From positions 4,851,001 through 4,915,000 of the forward strand of contig NZ_CP088247.1 of NCBI RefSeq assembly GCF_021117295.1: a stretch of DNA of 64,000 nt, in the 5' to 3' direction. This DNA is from Methylorubrum sp. B1-46 (lineage in GTDB: Bacteria; Pseudomonadota; Alphaproteobacteria; Rhizobiales; Beijerinckiaceae). Below the pieces are notes generated by a model. That model had not been told where the DNA came from. It searched no databases and saw only the letters and a list, made by a program, of their open reading frames with translations. Shown piece by piece: positions 1-64,000 of the stretch. Position 1 is the first letter of the stretch; the number at the start of each line of letters is the position of its first letter. A program made the translations under genes and the position numbers.

Positions 1-1397
1 AGGCGCACGGGGAGCAGGCGGGCGTCGAGGTCGTTCAGCGTCAGGCGGGTCTGGCGCTTCCCCATGATGAAGGCTTCGAGCCTTCGAGCGAGCTCCGTGT
101 CGTAGACCTCGACGTTCAATTCGAAGTTCAGGCGGAAGCTGCGCGAATCCCAGTTCGCGCTGCCGATGAAGCACCATTGCCCGTCGACGGTCATCGCCTT
201 CGAATGGTCGAAGGGCGGGCCATCGATCCAGATCCGCACGCCGCTCTTGAGCAGCGGGTCGATATGGCCGCGAGTCGCCCAATCGACGAAGCGATGGTCG
301 CTCTTCTTGGGGATGACCACGTCGACCTCGATGCCGCGGGTCGCCGCAAGGCACAGCGCGTTCACGATGAGGTCGTTGGGCAGGAAATACGGCGTCGTCA
401 GCCGGATCGAGTCCTTCGCGCAGGTGATCGCCTGAAGGATCACGGTGGCGATCTTCTCGATGTCGGCGTCGGGGCCCGAGGTGACGACGCGGGCGGTGAC
501 CGCGCCGGCCAGCGCGAGCGGCGGCAGCCACGCCTCGCCGTCCAGCTCCTCGTCGGCCACGAACAGCCAGTCGGCGATGAAGGCCTGCGTCAGGTGCTCG
601 ACCACCGGCCCCTCGATCCGGAAATGGGTGTCGCGGATCGGAAAGTCCGGCTTCTGGGCGACGCGGTTGCCGTCGGAGATGTTGACGCCGCCGGTGAAGG
701 CGACGCGTCCGTCGAGGATCAGCAGCTTCTTGTGCGTGCGCAGGTTCAGGAAGGGCATCCGCCAGGGCAGCGCGGAATGCATGAACAGGCCCGCCGGCAC
801 CCCAAGCCGACGCAGGCGCCGCCACGCCGCCGGGAAGAAGTAGCCGCTGCCGATGCCGTCGAGGATGACCCGCACCTCGGCGCCCCGGTCCTGGGCCGCC
901 TTCAGCGCGTCGCAAAAGGCCCGTCCGGTCGCGTCGTCGCGAAAGATGTAGCTCGACAGCGCGACGCTGCGGCTTGCCTCGCCGATCGCCGCCAGCATCG
1001 CCGGATAGGCCTCGTCGCCGTTGCGGAACATCGCGAAGCGGTTACCGGCCACGGTCGGCAGGCCTGTGATCGACTGCGCCGCCCGGTCGAGGGCGCGGTA
1101 CGGCTCGGGCACGTGGGCGGAGGGCTGCGGCGTGTCGTCGACCGTCTGCGAGGGGCGCCGCTTCAGCCGCCGGGCGCGCCGTTCGACCCGGTTGATGCCG
1201 AAGGTGATGTAGAGGAGGCTGCCGAAGACCGGCGCGAGCCAGGCCAGCCCGATCCAGCCGATCGCCGCGCCCACCACTCGCTTGCGCAGCAGCACGTGGA
1301 CGCTGACGCCCGCCGAGATCACGAGGCCGATGGCCGCGACGATCTCGGTGCGAAGCGAGGCCGTCGTGCCGAGCCATCGGGTGAGAACTTCTTCCAC
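1..1397 (-). CDS. cls: Cardiolipin synthase (phospholipase D family), 3' end cut by the window edge
   Basis: Membrane enzyme that joins two phosphatidylglycerols, or a close variant of that reaction, to make cardiolipin. About 465 residues are visible and the C-terminus lies beyond position 1. Two hydrophobic N-terminal segments (about residues 14-31 and 37-60) precede two phospholipase D domains. Each carries an HxKxxxxD motif: HKKLLILD near residue 222, followed by GGVNISDG, and HSKAMTVD near residue 398, followed by GSANWDSRS. This arrangement is the family standard. No ATG lies upstream in frame, so I use a GTG at 1397 that opens VEEVLTRWLG. It is divergent from addB. Confidence 0.88.
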   Translation of the reverse strand, partial: MEEVLTRWLGTTASLRTEIVAAIGLVISAGVSVHVLLRKRVVGAAIGWIGLAWLAPVFGSLLYITFGINRVERRARRLKRRPSQTVDDTPQPSAHVPEPYRALDRAAQSITGLPTVAGNRFAMFRNGDEAYPAMLAAIGEASRSVALSSYIFRDDATGRAFCDALKAAQDRGAEVRVILDGIGSGYFFPAAWRRLRRLGVPAGLFMHSALPWRMPFLNLRTHKKLLILDGRVAFTGGVNISDGNRVAQKPDFPIRDTHFRIEGPVVEHLTQAFIADWLFVADEELDGEAWLPPLALAGAVTARVVTSGPDADIEKIATVILQAITCAKDSIRLTTPYFLPNDLIVNALCLAATRGIEVDVVIPKKSDHRFVDWATRGHIDPLLKSGVRIWIDGPPFDHSKAMTVDGQWCFIGSANWDSRSFRLNFELNVEVYDTELARRLEAFIMGKRQTRLTLNDLDARLLPVR

Positions 1398-1610
1398 CGG
1401 TCCGCCTGCCGCCCTGCCCTGTCGGGGAATGGCCGAGGAGATAAGCCAAGCCTGGGGCGGCGAACAGGCGCCTCGCCACAGATTGCCGCCCCGTGCTAGA
1501 ACAAACCTCGAACGAGAGCCGGCACGGCCGCCGCCTTTCGAAAGCCTTCACCCTCTTGTCCTCAGGTGGTCGCACACGCCTCCCGAGGGTCAGGTCTCAT
1601 ACCGTCGAGC

Positions 1611-4600
1611 ATGTCCGCACGCGCCGCTCCTCGCGTCTTCACGATTCCTCCCGGCGCCCCGTTCCTGCCGACACTGGCGGAGGCCCTGGTCTCCGGCCGC
1701 CTCGTCGGCGCGGTCGGCCACGATCCCTTGGCGCTCGCCGCGGTCACGCTCTACCTGCCGACGCAGCGCGCGGTGCGGGCGCTCTCGACCGTGCTCGCAC
1801 AGCGCCTGGGCGGGGCGGCCCTGCTGCCGCGGATGATCCCGCTCGGCGAGGCAGACGAGGCCGAACTCGATCTCTCCTCCAACACGCTTCTGGAAACGCC
1901 GGAAGACCTGCTCTACCCGTCGATCCCCGCGCTCGAGCGCCGGCTGATCCTGGCGCGGCTCGTCCAGAAATGGGCGGAGACGGTGGACCGCGAATTGCTG
2001 CCCATCGACGACGAGGTGCCCTTCCTCGTGCCCTCCTCTCCCGCCGACGCGGTGGCGCTCGCCGCCGACCTCGAAGGGCTGATGGATGCGCTCACCGTCG
2101 AGGGCCTGCCCTGGAGCGAGATCGCCTCCGCGGTGGAGGCCGAGCATTCGCGCTACTTCCGCCTCACCCTCGACTTCCTGCGGATCGCCGCCGAGCACTG
2201 GCCCGACATCCTCGCCGCCCGCTCGCTCGCCGACCCGGCCGCCCGTGCCCGCCGCCTCGTCCTCGCCGAGGCCGCCCGGCTCGACCGCGACCGGCCGGAC
2301 GATCCGGTGATCGTTGCGGGCTCCACCGGTTCGGTGCCCGCGACCGCACGGCTGATCGCGGCGGTGGCCCGCCTCCCCCGCGGCGCGGTGGTGCTGCCAG
2401 GCCTCGACCTGCATCTCGACGAAGAGGGCTGGGAGGCGATCGACGGCGCGGGCGGCAAGCGCGAGGAGATCGCCCACGGCCATCCGCAGGCGATCCTGCA
2501 TGCTCTGACCGGGCCGAGGGGCTTGGCCACCGGCCGGGCGGAGGTCGAGACACTCGGCGCGCTCCCGCCCGAGGCGGTGGCGCGGGAGAGGCTGCTGTCG
2601 CAGGCGCTACGCCCGGCCGAGACGACGGATGCCTGGGCCCGGCTCGACCCGGCCGAACGGGTGACCCTCGCGCGGGAAGGGATGGCGGGCCTCGCTGTGG
2701 TCGAGGCGGCGGACGAGCGCGAGGAGGCGCTGGTCGCCGCCCTGGCGCTCCGCGAGACGCTGGAGACGCCCGGCGCCACCGCCGCCCTCGTCACGCCCGA
2801 CCGCGGGCTGGCGCTGCGCGTGTCCGCCGAACTCGCCCGTTGGGGCATCGCGGCGGAGGATTCGGCGGGCTTGAGCCTCGCCCGCTCGCAGGCCGGCCGC
2901 TTCGCCCGGCTTGTGGCCGAACTCGCCGCCGAGGTGTCCCCTGCCCGCGTCATCGCGCTCCTGGCCCATCCCTTCGTCCGGCTGGGTCTCTCCCGCAGCG
3001 AGGTGGTGCGCGCCGCCGCCGCCCTGGAGATCGGCGGCTTGCGCGGCCCCGCCCCGATCCCGAAGAACAGTTTCGAGGGCATGCGGGCGGCGGTGGCGCT
3101 CCAGCGCAACGCCACGGAGCGGGTGCCGCGCGCCAAGAAGCGCCTGAAGCCGATCGATTGGGATCTTTCCGAGAACATCCTCGACCGTCTGGAGATCGCG
3201 CTCGACGCGTTCCGCACCGACCTCCACCCCGCCACCGGCAACCTCGTGGCGCTGGCCGCTCTCCATCGCGAGGCCTGCGAGGGGATGATGGGCGGAGCGG
3301 AAGAGGACGACGAGATCGACGATCCCTCTCTCGACACCCTCGACGGCCTGTTCGACGATCTCGAAGCGGCCGAGCAGGAAGAGCTGCCGGGCCGCTTCTC
3401 CGATTACGCCGCCTTCTTCACCGCGCTGGCCCGCGACCGCACCGTGGCCTGCGCCCAGCGGAACGCGCATCCGCGCCTGCGCATCCTCGGGCCGCTCGAA
3501 GCGCGCCTGCTCTCCGTCGATCGGATCGTGCTCGGCGGGCTCGACGAGGCGGTCTGGCCGGTGCGCCAGACCACCGATGCCTTCCTCAACCGGCCGATGC
3601 GCGGGGATGTCGGCCTGAGCCCGCCGGAGCGCCGGATCGGGCAGGCAGCCCACGACTTCGTCCAGGGCCTCGGGACGCACGACGCCGTGGTGACCCGCGC
3701 GGCGAAGCGCGAGGGCTCGCCGACCGTGCCCTCGCGCTTCCTCCAGCGCCTGCGTGCCTTCGGCGGCGATGCGGTCTGGGCCGGCGCCCTCGCCCGTGGG
3801 CAGCGCCTGCGCGGCCTCGCGGCCATCCTCGACCGCGGCCAGGAGGCGCCACCCCCACGGCTGACGCGGCCCGCGCCGCGGCCCGATCCGGCCCTGTTCC
3901 CGGAGCGGCTCAGCGTCACCGAGATCGAGACCCTGGTGCGCGACCCCTACTCGATCTTCGCCCGCCACATCCTCGGGCTGGAAGCGCTGGAGCCGATGGC
4001 CGTGGTGCCGGGCGCGGCCGAGCGCGGCAGCCTGATCCACAAGATTCTTGGCGACTTTTCCGCAGCCCATCCCGGCCCGCTGCCAGCCGGTGCGGAGACG
4101 TTGCTCTACGCCATCGCCCTCGACGCCTTCGGCCCGCTTCAGGACCAGTATCCGGAACTCTACGCCGAGTGGTTCCCCCGCTACGAGCGGATGGCGGTGG
4201 CCTTCCTCGAATGGGAGGCGAGCCAGCGCCAGGGCCTGCGGGCAATCCACGCCGAGCGATCCGGAAAGCTGACGATCCCGCTCGGCGAGCGGACGTTCAC
4301 CCTCTCGGCCCGTGCCGACCGGATCGAGGCCCGCGCCGACGGCGGCTACTGCATCGTGGACTTCAAGACCGGCACGCCGCCGAGCAACCGCACGGTCTTC
4401 GCCGGGTTCTCGCCCCAACTCACCCTGGAGGCGGCGATGCTGATGCACGGCGCGTTCGAGGGGCTGAAGGCCGCCGCCCCCCCGGATCTGCTCTACGTCC
4501 ACGCCTCGGGCGGGCGCGACCCGTTCCGGCCGATCCCGATCAAGCCTCCGCCCGGCGATGGCCGCCCGGTCGAGGCCATCGTCACCGAGCATCTCGAGCG

Positions 4601-4748
4601 CCTGCGCGGGCTGATCGCCCGCTACATGACCGGAGAGGCGGCCTATCTGTCGCGGCCCTACCCGCAATATGTGCGCGCCTATAACGAGTACGATCACCTC
4701 GCCCGCGTGCTCGAATGGTCGCTGGCCGGCGAAGGAGAGGCCGCGTGA
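1611..4748 (+). CDS. addB: Double-strand break repair protein AddB
   Basis: Nuclease/scaffold subunit of the AddAB helicase-nuclease, which processes double-strand breaks for RecA loading (the RecBCD counterpart). It is 1045 residues, normal for the alphaproteobacterial form. The C-terminal PD-(D/E)XK nuclease is visible as ARADRIEA then YCIVDFKTG near residues 900-920. No Walker A loop appears in the N-terminal helicase-like domain, and no C-terminal cysteine cluster follows DFKTG, so the iron-sulfur staple of Bacillus AddB seems absent. The ATG at 1611 opens MSARAAPRVFTIPP; upstream in-frame GTG codons encode non-conserved residues. The stop overlaps the addA start by GTGA, indicating translational coupling. 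Confidence 0.93.
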   Translation: MSARAAPRVFTIPPGAPFLPTLAEALVSGRLVGAVGHDPLALAAVTLYLPTQRAVRALSTVLAQRLGGAALLPRMIPLGEADEAELDLSSNTLLETPEDLLYPSIPALERRLILARLVQKWAETVDRELLPIDDEVPFLVPSSPADAVALAADLEGLMDALTVEGLPWSEIASAVEAEHSRYFRLTLDFLRIAAEHWPDILAARSLADPAARARRLVLAEAARLDRDRPDDPVIVAGSTGSVPATARLIAAVARLPRGAVVLPGLDLHLDEEGWEAIDGAGGKREEIAHGHPQAILHALTGPRGLATGRAEVETLGALPPEAVARERLLSQALRPAETTDAWARLDPAERVTLAREGMAGLAVVEAADEREEALVAALALRETLETPGATAALVTPDRGLALRVSAELARWGIAAEDSAGLSLARSQAGRFARLVAELAAEVSPARVIALLAHPFVRLGLSRSEVVRAAAALEIGGLRGPAPIPKNSFEGMRAAVALQRNATERVPRAKKRLKPIDWDLSENILDRLEIALDAFRTDLHPATGNLVALAALHREACEGMMGGAEEDDEIDDPSLDTLDGLFDDLEAAEQEELPGRFSDYAAFFTALARDRTVACAQRNAHPRLRILGPLEARLLSVDRIVLGGLDEAVWPVRQTTDAFLNRPMRGDVGLSPPERRIGQAAHDFVQGLGTHDAVVTRAAKREGSPTVPSRFLQRLRAFGGDAVWAGALARGQRLRGLAAILDRGQEAPPPRLTRPAPRPDPALFPERLSVTEIETLVRDPYSIFARHILGLEALEPMAVVPGAAERGSLIHKILGDFSAAHPGPLPAGAETLLYAIALDAFGPLQDQYPELYAEWFPRYERMAVAFLEWEASQRQGLRAIHAERSGKLTIPLGERTFTLSARADRIEARADGGYCIVDFKTGTPPSNRTVFAGFSPQLTLEAAMLMHGAFEGLKAAAPPDLLYVHASGGRDPFRPIPIKPPPGDGRPVEAIVTEHLERLRGLIARYMTGEAAYLSRPYPQYVRAYNEYDHLARVLEWSLAGEGEAA

Positions 4749-7700
4749 ACGCCCCGCTGACCGGCTTCACCGTCGACGACCTGACCAAGGCGGCCCAGCG
4801 CCGGGCCGCCGATCCGCGCCTCTCGGCCTGGGTTTCGGCCAATGCGGGCGCGGGCAAGACCAAGGTGCTCACCGACCGGGTGCTGCGCCTGCTCCTCGAC
4901 GGGGCGCCGCCCGGCCGCATCCTCTGCCTCACCTTCACCAAGGCGGCGGCCGCCAACATGTCGATCCGCGTGTTCCAGCGCCTCGGCCGCTGGGTGACGC
5001 TGGACGACGCGGCCCTGAGCGCGGAACTGATCGAACTCACCGGCGAGCGGCCCGCCCGCGACACCCTGCGGCTCGCACGCCGCCTGTTCGCCCGCGCCGT
5101 CGAGACGCCGGGCGGCCTCAAGATCGAGACCCTGCACGCGCTGTGCGAGCGGCTGCTGCACATGTTCCCGTTCGAGGCCAACGTGCCGGCCCGCTTCGTC
5201 GTGCTCGACGACAACCAGTCGCGCGAGGCGTTCGAGATCGAGACCGACAACGTCCTCGCCGACGCGATCCTCGGCGGCAATCAGGAGCTTTCCGACGCGC
5301 TGGCCGTGGTCGGCGCGGAAGCCTCCGGCGATACGCTGCGCGAGGCGATCCGCGCCGCGATGCGCACCCGCGCCCTGTTCTCCGATCACCGCGCCCTGGA
5401 GCCGGCGCTGGCCCGCCTGCCCCGCGCGCTGGCGCTGCGGGACGGCGCCAGCGTCGAGAGCATCGAGACCGAAATCCTGGCGGGCAGCACACTCGGCGAC
5501 TGGCGCGAGATCGCGGCGAGGCTGCGCACCGGCAAGGCGACGGACGAGCGGCTGGCCGACGGGCTCGTGGAGGCGCAGGCTGCCCTGAACCTGGGCAAGG
5601 CGCTCGCCCCCTATCGCTCGGTCTTCTTCACCGACAAGGACGAGCCGCGTGCGGCGAAGTCCTTCGGCACCAAGGCGGTGCCGGAAGACGTGAAGCAGGC
5701 GCTGCTCGACGAGCAGGCCCGCCTCATCCCGCTCTTCGACGATCTGCGCGCCGCCCGCGCGCTCGCCCGGACGCGCGGGCTGTTTCGGCTGGCCGCCGAG
5801 ATCCACCGCCGGGTCGAGGCTCAAAAAACCCGGCTCGGCGCTCTCGATTTCGACGACCTGATCCACAAGACCCTCGACCTGCTCTCGCGGGTCGGCGCCT
5901 CTTGGGTCCTGTACAAGCTCGACCGCGGCGTCGACCACGTCCTCGTCGATGAGGCGCAGGACACCAACCCGCAGCAATGGGAAATCCTGCGCACGCTCAC
6001 CGCCGAGTTCGCGGCGGGCGAAGGCGCCCGCGGCCTCACCCGCACCCGCTTCGCCGTGGGCGACCCCAAGCAGTCGATCTACAGTTTCCAGGGCGCCGAC
6101 CCGCGGGAATTCGAGCTGACCCGCCGCGCCTGGGGCCGGGCGGCGGAGGGCGCGGGCCACGACTTCGCCGATGTCAGCCTGCGGCTCTCGTTCCGCACCG
6201 CGAACCACGTGCTCGCCGCGGTCGATGCCGTATTCGGCGTGCCGGAGCACTTTGCCGGCCTCTCCTTCGACGCGGGCGCGCCGGGCACGGTCCACGCCTC
6301 CGCCCGTGCCGGCGTGCCCGGCGCGGTCGAACTCTGGGGCATCGAGGAGCCGGCGGAAGCCGAAGAGCCCGATGCCTGGGCCGCCCCCGTCGATGCGCCG
6401 GAGCCCAATGCGCCTGCCATCGTCACCGCCCGCCGTATCGCCCGCGCGGTGAAAGCCTGGACGAGCAAGGGCGATGCCTGTGGCCGCGTCTGGCGGCCGG
6501 GCGACGTGCTGATCCTCGTGCGCAAGCGCTCGGCCGCCTTCGAGGAAGTGATCCGGGCGCTGAAAGGGCTCGGCGTGCCGGTGGCGGGCCAAGACCGGCT
6601 CGAGGTGGCGGGCCACATCGCCGTGCTCGATCTGGTCGCGGTCGGCCGCGCCGGGCTTCTGCCCGCCGACGACCTGACGCTCGCCACCGCCCTCAAGACC
6701 CCGCTCGTCGGGCTGACCGACGACGACCTGACCCGCATCGCTGCCCGCCGCCCGTTCTCCGAGACGCTGGAAGACGCGCTGACCCGCCACGCGGAAGCCG
6801 GCGACGGGGCGGCGATCCGCGGCCGCACTGCCCTGCAGCTCTGGATCCGCCTCGCGGCGGAGAACGGCCCGTTCGGCTTCTACGCCGCCCTGCTCGGCCC
6901 CCATGGCGGGCGCAGCCGGCTGGTGGCGCGGCTCGGCGGCGAGGCGGGCGACGCCATCGACGTCTTCCTCGCCCAGGCCGCCGACGCCGAGAACGGCGGC
7001 GACGCCCCCTGCCTCGAAGCCTTCTTGTCCGACTACGTGGTGCGTCCCGGCCGCGGAAAGAGCGGCCTCTCGGTCAAGCGCGACCTGGAGGCCGGCCGCG
7101 ACGAGGTGCGCGTGATGACGGTCCACGGCGCCAAGGGGTTGGAAGCGCCCGTCGTCGTCGTCATCGACGGCTGCGAGCCGCTCGGGCGCAACGACCCGCC
7201 GCTCCTCGGTCTCGACCACGCCGCCGACGGCCCGCTGCCGCCGGTCTGGACCGGCGGGCGCACGCAGGATTGCGCGGCGACGCTGGCCGCCCGCTCGGCA
7301 CTGCAGGCGCGGGCGCGAGAGGAGCATAACCGCCTGCTCTACGTCGCCATGACGCGGGCCGCCGACCACCTCGTCATCGCCCCCTATCGCGGGGCGACGC
7401 GGGAGACCCCGGCCTCGTGGTGCGAGATGGTCCGCATCGGCCTGGAGCGGGGCTTGGGGCCCGGCGAGGCGATCGAGACCGAGCACGGACCGATCACGAT
7501 CTGGCGCGACGGCTCCGCCGCCGCGTTCGCCGCCGCAGCGGAGGCCACGGTCGCGCCGGAGCCCGAGGCGGTGCCGGACTGGCTGTTCGCGAAGGCCGCG
7601 CCGGAGGCCGAGGCCGCGCCGCCCCTGAGCCCGTCCGGCGCTCTCGGCGCGGCGGATGGCCAGCGCCAGCCCCAGCGCCGCCTCGGCGACGCCGAGGCCC

Positions 7701-8179
7701 GCCGCCGCGGCGCCCTGGTCCACGCGCTGCTCGAACACCTGCCGCGGATCGAGCCGGCCCGCCGGGCGGAAGCCGCCGAACGTTTCGCCCGCGCCCGTGC
7801 GCCGGCTCTCGACGAGAGCAAGCGCCGGGACCTCGTGCGCTCCGTGCTGCGGCTGATCGAGGCGCCGGACCTCGCGCCGCTGTTCTCAGGCCAGGCGCGG
7901 GCCGAGGTGGCCCTCTCAGGCAGGATCGTGGTGGACGGCGTCGAGCGCGACGTCACCGGCCGCATCGACCGCCTCGTCGTCGAGGACGGCCGCGTGATCC
8001 TGTGCGACTTCAAGACCGGCCGTCCGCCGGCGGAGGATGCCCCACTGCCCGAGCGCGAGGCGGCGCAGGTCGCCCTCTACGCGCGGCTGGCCGCCGCGAT
8101 CTGGCCGGACCACGCGATCACCGCCCTCTTGGTCTGGACCTCGGGGCCGGTGGTGCGGCGGGTGGAGAGGGCCGTTTGA
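4745..8179 (+). CDS. addA: Double-strand break repair helicase AddA
   Basis: UvrD/RecB-like helicase plus nuclease, partner of AddB (1144 residues). Motifs in order: Walker A NAGAGKT (residues 33-39), DEAQDTNPQQ (about 402), GDPKQSIYSFQG, VMTVHGAKGLE and LLYVAMTRAADH. The C-terminal PD-(D/E)XK nuclease shows GRIDRLVVEDG (about 1072) and CDFKTGRPP (about 1088). The GTG at 4745 is chosen because it overlaps the addB stop as GTGA and starts right before the conserved N-terminal part. AddA and AddB are expected to form one heterodimer with two nuclease sites. Confidence 0.95.
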   Translation: MNAPLTGFTVDDLTKAAQRRAADPRLSAWVSANAGAGKTKVLTDRVLRLLLDGAPPGRILCLTFTKAAAANMSIRVFQRLGRWVTLDDAALSAELIELTGERPARDTLRLARRLFARAVETPGGLKIETLHALCERLLHMFPFEANVPARFVVLDDNQSREAFEIETDNVLADAILGGNQELSDALAVVGAEASGDTLREAIRAAMRTRALFSDHRALEPALARLPRALALRDGASVESIETEILAGSTLGDWREIAARLRTGKATDERLADGLVEAQAALNLGKALAPYRSVFFTDKDEPRAAKSFGTKAVPEDVKQALLDEQARLIPLFDDLRAARALARTRGLFRLAAEIHRRVEAQKTRLGALDFDDLIHKTLDLLSRVGASWVLYKLDRGVDHVLVDEAQDTNPQQWEILRTLTAEFAAGEGARGLTRTRFAVGDPKQSIYSFQGADPREFELTRRAWGRAAEGAGHDFADVSLRLSFRTANHVLAAVDAVFGVPEHFAGLSFDAGAPGTVHASARAGVPGAVELWGIEEPAEAEEPDAWAAPVDAPEPNAPAIVTARRIARAVKAWTSKGDACGRVWRPGDVLILVRKRSAAFEEVIRALKGLGVPVAGQDRLEVAGHIAVLDLVAVGRAGLLPADDLTLATALKTPLVGLTDDDLTRIAARRPFSETLEDALTRHAEAGDGAAIRGRTALQLWIRLAAENGPFGFYAALLGPHGGRSRLVARLGGEAGDAIDVFLAQAADAENGGDAPCLEAFLSDYVVRPGRGKSGLSVKRDLEAGRDEVRVMTVHGAKGLEAPVVVVIDGCEPLGRNDPPLLGLDHAADGPLPPVWTGGRTQDCAATLAARSALQARAREEHNRLLYVAMTRAADHLVIAPYRGATRETPASWCEMVRIGLERGLGPGEAIETEHGPITIWRDGSAAAFAAAAEATVAPEPEAVPDWLFAKAAPEAEAAPPLSPSGALGAADGQRQPQRRLGDAEARRRGALVHALLEHLPRIEPARRAEAAERFARARAPALDESKRRDLVRSVLRLIEAPDLAPLFSGQARAEVALSGRIVVDGVERDVTGRIDRLVVEDGRVILCDFKTGRPPAEDAPLPEREAAQVALYARLAAAIWPDHAITALLVWTSGPVVRRVERAV

Positions 8180-8187
8180 CGCCCTCC

Positions 8188-8281
8188 CCGTCATCGCAAG
8201 CGGATGCAAAGCGATCCAGCGGCGCGGCCCTTCCGGGAAAGGCGCGCTCTGGATTGCTTCGGCCTCGCCTCGCAATGACGG
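8188..8281. repeat. Interspersed palindromic repeat, family A, copy 1
   Basis: The 94-bp stretch begins CCGTCATCGCAAGC and ends GCCTCGCAATGACGG, which are near-inverse. Inside, GCGATCCAG and CTCTGGATTGC are also inverted. The right half is nearly identical to a segment at 37243-37287. It sits between the convergent 3' ends of addA and the PQQ dehydrogenase gene and fills the intergenic gap. Confidence 0.7.
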
Positions 8282-8291
8282 GTCAGCAGCC

Positions 8292-9590
8292 TCAGCTGCT
8301 TTTCTTGGGCGTCAGCTTGACGATCTGGCCGTCATCCTCGGTGACCGCGTAGACGGCACCGTCGGGGCCGACGCGCACGTCGCGGACGCGGTGCTCCAGC
8401 GGGATGCGCTCCTCGGTGACGACCTTGTCGCCGTCGAGCTTGAGCACGACGAGGCCCGTGCTGACGAGGCCGCCGATCAGGAACTGGTTCTTCCAGGCCG
8501 GGAACGCGTCCTTGTCGTAGAGTGCCATGCCCGAGGGACCGATCACCGGATCCCAGTAATAGACCGGCTGCACCGTGCCGCCGGCCTGGGTCTGACCGTC
8601 GCCGATCTTCTCGCCGGAATACTCGATGCCGTAGGTCACCACCGGCCAGCCGTAATTGAGGCCGGGGCGCGGGCGGTTCAGCTCATCGCCGCCGCGCGGC
8701 CCGTGCTCCACCGTCCAGAGCCGACCCTGATTGTCCAGGGCGGCGGCCTGGACGTTGCGGTGGCCGTAGGACCAGATCTCGGGCTTGGCCTTCTCGCCGC
8801 CGGTGAAGGGGTTGTCCTTCGGCGCGTTGCCGTCGGTGTCGATGCGGAACACCTTGCCCAGGCCGCTGGTCAGGTCCTGCGCCTGCCCGCGAGTCTGCTT
8901 GTCGGAGCGCTCGCCCACCGTGACGAACAGCTTGCCGTCCGGCGCGAAGACGAGGCGCGAGCCGAAATGCTTGTCGCCGTCATAGGTCGGCATCTGGCGG
9001 AAGATGACCTTGAGATCGTCGAGCCGGGCCTTGCCGTCGCTCTCCACCAGCTTGGCCTTGGCCACCGTGGTGCCGTTGCCCTTGTCCCGCGGCTCGCTGT
9101 AGCTGAAGTAGACCGTGCGGTCGGCGGCGAAGCTCGGGCTCAGCGCGATGTCGAGCAGGCCGCCCTGCCCTTTCGGATCGACCTTCGGCACGCCAGCCAC
9201 CGGCTGGCCCACCGTGCCATCCTTGGCCACGATGCGGATCTTGCCGGCCTTCTCCGTGACGATCATACGCCCGTCGGGCAGGAACTCCATCGCCCAGGGA
9301 CTCTCCAGGCCCTTTGCCACGACCGCGGTCTCGACCTCGGTCTTCTGCGCCGGCTCGGGCGCGCGGGTCTGGTTCGGCAGGAGCGGCTTGTACTCGGTGT
9401 TCGGCGGCTCCTTCTCCGCAACGGTGGAGCCGGCGCTCGGCGCGGCCGGAGCCTGGAACGACTCGCCCTGAATGCGCGGGGCGCGCGTGTCCTCGGCTCC
9501 GCCCTGGCCGGAGGGCGCTTGCGCGAAGGCGGAGGCATCGAGGCCGAGGGCCGCGACAGTGGCGAGCAGAAGGGAAAGAGTGCGCGTCAC
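8292..9590 (-). CDS. PQQ-dependent aldose/sugar dehydrogenase, exported
   Basis: Soluble periplasmic quinoprotein of the YliI/Asd type (432 residues) that oxidises sugars with pyrroloquinoline quinone. A signal peptide (residues 1-23, ending ASAFA before QAPSG) is followed by an Ala/Pro-rich linker. Then comes a six-bladed propeller with family hallmarks: SPWAMEFLPDGRMIVTEK, EHGPRGGDELN and GLNYGWPVVTYG. The start is GTG at 9590 with AAGGATC about 8 bases upstream. It converges on addA and is divergent from trxA. The natural substrate cannot be read from sequence. Confidence 0.87.
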   Translation of the reverse strand: MTRTLSLLLATVAALGLDASAFAQAPSGQGGAEDTRAPRIQGESFQAPAAPSAGSTVAEKEPPNTEYKPLLPNQTRAPEPAQKTEVETAVVAKGLESPWAMEFLPDGRMIVTEKAGKIRIVAKDGTVGQPVAGVPKVDPKGQGGLLDIALSPSFAADRTVYFSYSEPRDKGNGTTVAKAKLVESDGKARLDDLKVIFRQMPTYDGDKHFGSRLVFAPDGKLFVTVGERSDKQTRGQAQDLTSGLGKVFRIDTDGNAPKDNPFTGGEKAKPEIWSYGHRNVQAAALDNQGRLWTVEHGPRGGDELNRPRPGLNYGWPVVTYGIEYSGEKIGDGQTQAGGTVQPVYYWDPVIGPSGMALYDKDAFPAWKNQFLIGGLVSTGLVVLKLDGDKVVTEERIPLEHRVRDVRVGPDGAVYAVTEDDGQIVKLTPKKSS

Positions 9591-9923
9591 GTCGTTTGAT
9601 CCTTGTGCGGGTCGCCGATCCTGCTCGCCAAATGGGGCGCGGGCGGCTCATGGCGAGGCCTGCGGCGGCGCAGGTGACCGCAGGCGGCGGTTTTGCGCAC
9701 CCATCCGGGGCGAGGATTGCGGGCAAGAATTACGGGGATGAGCTGTGCCGGATCCATGTGGGTTTGGCGCCTCAGACCCGCGACCGGGGCGCGACGCCTT
9801 GACCGGGGAGCGGGGCGTCGCCAATTCTCGGCTCACCGTGAGGCGCCGAACCCACTCCCCGGTGCCCTCCATGCGGGAGCCTTCCATGGACCCGCATGGG
9901 ACCGCGTGTCGAAAGGACCTACG
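9591..9923. other. Divergent intergenic region between the PQQ dehydrogenase and trxA
   Basis: This 333-bp region must hold both promoters. I see no clear -35/-10 pair. The one clear structure is a perfect 9-bp inverted repeat, CCATGCGGG (9869-9877) and CCCGCATGG (9891-9899), just upstream of the trxA ribosome binding site. No gene is supported here. Confidence 0.5.
9869..9899 (+). promoter_or_regulatory. Inverted repeat in the trxA leader
   Basis: Two perfect 9-bp arms separated by 13 bases, ending 12 bases before the GAAAGGA ribosome binding site of trxA. It could be an operator or an mRNA hairpin. The function is inference only. Confidence 0.35.
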
Positions 9924-10244
9924 ATGGCGACCGTGAAAGTGACCGATGCGAGCTTCGAGCAGGACGTTTTGCAGTCCGCCGAGCCGGTCGTGGTGGATTT
10001 CTGGGCGGAGTGGTGCGGCCCTTGTCGGCAGATCGGCCCGGCGCTGGAGGAGATCTCCGTCGATCTCCAGGGCAAGGTGAAGATCGCCAAGGTCAACGTC
10101 GATGAGAATCCCGGCATCGCCTCGACCTACGGCATCCGCTCGATCCCGACGCTGATGATCTTCAAGGACGGCAAGCTCGCCAGCCAGAAGGTCGGCGCCG
10201 CCCCCAAGGGCGACCTCTCCCGCTGGATCCAGGCGAGCGCCTGA
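9924..10244 (+). CDS. trxA: Thioredoxin
   Basis: Cytoplasmic disulfide reductase of 106 residues, the standard size. The active site WCGPC is in [17 protein letters not shown] and the cis-proline loop is [12 protein letters not shown]. The ATG at 9924 has GAAAGGA at 9911-9917. In Rhizobiales a thioredoxin gene typically follows addAB and precedes folC. Here the order is kept, but a PQQ dehydrogenase and a porin gene have been inserted on either side. A strong terminator follows. Confidence 0.96.
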
Positions 10245-10280
10245 CCCGCACGCCGCATTCCGGCCCGACCGATCCGAGAC

Positions 10281-10306
10281 AGCCCGGCCGCGAGGCCGGG
10301 CTTTTT
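10281..10306 (+). terminator. Rho-independent terminator after trxA
   Basis: The stem AGCCCGGCC / GGCCGGGCT with loop GCGA is followed by TTTTTC, 36 bases after the trxA stop. Confidence 0.85.
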
Positions 10307-10432
10307 CATGTGCGCCGGCCGCCTATCGACCGGGCGCCCGCAACGAGACGTAACACCGTTTCGATTCGACTGCTTCGGCTTTGCCTCGCGACGACGGATC
10401 GAAGACCCCGGCGGACGCCGCATGAAATGCAA

Positions 10433-10463
10433 GAAGCCCGGCCTTGCGGCCGGGCTTCCTGGT
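10433..10463 (-). terminator. Terminator after the porin gene
   Basis: A GC-rich hairpin with arms GAAGCCCGGCC and GGCCGGGCTTC lies just downstream of the porin stop on the minus strand. The T tract is weak, so it is a probable rather than certain intrinsic terminator. Its core resembles the trxA terminator. Confidence 0.65.
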
Positions 10464-10490
10464 TTCGAGACCCTTTATGGGAGGTTCGGC

Positions 10491-11402
10491 TTAGTAGCTG
10501 CCGAACTTGTAGTTCAGGCCGGCGCGGATGACGGCGAAGTCGACGTCGCGGCGGGCGGTGTTGTTCAGGATGGTCGAGGGCGAGATCGGGCCGGCCGCGG
10601 TCAGCGGGGTGGCGGTGACGATCACGCCGTTGGCGTTGGCGAAGCCGTAGCGGCTGTTGTTGCCGTCGAAGTTCACGTACAGACCTTCGACCTTGAGCGT
10701 CACCGCCGAGGAGCGGAAGAAGTTCAGGAACGAGTCGGTCGGGAGCGCGTACTCGACGCCACCACCAGCCGCGTAGCCGGTCTTGAAGTCGTCGGTGTCG
10801 ACGGCGCGGCCGCCACCGAAGCTGCCGTAGGCGAAGCCGCCGGTGCCGTAGAACAGGACGCGGTCGAAGGCGTAACCGATACGGCCGCGGACGGTGCCGA
10901 AGAAGTCGAGGCCCTGGACGCCGGTCGGGTTGATCAGGGTCACGCCCGGCTGCACGAAGGCGCCCGGGGTCACGGCGCAGGCGATGCCGCCGGTGCCGCA
11001 GAGGCCGTTACGGCCGAAGCGGCCGCCGAGGTCGGCGTACTGAGCGTCGGCCTCGATACCGATCACCACACCCGAACCCGGGGTGAACTGGTAGTTGTAG
11101 CCGATCTGGCCACCGCCGACGAAGCCGTCGCTGCGGCCGCCGTTGTCGAAGGCGAAGCCGCCGATCGCGCCGACCGGTCCACCGATCACGCGGCGGTCGA
11201 TCGTGACGACCTGCGTCGGGGCCAGGGAGTCCTCGACACCGAAGCCGTAACCGGCGTTGAGACCGGCGTAGAAGCCGGTCCAGGTGAAGACCGGGACGGG
11301 CGTGAAGACGGGCGGCGGCGCGGCGCGGCGCGGCAGGTCGGCGGCGGAGGCCGCGGCGGTCAGCGCCGTGAAGGCGGCGAGAGAGGTCAGAAGCTTTTTC
11401 AT
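10491..11402 (-). CDS. Outer-membrane beta-barrel protein, Omp25/Omp31 type
   Basis: 303 residues with a classic signal peptide (MKKLLTSLAAFTALTAAASA, residues 1-20), a short Pro-rich stretch and an eight-stranded barrel. The first strand, FTWTGFYAGLNAGYGFG, is diagnostic of the outer membrane immunogenic protein family of Rhizobiales. The chain ends YKFGSY with an aromatic residue, as barrel proteins do. The ATG at 11402 has GGGGAT upstream. It is monocistronic, with its own terminator and a long upstream region, and is likely abundant. It interrupts the conserved trxA-folC neighbourhood. Confidence 0.88.
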   Translation of the reverse strand: MKKLLTSLAAFTALTAAASAADLPRRAAPPPVFTPVPVFTWTGFYAGLNAGYGFGVEDSLAPTQVVTIDRRVIGGPVGAIGGFAFDNGGRSDGFVGGGQIGYNYQFTPGSGVVIGIEADAQYADLGGRFGRNGLCGTGGIACAVTPGAFVQPGVTLINPTGVQGLDFFGTVRGRIGYAFDRVLFYGTGGFAYGSFGGGRAVDTDDFKTGYAAGGGVEYALPTDSFLNFFRSSAVTLKVEGLYVNFDGNNSRYGFANANGVIVTATPLTAAGPISPSTILNNTARRDVDFAVIRAGLNYKFGSY

Positions 11403-11938
11403 TTTTTGATCCCCAGCAGAAACCCTATCAACCGCAAGCTAGACCATTTCTCCCGCCCGAGATGTAGCGAGCAGGACACACTGGCTGCGCGACAACCTGG
11501 CTGACGGGCGGTCGCAACCTTCTGGAGGCGATGCCGAAACCAGACTTCGCGCCGCGGCGGACGAATCGGATGCCTCTGGGCCGAAACGGATGGCCGTCAG
11601 GGACTTGTCGAGCCAAGGTATCGGAGAAGGTTCCGGTTGCATGAGCCCGCTCGCCGACGATCCCTCGCCGGGCCGCAATGCTTCAGGGGCTGGTCGGCGA
11701 AAGATGCGGGCAAGCCGGTCTTGGCTTGCGGCTTCCGCGCGCGACAGCCTTCCGGCGCGGATGTTCTGTTCTGGCGGCTCGAGCCGGGTCTGTTCGTCTG
11801 CTCAACACCCGCTCGCGTCGGCCGAATAGCCTGTTCGGCACATTCCGCTCCCTCGCACCGTGCGGCGGGTCGGAGCCTTCGCTCAGTCGCCGCGCGGTCT
11901 CGCCGATGGGATGTCCGCTCGACCGAACGGGAGGCAGA
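11403..11938. other. 536-bp intergenic region between porin and folC
   Basis: The porin promoter and leader must lie at the left end. Short reading frames exist on both strands, but none has a convincing ribosome binding site, family motif or normal codon pattern. I see no repeat, tRNA or transposase remnant. It may hold an unrecognised small RNA or decayed DNA. Confidence 0.4.
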
Positions 11939-13264
11939 TCAGACCGGGATCGTACCGTTGGCCTCGAGCACGGCGCCTGCCAGATAGAGCGAACCGCAGA
12001 TCAGGACGCGCGGCGGACGCTGGAAGATCGTGTCCGACAGAGTGGCCACCGCCGCCTCGACACTCGGCGCGACCTCCGCCGCGAGACCGACGGTGCGGGC
12101 GATTTCCGCCACTTCCTCAGCGGGGCGTGCGGCCACTTGGCCGGTGATCGGCACCGCGATGAGCGAGCGGGCGAGGCCGACGAAGTTCTTCAGGAAGCCC
12201 TCCGCGTCCTTGGTGCCGAGCAGCCCGACGATGAGGACCAGCGGCGCGTCGCTGCGCTCGCCGAGATCGGCCATCGCCGCGGCGAGGATGCGCCCGCCAT
12301 CGGCGTTGTGGCCGCCGTCGAGCCACAGCTCGGCGTCCCTCGGCATCCGCTCGGCGAGTGCGCCGCGCACGAGGCGCTGGAGCCGGCCCGGCCAGTCGAC
12401 GTTGCGCAAGCCCGCCTCGAGGGCCGCCGTGCCGATATCGCCGAAGCCCGCCGCGCGAAGCGCCGCGATGGCGGTGCCGGCATTGGTGAGCTGGTGGCGC
12501 CCCGCCAGCCGGGGGCGCGGCAGGTCGAACAGGTCGGTCTCGTCCTGAAAGACGAGCCGTCCGCTCTCCTCGTGGACCGAGAAATCCTGGTTGCCGACGC
12601 GCACCGGCACCGCGCCGACCCGCTCGGCCTGGCGGCAGAGCACGGCATCGGCCCCGGAATAGTCCTGGGCGGCGATCACCGCCGGGCAGCCGCGCTTGAA
12701 GATGCCGGCCTTCTCCATCGCCACCGCCTCGACGGTGTCGCCGAGATATTCGGCATGGTCGCGTCCGATCGGGGTGACGACGGCGCAGGCCGGGTGGTCG
12801 ATGACGTTGGTGGCATCGACCCGGCCGCCGAGGCCAACTTCGAGCAGCAGCACGTCGGCGGGGCATTCCGAAAACAGCAGCAGGGCCGCCGCCGTGGTGA
12901 TCTCGAACACGGTGATCGGATCGCCCTTGTTGGCCGCCTCGCACCGGGCGAAGGCGTCGGCGAGCCGGTCCTCGGCGACGTAGTGGCCGCCGCCGATGCC
13001 GCCTAAGCGAATGCGCTCGTGGAAGCGCACGAGGTGGGGGGAAGTGTAGACGTGGGCGGCCAGCCCCCCCGCCTCGAGGATCGCCCGCATGAAGGCGATG
13101 GTCGAGCCCTTGCCGTTGGTGCCGGCGACATGGATCACCGGCGGCAGGCGCCGCTCGGGATGGTTGAGGGCCGCCAGCAGGCGCTCGATGCGCCCGAGCG
13201 ACAGGTCGATCGTGCGCGGATGCAGGGCGAGGAAGCGCGCCATCAGCGCGTCGGAGGAGTCCAT
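11939..13264 (-). CDS. folC: Bifunctional dihydrofolate / folylpolyglutamate synthase
   Basis: Mur-ligase-family enzyme (441 residues) that adds glutamate to dihydropteroate and to folates, in the cytoplasm. The P-loop AGTNGKGST is at residues 47-55. The catalytic lysine segment YLGDTVEAVAMEKAGIFKRG and the ligase motif WLDGGHNADGG are present. The ATG at 13262-13264 opens MDSSDALMARF. It lies downstream of accD in the same direction, the standard alphaproteobacterial accD-folC pair, but here a palindromic repeat separates the two genes. Confidence 0.94.
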   Translation of the reverse strand: MDSSDALMARFLALHPRTIDLSLGRIERLLAALNHPERRLPPVIHVAGTNGKGSTIAFMRAILEAGGLAAHVYTSPHLVRFHERIRLGGIGGGHYVAEDRLADAFARCEAANKGDPITVFEITTAAALLLFSECPADVLLLEVGLGGRVDATNVIDHPACAVVTPIGRDHAEYLGDTVEAVAMEKAGIFKRGCPAVIAAQDYSGADAVLCRQAERVGAVPVRVGNQDFSVHEESGRLVFQDETDLFDLPRPRLAGRHQLTNAGTAIAALRAAGFGDIGTAALEAGLRNVDWPGRLQRLVRGALAERMPRDAELWLDGGHNADGGRILAAAMADLGERSDAPLVLIVGLLGTKDAEGFLKNFVGLARSLIAVPITGQVAARPAEEVAEIARTVGLAAEVAPSVEAAVATLSDTIFQRPPRVLICGSLYLAGAVLEANGTIPV

Positions 13265-13300
13265 CTCGCGCGAAGACCTTCTGTCGCGAATCGGTTTCAG

Positions 13301-13381
13301 AGTGCCTCACAAAACTCCCGATTGCCGACGGTTCTCGCTCTGGCGAAGACAGCGCAGCGGGAGTTTCGTGAGAGACGCTCA
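13301..13381. repeat. Interspersed palindromic repeat, family B, copy 1
   Basis: The 81-bp element begins AGTGCCTCACAAAACTCCCG and ends CGGGAGTTTCGTGAGAGACG plus CTCA. The arms CTCACAAAACTCCCG and CGGGAGTTTCGTGAG are inverted. The last three bases are the accD stop codon read on the minus strand. Relatives lie at 37409-37482 and 58141-58218. Confidence 0.8.
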
Positions 13382-14299
13382 GGCGGCGTCCGGCAGCGGC
13401 TCGGGGGCCGTGGGTGCCGGCGGCTCTCCGGCAGGGGCCTGCCGGACGTCCATCAGCAGGCCGCAGAGCCGGCTGATCGTCTCCTTGAGCTGGTGGCGAT
13501 GCACGACCTGATCGACCATGCCGTGCTCGCGCAGGTATTCGGCCCGCTGGAAGCCGTCGGGCAGCTTCTCGCGGATCGTCTGCTCGATGACGCGGGGGCC
13601 GGCAAAGCAGATCAGCGCGCCGGGTTCGGCCAAGTGCACGTCGCCGAGCATGGCGTAGGAGGCGGTGACGCCGCCCGTGGTCGGGTTGGTCAGGACCACG
13701 ATGTAGGGCAACCGCGCGGCGTTGAGCCGGCGCACGGCCACCGTGGTGCGCGGCATCTGCATCAGCGAGAGAATGCCCTCCTGCATCCGCGCTCCGCCGG
13801 AGGCGGCGAACAGCACGTAGGGCGTGCGCTTCTCCAGCGCCGTCTCGGCGCCGCGGACGAAGGCCTCGCCGCCGGCCATCCCGAGCGAGCCCGCCATGAA
13901 GCCGAATTCCTGGGCCGCGATCGTCATCGGCAGGCCGCCGACCCGGCCGAAGCCGATCTTGAAGGCGTCCGCCATGCCGGTCTTGGCCCGCGCTTCCTTG
14001 AGGCGGTCGACGTAGCGCTTCTCGTCGCGGAACTTGAGCGGGTCGGCCGGCACCTCGGGCAGCGGCACGTCGATCCAGGTGCCCTCGTCGAACATCATCT
14101 TGAGGCGCGCCGTCGCGCCCATCTTGAGATGGTGCTCGGAGCCGGGGATGACCCAGTGGTTCTGCTCGACTTCCTTATGGAAGACCATCTGGCCGGTGTC
14201 GGGGCACTTGATCCAGAGGTTCTCCGGCGTCTCGCGCTTGAACAGCGTCTTGATCCGGGGCCGTACGACCTCCGAGATCCAGTTCATCGGCTCGACCAT
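13379..14299 (-). CDS. accD: Acetyl-CoA carboxylase carboxyltransferase subunit beta
   Basis: Transfers carboxyl from biotin to acetyl-CoA in fatty acid synthesis, in complex with AccA. It is 306 residues with crotonase-fold motifs [13 protein letters not shown] and [16 protein letters not shown]. The N-terminal four-cysteine zinc ribbon is degenerate: residues 31-60 read KCPDTG and VIPGSEHH where CPSC and CPKC are usual, so only one cysteine remains. The same loss is known in rhizobial AccD. The ATG at 14299 ([10 protein letters not shown]) has AGGGA upstream; the internal ATG at 14287 lacks one. The tail after residue 290 is Pro/Ala-rich. Confidence 0.94.
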
Positions 14300-14464
14300 G
14301 GCGTCGGGCTCCCTGTCTGACCGCGTTCCGTCTGACCGCATCCTGCCGGACGGCGGTCACTTGCCACGCTGATATCGGATCGCCGCCGCCTCGATGCCAA
14401 AGAACGCTTCGAAGGGGCTCTTCGAGGGCGTCGTCCGGCGAGGCGGGCGGCGGGATGATGGCGC

Positions 14465-15307
14465 TCAGGCCTGGGCCGGCGCCTTTCTGGTGCTGCGCAC
14501 GCCTTCCGCCAACTCGCGCACCAGGGTGGAGACCGCCTCTACCGTGCCGCTGCCGGCCCGGTCGCCCGGATCGAGGCTGCGCGCCAGCGCATCGACGAGG
14601 GCCGAACCGACGACGACGCCGTCGGCGCCGCGGGCGATCTCGGCGGCATGCGCGCCGGTCTTCACCCCGAAGCCGACGACGACGGGCAGATCGGTCTGCG
14701 CCGAGATCCGGCCGACCGCCTGCGAGACCCGGCCGAAATCGGGCGTCGCGGTGCCGGTCACGCCGGTGATCGAAACGTAGTAGACGAAGCCCGCCGTGTT
14801 CGCGAGCACGGCCGGCAGGCGCCGGTCGTCGGTCGTCGGGGTCGCAAGCCGGATGAAGGCGAGACCCTTCTCGCGGGCCGGCAGGCAGAGTTCCTCGTCC
14901 TCCTCCGGCGGCAGGTCGACGACGATCAGTCCGTCGATCCCGGCCTCCCTCGCGTCCTCCAGGAAGCGAGGCACGCCGTAGGTATGGATCGGGTTGTAGT
15001 AGCCCATCAGCACCACGGGCGTCCGGTCGTCGCCCTCGCGGAAGCGGCGCACCAGCGCCAGCGTGCCGCTCAGGTCCTGGCCCGCCTTCAGGGCGCGCAG
15101 GCCCGCCGCCTGGATCGCCGGCCCGTCCGCCATGGGATCGGTGAACGGCAGGCCGAACTCGACGATGTCGGCCCCGGCCTTGGGCAGGGCTTCGAGCACC
15201 CTGAGCGAGGTTTCCGGATCGGGATCGCCCGCCATGACGTAGGTGACGAGGGCGGCCCGTCCTTCCGCGCGGCAGCGGGCGAAAGCGGCATCGATGCGGG
15301 CGGTCAT
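14465..15307 (-). CDS. trpA: Tryptophan synthase alpha subunit
   Basis: Cleaves indole-3-glycerol phosphate to indole, passed to TrpB (280 residues, TIM barrel). The catalytic acids are visible: Glu50 in [17 protein letters not shown] and Asp61. The phosphate-binding [10 protein letters not shown] and GSALVDAL segments are in place. It runs toward accD-folC as in other alphaproteobacteria, with 165 bp between trpA and accD. The trpF-trpB genes that usually precede trpA are not here; nudC is instead. Confidence 0.95.
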
Positions 15308-15485
15308 GCTTCTCGCTCCCGGCGGCCCATCCGGCCTGTGAGGCCCGGGACGCGGTGTCCCAGGCTACCCGACAGGGCTCGGCTTCCCCGGCCGATTGTC
15401 TTGGCCGACTTCTTGGATGATTTCTCGGTCAAGTGGGGGCGCCTACACTATCCGCACGCGTCCGTGAAGCGCGTGCGGGCCAGGC

Positions 15486-16445
15486 TCACCCCTGCGGGGC
15501 CGGCGGAGCCGCGATGACGCCGTCGACCCAGTCGCGCAGCAGCAGATGGGCGATGGCGGTCGGCGGCGGTACGGTCAGGCCCTCCGGGTGCGTACCCGCG
15601 ATCATCCGCACCACCTCCGCACGTGGGAACCAGCGCGCATCCTCCAACTCGTCGGGATCGGTCCGGACATCGTCGGTGAGGCCCTCCGCGACGCATCCGA
15701 GCATCAGCGAGGCCGGGAAGGGCCAGGGCTGCGAGGCGTGATAGGCGACTGCGCCGACCGCGATGCCGGTCTCCTCGCGGGTCTCGCGGCGCACCGCGTC
15801 CTCGACCGTCTCGCCGGGCTCGATGAAGCCGGCGAGGCAGGAATACATCCCCGGCTTGAAGTGCCGGCCGCGCCCGAGCAGACAGGCGTCGCCCCGCCGC
15901 ACCAGCATGATCGCCACCGGATCGGTGCGGGGGAAGTGGTGCAGCCCGCACGTGCCGCATTCGCGCCGGAAGCCCCCGGCGGCGATGGCGGTCGGGCTGC
16001 CGCAATTGCCGCAGAAGCGGTGGCGCGCGTGCCAGGCCAGCAGAGACTTGGCGGTGGCGATCAGCCCCTGCTCCTCGCGGGCGACGGCGCCCTCGGCGGC
16101 GAGCGCTCGCAGGTCGAGGGCGCGGTAGCCCGGCGCCGGGAACAGGGAGGCGGTCTCCTCCGCCACCGCGCCGGCAAAGACCGGCCGCCCCTCGGCCCGG
16201 CCGAGGAAGATCTCGACGGCGCGCGCGCCCGCCCGCTCCGCTTCGTCGGGCGCCAGCAGGGCCGTCCCGGTTTGCTCCGGGTCGGTGCGCAGGATCACCG
16301 TCTCGCCCGCCATCAGCACGAGGCGCGCCTCGGGCCCGGCCTCCGCCAGGACGGGCGCCGGGCCGAACTCGGCGGAGTGGCGCACGAGGCGGCTCGCGGC
16401 GTAGGCGAGCGCATCCCGGCTGGTGTCAACGGGCGAGCCGGTCAT
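15486..16445 (-). CDS. nudC: NAD(+) diphosphatase / NAD-capped RNA hydrolase
   Basis: Nudix hydrolase (319 residues) that splits NADH to NMNH and AMP and can remove NAD caps from RNA. A zinc ribbon uses Cys145, Cys148, Cys163 and Cys166 (FCGNCG and ECGTCG). The Nudix box runs from G206 to I228 (GFIEPGETVEDAVRRETREE), and the NudC signature SQPWPFPAS is at 238-246. All key residues are intact. The ATG at 16445 starts MTGSPVDTSRDA, 11 bases after the HIT gene stop, so the two form an operon. Both partners act on nucleotide derivatives. Confidence 0.94.
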   Translation of the reverse strand: MTGSPVDTSRDALAYAASRLVRHSAEFGPAPVLAEAGPEARLVLMAGETVILRTDPEQTGTALLAPDEAERAGARAVEIFLGRAEGRPVFAGAVAEETASLFPAPGYRALDLRALAAEGAVAREEQGLIATAKSLLAWHARHRFCGNCGSPTAIAAGGFRRECGTCGLHHFPRTDPVAIMLVRRGDACLLGRGRHFKPGMYSCLAGFIEPGETVEDAVRRETREETGIAVGAVAYHASQPWPFPASLMLGCVAEGLTDDVRTDPDELEDARWFPRAEVVRMIAGTHPEGLTVPPPTAIAHLLLRDWVDGVIAAPPAPQG

Positions 16446-16456
16446 CGCCGAGCCCC

Positions 16457-16873
16457 TCACGCGGCCACGAACAGGGCGGCGGCCCGTTCGAGCAGGGCGG
16501 CGCGGGCATGCGGCGGATAGGGCTTTCGCTCGCCGACGCCCCAGACCGGTCCGGGCCAGGCCGGGTCCGAGCGGAAGCGGGCCACGACGTGGATGTGGAG
16601 CTGCGACACCACGTTGCCGAGCGCCGCGACGTTCACCTTGTCCGGCCGTGCGAGCGCCTGCACGACCCCGACCGCGATTCGGATTTCCTCGAAGGCGAGG
16701 CGTGCATCCTCCGGCGCGAGGTCGGTGAGTTCGCTCAAGTCCGGCCGCCGCGGCACGAGGATCAGCCAGGGGAAGCGCGCATCGTCCATCAGCAGGACGG
16801 AGCAGAGAGCGAGATCGCCCACGGGATGGGTGTCGGCGGCGAGCCGCGGATCGAGGGAGAAGGCGTCGGTCAT
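16457..16873 (-). CDS. HIT-family nucleotide-binding hydrolase
   Basis: 138-residue histidine-triad protein, likely a nucleotide phosphoramidase or nucleotidyl hydrolase. The triad reads QLHIHVV (residues 91-97): the first His of HxHxHxx is Gln, while the two central His (93 and 95), including the expected nucleophile, are kept. Other family features are LMDDARFPWLILVPRR and ALGNVVSQLHIHVVAR. The ATG is at 16873. It is first of a two-gene operon with nudC. Confidence 0.85.
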   Translation of the reverse strand: MTDAFSLDPRLAADTHPVGDLALCSVLLMDDARFPWLILVPRRPDLSELTDLAPEDARLAFEEIRIAVGVVQALARPDKVNVAALGNVVSQLHIHVVARFRSDPAWPGPVWGVGERKPYPPHARAALLERAAALFVAA

Positions 16874-16892
16874 GCCGGGGATCTAGCGCGCC

Positions 16893-17038
16893 AGCCCGAA
16901 AAGTGGTGGCCGGTTTTTGGATCAGCCGGCGCGAGGCGGAAGACCGGCGCCGGCCCGAAATGGGGTGGCCGGTTTCCGGACCGGCCGGCGCGAGGCGGGA
17001 GACCGGCGCCGTCCCGTAATGGAGCGGCCGGTCTGCGG
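16893..17038. repeat. Tandem repeat (59-bp unit, about 2.5 copies), family C core
   Basis: Units start at 16893, 16952 and 17011. Each begins like CCCGAAAAGTGGTGGCCGG, followed by GCCGGCGCGAGGCGG and GAGACCGGCGCC. The CCCGAAAAGTGG-CCGGTTTTT core matches the centre of the palindromes common in Methylobacterium and rhizobial genomes, related to the pair at 54045-54119. It fills the divergent gap between the HIT and HD-GYP genes. Confidence 0.75.
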
Positions 17039-17161
17039 CTTGCACGGCGGCCCGGACCGCTCAAAGATCGGACGAATCGTTTCAATTTCGGTTAATCATG
17101 TTCAGGCACGCATGATGCGGCGATCGGGAGTCGGCGGGCGGCGGGCCGCGCCGGGATCGCC

Positions 17162-18226
17162 ATGGGTGACGCGATGACGGGCGGCGCGGAAGGAAGCGGG
17201 AACGCGGTCGTCGCCGTCGTGGCGGCGCGAACCCCCGCCCCCCTCGTCCTCGCCCTGCGCGGCCAGCCCTGCAGCGCCAGCATCGTCGCCGTCTCGGGTC
17301 GCGTCGTCGAGGATCTCGTCGCCGAGGCGCCCGCCGTGATCGTGGTGGAAGCCGAGCCCGAGCGCTTTGATGCCCCGGCCCTGATCCGCGCCCTGCGGGA
17401 GCAGGACAGCCTCGCGCGCACGCCCGTTCTGCTGGTGGCCGGCGGTGAGGCGCGAACGCTGCGCCGGATCGGCCGGGAGGCCGGCGCCACCGACGTGCTG
17501 TCCAAGCCCTTCGATGCCGTCGAATTGCAGGACCGGGTCGGTGTGCTGATCGACCTCGCCCTGGCGCGCCGGGAGAACGACGACCGCGCGCAGGCGATGC
17601 GGCGTGACGCGGCGCGCGCGGCGGCCGAAGCGACGGCTCGGGAGCGTGAGCTGATCCGCCGTCTGATGCTCGCCGCGGAGTTCCGCGACGACCGGGCCGG
17701 CGACCACCTGACCCGCGTGGCCGGCTGCGTCATCGCCGTGGCCGAGGGGCTCGGCCTGTCACCCGCGGAAGCCGACGACGTCGCGCTCGCCTCGACCATG
17801 CACGATATCGGCAAGATCGGGGTTCCTGATCACATCCTGATGAAGGCCGGCCCCCTCACGCCCGATGAGTGGGAGGAGATGCGCCAGCACGCCTTGCGCG
17901 GCTACCACATGCTGCACGATAGCTCCTCGCGCCTGCTCCAGATCGCCGCCGAGATCGCGCTGACCCACCATGAGCGCTGGGACGGCACCGGCTATCCCCG
18001 CGGCCTCAGGGGCGAGGAGATCCCCTGTTCCGGACGGATCGTCGCCGTCGCCGACGTATTCGACGCGCTGATCTCCGCGCGAAGCTACAAGCCCGCATGG
18101 TCCCTGGACCGGGCGCGCGCCCATCTGGAGGCCGAGTCCGGGCGGCATTTCGACCCGGCCTGCGTTGCTGCCTTCCTCTCGCGCTGGGACGACATCGTCG
18201 CCCTGGTGGAGGAGCGGGCGGCGTAG
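17162..18226 (+). CDS. HD-GYP phosphodiesterase with a degenerate receiver domain
   Basis: Predicted cyclic-di-GMP phosphodiesterase (354 residues). Residues 14-135 fold like a receiver, but the acidic pair is missing (AVVAVVAAR) and the phospho-acceptor is replaced (VVEAEPE). Only the SKPFD lysine (115) remains, so it is a pseudo-receiver. A helical linker (135-165) leads to the HD-GYP domain, with HDIGKIGVPDH (214-224) and HHERWDGTGYPRG (269-281) intact. ATG codons at 17162 and 17174 are both possible. No TM segment is seen. It probably responds through protein contact rather than phosphorylation. Confidence 0.88.
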   Translation: MGDAMTGGAEGSGNAVVAVVAARTPAPLVLALRGQPCSASIVAVSGRVVEDLVAEAPAVIVVEAEPERFDAPALIRALREQDSLARTPVLLVAGGEARTLRRIGREAGATDVLSKPFDAVELQDRVGVLIDLALARRENDDRAQAMRRDAARAAAEATARERELIRRLMLAAEFRDDRAGDHLTRVAGCVIAVAEGLGLSPAEADDVALASTMHDIGKIGVPDHILMKAGPLTPDEWEEMRQHALRGYHMLHDSSSRLLQIAAEIALTHHERWDGTGYPRGLRGEEIPCSGRIVAVADVFDALISARSYKPAWSLDRARAHLEAESGRHFDPACVAAFLSRWDDIVALVEERAA

Positions 18227-18387
18227 GCGCGCTCATCGCTCCGCCGTTCATCTCGCCGGCGAGCGGCTCTGGCCCGCATGCAACGCCCCCACGCGGTGCA
18301 GGTAGTGGTCGGCGCGTCCGCTTGCGGCTAGAAGCGGCGCTTGATTCCGATCCGGCCGATGATCGCCGGTCCGAAGGCGCACCTCCC

Positions 18388-20091
18388 TTGCCATTTCCGT
18401 CTCTGCCCTCCCCCCTCGCCCGGGCGCTCACCGAGCGCAACTATGCCGAGCCGACCCCCGTCCAGCAGGCGGTGCTCGACGCCGCGCCGGATCGCGACCT
18501 GCTCGTCTCGGCCCAGACCGGCTCGGGCAAGACCGTCGCCTTCGGTCTCGCCATCGCCGGCACGCTGCTCGGGCCCGAGGAGGCCCTGCCGCCGCCGGCC
18601 GCGCCGCTGGCCCTCGTCATCGCGCCGACCCGCGAACTGGCGCTTCAGGTGCAGCGCGAGCTGACCTGGCTCTACGCGCAGACCGGGGCGCGGGTCGTTC
18701 CCTGCGTCGGCGGCATGGACCCGCGCCGCGAGGCCCGCGCGCTGGAGGCCGGTGTCCACATTGTGGTCGGTACGCCGGGGCGTCTGCGCGACCACATGGA
18801 GCGGGGCCGGCTCGTCACCGACGAGCTGCGCGCCGTCGTCCTCGACGAGGCCGACGAGATGCTCGATATGGGCTTCCGCGAGGATCTCGAATTCATCCTC
18901 GCCGAGACCCCGGCGGATCGGCGCACCCTGCTGTTCTCGGCAACCCTGCCGAAGGCCATCGTCGCGCTGGCCGAGAGCTACCAGCGCGACGCCCTGCGGC
19001 TTGCCGTCGCCGGCGAGACCCGCGGCCATGCCGACATCGTCTACCGCGCCGTGCGGGTGATGCCGCGCGAGGTCGAGCACGCCGTCGTCAACGTGCTGCG
19101 CTACGTCGATGCGCCGGTGGCGATCGTGTTCTGCAACACCCGCGACGGGGTGCGCCATCTCCAAGCCTCGCTGACCGAGCGCGGCTTCTCCGCCGTGGCG
19201 CTCTCGGGTGAACTCGGCCAGGGCGAGCGCAACGCGGCGCTCCAGGCCCTGCGCGACGGTCGCGCCCGCGTCTGCGTCGCCACCGACGTCGCCGCCCGCG
19301 GCATCGACCTGCCGGGGCTCGACCTCGTCATCCATGCCGACCTGCCGCACGATGCCGAGGTGATGCAGCACCGTTCCGGCCGCACCGGCCGCGCCGGCCG
19401 CAAAGGCACGAGCGTCGTGCTGGTGCCGCCCGCCCGGCGGCGGCGCGCCGAGCAGATGTTCGCCATCGCCAAGGTCAGCCCCGATTGGAGCGGCCCGCCG
19501 AATGCGGACGAGATCCGCGCCCTCGACCGCGAGCGGATGATGTCCGATCCGCTGCTCGCCGAGCCGGAGACGGAGGAGGATCGCGAGTGGGAGCGGGAAT
19601 GGGCCGAAGCGCTGATGGAGCGCTGCCCGCCCGAGCGCCTCGCCGCCGCCTTCGCCCGTCTCTACCGCTCGCGCATCCCCGTGCCGGAAGAAGTCAGTGA
19701 TCCGGCCTACGAGACCAGCCGTCGCCCGGATTCCCGCGGCATCCCGGTCGGCGCCCCGCGGATCGGCGAGGATGAGCCGGCGGCGTGGTTCCGGCTCAAT
19801 CTCGGCCGCCGCGACCGGGTCGAGCCCCGCCGCCTGCTGCCGATGCTGACCCGCCGCGGACAGATCGGCCGTGGCGATATCGGTGCGATCCGGATCTTCG
19901 ACAACGAGACCGCCTTCGAGGTGCGGGCCAGCGCCGCGGAGGATTTCGCCGCCGCCTTCGCCCGGCGCGGGCCGGCGGATGTCCGCATCGAGCGGATGCC
20001 GGGAGACGGTCCCGCACCCGCCAAGGCGCCGAAGAGCCCCCGCGCCCAGCGCCACCGCCGCGAGGCGACCAAAACCGGCCGGGGCGGCTGA
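18388..20091 (+). CDS. DEAD-box ATP-dependent RNA helicase with DbpA-like RNA-binding domain
   Basis: RNA remodelling enzyme, about 567 residues, with all helicase motifs: the Q motif (EPTPVQQAVL), AQTGSGKT (42-49), PTRELA, GTPGRL, VLDEADEML (DEAD at 153-156), FSATLP, VATDVAARGIDLPG and HRSGRTGRAGRKG. Near residues 480-530, RGDIGAIRIFDNETAFEV matches the DbpA/CsdA RNA-binding domain. The tail is Arg/Lys/Pro-rich. No ATG is available near the conserved start, so TTG at 18388 (LPFPSLPSPLARAL) is the best choice, with GAAGG about ten bases upstream. Role is likely ribosome assembly or cold/stress RNA handling. Confidence 0.88.
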   Translation: MPFPSLPSPLARALTERNYAEPTPVQQAVLDAAPDRDLLVSAQTGSGKTVAFGLAIAGTLLGPEEALPPPAAPLALVIAPTRELALQVQRELTWLYAQTGARVVPCVGGMDPRREARALEAGVHIVVGTPGRLRDHMERGRLVTDELRAVVLDEADEMLDMGFREDLEFILAETPADRRTLLFSATLPKAIVALAESYQRDALRLAVAGETRGHADIVYRAVRVMPREVEHAVVNVLRYVDAPVAIVFCNTRDGVRHLQASLTERGFSAVALSGELGQGERNAALQALRDGRARVCVATDVAARGIDLPGLDLVIHADLPHDAEVMQHRSGRTGRAGRKGTSVVLVPPARRRRAEQMFAIAKVSPDWSGPPNADEIRALDRERMMSDPLLAEPETEEDREWEREWAEALMERCPPERLAAAFARLYRSRIPVPEEVSDPAYETSRRPDSRGIPVGAPRIGEDEPAAWFRLNLGRRDRVEPRRLLPMLTRRGQIGRGDIGAIRIFDNETAFEVRASAAEDFAAAFARRGPADVRIERMPGDGPAPAKAPKSPRAQRHRREATKTGRGG

Positions 20092-20406
20092 GCGACGCCG
20101 CCGGGCGATCGCGTTGCCGGCGGATCGTGAGGGATCAGCCCCTCCCCGTCATCCCGGAGCCGCATGGCGGAACCCGGGATTGCAACGCTGGGACATGCGG
20201 TGGAGGCTCGTCGTGGCCTGCACGCCTCCGGCGCCTCGGAATCAAGGCCGTGGGGGCCGAACCGAAACGATCGAGGGCGCAACCCCTCTGCAAAGGTCGC
20301 GCCTCGGATCGCCACGGCTTCGCTTCGCGATGACGGAGGCGGCTAAACGGAAAATCGTCGGGAAGGCTCGCATCCGGCGCGTCCGCACCGGATCGGCCGA
20401 CAACGG
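20092..20406. other. 315-bp intergenic region holding a family-A-like repeat
   Basis: It lies between the convergent ends of the helicase gene and the Pro/Ala-rich protein gene. Positions 20145-20336 form a composite repeat bounded by CCCGTCATCCCGGAGC and GCTTCGCGATGACGG. No gene is supported. Confidence 0.55.
20145..20336. repeat. Interspersed palindromic repeat, family A-like, copy 2
   Basis: A composite of about 190 bp. The right end (GATCGCCACGGCTTCG then CTTCGCGATGACGG) resembles the right ends of the copies at 8188 and 37176. The left end carries the matching CCCGTCATCCCGG. It is longer and more diverged than the other copies. Confidence 0.55.
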
Positions 20407-21348
20407 CTACTCGCCGCCGGACTTTTTGCCGAGCAGGCCGTTCACGGCGGCGTCCCAGCCTTCGCGGATCTGTCGACCGCCCGGAATCTTGACGCCGAGC
20501 AGTTCGGGCTCGTCCGCCGAATCCTGCGCCGGGTTGGCTGCGGGCGGCTGCGCCGAAGCGGTCTGGGTCGGCCGCGTCTCCGCCGTCCGATTGCGGGGAG
20601 CCGGCACCGCCTTGCGGGCGGCATCGGCTTTCGCGGTCTCGGCCTTCGCCTCGGGCTTGGTTTCAGCCTTGGCGATCTCGGGCTTCGCCTTCGGTGCGGG
20701 CAGCGAGACGAACTTGGCAGGCTGTTCCGTCTTGGCCCGGACGGTCTCGCTGCGGCTCGGAGGCAGCGGAACCGTGACCTTGGCGGGGGGCAGCGCGGCC
20801 GCCGTGCGGCCCGTGGCCGGGACCGTGGGGGCGGGTTCGATCGGAGGGTTGCCCCGCGTCGGCGACGACGCGGCGGCTTGAACCGTTGCCGCGCCTCGGG
20901 CCGGCAGCGCAGCTTGGGTCGGTGGCGTGGCTTGAGCGGGCAGCGTCGCTTGTGCAGGTGCTGCGGCTTGGACGAGCGCCGTGGCTTGCGTCGGTACCGC
21001 GACCGGGATGGGGGCTGTGGCCTTGACCGGCACCGGAGACGATGTCGACGGCGTGGGTTCGGCGATGGGAAGGCTCGCCCGGCGCGGTTCGATCGCGGGT
21101 CCGTCCGTCGTCGGCGCCAGGGCCGGAACACCGTCCTTCAGGTCGGGCCATTGCGAGGCGACCGGTGCAATCCGGGTCGGACGGCTCCGCGGATCGGCGA
21201 GATCGGAGAAGAACGAGAACGCCCCGACGGCGAAGACGACGAGGGCCACGCCCCCGCCGGCGGCGCCCGCGATTACGGGCAGCCGGAACCGGGCCTGGGC
21301 TCTCGCTTCGGACGGACGGGCTTCGGACGGATGAATCGCCACCGACAT
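20407..21348 (-). CDS. Membrane-anchored Pro/Ala-rich protein of unknown function
   Basis: 313 residues, not recognised as a family. After a short cytoplasmic N-terminus one TM segment is clear (PVIAGAAGGGVALVVFAVGA). The rest is a low-complexity Pro/Ala/Thr-rich periplasmic region with imperfect repeats of the type AQATLPAQATPPTQAALPA, then Lys/Glu-rich KAKPEIAKAETKPEAKAET. A short conserved-looking tail follows (LLGVKIPGGRQIREGWDAAV). Such architecture suits a protein spanning the periplasm, such as a TonB- or linker-like protein, but no TonB C-terminal domain is seen. The ATG at 21348 has AGAGG upstream. It is divergent from the sensor kinase gene. Confidence 0.65.
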   Translation of the reverse strand: MSVAIHPSEARPSEARAQARFRLPVIAGAAGGGVALVVFAVGAFSFFSDLADPRSRPTRIAPVASQWPDLKDGVPALAPTTDGPAIEPRRASLPIAEPTPSTSSPVPVKATAPIPVAVPTQATALVQAAAPAQATLPAQATPPTQAALPARGAATVQAAASSPTRGNPPIEPAPTVPATGRTAAALPPAKVTVPLPPSRSETVRAKTEQPAKFVSLPAPKAKPEIAKAETKPEAKAETAKADAARKAVPAPRNRTAETRPTQTASAQPPAANPAQDSADEPELLGVKIPGGRQIREGWDAAVNGLLGKKSGGE

Positions 21349-21854
21349 GCGGCCGGCCTCTTGCACGTTGTACCCCTGCAACAACACGGCCTCGGCAATG
21401 CGGCGGCAAGATGTCCGCGCGGCCTGAACAGAATTCAGGCGCCAGCCATCCACACGAATCTGGCGGAATCTCCGAGGCATTCAAACCTGACCGGACGGCG
21501 CGTGCCGCGGACAAGTCTCGCCCCGATCTGTTCTCGCCATCGTTCTTATCGGAGGCGGTTTAACGGAGCGTGTAGCCCGGAAGAGCTCTCGCGCCGCGTC
21601 GAGGCCGGCGACCATAAGAGAAACATCAGTGGGCCGTGCGACCCTGCGGCGCGGCCCCGGCATGGACTTTCGCCCGGCGATCGGCCACGGTGCCGTTCGT
21701 GCCGAAAGAGTAGAGATCTGAGACTTTTATCCGATGTCGGCTTGCCGAATTGTCCCGGGCCGAGCCGGTCCGCGGCGCCCTCGGCGGGCGGTGGCCTGAC
21801 CGACCGCGAGGGCCCGTGCCGAATCCCGCCGCGCTGCAACCCGATCTGTCGCCG

Positions 21855-23333
21855 ATGATGGCGCAACCGACATCCGATCCCAACGCCGACGAGGCGCAGG
21901 ATCGAGCCGCCGTGCCGTTCTGGGCCGGCTGGCCGACGCGCACGCGCCTGATCCTGATCGTGCTCGCCATCGACGTCGTCGCCGCCCTGGTCTCCTGCGG
22001 CGTGATCGTTCTGACGGCGCGCAGCGCCGTGCAGGTCGAGATGGCGGCCAGTCTCGCCACCGTCGAACCCCTGGTGGCCGACACCATCCGCTCCCTGCGC
22101 AGCCCGAGCCCCGAGAGCGTGCTCCACACCCTCGACCTGCGCTTCCAGGCCCTGCGCCACGTGCGCGTAACGATCCTCGATGCGGAAGGGCGGCGGGTCG
22201 GCTTCGGTCCGTCCGAGCAGGGGCGCGAGCAGCGCACGGCGCCGCGCTGGTTCGTCCGGCTGATCGCCCCCGAGCCGCACCAGCACGATCTGCCGATCAT
22301 CGTGCGCGGTGAGCGGATCGGCACCGCCGCGATCACGACCCAGCCCCTCGACGAGATCGAAGAGGTGTGGGGCTATGCCCGCTCGCTGGCGCTCGCCAGC
22401 CTGATCCTGAACCTCGCGGTGCTCGCCGCCCTCACTCTGGCGCTCGGGCGCATCCTGCGGCCGCTCGGCCGCCTCGCGAACGGACTGACCCGGCTGGAGC
22501 GGCACGACTACACCGCCCATCTCGACCCGCCCGCTTCCCGCGAACTGGCCGTGATCGCCGAGCGCTTCAACCGCGTGGCCGGGGCGCTGTCGGAGGCGCG
22601 AGCCGCCAACAGCCGTCTCAACCGCCAGCTCCTGACGGCCCAGGATGACGAGCGTGCCCGGATCGCGCTGGAACTCCACGACGAGTTCGGTCCCTGCCTG
22701 TTCGCCCTGGAGGCGAACGCGGCCTCCGTAGCGCGGCTCGCCGCCAGCCCCGGCGAGATCGACCGCGGTCGGCTCGCTTCGCGCGCCGGAGACATCGGCA
22801 GCATCGTCGGCCAGGTTCAGGTCCTGAACCGGGACCTCCTCAACCGGCTGCGCCCGCACGGCCTCGGCGAAGTGCCGCTCGCCGATTGCCTCAGCCTCCT
22901 CCTGCGCGACTTCCAGCGGCGCCATCCCGAGACGCGTTTCGAGGGCTCGTTCGAGGGGCTGGCCCAGGGCTACGGCGACATCGTCGACCTCACCGTGTTC
23001 CGCTGCATCCAAGAGAGCAGCACCAACGCCGTGCGCCATGGCGATGCCCGTCATGTCCGGGCCCGCGTGGCGCAGGAGGCCGACCCCGCCGGCCTGACGA
23101 CCCTTCAAATCAGCGTCGAGGATGACGGCACCGGCATCGCGCCCGGCCACCGCGTCGGCCTCGGACTGTCCGGAATGCGCGAGCGGGTCGAGGCGCTCGG
23201 CGGTCATTTCCGCCTCGACACGGCTTCTCTTGACAACGGCGGCTCCGGAACCGTTGTCCGGATCACCCTTCCGATCGATCCCGAGCGCGACGGCAGCGAG
23301 GTTCCGCCTCCGCCCGCGCCGCAACCCAAGTGA
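21855..23333 (+). CDS. Sensor histidine kinase, MoxY/NarX-like
   Basis: Membrane sensor, about 492 residues. TM1 (31-54) and TM2 (about 185-205) flank a periplasmic domain of the LapD/MoxY-N type with a WFVRLIAP segment. A HAMP region follows, then a HisKA_3 domain with His275 in RIALELHDEFG, the N box NAVRHGDA and G boxes DDGTGIAPGH and GLGLSGMRERV. The start is uncertain: ATG at 21855 or 21858, GTG at 21816 or TTG at 21750. It is followed after 10 bp by its response regulator. MoxY of methylotrophs controls methanol oxidation; that role here is inference. Confidence 0.85.
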   Translation: MMAQPTSDPNADEAQDRAAVPFWAGWPTRTRLILIVLAIDVVAALVSCGVIVLTARSAVQVEMAASLATVEPLVADTIRSLRSPSPESVLHTLDLRFQALRHVRVTILDAEGRRVGFGPSEQGREQRTAPRWFVRLIAPEPHQHDLPIIVRGERIGTAAITTQPLDEIEEVWGYARSLALASLILNLAVLAALTLALGRILRPLGRLANGLTRLERHDYTAHLDPPASRELAVIAERFNRVAGALSEARAANSRLNRQLLTAQDDERARIALELHDEFGPCLFALEANAASVARLAASPGEIDRGRLASRAGDIGSIVGQVQVLNRDLLNRLRPHGLGEVPLADCLSLLLRDFQRRHPETRFEGSFEGLAQGYGDIVDLTVFRCIQESSTNAVRHGDARHVRARVAQEADPAGLTTLQISVEDDGTGIAPGHRVGLGLSGMRERVEALGGHFRLDTASLDNGGSGTVVRITLPIDPERDGSEVPPPPAPQPK

Positions 23334-23343
23334 TGCGTGTCAG

Positions 23344-24033
23344 ATGAACGCCCCGGTCAGCAGCCCCGTGATGAAAGCGGCGTCGAGCAAGGGCGGACCC
23401 GTCCCGGTTCTGGTCATCGACGATCACCCGATCGTCCTGCAGGGCTGCCGCCGCGTGCTGGAGGATGCCGGGATCGAGACCGTGGTGGAGGCGACCGGCG
23501 TCGTCTCCGGCTACCGCGCCTTCCACCGCCTGCGCCCGCCGGTGGTGATCTGCGACCTGACCTTCCAGGGCAGCGGGCTGGCCGGCCTCGCCCTGATCCG
23601 GCGCATGCGCGCCATCGAGCCCGAGACCCGCGTCCTCGTCTTCTCGATGCACAACGATCCGGTCATCGTCTCGCGGGCGCTGGAGGCCGGGGCGCTCGGA
23701 TACGTCCTGAAGGATCACGCCTCGAACGAGCTGTACCAGGCCTTCGAGCGGGTACGCGCGGGCGAGGTCTATCTCGACCGGCGGCTGGCGACCGAGGTCG
23801 CCATGCTGCGCGCCGATCCGCGCCGCACGCCGGAGACCCAGCTGACGCCGCGCGAGCAGCAGATTTTGGCCCGCCTCGCCCAGGGCAAATCCTACGGCGC
23901 CATCGCCGCCGACCTCTCGGTCAGCTACAAGACCGTCACCAACGCCTGCTCGCAGATGCGCCAGAAGCTCAAGGTCCGCACGCTGGCCGAATTGATTCAC
24001 GTGGCGGTGACGCAGGCGCAAAGGCAGGGCTGA
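23344..24033 (+). CDS. LuxR/NarL-family response regulator
   Basis: 229 residues. The receiver has the acidic pair Asp26-Asp27 (VLVIDDHP), phospho-acceptor Asp71 (VICDLTFQG), Ser101 and Lys113 (VLKDHAS). The C-terminal GerE helix-turn-helix reads LTPREQQILARLAQGKSYGA and KTVTNACSQMRQKL. All phosphorelay residues are intact. The ATG at 23344 lies 10 bases after the kinase stop, so it is the cognate partner. The next gene, tenA, starts 26 bases downstream on the same strand. Confidence 0.93.
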   Translation: MNAPVSSPVMKAASSKGGPVPVLVIDDHPIVLQGCRRVLEDAGIETVVEATGVVSGYRAFHRLRPPVVICDLTFQGSGLAGLALIRRMRAIEPETRVLVFSMHNDPVIVSRALEAGALGYVLKDHASNELYQAFERVRAGEVYLDRRLATEVAMLRADPRRTPETQLTPREQQILARLAQGKSYGAIAADLSVSYKTVTNACSQMRQKLKVRTLAELIHVAVTQAQRQG

Positions 24034-24059
24034 TTTTCCTCGAAGACGGAGCGCCGTTC

Positions 24060-24743
24060 TTGGCCGACACCACCTCTGCCAGGCGCTTCACGCAGGAGGC
24101 CTGGGCCCGCAACCTCGCGGCCTACGAGACCATCCGCACGATGCCGTTCAACGCGGAACTGGCGGAGGGCTCGCTGAGCCCTGAGCGCTTCCGCCGCTAC
24201 ATCGTCCAGGATGCGCATTACCTGATCGGCTTCGGCCGGGCGCTGGCGCTCGCCGCCGCCAAGGCGCCGCATCCCGACCGGATCGTGCAGTTTGCCCGCG
24301 GCGCCGAGACCGCGATCGTGGTCGAGCGCGCGCTGCACGGGGGCTTCTTCCAGGCCTACGGCATCGATGCCGGGGCCTTTGCGGCGACGCCGCTCTCGCC
24401 CGCCTGCGACCACTACGTCGCGTGGCTGACGGCGACGGCCTATGCCGAGCCCTACGAAGTCGTGCTCGGGGCGCTCCTGCCCTGTTTCTGGATCTATGCC
24501 GAGGTCGGCCGCGACATCTTCTCCCGCGCGGGCGCCGACAATCCCTACCGTGCCTGGATCGACACCTATGCCGGCGAGGAATTCGGCGAGGCCGTGGCCG
24601 CGATGATCGCCGCGACCGATGAGGCCGCGGCGGACGCCTCACCCCTCCTGCGGGCGCGCATGCACGCGGCCTACACCCACGCCACCCGCCTCGAATACGG
24701 GTTCTGGGACGGGGCTTACCGCGACGTTTCCTGGCCGCTGTGA
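24060..24743 (+). CDS. tenA: Thiaminase II / aminopyrimidine aminohydrolase (TenA)
   Basis: Salvages degraded thiamine by hydrolysing aminomethyl-aminopyrimidine to HMP. It is 227 residues, all-helical, the usual size. Catalytic residues of the family are present: Asp51 (VQDAHYL), Cys142 (ALLPCFWIYAEVG) and Glu212 (LEYGFWDGAY). There is no ATG or GTG in frame before the conserved part, so TTG at 24060 with GGAG about nine bases upstream is taken. It follows a sensor kinase/regulator pair in the same direction; HMP product would feed ThiD, encoded 29 kb away in this window. Confidence 0.88.
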   Translation: MADTTSARRFTQEAWARNLAAYETIRTMPFNAELAEGSLSPERFRRYIVQDAHYLIGFGRALALAAAKAPHPDRIVQFARGAETAIVVERALHGGFFQAYGIDAGAFAATPLSPACDHYVAWLTATAYAEPYEVVLGALLPCFWIYAEVGRDIFSRAGADNPYRAWIDTYAGEEFGEAVAAMIAATDEAAADASPLLRARMHAAYTHATRLEYGFWDGAYRDVSWPL

Positions 24744-24906
24744 CACGAATCCGACAGCGGATCGCGACATCTTGGCCGTTTCCTTGCACGGTCTTGTCAC
24801 GGCCGGCCGTTGCGCGCACGCCGGTTTCGCGGTTGATCTATGAGATGTGACGCCGTGCCTTCCCTCTCATCGGGGGCGGCGGCATCAAGCGGGGGGTGAA
24901 ACGGAT

Positions 24907-26397
24907 ATGGCGTCAGGCTTGGCGAGTGATCTCTTTCGGATCAAGACGCTGGAACGGCTCAATGCCGACGCCGAATCCGGCGAGAACAAGCTGGAACGCC
25001 ACCTCGGTCCCTGGAGTCTGGTCGGCCTCGGCATCGGCGCGGTGATCGGCGCGGGCCTGTTCTCGCTCACGGGCATCGCCGCCGCCGAGCATGCGGGCCC
25101 GGCCGTCACGCTCTCGTTTGCCATCGCCGCCATCGGCTGCGCGCTCGCCGGCATGTGCTACAGCGAGCTGGCCGGCATGATCCCGGTCGCCGGCTCGGCC
25201 TACACCTACACCTATGCCACGATGGGCGAGTTCATCGCCTGGATCATCGGCTGGGATCTGGTGCTCGAATACGCGGTCGGCGCCGCCACCGTCTCGGTGA
25301 GCTGGTCGCGCTACGTCACCCGCTTCATGCGTGACACCCTCGGCATCAACCTGCCGGGCTCCCTCGTGCACTCGCCCTTCGAGACCTACCAGCTCGCCGA
25401 CGGCACGATGGCGCACGGCCTCGTCAACCTGCCGGCGATCCTGATCGTGGTCCTGACCTCGGCCCTGCTCATCGTCGGCATCCGCTCCTCGGCGCGCGTC
25501 AACGGCGTGGTGGTGCTGATCAAGCTCGCGGTGGTGATCACCGTGATCGGGGTCGGCCTGTTCTACATCAAGGCCCAGAACTACGACCCCTTCCTGCCGG
25601 CCAATACCGGCACCTTTGGCGAGTACGGCTGGAGCGGCGTGATGCGCGCGGCCGGCGTGGTGTTCTTCGCCTATGTCGGCTTCGACGCGGTCTCGACGGC
25701 GGCGCAGGAGGCCAAGAACCCCCAGCGCAACATGATGATCGGCATTCTCGGCTCGCTCGCGATCTGCACGGCGCTCTACATCGCGTTTGCAGGCGTGCTG
25801 ACCGGCCTCGTCCACTACGACGCCATGCGGGGCGACGCCGCCCCGGTGAACACCGCGATCGCCGCGACCCCCTATCCGTGGCTGAAGAGCCTCGTCACCT
25901 TCGGCGTGATCTGCGGCTTCTCGACCGTGATCCTGGTGCTGCTGCTCGGCCAGAGCCGGGTGTTCTACTCGATGTCGAAGGACCGACTGCTGCCGGGCTT
26001 CTTCTCGGCGATCCATCCCAAGTGGAAGACGCCCTACCGCTCGAACCTGTTCTTCATGGTGTTCACCAGCGCGCTCGGCGGCTTCCTGCCGATCTCGCAG
26101 CTCGGCCACATGACCAGCATCGGCACCCTGCTCGCCTTCATCCTCGTCTGCGCCGGCGTGATCATCCTGCGCCGCACCCAGCCCGACGCCCCGCGCGCCT
26201 ACCGCACGCCGCTGGTGCCGTTCGTGCCGATCCTCGGCGCGCTGTTCTGCCTTGCGATGATGCTCTCGCTCGACGGCGATACCTGGCTGCGCCTGATCAT
26301 CTGGCTGGCGATCGGCCTCGTGATCTACTTCGCATGGAGCCGCAAGCACAGCCGCATCGGCCGCGAGGAAGGGGCAGGCGCGAAGACGGCCATGTGA
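24907..26397 (+). CDS. APC-superfamily amino acid permease (cationic amino acid transporter-like)
   Basis: Inner-membrane transporter, 496 residues, about 12 TM helices. The first helix carries GLGIGAVIGAGLFSLTG, the APC substrate-site motif. AYTYTYATMGEFIAWIIGWD and FFAYVGFDAVSTAAQEAKNP are typical of the YfnA/CAT branch, likely proton-driven uptake or exchange of amino acids. The ATG at 24907 opens MASGLASDLFRIK, with a G-rich GGGGGGTGAAA upstream. A strong terminator follows. Substrate is unknown. Confidence 0.9.
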   Translation: MASGLASDLFRIKTLERLNADAESGENKLERHLGPWSLVGLGIGAVIGAGLFSLTGIAAAEHAGPAVTLSFAIAAIGCALAGMCYSELAGMIPVAGSAYTYTYATMGEFIAWIIGWDLVLEYAVGAATVSVSWSRYVTRFMRDTLGINLPGSLVHSPFETYQLADGTMAHGLVNLPAILIVVLTSALLIVGIRSSARVNGVVVLIKLAVVITVIGVGLFYIKAQNYDPFLPANTGTFGEYGWSGVMRAAGVVFFAYVGFDAVSTAAQEAKNPQRNMMIGILGSLAICTALYIAFAGVLTGLVHYDAMRGDAAPVNTAIAATPYPWLKSLVTFGVICGFSTVILVLLLGQSRVFYSMSKDRLLPGFFSAIHPKWKTPYRSNLFFMVFTSALGGFLPISQLGHMTSIGTLLAFILVCAGVIILRRTQPDAPRAYRTPLVPFVPILGALFCLAMMLSLDGDTWLRLIIWLAIGLVIYFAWSRKHSRIGREEGAGAKTAM

Positions 26398-26441
26398 GGT
26401 CGGCCGCCCGTCTCGCACGCCCGGGACCATAACATGACGAG

Positions 26442-26475
26442 AGGCCCACCCGGCGCACCGGGTGGGCCTTGTTCT
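26442..26475 (+). terminator. Rho-independent terminator after the permease gene
   Basis: The stem AGGCCCACCCGG / CCGGGTGGGCCT with loop CGCA is followed by TGTTCTATT, 44 bases past the stop codon. Confidence 0.85.
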
Positions 26476-26605
26476 ATTCAGCATTGGGACGTGCAGCGTC
26501 CCAGACTTGGTCTTGATCCAATCTCTTGGGATTACGAGCCAACCAGCCGATCTGGCAGCATGAGGCGCGATGGGCCTGCCCCAGAAACGGCGCTCAAGCC
26601 GATTT

Positions 26606-27511
26606 TCAGGCCCGGCGGGCCACGGCCAGCACCGGCGGCTCGGCGAGGCCGATGAGGGGGCGGCCCACCTCGATCGACTGGCGCTCGCGGGCGATGAAGG
26701 CGGTCGGCATCTCGGCCTGCATCTCGGCCTCGACCTTGCGCAACTGCACGTCGGAATGGGCCGGGTGCAGGTGGATGATGCCGAGCGCCTTGACCCCGGC
26801 TCCCTTGGCCAGCTCGACCCCCTTCTGCCAGGTCGAGTGGCCCCAGCCCTTGCAGCAGGGATACTCGCCCTCGGTGAACATGCCGTCATAGACGAGGAGG
26901 TCGGCCCCCTCGACGAAGCGGCACAGCTCCGGATCGGGCCAGTTCGTGCCGTGCTCGATGTCGCTGATGACGCAGAGGCGCTTGCCGCCGTAATCGAAGC
27001 GGTAGCCCGTCGACCCCTGCGGGTGGTCGAGCAGGATCGTATCGACGCGGATGCCGTCGGCGAAGGTCAGCGACTCGCCTGCCTTGAAGCCGTGATGCTT
27101 GAAGGTGCAGGGCAGCACGTCGAGCGTCACCGGAAACAACGGCGGCGAGAATAGCCGGTCGAGCGCGTCCTGCGCGCTGGCGCCGTCGAGATTCCCGCAA
27201 TAGGTGTGGATCGTGTGGTCGCAATCCATCACCGCCGGCTTGAAGAAGGGCAGGCCGGCCGTGTGGTCGAGATGGAGATGGCTGAACAGCAGATCGATGT
27301 CCCGCGGCAGCGACTCGCGGCAGCTCCGCCCGAAGGCATTGAGCCCGGAACCGGCATCGATGACGAACAGGCGATCCCCGCAGCGGATCTCCAGGCACGG
27401 CGTATTGCCGCCGAACTCGGCGGTCTCGGGGCCGCTGACCGGCGTGGAGCCGCGTACGCCCCAGAAACGCAGGACGAGGGCCTCGTCCTTGGCTGGATAT
27501 GGCAGGGTCAT
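26606..27511 (-). CDS. Metallo-beta-lactamase-fold hydrolase (RNase Z / PhnP-like)
   Basis: 301 residues. Zinc-binding motif SHLHLDHTAG, plus later ligands in ISDIEHG, LVYDGMFTEGEYP and HLHPAHSD. The opening LRFWGVRGSTPVSGPET is shared with a branch of the COG1235 phosphodiesterases. No signal peptide is seen, so it is cytoplasmic. Natural substrate unknown; cyclic nucleotide or phosphonate-type phosphodiesters are possible. The ATG at 27511 (MTLPYPAKDEAL) is preferred over an ATG at 27577. It converges on the permease. Confidence 0.8.
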   Translation of the reverse strand: MTLPYPAKDEALVLRFWGVRGSTPVSGPETAEFGGNTPCLEIRCGDRLFVIDAGSGLNAFGRSCRESLPRDIDLLFSHLHLDHTAGLPFFKPAVMDCDHTIHTYCGNLDGASAQDALDRLFSPPLFPVTLDVLPCTFKHHGFKAGESLTFADGIRVDTILLDHPQGSTGYRFDYGGKRLCVISDIEHGTNWPDPELCRFVEGADLLVYDGMFTEGEYPCCKGWGHSTWQKGVELAKGAGVKALGIIHLHPAHSDVQLRKVEAEMQAEMPTAFIARERQSIEVGRPLIGLAEPPVLAVARRA

Positions 27512-27701
27512 CGATCGGCACCAATGCCCGGTTTCATGCCGGGCTTTCTCGGGTCGCAGTGGCGCCGCCGTGCGCATCCGCGCACGTTTTCGCGGCTGTC
27601 CTTCGGCCCCTCATCGGGCACGGAGTGTACAGTGCTGAGATGGGGGCCCGCCATTCGGGTCTGTGTGCGTGCTCGCACACGCCGTTTCGAGGAGATCCAG
27701 A

Positions 27702-28922
27702 TCAGCGCTGTGCCACCTTCTCAACCGAGGGTTGCGAAAGTGCAAGCTCGGGCAGTGGCATTGTCGTCTCGATGGCGGCACGAGCCAGGCTCGGCCATGA
27801 CTGCGCGTAGCGCGCAACGCTGGCCGTGAAGCGGCCCGGCGCGGCCTCGTAGGGCGGCACGAAATCCGCCGTCCGCAGCGCGAGAGACGGACTCCCGGGG
27901 CCGATCCACGCGGCCCAGACGGCCTCCGGCACCGGCGGGGGCGGAGCCGACCGGCGGCGGGCGGGGATCAGCACCACCTCCTGGCCGGCATAGGCCAAGG
28001 CCTCGGGCCGGCTGATGTCGCCTACCGGAAAGCCCTGGCGGATCCGGGCGGCCCAGAAGGCGTGCTGCCCGCCGTCGGAATAGGTCGTGCGCACGGCCGC
28101 CGCGCCCTCCTCCACCAGTGCGGCAATCCGGTCGGTCTCGTCCTTGTGCAGGGCGGTGAAGGCCGCCTCCTTGGCCGGATCGGGCGAGGGCGCGAAGGTG
28201 TAACGCCCGCCCGAGACGCTCACGACCGGTTCCTCGCCGGTCGCCTCGAAGCGGTCGGAGCCCTCTTTCAACTGGCGCCAGAAGGCGATGTTCGGGTCGG
28301 TTCGGTGCCGGGCCATGTTCGCGGCGGTCATGCGGAACGGGAAGGACTGGAACTGAAACGCCCGCTGCCCGCCGGAGAATGCCTCCCGGGCGATGGAAAA
28401 CAGTTCTCCTGCCACGGCATCCGTCATGGCGAAGCAGCCCATGGACGAGCAGACGCCGTGAACCATCACCGCCGAGCCGGTGGAGCCGTGCGCCCGGTCG
28501 TAGGCGTTCGGGTAGCCGACGTCGAAGGAGAGGTAGTAGCGCGAGTTCGGGTTCATCTGGCTTTTCGCCACGGTGTAGAACCCCTCCGGCGTCTGCCGGT
28601 CGCCGGTCTTGGTCTTCGGCCCGAGCTGACCGGACCAGCGGCAGATCGGATAGGTCTTGATCGGCACGTAGCGGCCGGCGGCGTTGCGCTTCCAGACCTC
28701 GATCTCGGATTCCTTCTTGTAGGCCCGCAGCACGATCGGCGAGGCGGCATCGGTGCCGCGCGCCGCCATCAGCGCCAGGGTCGCGGCCGGAATCGGCGCG
28801 TTCGCCTTGTCGGCCAGGGCGAGCGTGTTCGAGGCGGAGACGAACAACAGCCCGATCACGGCCGATACGAGGGTGCGCAGGCGAAACCTCTCAAGGCGTC
28901 GAGATTCGTTCGGGGAAGGCAT
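27702..28922 (-). CDS. YkuD-family L,D-transpeptidase, exported
   Basis: Periplasmic enzyme (406 residues) that forms 3-3 cross-links in peptidoglycan or attaches proteins to it. An N-terminal hydrophobic signal/anchor (about 16-36) is followed by the YkuD domain with His155 and Cys163 in MVHGVCSSMGCFAMTD. The usual SHGC(I/V)R core reads SMGCFAM, an accepted variant. The C-terminal 200 residues are not recognised. The ATG is at 28922. L,D-transpeptidases dominate polar growth in Rhizobiales, which fits the GPR-like gene in this window. Confidence 0.87.
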   Translation of the reverse strand: MPSPNESRRLERFRLRTLVSAVIGLLFVSASNTLALADKANAPIPAATLALMAARGTDAASPIVLRAYKKESEIEVWKRNAAGRYVPIKTYPICRWSGQLGPKTKTGDRQTPEGFYTVAKSQMNPNSRYYLSFDVGYPNAYDRAHGSTGSAVMVHGVCSSMGCFAMTDAVAGELFSIAREAFSGGQRAFQFQSFPFRMTAANMARHRTDPNIAFWRQLKEGSDRFEATGEEPVVSVSGGRYTFAPSPDPAKEAAFTALHKDETDRIAALVEEGAAAVRTTYSDGGQHAFWAARIRQGFPVGDISRPEALAYAGQEVVLIPARRRSAPPPPVPEAVWAAWIGPGSPSLALRTADFVPPYEAAPGRFTASVARYAQSWPSLARAAIETTMPLPELALSQPSVEKVAQR

Positions 28923-29023
28923 ACACCGTCTCGATCGAGGCCGGGTTCGACCGGCGGCGCCCACGGGCGACGAAATCGGATTGTGCCCAAGCTTTGGGGC
29001 GGTTTTGCGGGAAACGGAAGCAC

Positions 29024-31633
29024 TCAGGCGGGGACCGCCTCGGTTTCCTGCGGATCGCCCGTCACCACGGTGTTGCGCTCCACCCGCAGCACGGCGTCGA
29101 ACGGCGCCTGCCGGTTCAGGGTGTCCTCGTCGGGGAGACAGACGATGAGCGCCGCGCCCGCGCGCAGCGCCCGCAGGCGCTCGATTCGGGCGGTGATCTC
29201 GTCGGGCTTGCGGTCGTCGAGCGAGAGGCCGACCACGAGGATGTCCGGGCGGCGCACGAGGCAGCGGACGAACTCGATCGCCACCCGCTCGCGCGGGCCG
29301 AGAGCGCCCTCCCCCAGCACCGCACGCTGGCCTTGGCCCGCCACCGCGACGCCGGCCTCGATCCGCGCCGCGAGGCCGAGCCGGTAGACGGTGGGCTCCA
29401 GCCCCTGTTCGGCGAGCACCCGGCGCACCAGGGCGCGCACCCGCCCCTCGGCGCCCGCCTCGCCTTGGGTGATGCGCCCGAACAGCAGGTTCTCCTCCAG
29501 GCTCGCGGCGGCGGTGAGCCGGGAGGGATCGTAGAACTCCACCTTCTCGCGATAGCGCGGCGGCAGCATCGCCGCGAAGGAGTGGCGGGCGGCCACGAGA
29601 CGCTGTTCGAGTGCCGCATCGATCAGGCCGAAGCGGTGGCGCGTCTCGCTGTAGCGGAGCGCCAGCCCGATCAGCCGCTCGCGGTCGCGATGCCCGGCGG
29701 GGCCGCGGCGAAAACCGCGGGCTTCGGGCTGGCGGGCGACCAGATCCTCGAAATAGCCCCGCTCGGCGGCCGGAAACAGCGAGAAGGTCTCGAACAGCGG
29801 GTGATCGTCGGGGAGATCGGAAAAGATCTCGACGGTGGAGCGGGCCACTTGCAGGCCGACATCGACCAGCGTGCGGGTCAGGTCCTCCGCCTCCAGCACC
29901 GCGCGCAGGTAGGGGTGCGCCGCGAGCCGCGCTTGCGAGAAGGCCGGGCTCACCGCCTCGCCGAACAGGATGTTCTCGCCGATATCCGCCTGATGGTTGT
30001 AGCGGGCCGGGTCGAACGGCTCGACGAGGCGGGCCATGCCCTCGCGGGCGAGCGCCTCGCGCACGGCCCACCGAGCGGCGACGACCGCTTCCGCCGTGGC
30101 AGGATCGTCCTCGGGATCGACGGAGGCCTCCAGGCCCCGCTCGTAGACGAAGGCGTCGAGGCCCGTGAGCTTGAGGATGGCGATGCGCTCGGCGAGACCC
30201 GAGGCTTCCCGGTCGCCGCTGCGGGCGCCGTAGAGCAGGTTCTGGCGCAGCGTCCCCTCGATCAGGATCGCCTCGGAGCCGGCCAGCGCCATCCGCCGGG
30301 CGCGCTCGGCGGAATCGAAGGCGCGCAGGTCGATGCCGCCATAGGTGACGGCGCCGGCCGTGGGCTCGATCTGTCCGGCGAGGAGCGCCGCGAGCGCGCG
30401 CGATCCACTGCCACGATGACCGACGATCGCCACATGCGCCGGCATCGGCAGGGCGAGGTCGACCCCGGTCAGCCGCTCGCCGCTGCCGGGGTCGTAGGCG
30501 CCCACACCTTTCGCGACGAGGGCACCGGTCTCGGGAAACGGGGCGGCCGCGCGGGCGCGGTCACCCGGCCGGCGCGGATTGAGCGCGTCCAGGGTCTCGG
30601 CGATGGTGCGAAACAGGGGGGCGACCGTGCGGTACTGGTTCCAGAGCCGCAGGCTGATCGCCACGAGGCTTGCGGCCAGGGCGAAGGCGCCGGCCGCCGC
30701 GACCAGCGCGCCGGGCAGGACGTTGTCGGCCTCGGTCGCCGCCTCGCCCTGCCACAGGGCGGTGGCGATGAGCAGCGCGGGCAGGATCACGACGAGGGCG
30801 AGCGCCGGGGCCCGCGCGTAGGCGAGCTGGGCCTCCGCCCGCACTAGGGCCGAGCGCGCCGCTCGCGCTCGCAGGCCCAGGCGGCGCCGCTCGAACGCCG
30901 CGGCGCCGTGGGCGCGCACCGCCGGCATCCGCCGGATCAGGTCACGCAGGCCCGCTTCCGTGGCGGCGGTGTCGGCCCGGCGCAGGCTGCGGCGGGCGGC
31001 GGTGCGGCTGGCGAGGAGCGCCCGAGCCAATCCGACGGCGGCGAGCAGCAGGGCGATCACCGGCACGAGGCGCGGGGCGGCGAGTTCCGCCATCACCAGG
31101 GCGAGCAGGATCGCAGCCAGCGTCAGGCCGGGCACGACGATGCCGACCGCCGCGAGCGATCCCATCCGCGCGAGCGCCTGGCCGACGAGGCCGGGCAGCG
31201 CCCGCAGGTCCTCGCGGGCGCCCGGCGGCGAGGCGAGGATCGCCTCGGTGGCCCGCGCCCGCAACCGCGCCGTGGCCCGCGCCTGAACGGAGAAGCAGAG
31301 ATAGGCGACCGCCGCGCCGAGGACGGCGAAAAGCAGGGCCGCGGCGGCAAGCGAACTCAGCGCGATCAGCGGCAGTTCGGCCGGCGGCAGGCTCCAGCCC
31401 TCGAACAGGATCGGCGCCTCGCTGCCGTGCTGGCCCGGCAGCGGCAGGGCGATCCGCAGGAAGGGCAGGACGTTCGGGCTGCTGCGGGTGAGCACCGCGA
31501 TCAGGTCGCGCAGGCACAGCAGCACGAACAGCGCCAGCGGTCCGCCCAGGCCCACAGCCAGCCCGAGCGCCGCCGCGTGCCGGCGCGGCGACGAGGCGAG
31601 GGCGAACCGGACGGGGTTACGCTCCATCGGCAT
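29024..31633 (-). CDS. ABC transporter-like membrane protein with a degenerate, expanded ATPase domain
   Basis: 869 residues. Residues 1-330 form an exporter-type transmembrane domain with about six TM helices. The nucleotide-binding part starts near 380. The Walker A equivalent reads GHRGSGSRAL (Ser411 in place of the catalytic Lys) and the Walker B equivalent VVGLSLDD lacks the usual Asp-Glu. An xNLLxG segment normally seen once after the Q-loop appears three times (RQNLLYGA, ENILFGEA and ENLLFGRI). ATP hydrolysis is therefore doubtful. ATG at 31633, or 31627. It lies upstream of the L,D-transpeptidase in the same direction, 101 bp apart. Role and substrate unknown. Confidence 0.72.
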   Translation of the reverse strand: MPMERNPVRFALASSPRRHAAALGLAVGLGGPLALFVLLCLRDLIAVLTRSSPNVLPFLRIALPLPGQHGSEAPILFEGWSLPPAELPLIALSSLAAAALLFAVLGAAVAYLCFSVQARATARLRARATEAILASPPGAREDLRALPGLVGQALARMGSLAAVGIVVPGLTLAAILLALVMAELAAPRLVPVIALLLAAVGLARALLASRTAARRSLRRADTAATEAGLRDLIRRMPAVRAHGAAAFERRRLGLRARAARSALVRAEAQLAYARAPALALVVILPALLIATALWQGEAATEADNVLPGALVAAAGAFALAASLVAISLRLWNQYRTVAPLFRTIAETLDALNPRRPGDRARAAAPFPETGALVAKGVGAYDPGSGERLTGVDLALPMPAHVAIVGHRGSGSRALAALLAGQIEPTAGAVTYGGIDLRAFDSAERARRMALAGSEAILIEGTLRQNLLYGARSGDREASGLAERIAILKLTGLDAFVYERGLEASVDPEDDPATAEAVVAARWAVREALAREGMARLVEPFDPARYNHQADIGENILFGEAVSPAFSQARLAAHPYLRAVLEAEDLTRTLVDVGLQVARSTVEIFSDLPDDHPLFETFSLFPAAERGYFEDLVARQPEARGFRRGPAGHRDRERLIGLALRYSETRHRFGLIDAALEQRLVAARHSFAAMLPPRYREKVEFYDPSRLTAAASLEENLLFGRITQGEAGAEGRVRALVRRVLAEQGLEPTVYRLGLAARIEAGVAVAGQGQRAVLGEGALGPRERVAIEFVRCLVRRPDILVVGLSLDDRKPDEITARIERLRALRAGAALIVCLPDEDTLNRQAPFDAVLRVERNTVVTGDPQETEAVPA

Positions 31634-32081
31634 TCCGGGCACCGGACCGAGGCGGGCCGGGCAGGTTGGCGGGAGAGGAAAGCGGCATCGGGCGGAGGCT
31701 ATCCGGTGACTTGGGCTTCGAGTGAACTGGGCTTTGGCGTGGTGGAGGACTGGTTCGGCGGTCCGACGCGCGAGGAGGCCGTCGCGGACCGTCCTCTTCG
31801 CACGGAAACACCAGGGTGCAAGCCCGGCCAGCCCGCATGCCGCTTTGCAATCCCGCGTGCGCGTTGCTCTTTGGTGCGGGAGAGCACATGGCAGGCAGAG
31901 CATTCCTGCGTCTTCCGCGCGGTGAGCCTGCCTTTCGCCCGGTTCCCAGCCATTCCGTTCGGCGGGGCCACGCCCTCCCCTCTCACCGGACGATGCCGGA
32001 TGCCCGTGCGAGACATCCCAGCGCCTGCTTTCTCCTTGCGGTTCCGGAGCCGTCCGCGCCCGACGGCCGGTCGTTGAGCCG
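31634..32081. other. 448-bp divergent intergenic region
   Basis: It lies between the ABC-like gene (minus) and the ActC-ActD-like gene (plus), so two promoters are expected. I see no clear promoter, repeat or additional gene. Short frames in it lack family features. Confidence 0.4.
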
Positions 32082-34010
32082 ATGAACGAATCCGCGCATC
32101 AGCCTGTCTCCGAGCCGGCTTCCCTCTACGGAATGCCGGTGATCGGGGCCGGCGAGACGGTCTCCTCGATCGGTGCCGCATTGACCGGGGCCGTGCTCGC
32201 GCCCGGCGGCCGCCGCTGGTGGCTTGCCGTCGCCGGCATGCTCGCCCTGATCCTTCTCTGGGCCGGCCTGCGCCCGGCCGTGCCCGCCGCGCTGGCCGCG
32301 GCCGGAGCCGGGTGGTGGATCGGGCTCGCCGCTGGGTGTCTGCTGATCTCGGGGCTGCTGCTGCTCGCGGACGTTGCATGGCGCTGCGGGATCAGCCGGC
32401 TGGCGCAGACGGCCGCCCTGCTCTGCGCCGGTCTCGCCGCCCTCCACCCGGCACCGCTCCACGCGGTCAGTCTCGCGGCCCTGCTCGCGGCGACGGGCGG
32501 TCTCTGGGCGGCCGCCCTCCTGCCGGATCTGGCGGTTCTGCGCGACCGCCTCGCCGCGGAGCCGGATCGCCGCCGTGCCCGCCTCTACCGCGCGTTCGCG
32601 GCCGGCTGGTGCGGCTCGGTGCAGCAATGGCACGCCTGGGAGCGAGCCTGCCGCGGGCTCGCCCTGCTCGCCATCCTCGCGGCGGTGGCGGTGCTGATCG
32701 ACCTTGCGCTGGCCGCAGCCCTTCGCACTGACCGCCACGACACCCTGCTTCCGGTCGCCCTGCTGGTCGAGGCGGTGCTCTCGGGCGCAGGCCTGATCGC
32801 GGCGCTGGCGGTGGCCCTGCGCCGGAGCCTCGGGCTCGACGGCCTCATCACCGGCCGCCACCTCGACATCCTGGGCCGACTGATCCTCGCCTTCGGACTC
32901 GCGGCCCTCTATTGCCACGTCACCGAGAACGTCACCGCGCTCCTCTACGGCGACGCCGCCGAGCGGGCCCGCGTGACCCGCAGGATCCTCGGCGACGAGG
33001 CTCCCGCCTTCTGGACGCTCATGCTCGCCGGCCTTCTTCCCACGCAACTGTTCTGGATCACCCCCGTCCGCCGCAGCGCTGCCGCGCTCGGCCTGATCGG
33101 AGGTCTCGTTGCCGCCGGCCTCGGCGCCGATCACGTGCTCGCCGCGCGGGCGGGCGCGGCAGGGACGGATCTTGCGGGTCTCGCGACCGCCGCCGCCGCC
33201 GCGTTCGGCTCCGCCGGGTTGTTCGTTCTCGGTCTGCTCGTGCTGTTCCGCCTCGTGCCTCCGGTCTCGATCGTCGAGACGCGGCAACTCGCCCTCGCCC
33301 ACAACCCGCAGGCGGCGCTCCGGGCACCGGAGGCGGGACTCGAATCCGGTCGTGACGTTTCGGCGGATCCGAAGCCCCGGCCGGGCCTTCTGGCGGTCTT
33401 CGCCGCCGAGGCCGAACTGGCGGAGGGGGTGCGCGGCCTCTCGGGACCCGACACGCCGTCGCAGCTCGACGCTTACGGTCCCGTGCCGATGCCGGAGGCC
33501 GCGGCCGCCCTCCACGCGCGTGGGCGGCCGCTGAATCGCTTCGCGCTGTTCGGTGCCTTTCTCGGTGTCGTGGCTTTCCTCGCCGCTCGCCTCATCGGCC
33601 TCGCCGATGCGATGCCGCAGGGATTCGCGGACGTGGCGGCGCTCGCCTCACCCGCCACGTGGCCCGGCGCCTTGGGGCTCGCATCGCCGCTCTCGTCGTC
33701 GCTCCTGTGGCCGGTCTCATGGCCGCTTTCCTGGGCCATGGCGGCAGTACCGGCCTTGTCGGCCGGCGCGATGGGCGGTGTCTTCGGTCTCGGGGGGGCG
33801 CTCGTCGCGGCTGTCAGAGCCGGACGGACAGGCCGCAGGCCGCCCTCCGCTCTCAACGGCCGCTTCGTCCTGACGATCGACCCCCCGGTCGAGCCCTCCC
33901 GCGGGGCGTTCAACCCTGCCGCCCTCGTGCGGCGCCTCAACGCCCTGCCGGAGGCGGCTGGACGTCCCCTCGCCCTCTACGGTCCCGCCGCTTTGGGGGC
34001 ACGGCGGTGA
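32082..34010 (+). CDS. ActC-ActD fusion-like membrane protein (alternative complex III family)
   Basis: 642 residues. Residues 20-400 follow the NrfD/ActC pattern: WWIGLAAGCLLISGLLLLAD then VAWRCGISRLAQ, ALLPDLAVLRDRL, AAGWCGSVQQWHAW and ITGRHLDILGRLILAFGLA. The helix that carries the conserved VHSIVSxDFA quinol/proton site in ActC reads VAVLIDLALA, without the His. Residues 440-642 resemble ActD (DUF3341): PGLLAVFAAEAELAEGV, a two-TM hairpin and FVLTIDPP. No heme motif or Fe-S site. The ATG at 32082 is used. The stop overlaps the next gene as GTGA. The resemblance is read by eye. Confidence 0.72.
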   Translation: MNESAHQPVSEPASLYGMPVIGAGETVSSIGAALTGAVLAPGGRRWWLAVAGMLALILLWAGLRPAVPAALAAAGAGWWIGLAAGCLLISGLLLLADVAWRCGISRLAQTAALLCAGLAALHPAPLHAVSLAALLAATGGLWAAALLPDLAVLRDRLAAEPDRRRARLYRAFAAGWCGSVQQWHAWERACRGLALLAILAAVAVLIDLALAAALRTDRHDTLLPVALLVEAVLSGAGLIAALAVALRRSLGLDGLITGRHLDILGRLILAFGLAALYCHVTENVTALLYGDAAERARVTRRILGDEAPAFWTLMLAGLLPTQLFWITPVRRSAAALGLIGGLVAAGLGADHVLAARAGAAGTDLAGLATAAAAAFGSAGLFVLGLLVLFRLVPPVSIVETRQLALAHNPQAALRAPEAGLESGRDVSADPKPRPGLLAVFAAEAELAEGVRGLSGPDTPSQLDAYGPVPMPEAAAALHARGRPLNRFALFGAFLGVVAFLAARLIGLADAMPQGFADVAALASPATWPGALGLASPLSSSLLWPVSWPLSWAMAAVPALSAGAMGGVFGLGGALVAAVRAGRTGRRPPSALNGRFVLTIDPPVEPSRGAFNPAALVRRLNALPEAAGRPLALYGPAALGARR

Positions 34011-35236
34011 GCGCCGAGGAGAAGGGTGCCGCCGCCCGCAAGGCGGCGGGGGCGAAATCCGCCAGCGGCTACTTCCGCGATCCCGCCCGCCGCCCGGCGG
34101 CGGCTTTCGCCATCGGGTTGGGCTGCCTGCTGCTGGCGTTCCACCATGCCGGGCTGCCGCGGCTCGCGCCCTCCTATCTCGCCGCCTGGACCTGCCTCCT
34201 CGCGCTTCCCGCAGGGGCGCTGCCGGTCGCGATCATGATCGAGCGGGCGGATGCGTGGCGCCCGCAGCCCGAGACCGCCCTGCTGGAAACCCTGCGCGGG
34301 TTGCTGGTGCTGATGCCGGTGGCCGCGATCCTGGCCCTGCCGATCCCGCTGGTCGCCGCCCTGCTCTACCCGGCCCCGGAGAGGGCCGGGCCGGACGGGC
34401 CGCTCATCCTGCTCGGCAACGCGCCGCTGTTCCTCGCCGCCCGCCTCAGCCTCTATTTCGCTCTGTGGACCGGGCTTGCCCTGCTCTTCGCCCGCCGCGG
34501 CGGCGAGCCCTGGGCCAAGGCCGGGCGGATCGATGACGGCCGTGCCGCGCTCGGCCTCGGCCTCCACACCGTGGTCGGCACGCTGGCGGCCTTCGATCTC
34601 GTCATGGCCGTCGGCACCGATCCCGGCCTGCGCTTCCACGCCAGCGCCTTCGGCCTTCTGGTGCTCTCGGCCTGGTCGAGCCTCGCGCTGGCTGCGGCGA
34701 TCCTCGTCGCGCCGCCCGATGTCGGGCCGGCGCGGCGCCGGCACGACCGCCTGACCCCGCTCGCCGTGCTGCTCCTCGTCTGGGCCGGCCTGCACGCGGT
34801 GCAGTTCCTGATGCTCGGCGCTGCCGCCGATCCGGAGGCCGCCGCCTGGTACCGGCTGCGGTCGAGCTTCTACGGCCGTGTCCTGGCGCTGTCCGCCGCC
34901 GGCGTCGTGGCGCTCGCCGCCGCCCTGACCCTGCGCCCCGGCGAGAACCGCACGCGGCTCGTGGCGGCGCTCGCCGTCGGTGTCCATCTCGCCGAACTGT
35001 TCTGGTTCGTTACGCCGGCCTTCCGCGGCACCTTCCGCCTCGGCCTCACGGACCTCCTGGCGCTCGCCGGCGTCACTGGGCTGGCGATGGGATTGGCACC
35101 CGCAATCCGCCGCCTGATCCCGGGGCTCGCCGTTACGCCGGCCTGGCCGGGCCGGGAGCGCCTGAAGGGCCGCGTGGGAGCGGCGACAGGGGACACGCGC
35201 CGCAAATCGGTTGTTCGGCCCCCCGAAGCTTCCTAG
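34007..35236 (+). CDS. ActF-like polytopic membrane protein (alternative complex III family)
   Basis: 409 residues with about ten TM helices. The best matches to ActF are LFLAARLSLYFALWTGLALL, TLAAFDLVMAVGTDPGLRFH (ActF: FDWxMSLxPxW) and GVHLAELFWFVTPAFRG. Conserved aromatic and acidic residues of the family are partly replaced. The GTG at 34007 overlaps the upstream stop codon and has GGGGGC upstream, so the pair is translationally coupled and likely forms one membrane complex. No ActA, ActB or ActE gene is adjacent. The C-terminus is basic and soluble. Confidence 0.68.
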   Translation: MSAEEKGAAARKAAGAKSASGYFRDPARRPAAAFAIGLGCLLLAFHHAGLPRLAPSYLAAWTCLLALPAGALPVAIMIERADAWRPQPETALLETLRGLLVLMPVAAILALPIPLVAALLYPAPERAGPDGPLILLGNAPLFLAARLSLYFALWTGLALLFARRGGEPWAKAGRIDDGRAALGLGLHTVVGTLAAFDLVMAVGTDPGLRFHASAFGLLVLSAWSSLALAAAILVAPPDVGPARRRHDRLTPLAVLLLVWAGLHAVQFLMLGAAADPEAAAWYRLRSSFYGRVLALSAAGVVALAAALTLRPGENRTRLVAALAVGVHLAELFWFVTPAFRGTFRLGLTDLLALAGVTGLAMGLAPAIRRLIPGLAVTPAWPGRERLKGRVGAATGDTRRKSVVRPPEAS

Positions 35237-35287
35237 TTTCCCTCACCCCACCTCGACCTCGCGCGACTTGAGAAGACCCCGGCGACC

Positions 35288-36097
35288 ATGTGCGAATTGC
35301 TCGGAATGAGCGCGAATGTGCCCACCGACATCCGGTTCTCCTTCGCGGCGCTGGCCCGGCGCGGCGGCGAGACCGGGCCGCACGCCGACGGATGGGGCAT
35401 CACCTTCTACGAGGGACGCGGCTGCCGCTCCTTCCACGACCCCGAGCCGAGCGCCCGCTCCGAACTCGCCAAGCTGCTGCGCCGCTATCCCATCAAGAGC
35501 CGCATCGTCGTCGCCCATGTCCGCAAGGCCAATCGCGGACGGGTCAGCCTGGAGAACACCCATCCCTTCTCCCGCGAACTGTGGGGCCGGCCCTGGACCT
35601 TCGCCCATAACGGCCAGCTCAAGGGCGTGAAGCGGTTGCCGCTCGGGCGGTTCGAGCCGGTCGGCACCACCGACAGCGAACACGCCTTCTGCTGGATCCT
35701 GTCGCAGCTCCAGGCGCGCTTCCCGAAGCCGCCGCGCACGGCCGCCCTTGAGGCGGCGATCGCCGGCTACGCGCTGACCCTGTCGGAACTCGGCGTGTTC
35801 AACATGCTGCTCACTGACAGCCGGGTGCTCTACGCCCATTGCGGCAAGAGGCTCTGCTACCTGACCCGCCGGGCGCCGTTCGGCACGGCGACGCTGATCG
35901 ACGAGGACTGGCGGGTCGATTTCGCGCAGGAGACGACCGAGACCGATATCGTCACTGTGATCGCCACGCGGGCGCTGACCCGCGACGAGACCTGGACCGA
36001 ATTGGAGCGCGGCGACACGCTGGTCCTCACCGATGGGGCGGTCCGTGTGCTGAAGGGTAAGCGGCGCGCGCAGCCGGAGATGCGCGGCGCCGCCTGA
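35288..36097 (+). CDS. Class II glutamine amidotransferase (YafJ/GlxB-like)
   Basis: 269 residues, a lone Ntn-hydrolase glutaminase domain. Cys2 follows the initiator Met (MCELLGMSAN) and would be the nucleophile. The glutamine-binding motifs GPHADGWGITFYEG, HVRKANRG and FAHNGQL are intact, and the TTDSEHAFCWIL segment is typical. No synthase domain is fused. The acceptor enzyme is not evident; relatives sit alone in many genomes. It begins 51 bases after the ActF-like gene and may be cotranscribed. Confidence 0.88.
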   Translation: MCELLGMSANVPTDIRFSFAALARRGGETGPHADGWGITFYEGRGCRSFHDPEPSARSELAKLLRRYPIKSRIVVAHVRKANRGRVSLENTHPFSRELWGRPWTFAHNGQLKGVKRLPLGRFEPVGTTDSEHAFCWILSQLQARFPKPPRTAALEAAIAGYALTLSELGVFNMLLTDSRVLYAHCGKRLCYLTRRAPFGTATLIDEDWRVDFAQETTETDIVTVIATRALTRDETWTELERGDTLVLTDGAVRVLKGKRRAQPEMRGAA

Positions 36098-36392
36098 CGC
36101 GGAGCGGACTGAAAGCCGCAAGCGATGCTGTCGATCTGCCGCATTCACGCCGCAGGATCGGCCGATCAACTCAAACCGAACCCGATCGAAGCCGTTCGGA
36201 ATAGCGAGTTTGGGTTTTGCCCTTCGCGCCACAGCGGATCGTGTTGTGTGCAAGCGTGGCAGTATTTCGCGTGGCGCGGGTGTGCGGTGCGGGGCCGATG
36301 CGCTACAACTATGTTAAGCGCCTCGCCGGGGCCATCGCCGCGTGCCGGGCCGTCCCGACGTTTGCCGAAATGCCCCGACCGCGAAGTACCCG

Positions 36393-37127
36393 ATGCGCAA
36401 CGAGACCGAAGCCACCCTGGATCGTCCCGCGATGACAGACGGCCGTCCCAAACTCTCCGACTCGATCCGCAGCCATCTCGGCGATCACCTTCGCAGCGTC
36501 TACGACACGCTGGGCGCGGGCGAGGACACGCCGGTCCGCTTCTCCGAGCTGATCGGCAAGCTCGAAGAGGCGCTCAAGGCCCAGGGAGAGCGGATCGATC
36601 CCGATTTCCGCAACGGCCTGCTCGCCGCCGTGCCGTCCTTGCGCGCCTTCGCCCTGTCGCTGACCTCGAACCCGGCCCGCTCCGACGACCTCGTGCAGGA
36701 CACCCTGCTCAAGGGCTGGCAGCACCGTGCCCGCTTCCAGCCGGGCACCAACCTCAATGCGTGGCTGTTCACCATCCTGCGCAACATCTTCTACTCGGAC
36801 CACCGCAAGCGCGTCCGCGAGGTCGAGGACCAGGACGGCTCCTATGCCGCCCGCCTCGCCACCGCGCCGCATCAGGGCGACCGGCTCGACGTCGAGGATC
36901 TGCAGACGGCGCTCGCCAAGCTGCCGCCGGACCAGCGCGAGGCTCTGGTGCTGGTCGGTGCCGAGGGCGTCTCCTACGAGGAGGCCGCGACCATCATGGG
37001 CTGCAAGGTCGGCACGGTGAAGAGCCGCGTCAGCCGCGCCCGCGGGCGTCTCGCCGAGCTTCTCGGCTACGATGAGGAGGATCTCTCCTCCGACCGCTTC
37101 ATCCAGTCGGCGATGCCGGACGCCTGA
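36393..37127 (+). CDS. EcfG-type general stress sigma factor with an N-terminal NepR-like domain
   Basis: 244 residues. Residues 24-60 (SIRSHLGDHLRSVYDTL and TPVRFSELIGKLEEA) match the NepR anti-sigma core, normally a separate protein. Residues 75-145 are sigma region 2 (VPSLRAFALSL, SDDLVQDTLLKGW, NLNAWLFTILRNIFYSDHRK) and 165-220 are region 4 (LPPDQREALVLVGAEG, GCKVGTVKSRVSRARGRL). Free NepR inhibits EcfG until PhyR removes it; here both appear in one chain. ATG at 36393 chosen; GTG 36342 and ATG 36432 are alternatives. The 295 bp upstream show no recognised promoter. No PhyR gene lies in the window. Confidence 0.82.
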   Translation: MRNETEATLDRPAMTDGRPKLSDSIRSHLGDHLRSVYDTLGAGEDTPVRFSELIGKLEEALKAQGERIDPDFRNGLLAAVPSLRAFALSLTSNPARSDDLVQDTLLKGWQHRARFQPGTNLNAWLFTILRNIFYSDHRKRVREVEDQDGSYAARLATAPHQGDRLDVEDLQTALAKLPPDQREALVLVGAEGVSYEEAATIMGCKVGTVKSRVSRARGRLAELLGYDEEDLSSDRFIQSAMPDA

Positions 37128-37175
37128 GGGGCCGGCGCGGGCGGCGGTGGGCCGGAACGCCCGTGTAGCCTATGA

Positions 37176-37287
37176 TGCCGCGTCCAAGTGATCGGCTCGG
37201 ATTGCGAGTCGAAGCCGTGGCAATCCAGAGCGTGGCATGTCCCGGGAGGTCGCGCTCTGGATCGCTTCGGCTCCGCCTCGTGATGAC
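37176..37287. repeat. Interspersed palindromic repeat, family A, copy 3
   Basis: The inner arms GCAATCCAGAGCG and CGCGCTCTGGATCGC are inverted around GTCCCGGGAGGTC. The right end GGCTCCGCCTCGTGATGACG matches the copy at 8188-8281 closely. Confidence 0.7.
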
Positions 37288-37408
37288 GGCGTCCGACAAA
37301 CGCCGAAGCAATCTCTTGGACGTCGCTTGAAATCCGTGACTTGGAATGTCCGGTCGGCGATCTGCGCTGGCGCGCCTTGATCTGAAGTGCGGATCAGCGG
37401 CGTTGAGG

Positions 37409-37482
37409 GTGCCTCACAAACTCCTGGTCACCCACCGTTCTCGCTCTGACGAGGACAGCGCGGCGGGAGTTTCGTGAGAGAC
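37409..37482. repeat. Interspersed palindromic repeat, family B, copy 2
   Basis: It begins GTGCCTCACAAACTCC and ends CGGGAGTTTCGTGAGAGAC. The centre CCGTTCTCGCTCTGACGAG aligns with the copy at 13301-13381. It lies free between genes. Confidence 0.75.
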
Positions 37483-37575
37483 ACGAAGCTGCATGGAATC
37501 GTCAGGTCGTCCAAGAGCTGGACGACCGAAACGTCCTCTTCACCGGACCATCTGCGCGGTGATGAAATCGAGCCG

Positions 37576-37602
37576 ACCGGCAGGGACGATCACCCTGCCG
37601 GT
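37576..37602 (-). terminator. Possible terminator hairpin after the mucR-like gene
   Basis: The arms ACCGGCAGG and CCTGCCGGT are perfect with an 8-9 base loop, 14 bases beyond the stop on the minus strand. There is no T tract, so termination is not assured. Confidence 0.45.
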
Positions 37603-37615
37603 TCGAGCCTTGGTG

Positions 37616-38152
37616 TCACGCTGCCTTGCGCCGTCCGCCGGTCTTGCGGCCCTCGCCCGAAGCGGCGCTCTTGCGGCGCGGCTCGGCCGGCGCTTCCGAG
37701 ACCACTTCGTCCGCAGGCTCGGTGGCTTTCGCGGACGACTTGCGACGCTGCTGGCCGAGGCCGAGATCTTTCGCGAGCGCCGAACGGGCGGCGGAATAGT
37801 TGGAAGAGACGGTCGGATAGTCGGCGGGGAGGCCGTAGCGGCGGCGATAGCCCTCGATATCGAGCCCGTGCGTCGTCAGGTGGCGCTTGAGCGTCTTATA
37901 GGGCTTGCCATCGATGAAGGAGATCAGGGCGTCCGGCGTGATCGACTTCTTGATCTGGGCCGGCGTCGCCCGCTCGACTTCTTCCTCTTTCTGAGCCTGC
38001 GGCGCCGAGAGGGCGACGAGTGCGGCATGGACCTGAACAATCAGGGCCGGAAGTTCGGGCGAAGGCAGCGAGTTATTCGAGACGTAAGCCGAGACGAGAT
38101 CGGCGGCGAGTTCGATACGATCTTGTTGTGAGACCTGACTTGTTTCAGACAT
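37616..38152 (-). CDS. MucR/Ros-family transcriptional regulator (zinc ligands lost), paralogue 1
   Basis: 178 residues. The MucR core is clear: DLVSAYVSNNSLPSPELPAL near the N-terminus (oligomerisation region), then KPYKTLKRHLTTHGLDIEGY and RRYGLPADYP, AARSALAKDLGLGQQRR. The Cys pair of the Ros zinc finger is absent (ISFIDGKPYK), so zinc is probably not bound as in Ros; similar zinc-free paralogues are known in Mesorhizobium. The tail is Lys/Arg/Ala-rich. The ATG at 38152 is preferred over 38212. MucR proteins act as H-NS-like repressors at AT-rich sites, and the region upstream of this gene is unusually AT-rich. Confidence 0.88.
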   Translation of the reverse strand: MSETSQVSQQDRIELAADLVSAYVSNNSLPSPELPALIVQVHAALVALSAPQAQKEEEVERATPAQIKKSITPDALISFIDGKPYKTLKRHLTTHGLDIEGYRRRYGLPADYPTVSSNYSAARSALAKDLGLGQQRRKSSAKATEPADEVVSEAPAEPRRKSAASGEGRKTGGRRKAA

Positions 38153-38523
38153 TGTCCATGATCCTGTTAACCCCTCGTTCTCGTGAGCTAAAAGGATTTG
38201 AGAAAGTTTCAAGGCCGGATCAAGGAGTTTTCCCGGAAAACGACTGCAAAACCGAGAAAAAGTGGCGATCCGTTCGATATTGTCTACGATCAGACCGGAT
38301 GAGACGACAGATTGGGGGGTCTCAAGGTGGTGCGTTCAAGCTGAGGTTAGACCATTGTCATGATCAGCGTGATGTGATTCGGCCATTCAACAAATCGTGA
38401 GAGGCAAGTCCGGGCTTGGCGTTGATCTCGCTCCGTGAAGCGCGCCGCTTCCAAGGATTGCGGCAGGTTCAGGATCATCTCTCTCCGTCGGCGCGGCAAA
38501 ATTCGAGCGGCCGGTCGCCGTGT
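38153..38523. other. 371-bp AT-rich intergenic region upstream of mucR paralogue 1
   Basis: Base composition falls well below the surrounding GC content, with A runs such as CCGAGAAAAAGTGG. MucR-type regulators bind AT-rich DNA and often repress their own genes, so this is a plausible autoregulatory region. No gene is supported. Confidence 0.45.
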
Positions 38524-38940
38524 TTACATGCCCGGCAGCGTCATCTCATCATCTTCGTTCCGGAAGGCCGCGCGGCGTTGCCTTCCACGCTCCGGCTGCG
38601 TCGGCAGCGTGCAGCGATAGACCACGGCATCGGGTGGTCCGAGGGTGGCGTTGAGCGGGACCGTGACGGTGTCGCCGGAAAAGCGCCAGTTGCGGGTGCC
38701 GCGATCCCAGTAGAGCCACACCGTGGTGTCGTGGCCTTTCACGTCGAAGACGGCGGCCTTCTTCGACATCGCCCTGAGGGTTCGCGGCTCGTAGAGGCCC
38801 TTGCGGCGATAGGCGACACGGGAGGCCTCATCCTGCCGATCGACGAAGGTGTTCTGGACGATCTGCAGCGTCGCCCCGGGCTTGCGGAGAAATTTCTTGA
38901 AATCGCTCAGAGATCGCAAGACCACGGGCATGGCGTCCAT
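38524..38940 (-). CDS. Conserved-looking protein of unknown function
   Basis: 138 residues, not recognised. It has no signal peptide or TM segment. The central part (AAVFDVKGHDTTVWLYWDRG then TRNWRFSGDTVTVPL) looks like a small beta-rich domain; the tail is Arg-rich and acidic. ATG codons at 38940 and 38931 are both possible. Codon use fits the genome and the frame runs without interruption, so I take it as a gene, but with moderate confidence. Confidence 0.5.
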   Translation of the reverse strand: MDAMPVVLRSLSDFKKFLRKPGATLQIVQNTFVDRQDEASRVAYRRKGLYEPRTLRAMSKKAAVFDVKGHDTTVWLYWDRGTRNWRFSGDTVTVPLNATLGPPDAVVYRCTLPTQPERGRQRRAAFRNEDDEMTLPGM

Positions 38941-39188
38941 CCAATCGTCAAGTCACGGACTCATCCTGCATTGCGCGACGCACCTTAGGTCCGGTGAGAT
39001 GACGGTTGTTCCTCACACGCAAAGGCGCGGTCGGGCGATATCCACCGGAAAGCGGCGTCGTCCACAGGCGCCGACGATTTCATTCATGTCTTCCCGGCCG
39101 GCTTCCGGACGACGCAGCGGTGCCGTGGTGCAACGGTCGGGAGGGCGTCCGGCTTGACCCGCCCGCCGGGCTCGGGCGTGTAGGCCCC

Positions 39189-40364
39189 ATGCTGCTGCAA
39201 TTCTTCACGGGTCTGCGCGAGGCCCGCGTTCCGGTGTCCCTGCGCGAATACCTCACCCTGCTCCAGGCGATGGAGCGCGACCTCGCCGACAAGCGGGTCG
39301 AGGAGTTCTACTTCCTCGCCCGCACCGTGCTGGTGAAGGACGAGTCCAACCTCGACCGGTTCGACCGGGTCTTCGCCTCGGTCTTCAAGGGGTTGGAGAC
39401 GCTCGGCGAGGCGGTGGAGCCCGCCGCCATCCCGGAAGAGTGGCTGCGCAAGCTCGCCGAGAAATACCTGACCGACGACGAGAAGGCCGCGTTGAAGGCG
39501 CTCGGCTGGGACAAGCTGTTCGAGACCCTGAAACAGCGTCTCGCCGAGCAGAAGGGCCGTCATCAGGGCGGTTCGAAATGGATCGGCACCGGGGGCACCT
39601 CGCCCTTCGGCGCCTACGGCTACAATCCGGAGGGTATCCGCATCGGCCAGGACGGCAACCGCAACTTCCGCGCGGTGAAGGTGTGGGACCGGCGCGAGTT
39701 CAAGGATCTCGATGATTCCCGCGAATTCGGCACCCGTTCCATGCGGGTGGCCCTGCGGCGGCTGCGCCGCTTCGCCCGCACGGGAGCGGCCGAGGAACTC
39801 GACCTCGATGGGACCATCCGCGAGAGCGCCCGCAAGGGCTTCATCGACGTGAGGCTGCGTCCCGAGCGTCGCAATGCCGTGAAGGTGCTGCTCTTCCTCG
39901 ATGTCGGCGGCTCGATGGATTGGCACGTGGAGCGCGCCGAGGAGCTTTTTTCGGCGGCGCGCTCCGAGTTCAAGCACTTCGCGCACTATTACTTCCACAA
40001 CTGCCCCTACGAGGCGATGTGGACGGAGAACCATCGCCGTCACGACGAGCGCATCCCGCTCCTCGACGTGATCCGGACCTACCCGTCCGACTACCGTGTG
40101 GTGTTCGTGGGCGACGCCTCCATGAGCCCCTACGAGATCGCCCATCCCGGCGGCTCGGTGGAGCACTGGAACGAGGAGGCGGGCGAGGTCTGGCTCGGCC
40201 GCATTCTCGATCACTTCCCGAAAGCAGTCTGGCTCAACCCCGTTCCGGCCGAGCACTGGGCCTACACGCCGTCGATCGGCATGGTCCGCCGCATCTTTTC
40301 CGACCGAATGTTCCCGCTGACGCTCGAAGGGTTGGATGGGGCGATGCGGGCGCTACTGCGATAG
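39189..40364 (+). CDS. CoxE-like VWA-domain protein
   Basis: 391 residues. The N-terminal helical half (MLLQFFTGLREARVPVSLRE) is typical of CoxE-like proteins that work with MoxR AAA ATPases. The VWA domain begins VKVLLFLDVGGSMDWHVERA; the MIDAS motif DxSxS reads DVGGS, with the first Ser replaced by Gly. Later, VVFVGDASMSPYEI supplies another metal-site segment. The ATG at 39189 opens directly on the conserved N-terminus; upstream frames are not conserved. No MoxR gene is adjacent. Likely an assembly or maturation factor. Confidence 0.82.
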   Translation: MLLQFFTGLREARVPVSLREYLTLLQAMERDLADKRVEEFYFLARTVLVKDESNLDRFDRVFASVFKGLETLGEAVEPAAIPEEWLRKLAEKYLTDDEKAALKALGWDKLFETLKQRLAEQKGRHQGGSKWIGTGGTSPFGAYGYNPEGIRIGQDGNRNFRAVKVWDRREFKDLDDSREFGTRSMRVALRRLRRFARTGAAEELDLDGTIRESARKGFIDVRLRPERRNAVKVLLFLDVGGSMDWHVERAEELFSAARSEFKHFAHYYFHNCPYEAMWTENHRRHDERIPLLDVIRTYPSDYRVVFVGDASMSPYEIAHPGGSVEHWNEEAGEVWLGRILDHFPKAVWLNPVPAEHWAYTPSIGMVRRIFSDRMFPLTLEGLDGAMRALLR

Positions 40365-40407
40365 GCGACGCCGTAAGCGTTGGCCGCCAAAGTCGGCCGC
40401 CTGGGGT

Positions 40408-40857
40408 TCAGGCTCGCCGAGTGGCGGCGGATCGAGCCGCCTGGAAGGCCGCCAGGGCCGTGATGAGGACTGCGAGCGGCAAGGCGCCGTAGACGGCACC
40501 GATCACGACATATTCCGTTTCGAATGCTGTATGAGTGTGCTCGGCGCCGCAAGGCGACCGTCCGAACAGCAGGGTATCCCGCGCAAGATCCGCGTTCATC
40601 AGCAGGACGAGTGCGCAGACGCAGACCAAGACGAGGCTTGTCAGACAGATCAGCCACGGTACCCCGGCCTCGGGATGGCTTCGCGCACGGTGCCGCGAAC
40701 GCCATACCAGCCCGAGGGTTGTGGCCCCGAAGGGAGGGCTCAGGAGCGCGCCGGTCAGGAAGGGATCGATGTCGTTCTGCGTGCAGGTTCCCGTATAGCC
40801 CAGCCCTTGCAAAAGCGGGACGGGCAGGAACATCAGGATCGCGAGAACGGGAGCCAC
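40408..40857 (-). CDS. Small membrane protein of unknown function
   Basis: 149 residues with three or four hydrophobic segments: VLAILMFLPVPLLQGLG, LLSPPFGATTLGLVW, LICLTSLVLVCVCALVLLM and VVIGAVYGALPLAVLITAL. No family recognised. The start is a GTG at 40857, with an in-frame ATG at 40833 as alternative; neither has a strong ribosome binding site. It lies 25 bases downstream of the ferredoxin gene on the same strand and may be cotranscribed with it. Confidence 0.55.
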   Translation of the reverse strand: MAPVLAILMFLPVPLLQGLGYTGTCTQNDIDPFLTGALLSPPFGATTLGLVWRSRHRARSHPEAGVPWLICLTSLVLVCVCALVLLMNADLARDTLLFGRSPCGAEHTHTAFETEYVVIGAVYGALPLAVLITALAAFQAARSAATRRA

Positions 40858-40882
40858 CGGCGGCGCACCCCGAGGCAGATCT

Positions 40883-41203
40883 TCAGCCCTGGCGGGCCGG
40901 GGTCGTCACCACGAGGCCGTCGAGTTCGGGCGTCACGCGGATCTGGCAGCACAGGCGCGAGGTGGCGCGCACGTCCGAGGCGAAGTCGAGCATGTCCTGC
41001 TCCATCGGCTCGGCCGGCCCGACCTTGTCGGCCCAGGCCTCGTCCACGTAGACGTGGCAGGTGGCGCAGGCGCAGGCCCCGCCGCACTCGGCATCGATGC
41101 CCGGAACGTTGTTGCGGATCGCCGTCTCCATGACGGTCGAGCCGACCTCACCATCGATCGTGCGGGCCGTGCCGGCGTGATCGACGTAGGTGATCTTGGG
41201 CAT
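40883..41203 (-). CDS. [2Fe-2S] ferredoxin, adrenodoxin type
   Basis: Electron carrier of 106 residues. Cluster ligands are Cys40, Cys46 and Cys49 (CGGACACATC) and Cys86 in RLCCQIRV; the spacing fits the adrenodoxin/putidaredoxin class that serves P450s or Fe-S assembly. The ATG at 41203 has GGAGCAAGG directly upstream. It has no hscAB or P450 neighbour here, so its partner is unknown. It is divergent from the malic enzyme gene. Confidence 0.93.
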
Positions 41204-41513
41204 ACCTTGCTCCGGGACGTGTCGGCGTCCGCCTGCGATCCTTCGAGGGGCGGCGTGGCGCCTGCTTGCGGGCGGCGGCGCCAGAATGCAAGCGGGAAGC
41301 GGGCGCTTTTCCGTCGCGCCGGGAGCGATGGCCCGGACCGCCGCCTTGAGGCGACGGCAAGCCGGGCCTGTTCGAGCCATCTTCGACATCCTGCCGCAGC
41401 GGCATGTCATATGCCGAGGATCGTCAGTCCTCACCGGAACCGTGCTGCACTGCACAACGTCGTGTCCGCGAACACGGCGGCGTGAGGCCGCCCGTTCCGA
41501 CGAGGACGAGGCG
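41204..41513. other. 310-bp divergent region between ferredoxin and malic enzyme
   Basis: Two promoters are expected. I see no clear promoter pair, repeat or extra gene. Confidence 0.4.
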
Positions 41514-43145
41514 ATGGCACGAGGCCGAGCGGGCACTGCAGGGAAGCGATCTGAGCTCCTCAACGATCCCCGCCGCAACAAGGGAACCGCGTTCAGTCTG
41601 GAAGAGCGCCGGGAGCACGGCCTCGAAGGGCTGCTGCCGCCGGCCGTGGAGACGCTCGACCGGCAATTGGAGCGGGTGCTCGGTCACCTCGCGGCCAAGC
41701 CGAGCGACCTCGAGCGCTACATCTATCTGATCGAATTGTCGGACCGGAACGAGACGCTGTTCTACAAGACCGTGATGTCCGATCCGGCGCGGTTCATGCC
41801 GATCGTCTACGATCCGACGATTGCCGAGGCTTGCCTCGCCTTCGGTCACATCTACCGCGGCGCCAACGGCCTGTATGTCGGCCTCGATCAGAAGGGCCGC
41901 ATCGCCGAGGTGCTTCGCAACTGGCCGGTGAAGGACGTTGCCTTCGTCTGTGTCTCGACCGGCGGGCGCATCCTCGGGCTCGGCGATATCGGCGCCAACG
42001 GCATGGGTATCCCGATCGGCAAGCTGCAGCTCTACACGGCCTGCGCCGCGGTGCCGCCGCAGTCCTTGCTGCCGATCCTGCTCGACATCGGCACCGAGAA
42101 CGCGGCGTTGCGTGCCGATCCGCTCTATCTCGGCCTGCGCCGCCGGCCTCCGGAGACCGACGAACTCGACGCCTTCGTGGAGGAGTTCGTCCAGGCGGTT
42201 CAGGATGTCTTTCCCGGCGCCTGCATCCATTTCGAGGACTGGAAGGGCGACGACGCCCTGCGCTTGCTGGCCCGGTATCGCGAAAAGGTGCTCTGCTACA
42301 ACGACGACATCCAGGGCACGGCCTCGGTCACACTCGCCGGGCTGACGACAGCCCTGCAGATCAAGGGCGAGGTTTTGGGGGATCAGCGCTTCCTGTTTCT
42401 TGGCGCCGGTTCGGCGGGGATCGGCATCGCCGAGATGATCGTTTCCGCGCTTTGCCGCGAGGGCCTCGACGAGGCGGAGGCGCGGGCGCGCATCACCCTG
42501 TTCGACGTTAACGGCCTGATCGAGCCCTCGCGGACGGATCTCACGCCGCAGCAGAAGGCCTTCGCCCAGAAGGCCGAGCCCGAGACCGATTTCGTCGCGA
42601 CGATCGAGCGGGTGAAGCCGACGGCGCTGATCGGCGTCTCGACGAGCGGAGGCGCCTTCGACCGGAAGGTGGTCGAGGCGATGTGTCAGCTCAACGAGCG
42701 ACCGATCATCTTCGCCCTGTCCAACCCGACCGAGAAGGCGGAGGTCTCGGCCCAGGACGCCTATGCGTGGTCGAAGGGGACGGTGCTCTACGCGGCCGGC
42801 GTTCAGTTTCCCGACGTCGCGGTCGACGGCAGGACCTACCATCCGGGGCAGGCCAACAACTTCTACATCTTCCCGGCCATCGGGCTCGCCGTCTACGCGA
42901 CGCGGCCGCAGCGGATCACCGACGCGATGTTCATCGAGGCCGCCCGCGCCTGCGCCGATCAGGTCGGACCGGACCTGCGCGCCAAGGGCATGCTGTTCCC
43001 GGCCCAGAGGGACATCCTGCAGACGGAGGTGACGACGGCGGCGCGGGTGGCCGAATTCATCTTCGACCGTGGCGAGGCCGGCGTGCCCCGTCCCGACGAC
43101 ATCCGCGCCTGGCTCGAAGGGCTTCTCTACAAGCCGGGATACTGA
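41514..43145 (+). CDS. NAD-dependent malic enzyme (MaeA/SfcA type)
   Basis: Oxidatively decarboxylates malate to pyruvate. It is 543 residues, the size of the eukaryote/SfcA-like class rather than the long MaeB fused class. Key segments: [12 protein letters not shown] (catalytic Tyr), a catalytic-Lys region, [15 protein letters not shown] (metal-binding acids), [15 protein letters not shown] (Rossmann NAD site), [19 protein letters not shown] and [17 protein letters not shown]. The ATG at 41514 has GAGGACGAGG upstream. In methylotrophs this links C4 acids of the serine cycle to pyruvate. Cofactor preference (NAD versus NADP) cannot be fixed by eye. Confidence 0.93.
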
Positions 43146-43152
43146 AGGGTCC

Positions 43153-43497
43153 TCACGCCTCCAGGCCGACGCTGCCGAGCGCTTCCAGCGTCTGCTCGAC
43201 GGCGCGCCGCAGGGTCCGGAGATCGGCCTCGCCGACGGTGCGGAACCCCGCCTCCACGGCCGCGCTCGCCTGCGCCACCCGCATCGCTCCGACGCCGAGC
43301 GCCGCGCCCTTGAGGGTGTGGGCGAGGTCGGCCCGGTCTCCCGCCGGGCGGCCCTCCTCCGCGAGGGCCGGCAGCAGCCGGCGGCACTGATCCTCGAACA
43401 GGCTCAGCACCTCGCGCGCGAGATCCGCGTCGCCGAAGGTCTGCGCCTCGAGATGGGCGCGATCGAGCAGAGGGGTGGGGGGTTTCTCAACGTCCAC
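43153..43497 (-). CDS. Single-domain Hpt histidine phosphotransfer protein
   Basis: About 114 residues, all-helical. The phospho-accepting His60 is in DLAHTLKGAALGVGA, a full Hpt motif. There is no kinase or receiver domain, so it must shuttle phosphate between other proteins. I take GTG at 43497; TTG at 43542 would add 15 residues. It is convergent with the malic enzyme gene and divergent from the GPR-like gene. The position next to a polar growth organiser suggests, as inference only, a phosphorelay role in cell cycle or polarity. Confidence 0.82.
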   Translation of the reverse strand: MDVEKPPTPLLDRAHLEAQTFGDADLAREVLSLFEDQCRRLLPALAEEGRPAGDRADLAHTLKGAALGVGAMRVAQASAAVEAGFRTVGEADLRTLRRAVEQTLEALGSVGLEA

Positions 43498-43860
43498 GTC
43501 CGTTCTCTTCGTCTGCTTGATGATCGATGGTCGGGGTTGCAACGGTCGTCCAATCCGCCCGGCTCCACGGAAAACGGGGTCGGGCGCGGCGACCTGCCTG
43601 TGGGCGGCGCGGGCTATCCACAGCGCAGGGCGGCCCGAGGCGTACCGGTTTCACGCTGCAGGCGTCAGAACTTGGGCCCTGTGCCGGATCACGGGACCTG
43701 GCTTGGTAACCATTCCGTTAAGGTTTCTTGGGTGCGCCGGGCCGATCGGGTATCGGGTGCGGGTTCCCAGGGACTAAAGTTCCGTGGGACGTCGGGTAAA
43801 TCCGTCTCCATTGCGGAGAGCGCGAGCTCCGCACTGGACGGCGATGCGTACGAGGGTTGC
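43498..43860. other. 363-bp divergent region between hpt and the GPR-like gene
   Basis: It contains GGTAACCATTCCGTTAAGG at 43705-43723, similar to CtrA half-sites (TTAACCAT) but with imperfect sequence and spacing. A T/A-rich patch follows. No gene is supported. Confidence 0.4.
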
Positions 43861-46800
43861 ATGGCCACCGAGAAAAAGCTGAAGGATCCGGCGGAGGCGG
43901 CCCTCTCCGCGATCGAGCAGGCTTTGAATCTGGACATCCCGGCGCCGGGCGAGGCCGCCCGTGTCGAGCCCCGCCTGCCCGATGTCGGCGACGGCGACCT
44001 GCTGGCCGATCCCTTTTCCGAGGCCGGGGGACGCCGCACCCCGAACCTCGACATCGATCCCGCCGCCTCGGAGCTTCCCCTGCCGGAGCGCGGCCGCTCG
44101 CGCCGCGAGGGCGGCCTGCTGCCGCCCGACCGCTCGCTCGTGGCCAACGATGACCGCCAGAACATCGGCATCCTGCAGCAGACCCTCCGGGTGCGGCCCT
44201 CGCGCAAGCCGTACCTCGTCGCGGCGGTCGCCTCCTTCTTCTGGCTCAACGGCCTCGTGGCGCTCGCCTGGAACCAGTCCGGCGGCGACCTGAAGGCGTT
44301 CATCACCGGGCTCACCGCGCTTCAGGCGGCGGTGGTGGCCACCGCCATCGCCGGGCCGATCGTGCTGTTCCTCATCACCGCGATGCTGGCGGTGCGCGCC
44401 CACGAGATGCGCCTCGTCGCCCGCGCCGTCGGCGAGGTGGCGATCCGGCTGGCCGAGCCGGAGAGCTTCTCGACGGATGCCGTGCTGACCATGTCGCAGA
44501 CCGTGCGCCGCGAGGTCGCCGCCGTCGGCGACGGCGTGGAGCGGGCGCTGGCCCGCGCGGGCGAACTCGAAACCCTGGTGCGCGGCGAGATCTCGACCCT
44601 GGAACGGGCCTATTCCGACAACGAGATCCGCATCCGCAGCCTCGTCGACGAGCTGATCGCCCAGCGCGAATCCATCGTCGGCAGCGCCGACCGGGTGCGC
44701 GGCGCGATCACCGGCTCGCACGAGAACCTGTCGAGCGAGCTGGAGGGTGCGGCCGAGCGTATCGTCGCGGCGATCAACGGCGCGGGCGAGCGCGTCACGG
44801 GCGCGCTCGATGCCCGCGGCGAGGCTATCACCACGGCGCTCGGCGAAGTCGGCGAGCGGGTGGTCGGCAACGTCTCGACGCGCGGCGACGACCTGATCCG
44901 CCAGCTCACCGCCACCAGCGAGGGCGTGCGCGGCGGCCTGGAGGAGATCGGCACCAACCTGACCAGCGCGCTGCAGCAGCGCGCCGACGAGGTGACGCAG
45001 GCCTTCGAACGCACCGGCGGGGCGCTGACCCGCACGCTGGCCGACAATGCCGGCGCCGTCGCGCAATCCCTGTCCGAGACCGGCACCGGCCTGATCGAGG
45101 CGCTCGACCGCCAGGGCGGCGCCGTCCGCGAGACCTTCGAACGCTCGACCAAGGGCCTGGAAGAGGCCTTCCTGTCGCGCGGGACCGAGCTGACCGAGCG
45201 CTTCGCCCAGACCGGCGGCGCGATCACCGCGCGCTTTGCCGAGACCGGCGAGGGCCTGAGCCGCCACTTCGCCGCCACCGGCGCGGCGATCTCCGAGGAC
45301 ATCGCCGCCCGCGGCGCCTTGCTTCGCACCGAGATCGAGGCCGCCGGCACCGGCGTGTCCGAGCTGATCGAGGGCCGCGGACGCGACGCGCAGGCCGCGC
45401 TGGCGCTCGCCGCCGGCAGCGTCGCCGACGACTTCTCCGCCCGCATCGACGGCGTGCGCGCGGCCTTCCTGGTCTCCGCCACCCGCGCCGCCGAGACCAT
45501 GGACGGCCGCGGCCTCGAATTGGCCGGCCGCATCGAAGCGTCAGCCACCCGCGTCGAAGACGTCATCGCCGTCCAGGGCGGCGCGCTGGCCTCCAATCTC
45601 GACGCGGCGGGCGAGCGCGTCGTTGGACTGATGAGCGACCGCGCGGCGCAGGCCGCCGCCACCGTCGAGGGGGCGCTTGCCGGGCTCGGCTCGTCCTTCG
45701 CCGCGAATGCCTCCGGCACCGCCGAGCGCCTGCGCGAGACCGTAGCTCGGTTGGGCGACGCCCTCGACGCGCGGGCCACTGCCGCCCATGACGGCATCCG
45801 CCGCAACACCGAGGCCGCGACCGAGAGCGTCGGCGCCAGCGTCGAGACGCTGGAGCGCCGCCTGCGCGAGGCCATCGAGACCGTGGGCGGCCTGCTCGCC
45901 GAGCGCACCGCCGAATCCACCGCGCGGATGCTGCACACCGCCGAGGAGACCTCCGGCGCCGCGCAGGCGCAGGCCGCCGCGGTCGCCGCGCGCTTCGCCG
46001 AGGCTGCCGAGACCCTGCGCCGGGCCGCCGACGAGGCCGCCGCCGCCGTGGAGACCCGCTCAGACGACGTGGTCGGCCGGTTCCAGGCCGCCGCCGAGCG
46101 TGTCGGTGGCGAACTCGGCAGCCGCAGCGAGAGCGCGTCCCAGACCCTCCACGCCGCGATCCAGCGGATGGCCGACGAACTCACGGCCCGCAGCGCCGAG
46201 GCGACCGGGGCGCTGGCGCTCGCCGCCGCCCATGCCGGCGGCGAGATCAGCAATCGCACCGACCAGTCGATGCAGTCGCTTCAGGATCTCCTTCGGCAGG
46301 TGGCCGACGAGATCGCCGTCCGCGGCTCCGAGGCGAGCGTCGCCCTGTCGCTGGCCGCGGCCCAGGCCGGCGGCGACATCGGCAGCCGTGCCGATCAATC
46401 GGCGCAGGGTCTGCGCGCCCTTCTGGGTCAGGTCCGCGAGGAGATTGACGGCCGCAGTGCCGAGGTCACGCAGGCCCTGGCGCGGACCGCCGAGCGCGTC
46501 GGCGGCGAGGTCGGAACGCGGACCGAGGAATCGCTGCGGACCTTACGCGACGCGCTGGACCGGATCGGCGACGAATTGTCGGCCCGCAGCAGCGAGACCA
46601 CCGCAGCTCTTGCGCGCGCGGCCGAGCAGGCCGGCGGTGCGATCGACACCCGTACCGAGGCGTCGCTGCGGACCTTGCGCGAGACTCTGGCCCGGGTCGG
46701 CGACGAGCTGTCGGCCCGCAGCGAAGAGGCCACCGCGGCGCTCGCCAGCGTGGCCGAGCAGGCCGGCGGCACGGTCGGCACCCGCACCGAGGCGTCGCTG

Positions 46801-49800
46801 CGGAGCCTGCGCGACGCCCTGGCCCGGATCGGCGACGAACTCTCCGCCCGCAGCGAAGAGGCCACCGCAGCGCTCGCCCGCGTGGCCGAACAGGCCGGCG
46901 GCGAGGTCGGTGGCCGCACCGAGACGGCGCTGGAGGCCCTGCGCGAGACGCTGCGGCGGCTCGGCGACGAGGTCGCTGCCCGCGGCGCGTCCACGGCGCA
47001 GGCGCTGTCGCGCACGGCCGACGGCGTCGGCTCCGAGCTTGAGGCTCGTCTCGCCGCCCTGGAGGAAGGTTTCGACCGTCACGGCCGCGGCGCCGCCGCG
47101 CTCATCGCCCGCCAGTCCGACGAGGCGCAGGTCCGCCTCGAAGGGGCCGGCCGCGAGGTGGCGCTGGCCATCGCCGGCCACGCGTCGCAGGTCGGCGATG
47201 CGCTCCACCGCAGTCATTCCGCCTTCGTCGAGACTGCCGACGGCCGCGCCCGCGCGGTGGAAGAGGCGCTGGGCAGCCGCCTGGCCGCCCTTCAGGAGAC
47301 CATCGCCCGCGGCGACATCCTCGCCGACCGGATCGCCGGCAACGCGCAGTCGCTCGGCCAGACCCTGGATTCGCGTCTCGCCGAGATCGACCGGATCATC
47401 GCCGTGCAGGGCAACGCGCTTGCCGATTCCCTTGCCGAGCGGGCCCGCCTCGCCAGCGAGACCGTCGAGTCGCGCATCGGTGAGATGGAATCCCTCTCGG
47501 CCAAGCGCGCCGCGGAGATCGGTGAGAGCTTCGCGGCCCTCGTCGGCCATGTCGACACGCGGCTCGGCGCTCGCGCCAACGCCCTCAACGAGACCCTGGT
47601 GCTGCGCACCTCCGAGATCGCCCGCACCCTGGACGAGGGCAACCGCATTCTGGGTGAATCCCTCGACCGGCGCATCGAAGGCTCCGCGCAGGACATCGCC
47701 GACCGCGGCCGCGCCGTGGGCGACGTTCTCGCGGCCCGCGCCGCCGAGATCGCCGAGCGCCTCGAACGCACGACCCAGGATCTCGCCCGCCGCCTCGACG
47801 AGGGCGCCGAGCGCCTCGATACCGGCGTGGTCGCGCGCCTCGACACCCTCAGCGGCACGCTGGAGGAGCGCACCCGCCATCTCGACGAGTCCTTCGGCAT
47901 CCAGGCGCTCGAAGCGGTGCGCCTGATCGAGAGCCGCACCCGCACCATCGACGGCGAGCTGACCGGCCGCATCCGCGACCTCGTCGCCCTGCTGGAGCGC
48001 CGCGGCGGCCTCGCGGTCGAAGCGCTCGGCGGCCATGTCGAGGCACTCGCCCGCCTCTTCGACGAGCGGGCCGAGAGCCTCAACCACCTGTTCGACGAGC
48101 GCGGCGGCGCGCTGGCCGCCGATCTCGACCAGCGTAGCCGCGCGACGGTCGAGGGTCTCGAGGGCCGCCTCTCCGAGATCACCGGGGCCCTGGAACAGGG
48201 CGGCGCCTCGCTCGGCGCCCTGCTCGACCGCCGCGGCACCACCCTGCTCGCCGCCCTGCGCGATCTCGTCGGGCAGGTCGATGACCTCCTCGGCGAGGGC
48301 GCGGGCCGCCTCGGCTCCGCTCTCGACAGTCGTGCGGAGGAGATCCGGACTCTGCTCGACAGCCGCGCCGACGACCTGCGCGGCCTGATGGAAGGCAGCG
48401 CCGGCCGGGTGCGCGGCGAACTCGAAGCCGGTTTCGGTGCCTTCGAGACGGTGCTGGAGGAGCGTCTGCGCACGGTGCGCGACCTGCTCGACGCCCGCAG
48501 CAACGAGATCCGCGACACCTTCGATCACCGCACCGACGACCTGCGCGGCCTGATGGAGGGCGGTGCCGGGCAGGTGCGCGGCGCCTTCGATGCCAACCTC
48601 GGCGCCCTGGAGACGGTGCTGGAGGAGCGTCTGCGCACGGTGCGCGACCTGCTCGATGCCCGCAGCGGCGAGATCCGCGACACCCTCGACAGCCGCACCG
48701 GAGAGCTGCGCGGCCTCGTGGACGGCAGCGCCGGCCGTGTCCGCGGCGAGTTCGAGACGGGGCTCGACGCCCTGCGCGCTGCCCTGGAGGAGCCGGCCCG
48801 CACGGTGCAGGACCTGCTCGACAGCCGCGCCGGCGAGATCCGAGCCATGCTCGACGCCCGCGGCGACGACCTTCGCACGACGCTCGACGAGCGGGCCCGC
48901 ACGGTTCAGGACATCCTCGACCACCGCACGGGCGAGATCCGCGGGCTGCTCGACGGCCATGCCGGCCGCCTCGACGAGGGCTTCCAGGGCCGGATCCTGC
49001 CGCTCCAGGAGGCGCTGACCGAGGGCGCACGCCTGTTCGTCGAGACGCTGGAGGGCGGCATCGGCCGTGCCGCCGGTGAGGTCGATGCCCGCACGCGGGG
49101 CCTCGCCGCCCTGTTCGACGAGCGCCTCGGCGTCCTCGGCGACATCGTCGACGGACGCGGCCAGCAGGTCGCGCAGACCGTCGAGGGGCGGACGCAGGAG
49201 CTGGTCCGCCTGTTCGACGAGTTCCAGGCCCGCCTCGGCGCGCTGGTGGACGAGCGCTCGACCGCGCTGACCGGCCGTCTCGACGGCCAGACCCAGGCGA
49301 TGGCGGCCCTGTTCGACGAGCGGATGCAGAGCCTCGATGGGCTGGTGGAAACCCGCGGCGGCGCCTTCGCGCAGCTCGTGGAGCGCCAGGCCGCGGCTCT
49401 GGCCCAGACCGTCGACAGCCGCAGCGAGGACTTTACCGCCCGCATCGACGCACGCCTGCGCGCCTTCGCCACGGTGGTGGCGAGCCGCGCCAACGCGCTG
49501 GCCGATGCCTTCGACGAGCGCCAGGACGCCTACGCGGCCCTGATCGATGAAGGCATGGCCCGCATGGCCACCGCGCTCGACGAGCGCGCCCGCCAGCACG
49601 TGGCCCAGTTCGAGACGGTCGAGGAGCGCCAGAAGGCCGTCGCCGCCCTGGTCGAGGCCGGCACCGACCGGATCGCGGCGGCGCTCGACGAGCGCGCCCG
49701 GCAGCAGGCGGCGCTGACCGAGGCCTTCGACGGACAGCGGGACGCCTATGCCAGCCTGATCGAGCAGGGCACCGCCCGCATGGTCGCGGCCCTCGAAGAG

Positions 49801-52122
49801 CGGGCGCGCCACCACGCGGCGCAGGCCGAGACGGTGGAAGAGCGGCAGCGGGCCGTCGCAGGGCTCATCGAGGAAGGCACGGCCCGCCTGGTCGCGGCGC
49901 TCGACGAGCGCGCGGAGCGGCAGGCGGCCTTCACCGAGGCCTTCGACGGGCAGCGGGACGCCTATGCGAGCCTGATCGAGCAGGGCACTGCCCGGATGGT
50001 CTCCGCTCTCGAAGAGCGCGCGCGCCGTCACGCGGTGCTGGCCGAGGCGTTCGATCGCCAGAAGGAGGCCTACGCGGCCCTCATCGACGGCGGCACCGCC
50101 CGGATGGTCGCGGCGCTCGACGAGCGGGCCGAGCGGCAGGCGGCGCTGGCGGAGACCCTGGATGAGCGCCAGGGCGCCTATGCCTCGCTGGTGGAGGACG
50201 GCATCATCCGCATGGGCCGGATGCTGGAGGAGCGCGCCCAGCGTCACGCCGCCGAGGTTCAGAGCCGCGTCGCCGCGCTGGCCGAGACGATGGATCAGCG
50301 CAATGCGGCGCTTGCCCGCCTGATCGACGGCCCGGCCGCTTCCCTGGCCGACGCGCTGGCCGAGCGGGAGCAGGCCCTCGACCGGCTCATCGCCGACAAG
50401 GGCACGCCGCTGGTCGAGGCTCTGCGCGAGCGCACCGATGCCATCGTCGTTCGCACCGCGGAGTCGGCCCAGGCTCTGCGCGCGGCCTTGGACGAGGGCG
50501 CGGCGGCATCTGCCGACACCCTCGCCCAGGCGAACGAGCGGGTCCGCCGCGACGTCGCCGGCTTCCTCAGCCGGATCGAGAGCGCCAATGACGGGCTGAA
50601 GCATCTCGTCGGCGGCGCCTCCGAGAACCTCGCGGCGGTCGAGCAGGGGCTCGCGGCCCGTGTCGAGCAGATCCAGTCGGCCCTCGACCGGGTTGCCGCC
50701 GACACGGCGCAGGCTTCCGACCGGGTCTCGACGCAGGTCGTGGCCCTGCGCGAGGCCTCGCAGGGGGCGCTCGCCCAGGCGTCCGACCTCGCCGAGACCC
50801 TCGACGCCCGCGGCCGGGCCCTGGTGGAGCACACCGGCACGCATGTCGGCGCACTCTCGCAGGCCGCCGGCACCCTGGAGGCGGTGGAAGGCCGTCTCGC
50901 CGAGAGCTTGACGAACCGGCAGGCGGTGATCGAGGCGGTGCTGGCCCGTCTCGAGGAGCGCAGCCAAGCCATCGAGGCGCAGACCGGCCGCTTCGGCAGC
51001 GTGGTCGAGGAGACGCTGCGCGCGGCCGAGGCCCGTGCCCGCGAACTCAGCGAGAGCGTGGCCCGCGCGGCCCGCGAAGCCGGCACCGCGGTGGCGGGCG
51101 ACTTCGAGCGCCTGCGCAGCGGCGCCGACGAGGAGAGCGCCCGCACGGCGGGGGCGGTCCGTAGCGCCATCGAGGCGGCCTCCGCCAAGATGATGGAGAG
51201 CTTCGCGGCCGCCTCCGGCCAGTTCGGCGACTCGGTCGCGCGGATGAACGCGATGGCCGCCGAGATCCGCCGCGAGCTCGACGCGACCCGCGCCGACCTG
51301 CAGCGCGGCGTCCTCGACCTGCCGCGCGAGACGCAGGATGCGACGGGCGAGATGCGCCGTGTCGTGGCCGAGCAGATCGACGCGCTGAACGAGCTGGCGG
51401 CGCTCGTCGCCCGCTCCAACCGCTCGGTCGATGTCGCCCAGCCCGCGGCGCAGGCCCGCGGCGCCGAGCAGCGCCGCACCGCCGAGGGAGGCCGCGCCGC
51501 CTCCGCGCCCGCCGCCGCACCGCAGCCGGCGCCTGCGCCGGCCCGCGCTGCGGCGCCGACGGCGGCCCGGCCCCAGGCGGCGGCTCCCGCCCCCGCGCGT
51601 CCGGCGAGCCCGGCCGCCGCTCCGGCCGGAGCCCAGACTCCCGTCCAGGGACGGCCCGGCACCCGCGACAACCGCGGCTGGCTGTCCGATCTCCTGACTC
51701 GCGCCTCGCTCGATGACGACGGCGCCGAGGCGATCCCCGTCCCGGCTACTGCGCCCGAGACGAAGGGATCGGTGGAGCGGATCTCCCTCGACGCGATCTC
51801 GACCGATATCGCCCGCATGGTCGATCATCAGGCCTCGGTCGAGTTCTGGCAGCGCTACCGCCGCGGCGACACGAACCTGTTCGACGGCCGCCTCTACACG
51901 GCGCAGGGCCGCCAGACCTTCGAGCAGATCCAGCGCCGCTACCGGGCGGATGCGGAGTTCCGCCGCACGGTCGACCGCTATGTCGGCGAGTTCGAGCGGC
52001 TGCTCGGCGAGGTGACGAAGAACGACCGCGACACCAAGCGCGCGGACGCCTACCTCACCTCTGAGACGGGCAAGGTCTACACCATGCTCGCCCATGCCAG
52101 CGGCCGGTTCGACGAGGCCTGA
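43861..52122 (+). CDS. Giant polar growth ring protein, GPR/RgsE-like
   Basis: 2753 residues. Residues 1-110 are soluble, followed by two TM helices (about 116-138 and 154-178). About 2350 residues of helix come next, largely built of 11-residue repeats (for example FAQTGGAITAR, FAETGEGLSRH, FAATGAAISED). Within this are three higher-order tandem arrays. A Pro/Ala linker (2532-2600) and a compact C-terminal domain follow (DHQASVEFWQRYRRGDTNLF, YLTSETGKVYTMLAHASGR). Agrobacterium GPR and Sinorhizobium RgsE, apolipoprotein-like organisers of the growth pole, share this plan and C-terminus but are shorter (about 2100 residues). The ATG at 43861 opens MATEKKLKDPAE. Confidence 0.83.
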   Translation: MATEKKLKDPAEAALSAIEQALNLDIPAPGEAARVEPRLPDVGDGDLLADPFSEAGGRRTPNLDIDPAASELPLPERGRSRREGGLLPPDRSLVANDDRQNIGILQQTLRVRPSRKPYLVAAVASFFWLNGLVALAWNQSGGDLKAFITGLTALQAAVVATAIAGPIVLFLITAMLAVRAHEMRLVARAVGEVAIRLAEPESFSTDAVLTMSQTVRREVAAVGDGVERALARAGELETLVRGEISTLERAYSDNEIRIRSLVDELIAQRESIVGSADRVRGAITGSHENLSSELEGAAERIVAAINGAGERVTGALDARGEAITTALGEVGERVVGNVSTRGDDLIRQLTATSEGVRGGLEEIGTNLTSALQQRADEVTQAFERTGGALTRTLADNAGAVAQSLSETGTGLIEALDRQGGAVRETFERSTKGLEEAFLSRGTELTERFAQTGGAITARFAETGEGLSRHFAATGAAISEDIAARGALLRTEIEAAGTGVSELIEGRGRDAQAALALAAGSVADDFSARIDGVRAAFLVSATRAAETMDGRGLELAGRIEASATRVEDVIAVQGGALASNLDAAGERVVGLMSDRAAQAAATVEGALAGLGSSFAANASGTAERLRETVARLGDALDARATAAHDGIRRNTEAATESVGASVETLERRLREAIETVGGLLAERTAESTARMLHTAEETSGAAQAQAAAVAARFAEAAETLRRAADEAAAAVETRSDDVVGRFQAAAERVGGELGSRSESASQTLHAAIQRMADELTARSAEATGALALAAAHAGGEISNRTDQSMQSLQDLLRQVADEIAVRGSEASVALSLAAAQAGGDIGSRADQSAQGLRALLGQVREEIDGRSAEVTQALARTAERVGGEVGTRTEESLRTLRDALDRIGDELSARSSETTAALARAAEQAGGAIDTRTEASLRTLRETLARVGDELSARSEEATAALASVAEQAGGTVGTRTEASLRSLRDALARIGDELSARSEEATAALARVAEQAGGEVGGRTETALEALRETLRRLGDEVAARGASTAQALSRTADGVGSELEARLAALEEGFDRHGRGAAALIARQSDEAQVRLEGAGREVALAIAGHASQVGDALHRSHSAFVETADGRARAVEEALGSRLAALQETIARGDILADRIAGNAQSLGQTLDSRLAEIDRIIAVQGNALADSLAERARLASETVESRIGEMESLSAKRAAEIGESFAALVGHVDTRLGARANALNETLVLRTSEIARTLDEGNRILGESLDRRIEGSAQDIADRGRAVGDVLAARAAEIAERLERTTQDLARRLDEGAERLDTGVVARLDTLSGTLEERTRHLDESFGIQALEAVRLIESRTRTIDGELTGRIRDLVALLERRGGLAVEALGGHVEALARLFDERAESLNHLFDERGGALAADLDQRSRATVEGLEGRLSEITGALEQGGASLGALLDRRGTTLLAALRDLVGQVDDLLGEGAGRLGSALDSRAEEIRTLLDSRADDLRGLMEGSAGRVRGELEAGFGAFETVLEERLRTVRDLLDARSNEIRDTFDHRTDDLRGLMEGGAGQVRGAFDANLGALETVLEERLRTVRDLLDARSGEIRDTLDSRTGELRGLVDGSAGRVRGEFETGLDALRAALEEPARTVQDLLDSRAGEIRAMLDARGDDLRTTLDERARTVQDILDHRTGEIRGLLDGHAGRLDEGFQGRILPLQEALTEGARLFVETLEGGIGRAAGEVDARTRGLAALFDERLGVLGDIVDGRGQQVAQTVEGRTQELVRLFDEFQARLGALVDERSTALTGRLDGQTQAMAALFDERMQSLDGLVETRGGAFAQLVERQAAALAQTVDSRSEDFTARIDARLRAFATVVASRANALADAFDERQDAYAALIDEGMARMATALDERARQHVAQFETVEERQKAVAALVEAGTDRIAAALDERARQQAALTEAFDGQRDAYASLIEQGTARMVAALEERARHHAAQAETVEERQRAVAGLIEEGTARLVAALDERAERQAAFTEAFDGQRDAYASLIEQGTARMVSALEERARRHAVLAEAFDRQKEAYAALIDGGTARMVAALDERAERQAALAETLDERQGAYASLVEDGIIRMGRMLEERAQRHAAEVQSRVAALAETMDQRNAALARLIDGPAASLADALAEREQALDRLIADKGTPLVEALRERTDAIVVRTAESAQALRAALDEGAAASADTLAQANERVRRDVAGFLSRIESANDGLKHLVGGASENLAAVEQGLAARVEQIQSALDRVAADTAQASDRVSTQVVALREASQGALAQASDLAETLDARGRALVEHTGTHVGALSQAAGTLEAVEGRLAESLTNRQAVIEAVLARLEERSQAIEAQTGRFGSVVEETLRAAEARARELSESVARAAREAGTAVAGDFERLRSGADEESARTAGAVRSAIEAASAKMMESFAAASGQFGDSVARMNAMAAEIRRELDATRADLQRGVLDLPRETQDATGEMRRVVAEQIDALNELAALVARSNRSVDVAQPAAQARGAEQRRTAEGGRAASAPAAAPQPAPAPARAAAPTAARPQAAAPAPARPASPAAAPAGAQTPVQGRPGTRDNRGWLSDLLTRASLDDDGAEAIPVPATAPETKGSVERISLDAISTDIARMVDHQASVEFWQRYRRGDTNLFDGRLYTAQGRQTFEQIQRRYRADAEFRRTVDRYVGEFERLLGEVTKNDRDTKRADAYLTSETGKVYTMLAHASGRFDEA
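46123..47046 (+). repeat. Seven tandem 132-bp (44-residue) units inside the GPR-like gene
   Basis: Units start at 46123, 46255, 46387, 46519, 46651, 46783 and 46915. Each encodes a variant of RTEASLRTLRETLARVGDEL followed by SARSEEATAALASVAEQAGG. The period is four 11-residue repeats. The units starting at 46519, 46651 and 46783 are the most alike. Confidence 0.9.
48376..48870 (+). repeat. Three tandem 165-bp (55-residue) units inside the GPR-like gene
   Basis: Units start at 48376, 48541 and 48706 and encode LRGLMEGSAGRVRG, then ETVLEERLRTVRDLLDARS and similar. The period is five 11-residue repeats. The first two share long identical DNA runs, suggesting recent duplication. Confidence 0.9.
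49504..50259 (+). repeat. Seven tandem 108-bp (36-residue) units inside the GPR-like gene
   Basis: Units start at 49504, 49612, 49720, 49828, 49936, 50044 and 50152 and encode variants of EAFDGQRDAYASLIEQGTAR then MVAALEERARHHAAQA. The 36-residue period breaks the 11-residue rhythm used elsewhere. The units starting at 49720 and 49936 are nearly identical, hinting at a 216-bp duplication. Confidence 0.9.
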
Positions 52123-52198
52123 GGCGTGAGGGCTGGATGAGGCGGGTTCGGTGTCGCCGAGCCTGCCTCGGGACGTAATCGACCGGAGCATCCAACGA

Positions 52199-52238
52199 AA
52201 AAGGCCCCCGGCGCTTGCATGCGCCGGGGGCCTTTTCT
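52199..52238. terminator. Bidirectional terminator between the GPR-like and XRE-cupin genes
   Basis: A 14-bp stem AAGGCCCCCGGCGC / GCGCCGGGGGCCTT with loop TTGCAT is followed by TTCTG and preceded by CGAAA. It can serve both convergent genes. Confidence 0.88.
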
Positions 52239-52374
52239 GTCTCGTGTCGCTGTCCCGAGGGAGCCGTTTCGTCCTGATTCCGGCTGATCACTTCGGCCCT
52301 GCCGGGATGCCTCTCACCCCACATGCGGGACGAGGGTGGCGCCGGTCGATCGAACCGATCGCGCCGTGGCCGGA

Positions 52375-53004
52375 TCACTCCATCACGGCGGCCTTCATGA
52401 TCACCACCATCGTCGCCCGGCCCGGCTCGTCGCCGAGACAGCGGATGCTGTGCGGGCGGTCGCAGCGGTAGCGCAGGGTCTCGCCGGCATTGGCCCGCTG
52501 GACCTCGCCAGCCACCTCGACCTCGAAGCTGCCCTCCAGCACCGACAGCGACTCGACCGAGCCGCGCTGATGCGCGTCGGATTCGAGCACGCCGCCGGCA
52601 TCGGCGGTGACGTCGTACCATTGCAGCCACTCGACGGTCTTGATCCAGCCGATGATGGCGAGCCGCACTTTCCCGTCGTCGGAAACGAGCCGCGGGGTGT
52701 CGGCGCGGGAGAAGCGCTCGATGAAGGGCTCTTCGTCGGAAGTGGCGAGCACACGCTCGATCGATACGTCGAGCGCCTGGCTCAAGCGCCAGATCGTGGC
52801 CAGTGTCGGATTGGTCTCGTTGCGCTCGATCTGGCTGATGATCGACTTCGCCACGCCGGATTGTTCGGCCAATTCAGAGAGGGAGAGGTTGTAGGCCTTG
52901 CGCAGCCGCTGGATCGTCTTGCCGAGCTGGCCCGAGAGCACCTGCGCGCCGCTGGCGAGATCCTTCGGCCGTCCGCGTTCGAGGCTTGCCGCTATGTCCT
53001 GCAT
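52375..53004 (-). CDS. XRE-family transcriptional regulator with cupin domain
   Basis: 209 residues. The helix-turn-helix is at about 30-80 (IQRLRKAYNLSLSELAEQSG then VAKSIISQIERNETNPTLAT). A cupin domain at about 125-205 has GSVESLSVLEGSFEVEVAGE and ETLRYRCDRPHSIRCLG. Such regulators sense a small molecule in the cupin and control nearby or distant metabolic genes. ATG at 53004 is used; a GTG at 53055 would add 17 residues. It lies downstream of thiD on the same strand, separated by about 195 bp. Ligand unknown. Confidence 0.88.
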   Translation of the reverse strand: MQDIAASLERGRPKDLASGAQVLSGQLGKTIQRLRKAYNLSLSELAEQSGVAKSIISQIERNETNPTLATIWRLSQALDVSIERVLATSDEEPFIERFSRADTPRLVSDDGKVRLAIIGWIKTVEWLQWYDVTADAGGVLESDAHQRGSVESLSVLEGSFEVEVAGEVQRANAGETLRYRCDRPHSIRCLGDEPGRATMVVIMKAAVME

Positions 53005-53199
53005 CACGTCGGTCCGCTGAAAGTGCCCGCCGAACTCTCCGCGCGCCGAAGACACCCTCGCGGGCGGATCGGATCACGAAATCGTGGGCGGGGCACCGAA
53101 AGGCGTTCCGTTATCCGAACGAGCGTTTGATCTGTCAAACGCAAATCGACGGCGAAGGGCGGTTTCGTCCCTGCCCTCGGTGCTGGCTGGAGCGCGAAA

Positions 53200-54006
53200 C
53201 TATTGCCAGAGCGTGTGGAAATGGTGGAGCGGACCGTGGCCGTGGCCGACGGGCACGGAATCGGCGGCGCGGATCGCCGCCGTGACGTAGGTCTTCGCCC
53301 CGCCCACCGCCTCGGCGAGGCCCTGCCCACGGGCCAGACCGGCCGCCACGGCCGCCGAAAGGGTACAGCCGGTGCCGTGGCTGTTGCGCGTCTCGATGCG
53401 CGGCGCCGCGAATCGGCGCAGGGTCCCGTCGGCTGCGATGAGATGATCGACGCTTTCGCGGCCCTCGCCGTGGCCGCCCTTGATCAGCACCGCCCGCGCC
53501 CCGCGCCCCAGCAGCCGGCGGGCTTGGCCCACCGCCTCGTTCTCGTGTCCGGCCTCCGCCTCGTCGAGTAGGGTCGCCGCCTCCGGCAGGTTGGGCGTGA
53601 CGACGGTGGCCAGCGGCATCAGCGCGCTGCGCAGGGTTTCGACGGCTTCCTGCGAGATCAGCCGGTCGCCGCTGGTGGCGACCATGACGGGGTCGAGCAC
53701 CAACGGAATGCCGGCGGCGTGCCGCCGCAGGCCCTCGGCCACCGCCCGGATCGTCTCGGGCCGCGAGAGCATGCCGATCTTCACCGCACCCACCGCGAGG
53801 TCGGCGAAGACCGAGTCGATCTGCGCGGCGACGAAATCTGCGGGCACGTCGTGGATCGCCTGCACGCCCGTCGTGTTCTGCGCGGTCAGCGCGGTGACGA
53901 CGCTGGCGCCGTAGACGCGAAGCGCCGCGAAGGTCTTGAGATCGGCCTGGATGCCGGCGCCCCCGCTCGAATCAGAGCCGGCGATGGTCAGGGCGATGGC
54001 GGTCAT
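53200..54006 (-). CDS. thiD: Hydroxymethylpyrimidine / phosphomethylpyrimidine kinase
   Basis: Ribokinase-fold enzyme (268 residues) that makes HMP-PP for thiamine synthesis. Family marks are [20 protein letters not shown] (substrate site), [41 protein letters not shown] and the anion hole [19 protein letters not shown] at 54006 with GGGAGACGCCC upstream. It lies 111 bp downstream of thiE on the same strand. TenA in this window could supply its substrate. Confidence 0.94.
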
Positions 54007-54044
54007 GGGCGTCTCCCGTCGTCGATTTTTGTGTCGGCCACCTC

Positions 54045-54119
54045 TCGGGACGATGCTCTCTTGTTGTTTGCGCATCGTCTTTTTCGAAGGCCGTCCACCG
54101 CCTTTCGGGACGATGCTCT
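54045..54119. repeat. Repeat pair with TCGGGACGATGCTCT, family C
   Basis: The 15-mer TCGGGACGATGCTCT occurs at 54045-54059 and again at 54105-54119, exactly 60 bp apart. Read on the minus strand, the right part forms an AGAGCATCGTCCCGAAAGG to CTTCGAAAAAGACGATGC palindrome, the type dispersed in Methylobacterium and rhizobial genomes. It fills the thiE-thiD gap, and its end abuts the thiE stop. Confidence 0.7.
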
Positions 54120-54879
54120 AGCGCATCCCCGCGTTGCCGCGCTGCCCGAGGGCCTCGTCGACCCGCGCACGCAGATCCCGTGCCTTGGCCTCGGTGGCGC
54201 CGCCCTTGAACAGCGCGCCGATCAGCGCCACCCCGTCTGCACCCGCCCGGATCACGGAGGCCGCGTTGCTGGCGTCGATCCCGGCGATCGCGCCGAGCGG
54301 GAGGGCCTGGCCGCGGGCAAGCCTGGCGCGGAACACGATCCGCTGCAGCCCGTCGAGGCCGACCGGCGGATCCGGGTTGTCCTTGCTGGCGGTGGCGAAG
54401 ACGCCGCCGATGCAGGCGTAGTCGATGGGTAGTCGGTAGAGCTCGTCGGCCTGGGCGCCGGTCTTCACGGTGAGCCCGATGATCGCGCGCGGTCCGAGCA
54501 AGCGGCGCGCCTCTTCCGGGTGGAGATCCGATTGGCCGAGATGCACGCCCTCGACGCTGGCGGCGAGAGCGAGATCGACCCGATCGTTGACCAGCAGCGG
54601 CGCGCGGCCGGCCACGGCGGCGTGGATCGCCCGGATCCGCGCTAGCGCCGCGCGGGCGTCCGTCAGGTCCTTTTCGCGGTACTGGAGCAGGGTGGCGCCC
54701 CCGGCCACGGCCTCCGCCGCCAGGGCGGCGAGCGTTGCCGCATCGCCGCCGAGCACGCCGATATCGAGGATGCCGTAGAGGCGCAGGTCCACCGCGATGC
54801 CTGCCGACGGCCGGGCCAAGCCGAGCCCTGCACCGCTCCCCGCGTCATGCCGTCTCTCCTGCCCCGCCCCGATGCTCAT
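54118..54879 (-). CDS. thiE: Thiamine phosphate synthase
   Basis: Joins HMP-PP and thiazole phosphate to thiamine phosphate (253 residues, TIM barrel). Motifs: [17 protein letters not shown] (pyrophosphate/HMP), [46 protein letters not shown] and [15 protein letters not shown]. The first 28 residues ([18 protein letters not shown] and on) look non-conserved, so a later start is possible; ATG at 54879 is the only ATG. It lies upstream of thiD. No TPP riboswitch (THI box) is visible upstream in the 267-bp divergent gap. Confidence 0.92.
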
Positions 54880-55146
54880 GCTGCCCCCGATCCCGTTCGA
54901 GCGTCTGCCGTCCGAGCGCCATCGCCGCTCGCCATCGCCGCTCGTTGGGCCGCTCCCTTCGGTGATCCTGCTTTCGATCTAGCAGGATCGGCCCGCCGCG
55001 GCGACCGTGACCGTACTCGGCTGCGGATGAGGCCGTCGCCTCCGTTGACGGTGAAGGGGCCGATCCGGCAAGAGCGAGGCGGTGGGTCGGAACCGCTTCC
55101 GCCGCCGAGGAAGGCCCGAGGAGAGGGGCTCAAGGCCGACGAACGC

Positions 55147-56151
55147 ATGAGCACGGCCGAACCGGGTGTGACCGCCGCCGTGGCGGATGCGGGGATGCGC
55201 GATGCCAGCGCCTCCTCGGTGGGGCTTGTCGCCGTGATCGTCGCGGCGACGGACGGGGAGCCGCGCGCGCTCACCGTTCAGGTCGGAGGCCAGGCCAAGG
55301 GCCGCGAGACCGCCCTGCCCGCGGGACCTCTGGTGCCCGAGCATGCCACGCTGGAGCGGGGCCTGCGCGCCTGGGTCGAGCAGCAGACCCACCAGCGCCT
55401 CGGCTATGTCGAGCAGCTCTACACCTTCGGCGACCGCGACCGGGAGGACGGGCAGCACGGCGTGCACCTGCTTTCCGTGGCCTACCTCGCGCTCGTGCGC
55501 GAGCTGCGCCCGGCGGGCCTCGCGGAGGCCGCGTGGCGCAACTGGTACCGCTACCTGCCCTGGGAGGATTTTCGAGAGGGACGGCCCCCGGCGCTCGCCG
55601 AAATCGAGCCGCGCCTGATGGCCTGGGTCGCCGCCGCCTCCGATCCGAAGCTGCGGCGCCTGCGCGAGGATCGGGTCGGTCTCAGCTTCGGCATCGGCGG
55701 TGCCTGGAACGAGGAGCGGGTGCTGGAGCGCTACGAATTGCTGTTCGAGGCCGGCCTGATCCCCGAGGCCAGCGGCCAGAACGGCGCCGCGGTGCCCGAC
55801 GACCTCGCGATCACCGGCCAGCCGATGGCGCATGACCATCGCCGGGTGCTCGCGACCGCGATCGGTCGCCTGCGCGGCAAGATCAAGTATCGCCCGGTGG
55901 TGTTCGAGCTGATGCCGCCCGCCTTCACCCTGCTCCAGCTACAGCGCACGGTCGAGGCGCTCTCGGGCACGCGGCTGCACAAGCAGAACTTCCGCCGCCT
56001 CGTGGCGCAGCAGGGCCTCGTCGAGGAGACCGAGGCGCTCACCAGCGGCAATGCCGGCCGTCCGGCCCGGCTTGTGCGATTTCGGCGTGAGGTTCTGCTG
56101 GAGCGCCCGGCGCCGGGCGTGCGGCTCACCCCGTCGCGGCGGACGGTTTAG
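55147..56151 (+). CDS. NrtR-like regulator: Nudix-related domain plus winged helix (COG4111 type)
   Basis: 334 residues. The N-terminal half resembles a Nudix fold without a catalytic Nudix box (LVAVIVAATDGEPRALTVQV, then EHATLERGLRAWVEQQTHQR and GYVEQLYTFGDRDRE). The C-terminal half has the winged-helix segment FTLLQLQRTVEALSGTRLHK then QNFRRLVAQQGLVEETE. This layout is that of NrtR-like regulators, which bind ADP-ribose and control NAD synthesis genes; in alphaproteobacteria they often sit by nadABC. Here the divergent neighbour is thiE. ATG at 55147. Confidence 0.8.
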   Translation: MSTAEPGVTAAVADAGMRDASASSVGLVAVIVAATDGEPRALTVQVGGQAKGRETALPAGPLVPEHATLERGLRAWVEQQTHQRLGYVEQLYTFGDRDREDGQHGVHLLSVAYLALVRELRPAGLAEAAWRNWYRYLPWEDFREGRPPALAEIEPRLMAWVAAASDPKLRRLREDRVGLSFGIGGAWNEERVLERYELLFEAGLIPEASGQNGAAVPDDLAITGQPMAHDHRRVLATAIGRLRGKIKYRPVVFELMPPAFTLLQLQRTVEALSGTRLHKQNFRRLVAQQGLVEETEALTSGNAGRPARLVRFRREVLLERPAPGVRLTPSRRTV

Positions 56152-56210
56152 GGGCCTGCGCGGGGCTTAATTCGGCTTGGGAGAGCCGTTGGCCACCGTC
56201 CGGGGGGTGA

Positions 56211-56486
56211 TCAGCCCTGGAGGACGCGCCCGAATTGCTCGGGGCAACCGGCCACAAGGGTCGGCGCCAGCGGCAGGTCGGCGCGGGTGCAGAGGGTGAA
56301 GCCGTAATAGGGTGTCAGCAGGTCCGCTTCGGGAACGCAGACCCAGAGACGGACCATCGGCCACTCCTCGTCCACGCTGACGAGGAGCATCCGGTGCGAC
56401 GGATCAAGCGAGGCCGCCTGCTCGCGAAACAGAAGCGCGACCGACCCGACCGCTTCGGCCGCAATCCGCTTTTGTGCCCAGACCAT
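56211..56486 (-). CDS. Small protein of unknown function
   Basis: 91 residues, beginning MVWAQKRIAAEAVGSVALLF. No signal peptide or TM segment. A middle part with SHRMLLVSVDEEWPMVRLWV followed by PYYGFTLCTRADLPL suggests a compact alpha/beta fold. ATG at 56486 has GGAGGG about ten bases upstream, which decides against a longer frame from 56642. It is convergent with the NrtR-like gene. Confidence 0.6.
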   Translation of the reverse strand: MVWAQKRIAAEAVGSVALLFREQAASLDPSHRMLLVSVDEEWPMVRLWVCVPEADLLTPYYGFTLCTRADLPLAPTLVAGCPEQFGRVLQG

Positions 56487-56764
56487 CGGTAGACGCCCTC
56501 CCAGGGAGCGTTTGCCGGCTCGATGACGCTTCCTCAATCGATCCCGGCGCAGGGCAGGTGCCGCGGCCGCCCACGGATGAAGCGGCCGCCGAAATCGTCG
56601 GAAGATCCGGACTCCGCCGCGACGGCCCCGAGCCCGCGTCACGCCAAATCCGGTCGATCCCTTCGGGATGGCGGATTTGGCCGTCGCTCAGGTGCCGCGC
56701 GGGATTGCCAATACGCGCCCCGCTCTGATCGAGCGGAGACCGTATCAACCGGCCCGAACCGGCC

Positions 56765-57289
56765 TCAGGCCTGTGCTTCTTTCTTGCGGCGCGGGGCGCG
56801 GCGCTTCTTCTCCGGAGCGGGCTCCGGCTCGGCGGCCACCGGCTCGGGCGCTGCCTCAGGCTCCGCGATCCGTCGACGCTGCTGACCCAGACCGAGGGCA
56901 CGCGCCAGCTCGGAGCGCTGCTCCGAATAGCTCGCCGAGGTCATCGGATAGTCGTTGGGCAGGCCCCACTTCGCCCGATACTGCTCCGGCGAGAGGCCGC
57001 GCAGGGTGAGGTGGCGGCGCAGCGTCTTGTAGGGCTTGCCGTCCTCGAAGCTGACCAGGAAGTCGTGGCTGATCGACTTGCGGATTTCCTGCGGCGTCGC
57101 CTTGGGCGGCCCGGTCTCGGTGGAAGGCCGCCCGCTCAGGGTTACCGAGCGGATCGCCTCGTGCACCTCTCCGAGAAGTTTCGGAAGATCGGCGCTTTGG
57201 ACGTGGTTGTTGCTAACATAGGCAGAAACGACATCGGCCGTAAGGGTAACGAGGCGGGCCGTTTCCGCGTCCTGTTCACTGGGTTCCAT
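56765..57289 (-). CDS. MucR/Ros-family transcriptional regulator (zinc ligands lost), paralogue 2
   Basis: 174 residues, clearly paralogous to the protein encoded at 37616-38152. Shared blocks are ADVVSAYVSNNHVQSADLPK, FEDGKPYKTLRRHLTLRGLS, AKWGLPNDYP and ELARALGLGQQRRR. Both Cys and the last His of the Ros zinc finger are missing (LVSFEDG and HLTLRG). The Lys/Pro/Glu-rich tail follows. ATG at 57289. The region upstream is AT-rich, as for paralogue 1. Confidence 0.9.
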   Translation of the reverse strand: MEPSEQDAETARLVTLTADVVSAYVSNNHVQSADLPKLLGEVHEAIRSVTLSGRPSTETGPPKATPQEIRKSISHDFLVSFEDGKPYKTLRRHLTLRGLSPEQYRAKWGLPNDYPMTSASYSEQRSELARALGLGQQRRRIAEPEAAPEPVAAEPEPAPEKKRRAPRRKKEAQA

Positions 57290-58215
57290 GGCGCGATCTT
57301 CTGTGCGGGAGGATTACCTAAAAGACGGTAAGCTCAGAGCCGCTGATGAGCAAGTCATCATGGTTGAATTCGGGCGCACTCATGTCGAGCGGAATGAAGC
57401 GTTGCACGCGTTTCTATGCAGCTCGAATGGAAAAATCCACGATGTGTCACTGCCAGAAAAAACGATTGCCTCCACCTTACGGATGATCCGGAAGAGTCGA
57501 CCGAAATATTTCATATGTTAAGAATGTGTCCGCCGTTTCGCGGAAAATGATGATGTTTCAACGAGTTGAGAATTTGCTCGGCCAAGCGGTTTTACCGTCG
57601 CCGCAGCCGATCGATCTGCTCGAAACCCGACTGTAACGAGATCACCGCGTGAGGCACGGTTCGATTGCGACACCCGGCCGCACGCCTACGTATTTTCTGT
57701 GGATTCCCTCAGGGCTGAACCGGATGTGCCAGAGGTTTGCGGCGAGCAAAACGTTCTGGTCCGGATTTGCAAAGCCCGAGATTCACCCCAACCGAGCGGA
57801 TGTACAAGGCTGGTTGCCTATAGAGGTCACGAGCGTGCCAGGGGTGCCGTCCGGTGGCCGACCGGAGCGTTCTGCTCCTGAAAAGGCATCTTCGGAAACC
57901 TGCGCAACGGCGATCCGGATCAGGCGATCCGAGATCTGTCGCAGTTCGAAGCTTTGCGGATGTTTGAAAGACTGCGAGGGAGTGCTGGTGAAGCAGGATG
58001 CTCCGCGCATCTGCTTGCGCCGCCTCGCTTCTGCGACGCGTGCCGAGGGTGGTCCATGATGTTGGCGGGACGGCTGCCGACACTGCGCGCGGCGGGCGGT
58101 GTCGGGCTCAGTTCGGTCAGCAAGGGGCCGAGGCTCAAAGGGCTTCACATAACGCCCGGTCACGGCCGTTCTCGCGCTGGCGACGCCAGCGCGATGGGAG
58201 CTTTGTGAGAGACGC
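57290..58215. other. 926-bp region without a recognisable gene
   Basis: The longest non-coding stretch of the window. Its left third (57290-57600) is strongly AT-rich for this genome and probably controls mucR paralogue 2. The rest is GC-richer and holds open frames at 57649-58059 (plus) and 57783-58163 (minus), neither with a recognised motif or ribosome binding site. The right end is a family B repeat. It may be decayed DNA or hold an unrecognised RNA. Confidence 0.5.
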
Positions 58216-58218
58216 TCA
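58141..58218. repeat. Interspersed palindromic repeat, family B, copy 3
   Basis: It begins GGCTTCACATAACGCCCGG, has CCGTTCTCGCGCTGGCGACG in the centre and ends GGGAGCTTTGTGAGAGACGC plus TCA. The final TCA is the argC stop codon on the minus strand, as in the accD copy. Confidence 0.75.
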
Positions 58219-59160
58219 GTCGAGGCCGAGCATCAGCCCGAGATTCTGCACCGCCGCTCCCGAGGCGCCCTTGCCGAGGTTGTCGAGGCGGCCGACCAGC
58301 ACGGCCTGGCCGTGATTGTCGGAACCGAAGACCCTCAGTTCGAGCCGGTCGGTGTCGTTGAGGGCTTCCGGCTCGATGCGCTCGCGGTGGGCGCCTTCCT
58401 CCGCGCCGCGCACCACCTTCACCAGCGGGGTGTCCGCGTACCAATCGGCCAGCGCCTCCTCCAGATCGCCCGGCTTCGGGCGGCCGGGCAGGGCACCGAG
58501 ATGGAGCGGGATACTGACCAGCATGCCCTGCCGGAAGTTGCCGACGGAGGGGATGAAGATCGGCCGCCGGGTGAGCCGGCTATAGGCTTCGATCTCCGGC
58601 AGGTGCTTGTGGCCGAAGCCGAGCCCGTAGAGCTGGAACGGCGCGCCCTCCCCGCGCTCGTAGCTCTCGATCATGCTGCGGCCGCCGCCGCTGTAGCCGC
58701 TCACCGCGTTGATGCTGACGGGATGATCCGACGGAATCAAGCCACGCTCGACCAGTGGGCGCAGCAGCGCGATCGCCCCGGTCGGGTAGCAGCCGGGATT
58801 GGCGACACGGCGCGCGGCGCGGATGGCCTCGGCCTGCTCCGGCGCCATCTCGGCAAAGCCGTAGACCCAGCCCGGCGCGATGCGGTGGGCGGTGCTGGCA
58901 TCGAGCAGCTTGGGGCCGCCCTCCGGCAGGCTGTCGGCGAGCGCCGCGGTCTCGCGGGAGGCCTCGTCGGGCAGGCAGAGCACGACGAGATCGACCTCTG
59001 CGAGGATCGCCCGCTTCGCGCCGGCATCCTTCCGGCTCTCGTGCGGGATGCTGACGAGACGCACCCTGCCCTCGCGCTCCAGGCGCTCGCGGATGCCGAG
59101 GCCGGTGGTGCCGGCCTCGCCATCGATGAACACCTTCGGGGCGCTGACGCCGTCGGACAT
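58216..59160 (-). CDS. argC: N-acetyl-gamma-glutamyl-phosphate reductase (type 2)
   Basis: Third step of arginine synthesis, NADPH-dependent (314 residues, the shorter proteobacterial class). The Rossmann start is [18 protein letters not shown], catalytic Cys124 is in [13 protein letters not shown], and the His region is [16 protein letters not shown] at 59160 ([10 protein letters not shown]) is chosen over an upstream frame from 59205. The stop codon lies in a palindromic repeat. No other arg genes are adjacent. Confidence 0.94.
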
Positions 59161-59373
59161 CGCAACAATCCTCGTTCGGCCCTGATCCGGGCCGCTCTGA
59201 AACACAGGGCGGGCGGAGCCTCCCCGTTAGGGGACGCCGCCAGCGGCACGATTTGTCGGTGGCGCGGAGGTGGAAGCTTCGTCCTCCCCTGTCAACGGCC
59301 CCCGGCAAACCCTGCATCCGCTTCCCGCGGCCGCCCTCGCGGATCTTTGTCCTTGGACAGGTTCGGCGCGGCC

Positions 59374-59398
59374 GGAACTGACGATGACGCCTTCTGTT
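59374..59398 (+). promoter_or_regulatory. Probable EcfG (general stress response) promoter
   Basis: GGAAC at 59374-59378, 16 bases, then TGTT at 59395-59398. This matches the alphaproteobacterial EcfG pattern GGAAC-N16/17-cGTT with one mismatch in the -10. It lies 32 bases before the start of a stress-type gene, leaving room for a short leader with an ideal ribosome binding site. Confidence 0.6.
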
Positions 59399-59430
59399 GA
59401 CAGCCGAATGTCGCTCAGGAGGTGAAAACC

Positions 59431-59976
59431 ATGTCAGGCGCCGCAAAGAAGACCGATCCGAAGCTCTGGGACAAGGTAAAGAAAGAGGTCACGCAGTCGT
59501 CCAAGGGCGGCAAGCCCGGACAATGGTCGGCCCGCAAGGCCCAGATGGCCACCAGCGAGTACAAGAAGGAGGGCGGCGGCTACGCCGGCAAGAAGTCCGA
59601 CGACAACAGTCTCAAGCAGTGGACCGACGAGGAGTGGGGCACGAAATCGGGCAAGGAGAGCGGCAAGACCGGCGAGCGCTACCTGCCCAAGAAGGCGCGC
59701 GAAAAGCTCTCCGACTCGGACTACGAGCGCTCGACCGCCAAGAAGCGCGCCGATTCCGCCAAGGGCCAGCAGCACTCGAAGCAGCCCGCCGATGTGGCGA
59801 AGAAGGCCGCCTCCGCTCGCAAGACAGGCGGCAGGACTGGCAAGACGTCGGACAGGAAGACGTCGGAGAAGGGCGGCTCGACCAAGGCGGAGCTGATGCA
59901 GCGCGCCCGCAAGCAGGACATTCCGGGTCGCTCGAAGATGACGAAGGGCGAACTGGAGCGCGCCCTCGCCTCCTGA
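59431..59976 (+). CDS. DUF5872-like, Lys-rich hydrophilic protein
   Basis: 181 residues, very hydrophilic, no Cys, no TM segment. The N-terminal 115 residues (KTDPKLWDKVKKEVTQSSKG, GQWSARKAQMATSEYKKEGG, RYLPKKAREKLSDSDYER) match my recollection of DUF5872, found in bacteria and large viruses. The C-terminus has a SAP/Rho-N-like helix pair (TKAELMQRARKQDIPGRSKM then TKGELERALAS), suggesting nucleic acid binding. ATG at 59431 has AGGAGGTG seven bases upstream, a near-ideal site. The promoter is EcfG-like, so stress induction is likely. Confidence 0.8.
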   Translation: MSGAAKKTDPKLWDKVKKEVTQSSKGGKPGQWSARKAQMATSEYKKEGGGYAGKKSDDNSLKQWTDEEWGTKSGKESGKTGERYLPKKAREKLSDSDYERSTAKKRADSAKGQQHSKQPADVAKKAASARKTGGRTGKTSDRKTSEKGGSTKAELMQRARKQDIPGRSKMTKGELERALAS

Positions 59977-60007
59977 TCCGCGCGAGGCCGGGGGCGCCTC
60001 TGTTATC

Positions 60008-60829
60008 TCAGGAGCGCTTCTCGGCGCCGACGACGACGAAGCCCTGACGCTCGAAGATCGGGCGGGCCGCCGGGCTTCGCAGGAAGCTCAGGAAGGAGGC
60101 GGCCTGGGTCGCGCCGGCCGCCTCCCGCGTCAGCGCGGCGGGGTAGACGATCGGCGGGTGGCTGTCGGCGGGAAAGGTCGCAACGATCTCGACGCCGGGG
60201 TCGCTGGCCGCGTCCGTCGCGTAGACGATGCCGAGCGGCGCCTCGCCGCGGGAAACGAGCAGCAGGGCCGCGCGCACGTTCTCGGATTGGGCGACCTGAC
60301 CCTTCACCCAGTCCCAGGCACCGAGCTTCTCGAGGGCGGCCTTGCCGTACTTGCCGGCCGGCACCGCATCGACGTTGCCCATGGCCAGCCGACCGCCGGC
60401 CAGGCTGGCGGTGAGATCGATGCCGGGCTCAAGGGTCACGCGCTGACCGGACCCCTTGGCCGCGACGAGGACGATGGCGTTGCGCAAGAGGTTGACGCGA
60501 CTGTCGGCGCGGATCGTGCCGTTCTTCTCGGCGTAGTCCATCCAGGCGAGGTCGGCGGAGATGAAGAGGTCGGCCGGGGCGCCGGCCTCGATCTGCTTGG
60601 CCAGCGCGTTGGAGCCCGCATAGGAGATCCGGCTCGTCCCGCCCGTCTCCTTGGCCCAGACGGCGCTGGCTTCGTCGAGGGCGTTCTTGAGGCTGGCGGC
60701 GGCGAAGACCACGACGGGCTCGTCCGCGGCGCGGGCGGCCATCGACCCCGGCGACGACCAGGCCGCGAGCGCAAGCAGCAGACCGGCCATTCCGGCGCGG
60801 CGGGTCCAATGAAAGCGCGGCGCTGACAT
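60008..60829 (-). CDS. modA: Molybdate ABC transporter substrate-binding protein
   Basis: Periplasmic oxyanion receptor, 273 residues with a signal peptide (hydrophobic part GMAGLLLALAAWSS, cleavage near ARAADEP). Hallmarks: VVVFAAASLKNALDEASAVW, YAGSNALAKQIEAGAPADLF and GNVDAVPAGKYGKAALEKLG. ATG at 60829 has GAGGG upstream. modB and modC do not follow, so it is an orphan or works with a transporter elsewhere. Molybdate is the likely ligand since molybdoenzymes are common in methylotrophs; tungstate is possible. Confidence 0.88.
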   Translation of the reverse strand: MSAPRFHWTRRAGMAGLLLALAAWSSPGSMAARAADEPVVVFAAASLKNALDEASAVWAKETGGTSRISYAGSNALAKQIEAGAPADLFISADLAWMDYAEKNGTIRADSRVNLLRNAIVLVAAKGSGQRVTLEPGIDLTASLAGGRLAMGNVDAVPAGKYGKAALEKLGAWDWVKGQVAQSENVRAALLLVSRGEAPLGIVYATDAASDPGVEIVATFPADSHPPIVYPAALTREAAGATQAASFLSFLRSPAARPIFERQGFVVVGAEKRS

Positions 60830-60991
60830 GCTGATACCCTCGAATGATCCGCAGCGTCCGATCCGGCCGCGATCGCGCCGATCCCGTGACGCCGCCTCTG
60901 CCATGAGGGGTGGCGTCGTTAAGGCGCAATCCCGCTTCTAGCCGGGGCCGGTCGACGCGGCCATGCCTTCCGCGGGTTGAGGGGTCGCCGA

Positions 60992-61162
60992 TCAGTCCTC
61001 GTCCGGGCCGGCGGCGGACGGCTCGGGTTCGTCGGCGGTGTAGCCTTCGAGCCAGTCCAGGCTCTCCTGCGAGCCGGCCTCGTAGGGGTTTGCGGAATCG
61101 GGCTGGCCCATCGCCTTCGCGGCCTTGCCCTCTTCGAAGATCTTGCTCGACACCACGGCCAT
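60992..61162 (-). CDS. Rmf/CrpP-like microprotein
   Basis: 56 residues. The pattern EEGKAAKAMGQPDSANPYEA followed by GSQESLDWLEGY resembles the ribosome modulation factor/CrpP family (EGxxAAxxG, NPY, WxxGw). The N-terminal MAVVSSKIF is basic-neutral and the tail (TADEPEPSAAGPDED) is acidic, unlike basic E. coli RMF. ATG at 61162 has AAAGGATC eight bases upstream. If it is Rmf-like it could hibernate ribosomes; the acidic tail leaves other roles open. Confidence 0.6.
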   Translation of the reverse strand: MAVVSSKIFEEGKAAKAMGQPDSANPYEAGSQESLDWLEGYTADEPEPSAAGPDED

Positions 61163-61267
61163 CGACCGATCCTTTCTCGATGCGGGCCCGGCGCGCCGCC
61201 GGGCCGGAGGGCGCGGGAACAGAAGTGTGTCCGAGCGGACGCGGTTCCCGCGGATGCTTCGCCGGGT

Positions 61268-61468
61268 TCAGGCGATGGAATCGGATTCCGGGGTCGGCTT
61301 GACCTCGGCGCGGTGGAGGCGGCTCAGCAGCACGAGCAGCGAGCCCGGCAACGGGGCCTCGAGGGCCCCCGGTGCGAGGATGTCCGCCCGCGTGGAGCGG
61401 CCGCGGTCGGGCCGCGGCTCACGCTTCACGACGACAGGCGAACGGCGGCGGACGGATCTGGGTGTCAT
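61268..61468 (-). CDS. Possible small basic protein
   Basis: 66 residues from ATG 61468: MTPRSVRRRSPVVVKREPRP, then a hydrophobic middle (LPGSLLVLLSRLHRAEV) and tail TPESDSIA. No family recognised and no good ribosome binding site. It is on the same strand as the Rmf-like gene. Kept as tentative. Confidence 0.3.
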   Translation of the reverse strand: MTPRSVRRRSPVVVKREPRPDRGRSTRADILAPGALEAPLPGSLLVLLSRLHRAEVKPTPESDSIA

Positions 61469-61783
61469 GACGCGATAGGCACTCAAGGGCGCATGATGAA
61501 CGGTACTGGGAAGCGCCCCTCGCAAGGTCCGTCAACCGGGCATGGCCCCGCCGATCGGGGGATCGACGAGGGGCAGGCTCAAGGCGCTCCGGACGATGTG
61601 AACGCCGCCTTTTGGCTCCGGTTCCGCGGATTTCGTCTAGAAATTAAACATCATGCCTGTGGATTAATCAGACTTTGTCTTGCCTGTGCTGAATGAGCCG
61701 CACCGTTCGCCGCATCCTGGATCGAGGTCGGGCGGATGGGAAGACCGTGGCTCTCGACGCGCGCGAGTGGTAGAGGGCGCTCC

Positions 61784-62701
61784 ATGCTCGAAGGTCTGCC
61801 GCCGCACCGACCCACGCACGTCCTGCGCCTGATCACGGACGAGCCCTCCGCTCGCGCCATGACCGAGCTCTTGGGCGAGATGTTCGACCCGATGGAGACG
61901 GCGGTGGCCGCCTTCGAGGTGGAGGAGACTGGTGCGTGGCGGCTGGAGGCCTATTTCTCGGAGGAGCCCGACGCGGAGATGATCCGCGAACTGATCCGCC
62001 CGATGCTCGGCGCGCAGGCGGATGAGGCCGTCTTCGAGACCATCGACCAGCAGGATTGGGTGCGCGCCTCGCTGGAGGGACTGAAACCGGTCCGCGCCGG
62101 CCGCTTCCTCGTCCATGGCGGCCATGACCGGCATCAGGTGCGGGCCAACGATCTCGCCATCGAGATCGAGGCGGCGCTCGCCTTCGGCACCGGCCACCAC
62201 GGCACCACGCTCGGCTGCCTGCGGGCCCTGGTCGACGAGTTGAAGCGGCGGCGTCCGGCCCGCGTGCTCGATGTCGGCACCGGCACGGGCATCCTGGGAT
62301 TCGCCGCCGCCAAGGCCCTGCGCACGCCCGTGATCGCCGGCGACCTCGACCCCGAGGCGGTGAGCACCGCCCGCGGCAATGCCCGCCTCAACGGGCTCGG
62401 GCCCTATATGCGCCTCTACCACGCGCCGGGCGTGCGCCATGCGCTTGCCGACCGGCCCCGCGGCTTCGACGTGGTGTTCGCCAACATCCTGGCCCGCCCG
62501 CTCAAGCGGCTCGCGCCCTCGCTCACCGCCGTGGTGGCCCATGACGGCGTGCTGATCCTCTCCGGCCTGATCGAGCGCGACGTGCCGGGCGTGCTCTCGA
62601 CCTACCGCCATCGCGGTTTCCACCTCGCCCGCTTCGGCGTGATCGAGGGCTGGGCGACGCTGGTGCTGCGCAGGGGCGGGGCGGCGGCGCGCCCGCGCTG
62701 A
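61784..62701 (+). CDS. prmA: Ribosomal protein L11 methyltransferase
   Basis: Trimethylates L11 using S-adenosylmethionine (305 residues). Features in order: substrate-recognition half (ETIDQQDWVRASLEGLKPVR), FGTGHHGTTLGCLRALVDEL, SAM motif I VLDVGTGTGILGFAAAKAL, motif II VIAGDLDPEAVSTARGNARL, and FANILARPLKRLAP (NPPF-like motif IV). ATG at 61784 with GAGGGCGC upstream is preferred over an ATG at 61736. pepP follows 41 bp downstream. Confidence 0.93.
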   Translation: MLEGLPPHRPTHVLRLITDEPSARAMTELLGEMFDPMETAVAAFEVEETGAWRLEAYFSEEPDAEMIRELIRPMLGAQADEAVFETIDQQDWVRASLEGLKPVRAGRFLVHGGHDRHQVRANDLAIEIEAALAFGTGHHGTTLGCLRALVDELKRRRPARVLDVGTGTGILGFAAAKALRTPVIAGDLDPEAVSTARGNARLNGLGPYMRLYHAPGVRHALADRPRGFDVVFANILARPLKRLAPSLTAVVAHDGVLILSGLIERDVPGVLSTYRHRGFHLARFGVIEGWATLVLRRGGAAARPR

Positions 62702-62742
62702 GAAGGCTGTCGCGGGGACGAGCGACGCGGTAGGTTTCCGCC

Positions 62743-64000
62743 ATGACGACGACGCCTCCCCGCTTCCAGACCTTCGACGATCCGAGCCACGCCAAGGGGC
62801 CCGAGCGGATCGAGGCCCTGCGCGCCGCCCTGCGGGAGATCGGCGCCGACGGGTTCGTGGTGCCGCGGGCCGATGAGCATCAATCCGAGTACGTGCCCGG
62901 CAACGCCGAGCGGCTCGCCTGGCTCACCGGCTTCACCGGCTCGGCCGGCCTGGCGATCGTGCTCGCCGAGGAGGCCGCCCTGTTCGTGGATGGCCGCTAC
63001 ACCCTCCAGGCACCGGAGCAAGTCGACACGGGCGCGATCTCTGTCGTGCCGCTCGCCGAAACGACGCCGGAGGCGTGGCTCGGCACGCATCTGAAGCCCG
63101 GCCAGACCCTCGCCTACGATCCCTGGCTCCACACGCCCGACGGCGTGGCCCGCTTGGAACGCGCCGCCTTGAAGGCGGGCGCGTCGCTGCGGGCCGTGCC
63201 GGACAACCTCGTCGACGCGGTCTGGGCCGGGCGGCCCCGTCCGCCGGCCGGCCGTGTGGCGGCTCATCCCGACGATCTGGCCGGCGAGACGGTGCCGGAA
63301 AAACTCGCGCGCATCCGCGCGGCGCTGGCCGAGGGCGGGATCGACACCCTCGTCATCTCCGATCCGCACAACCTCGCCTGGGCCTTCAACCTGCGCGGGG
63401 CCGACATCCCGCACACGCCGCTCGCGCTGGGTTACGCGATCGTCCCCCGCGAGGGGCGGGCCGCGCTCTACCTGACCTCGCAGGCGATCGATGCCGACCT
63501 CCGCACGGCTTTCGCACCGCTGGCCGATCTGCGCCCGCGGAGCGCCTTCGCCGAGGATCTGGCGGGTCTCTGCAAGAATGCCGCGCGGGTGCGGCTCGAT
63601 GCGGCGACGGGTGCCGCGGCGCTGAAGGATCGAGTGGAGGCGGCCGGGGGCGTCGCCGATGTCGGCGCCGATCCGATCACCGCGATGAAAGCGGTCAAGA
63701 ACGCCGCCGAGATCGCCGGTACCCGCGCCGCCCATCACCGCGACGGCCTGGCCGTGACGCGCTTCCTCGCCTGGCTCGACCGTGCCGCTGCCGAGGGCGT
63801 GAGCGAGATCGCCGCGGTCGAGGCGCTGGAGGATTTTCGCCGTGAGGGCGGGGGGCTGCGCGACGTCTCCTTCCCCACCATCTCCGGTTCGGGTCCGAAC
63901 GGGGCCATCGTCCATTACCGCGTCACCCGCGCCACCGACCGCACCGCGCAGCCGGGCGAACTGTTCCTGATCGATTCCGGCGCGCAGTACGCCGACGGTA
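62743..64000 (+). CDS. pepP: Xaa-Pro aminopeptidase (aminopeptidase P family), cut by the window edge
   Basis: Removes N-terminal residues before proline, dinuclear-metal enzyme. The 419 visible residues cover two creatinase-like N-terminal domains (LTGFTGSAGLAIVLAEEAAL then FVDGRY; DTLVISDPHNLAWAFNLRG) and the start of the pita-bread domain, including TISGSGPNGAIVHYR and the first metal ligand in LIDSGAQYADG. The large three-domain form (about 600 residues) fits. ATG at 62743. The remaining metal ligands lie beyond position 64000. Confidence 0.93.
   Translation, partial: MTTTPPRFQTFDDPSHAKGPERIEALRAALREIGADGFVVPRADEHQSEYVPGNAERLAWLTGFTGSAGLAIVLAEEAALFVDGRYTLQAPEQVDTGAISVVPLAETTPEAWLGTHLKPGQTLAYDPWLHTPDGVARLERAALKAGASLRAVPDNLVDAVWAGRPRPPAGRVAAHPDDLAGETVPEKLARIRAALAEGGIDTLVISDPHNLAWAFNLRGADIPHTPLALGYAIVPREGRAALYLTSQAIDADLRTAFAPLADLRPRSAFAEDLAGLCKNAARVRLDAATGAAALKDRVEAAGGVADVGADPITAMKAVKNAAEIAGTRAAHHRDGLAVTRFLAWLDRAAAEGVSEIAAVEALEDFRREGGGLRDVSFPTISGSGPNGAIVHYRVTRATDRTAQPGELFLIDSGAQYADG

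What the first reader, a model, noticed from the sequence alone, without database searches (positions are those of the whole stretch)
32082..35236. ActC-ActD fusion plus ActF-like pair without any redox subunit
Seen: two coupled (GTGA) polytopic membrane genes. The first follows the ActC/NrfD pattern along its whole length (ALLPDLAVLRDRL, AGWCGSVQQWHAW, ITGRHLDILGRL) and then continues into an ActD/DUF3341-like domain. The second has ActF-like segments. Known: alternative complex III uses ActC and ActF with ActA, ActB and ActE (heme c, Fe-S) to oxidise quinol. Here those subunits are absent nearby, and the ActC helix that should read VHSIVSxDFA reads VAVLIDLALA. Inference: the membrane sector was kept for another purpose, such as quinone sensing, ion transfer or scaffolding of another enzyme.
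Basis: partly seen in the sequence, partly recalled or inferred. Interest (0 to 1): 0.85.

Follow-up and report, generated by a model that had tools for sequence, protein, structure and literature searches.

The report
Respiratory complex stripped of redox parts
In a group of methanol-using bacteria a respiratory enzyme operon has lost its electron-carrying genes and its quinol pocket, yet two membrane genes are still kept intact by natural selection, which suggests they have been turned to a different job.

Summary
Two GTGA-coupled genes encode an ActC-ActD fusion (32082-34010) and an ActF (34007-35236) of alternative complex III (ACIII). Their predicted folds match ACIII chains first in the PDB. 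Of 19 fetched loci with the complete operon (actA-actB-actCD-actE-actF plus cytochrome oxidase genes), 15 sit at this same place. In 21 of 111 genus genomes, this one included, only actCD and actF remain. So this is an operon remnant. Nine of ten mapped ActC quinol-pocket residues are replaced or deleted in the window. Selection keeps both genes: median dN/dS 0.27 (actCD) and 0.14 (actF). Constraint has moved: relaxed in the ActC quinol bundle (0.09 to 0.22), extreme in predicted cytoplasmic loops of ActF (0.30 to 0.02). Two metagenomic operons that appear complete already share those loops, so the cytoplasmic role probably predates the loss. Best reading: a non-redox ActC/ActF dimer with a conserved cytoplasmic docking face, ligand unknown. 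The genome has a second, complete ACIII, but 9 of the 21 remnant genomes show no ActB.

The parts
32082..34010 (+). actCD remnant gene: ActC (10 predicted TM helices) fused to ActD; 642 aa
   Evidence: ORF; phmmer to ACIII ActC 5e-30; ActD Pfam 23 bits; AlphaFold2 pLDDT 77, Foldseek ranks 1-4 are ACIII ActC chains, TM-score by target length 0.74-0.76
32445..32468 (+). site of the lost quinol-pocket segment: short TM3-TM4 junction (residues 122-129) where complete relatives carry His139, Ser164 and Asp169
   Evidence: alignment and residue table; predicted helices 101-120 and 128-157
33384..34007 (+). ActD-like domain (residues 435-642): strand-helix-strand, two TM helices, strand-helix-strand
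   Evidence: Pfam, below cut-off, secondary structure of the model, alignment with stand-alone ActD
34007..35236 (+). actF remnant gene, 409 aa, GTG start overlapping the actCD stop
   Evidence: AlphaFold2 pLDDT 84.8, Foldseek ranks 1-5 are ACIII ActF chains
34241..34297 (+). ActF predicted cytoplasmic loop 1 (residues 79-97, ERADAWRPQPETALLETLR)
   Evidence: mean pairwise identity 0.99 in 20 remnant loci, 0.43 in 17 complete ones
34493..34531 (+). ActF predicted cytoplasmic loop 2 (residues 163-175)
   Evidence: identity 0.96 against 0.20
34709..34753 (+). ActF predicted cytoplasmic loop 3 (residues 235-249)
   Evidence: identity 0.89 against 0.39
34925..34951 (+). ActF predicted cytoplasmic loop 4 (residues 307-315)
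   Evidence: identity 0.86 against 0.61
31634..32081 (.). intergenic region upstream of actCD; in syntenic complete relatives actA and actB lie between the ABC gene and actCD
   Evidence: synteny, gap sizes; no sigma-70-type promoter match
29024..31633 (-). conserved upstream neighbour: divergent 869-aa protein with an ABC ATPase domain (synteny marker)
   Evidence: Pfam ABC_tran 27.8 bits
35288..36097 (+). conserved downstream neighbour: class-II glutamine amidotransferase (synteny marker)
   Evidence: ORF; Pfam GATase_4 2.3e-99 for 35306-36097
36342..37127 (+). next downstream neighbour: ECF sigma factor with a weak NepR match at its N-terminal side (synteny marker)
   Evidence: Pfam

Best explanation
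The pair is what remains of an ACIII-caa3 operon after actA, actB, actE and the cox genes were lost (shown by synteny and trees). The two proteins keep the ActC and ActF folds (predicted) and probably still form the ActC/ActF heterodimer (inferred). They very probably cannot oxidise quinol: the pocket is gone, and no redox partner is encoded beside them or, in 9 of 21 genomes, found anywhere. Selection maintains both genes. It now bears hardest on the predicted cytoplasmic loops of ActF, holds the second helix bundle of ActC, and is relaxed at the quinol bundle (shown by sequence statistics). The most likely mechanism is a non-redox membrane module whose charged cytoplasmic ActF face docks a cytoplasmic protein or anionic ligand. 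ActF acquired that role while the complex was still complete, and it is the reason the dimer outlived the enzyme (inferred).
For: Same locus, complete operon in relatives: 15 of 19 fetched complete loci share both downstream neighbours and 12 of 19 also the upstream ABC gene; all 21 remnant genomes share the downstream pair. Census of 111 genus genomes: 81 with fused ActCD, 60 of them with its ActB (64% identity or more), 21 without. The remnant-type ActF occurs in exactly those 21 (588-652 bits against at most 325 for the others). Three loci from two other genera carry the complete operon with unfused actC and actD, so complete is taken as ancestral. The 20 remnant rows form one clade (100/100; 99/98). 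The pocket is lost while R114, R119 and D191 are kept in 20 of 20. dN/dS is at most 0.48 in all 15 remnant pairs; ActF loops 0.021 against 0.302 in complete pairs, rest of ActF 0.198 against 0.216; ActC TM2-5 0.22 against 0.09, TM6-9 0.17 against 0.23. In remnant rows the ActC helices of the published ActC-ActF interface (TM2, 5, 6, 7) are better kept than the other helices, 0.71 against 0.57; in complete rows 0.76 against 0.71.
Against: No partner or ligand was identified; no expression, proteomic or knockout data were found. Loop topology rests on a model plus the published ACIII orientation. I set the segment boundaries after seeing alignments, so the p-values are nominal; the dN/dS pairs (15 remnant, 8 complete) were picked by me and share species. 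Synonymous divergence is also lower in the ActF loops (median 0.19 against 0.30), so part of the conservation may not act on the protein. R114, R119 and D191 belong to the published cytoplasmic proton half-channel, so an ion-path role is not excluded. actCD evolves faster in the remnant clade than in complete operons (0.27 against 0.19). The single loss is weak on ActF alone (71/33). The genome searches scored a capped number of candidates per genome (7 to 17), so absence of ActB is strong but not absolute.
Confidence: 0.55

Rival explanations
1. The remnant pair conducts ions or protons: the half-channels of ActC and ActF were freed from redox coupling and now act as a leak or antiport path.
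For: R114, R119 and D191 of the ActC cytoplasmic half-channel are kept in 20 of 20 remnant loci, R196 and D197 in 17 of 20. In ActF, R308 is kept in 20 of 20, H355 in 15 of 20, and the D358 position is Glu in 16 of 20. The ActC second bundle TM6-9 is at least as constrained as in complete operons (0.17 against 0.23).
Against: ActF Glu301 is Ala in 20 of 20 (already so in P0019 and P0020), the Tyr284 position is G, A or V in 20 of 20, ActC Ser245 is kept in 1 of 20, and ActC Glu122 is Gln in 16 of 20. The strongest constraint lies in loops, not in the membrane path.
Confidence: 0.2
2. Decaying relic: the two genes are on their way out and do nothing.
For: actCD dN/dS is higher than in complete operons (median 0.27 against 0.19), the pocket segment was deleted, and 22 of 111 genus genomes have no ActC match.
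Against: No internal stop in actCD or actF of the 20 remnant loci read. dN/dS of actF is 0.09-0.30 and of actCD 0.18-0.48 in 15 pairs. Four ActF loops are nearly invariant. Both genes stay together at one place in 21 of 21 genomes.
Confidence: 0.08
3. The pair is an alternative or regulatory membrane sector for the second, complete ACIII in the same genome.
For: A complete second ACIII-caa3 operon is present here, and 12 of 21 remnant genomes have an ActB of that type (43-46% identity to the fused-operon ActB; one of the 12 with a stop inside).
Against: In 9 of 21 remnant genomes (98-100% complete) the ActB query finds nothing or only short matches near 1e-6 over an Fe-S region. ActC periplasmic loops and pocket have decayed.
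Confidence: 0.07
4. Quinone sensor: the pair still binds quinone without oxidising it.
For: The ActC fold is retained in the model.
Against: Of ten mapped pocket residues only Pro136 is kept in the window protein; W82, H139 and D253 are kept in 0 of 20 remnant loci.
Confidence: 0.05

Closest known systems
Alternative complex III (ActABCDEF), e.g. Rhodothermus marinus 6F0K and Chloroflexus aurantiacus 8K9E
   Same: ActC, ActD and ActF folds and topology; descent from such an operon at the same locus
   Different: No ActA, ActB or ActE beside it, quinol pocket deleted, ActD fused to ActC, ActF cytoplasmic loops rebuilt and nearly invariant
Fused-type ACIII-caa3 operon of other Methylobacterium (L042-L055, L089-L092, L094)
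   Same: ActCD fusion, homologous ActF; same locus in 15 of 19
   Different: Redox genes present and ActC pocket mostly intact (W82, H139, S164, D169 in 17 of 17)
NrfD/PsrC-like quinone-binding membrane subunits
   Same: Two four-helix bundles, no cofactors of their own (PMC8076601, passages)
   Different: Those work with a redox partner and, ActF excepted, a quinone site; here neither is found

Membership tests
Alternative complex III (functional complex) | ActB Fe-S subunit encoded with the complex | tested here: not met
   Not called at the locus in the 21 remnant genomes; not found in the whole genome in 9 of 21
Alternative complex III (functional complex) | Heme subunits ActA (5 CXXCH) and ActE (1 CXXCH) | tested here: not met
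   No gene at the locus and no debris in 20 loci; both present with 5 and 1 motifs in the four complete loci checked and in the second ACIII
Alternative complex III (functional complex) | Quinol pocket in ActC (His139, Asp169, Asp253 and hydrophobic wall; PMC5928083) | tested here: not met
   H139 0 of 20, D169 4 of 20, D253 0 of 20 remnant loci; none of the three in the window protein
Alternative complex III (functional complex) | Coupling residues ActC Ser245, ActF Tyr284, ActD Glu122 (PMC5928083) | tested here: not met
   Ser245 1 of 20, Tyr284 0 of 20, Glu122(D) 0 of 20. But complete relatives also differ: Ser245 14 of 17, Tyr284 6 of 17 (otherwise Phe), Glu122(D) 0 of 17
ActC / NrfD-like protein family | 10-TM ActC fold | tested here: met
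   phmmer 5e-30; Foldseek ranks 1-4, TM-score by target length 0.74-0.76. The Pfam NrfD model itself does not match
ActF protein family | ActF fold and homology | tested here: met
   Foldseek ranks 1-5; continuous with complete-operon ActF in trees
ActD protein family | Pfam PF11821 gathering score | tested here: inconclusive
   23 bits against cut-off 25.7; secondary structure agrees; many close relatives carry a precomputed PF11821 label
ActC-ActF heterodimer | Physical association of the two proteins | not testable with these tools
   Only indirect: helices at the published interface are better kept, 0.71 against 0.57

The most novel reading that the evidence does not exclude
A respiratory quinol-oxidising complex has been converted into a non-redox membrane device. 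ActF gained a cytoplasmic docking or signalling face while the enzyme was still whole. When the electron-transfer arm and the quinol site were later discarded, selection kept the ActC/ActF dimer for that second function alone.
Probability: 0.45. Interest if true: 0.8.

Novelty: new variant of a known kind. Interest (0 to 1): 0.62.

Why it matters
The NrfD-like membrane subunits of ACIII are discussed as quinone sites and putative proton pumps inside redox enzymes (PMC5928083, PMC8076601, passages). Here two of them survive without the neighbouring electron carriers and without the quinol pocket. That is a natural separation of function: whatever this pair does, it seems to do without redox chemistry. 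Relatives of the pair are listed for named cultured species such as Methylorubrum extorquens, aminovorans and thiocyanatum, so a deletion is practical. Complete operons close by on the tree give a before-and-after comparison, and they also show that some ACIII lack residues thought central to coupling (ActD Glu122, ActC Asp253).

Tried and rejected
Pfam, NCBIfam and PDB sequence searches did not place ActF; the fold search did. I first took the ActF loop motif as an invention of the remnant clade; metagenomic ActB hits with matching contig lengths suggest it predates the loss, and I dropped that reading. I first counted one loss as certain; a quick ActF tree with more metagenomic rows placed P0099/P0020 beside the haplocladii and gnaphalii remnants, a careful ActF tree gave one remnant clade at only 71/33, and ActCD plus ActF gave 99/98, where shared decay of ActCD may draw rows together. 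One loss is likelier; two are not excluded. A search for actA, actB, actE or cox debris in 20 remnant loci gave no match better than E 0.036. A sigma-70 promoter scan gave nothing. Three ActF matches were marked with one TGA; in the two that I traced (L040, L041) and in L085 it is the gene's own terminal stop. Literature searches listed no paper whose title or abstract start describes this remnant; PMC4013037 mentions the ACIII-cox cluster, and I saw passages of it only.

Rows dropped before counts: remnant set 20 of 21 (G134 left out because actCD is split over two contig ends); complete set 17 of 19 fetched loci (L052 and L054 left out for broken gene calls). In the complete set actA was not called in L091, and in L052 actE was not called. 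The other 41 of 60 genomes with a fused-type ActB were not fetched as long loci. In L080 and L084 my gene caller missed actCD; I read the open frame at the matched place and trimmed it at a start codon of my choice. Complete loci were chosen from the best matches, not at random.
Full report
WHAT IS THERE. Two genes on the + strand overlap at GTGA: 32082-34010 (642 aa) and 34007-35236 (409 aa). Both score well under a codon model that I trained on nine genes of this genome. The first matches ActC chains of solved alternative complex III (ACIII) structures by sequence (6f0k_C, E 5e-30), and its last third is a sub-threshold ActD match. The second has no significant sequence match in Pfam, NCBIfam or the PDB. 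AlphaFold2 models (ActCD pLDDT 77, pTM 0.82; ActF pLDDT 85, pTM 0.86) return ACIII ActC chains at Foldseek ranks 1-4 and ACIII ActF chains at ranks 1-5. The ActCD model has ten ActC helices followed by two strand-helix-strand units around two helices, the ActD pattern described in PMC5928083 (passages).

WHERE IT COMES FROM. I called genes on loci from relatives and clustered them. Nineteen fetched loci carry the operon actA, actB, actCD (fused), actE, actF, a small gene, cox2, cox1, cox3, cox4; my caller missed actA in one (L091) and actE in one (L052), and L054 has shortened actB and actCD calls. In 15 of these 19 the same glutamine amidotransferase and ECF sigma factor as in the window lie near; in 12 of 19 the same ABC-type gene is there too. 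In the 21 remnant genomes only actCD and actF stand at that place, all 21 with the same two downstream neighbours and 20 with the ABC gene (in L080 and L084 actCD was found by the search and missed by my caller). Across 111 genomes of the genus, 81 have the fused ActCD, 60 of these have its ActB (64% identity or more), and the 21 without it are exactly the 21 with the remnant-type ActF. Three more genomes (G035, G080, G092) have an ActF match but no fused ActCD match; in the two loci read, no act gene lies beside it. Three loci from two other genera carry the complete operon with separate actC and actD, so I take the complete state as ancestral and the fusion as the next step. In 20 remnant loci no debris of the lost genes matched better than E 0.036.

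HOW MANY LOSSES. In a careful tree of ActCD plus ActF the 20 remnant rows used form one clade at 100/100, with the 17 complete rows outside it. With the metagenomic P0099/P0020 pair added, that pair is their sister and the clade holds at 99/98. ActF alone gives 71/33, and a quick ActF tree with more metagenomic rows mixes them. One loss is likelier, two are possible.

THE QUINOL SITE. Residue numbers are those of Sousa et al. 2018 (PMC5928083, passages) and of a review of the NrfD family (PMC8076601, passages). In 17 complete loci W82, H139, S164 and D169 are kept in 17 of 17. In 20 remnant loci they are kept in 0, 0, 3 and 4. In the window protein the segment holding H139 and S164 is deleted and D169 aligns with His; of ten mapped pocket residues only Pro136 is kept. 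Methylobacterium haplocladii (L086) looks like an intermediate: the segment is full length, S164 and D169 are there, but H139 is Pro and W82 is Ser.

SELECTION AND WHERE IT ACTS. Pairwise dN/dS (Nei-Gojobori counting in my own script; pairs chosen by me, not independent): remnant actF median 0.14 (15 pairs), remnant actCD 0.27 (15), complete actF 0.19 (8), complete actCD 0.19 (8); four neighbouring genes 0.09-0.18. By segment (medians), ActC TM2-5, the quinol bundle, went from 0.09 in complete to 0.22 in remnant pairs; TM6-9 from 0.23 to 0.17; ActD from 0.21 to 0.31. In ActF four loops (56 residues) that the model and the published ACIII topology place in the cytoplasm went from 0.302 to 0.021 (summed dN over summed dS), while the rest of residues 29-370 stayed at 0.216 and 0.198. 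Mean identity in these loops is 0.94 among 20 remnant rows and 0.40 among 17 complete rows, whereas periplasmic loops are 0.57 and 0.63 (nominal rank test 9e-16 for the difference). Synonymous divergence is somewhat lower there too (median 0.19 against 0.30 in the same remnant pairs), which I cannot explain.

TIMING. P0099, an ActCD with W82, H139, S164 and D169 intact, is listed with 44,691 as well. I infer from the equal lengths that these are complete operons; I could not read the contigs. If so, the new ActF loops, and also the change of ActF Glu301 to Ala, arose before the redox genes were lost, whereas the pocket decayed afterwards.

HOW IT MOST LIKELY WORKS. Shown by computation: descent, absence of redox subunits and pocket, purifying selection, shift of constraint. 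Predicted: the folds. Inferred: ActC and ActF still pair, since the helices named as their interface in PMC5928083 (TM2, 5, 6, 7) are better kept than the others in remnant rows (0.71 against 0.57; in complete rows 0.76 against 0.71); the charged cytoplasmic ActF face binds a protein or anionic ligand; this role is why the pair survived. An ion path is the main rival because R114, R119 and D191 are invariant, but ActF Glu301, the aromatic residue at Tyr284 and ActC Ser245 are not kept. A role inside the second ACIII of this genome fails for the 9 of 21 remnant genomes in which no ActB was found. The genome also has a cytochrome b of the bc1 kind by Pfam, so quinol oxidation need not depend on this locus.

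NOVELTY. It descends from a known complex, so the kind is known. An ACIII membrane module without any redox part does not appear in the listings of my searches, whose library holds open-licence papers only; I read passages of three papers.

Noticed in passing
L002 3027-14156 (minus strand; G000:C1:1119026-1130155): Complete second ACIII-caa3 operon with separate actC and actD in the window's genome, 44% identical in ActB to the fused-type operon.
   Followed up: partly
L042-L055, L089-L092, L094, L119-L121: Complete fused-type ACIII lack ActC Asp253 and His247 (17 of 17) and ActD Glu122 (17 of 17, also 3 of 3 unfused outgroups), residues proposed as central to quinol oxidation and coupling.
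   Followed up: partly
L117 9933-10991, L118 9977-11035: Lone ActF genes without other act genes beside them in genomes that also have the second ActC type; dN/dS between the two is 0.20, so ActF seems to have been kept alone in another lineage.
   Followed up: partly
window 36342-37127 +: ECF sigma factor whose N-terminal side weakly matches the anti-sigma factor NepR (E 1.2e-4, below the cut-off), a possible NepR-EcfG fusion.
   Followed up: no
window 29024-31633 -: 869-aa protein with one partial ABC ATPase match (27.8 bits), beside the act locus in many of the genus loci read.
   Followed up: no
window 34241-34951, ActF loops: Synonymous divergence is lower in the four conserved ActF loops than in the rest of the gene (median 0.19 against 0.30 in 15 pairs); cause unknown.
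   Followed up: no
window 43861-52122 +: Single 2753-aa gene call, not examined.
   Followed up: no
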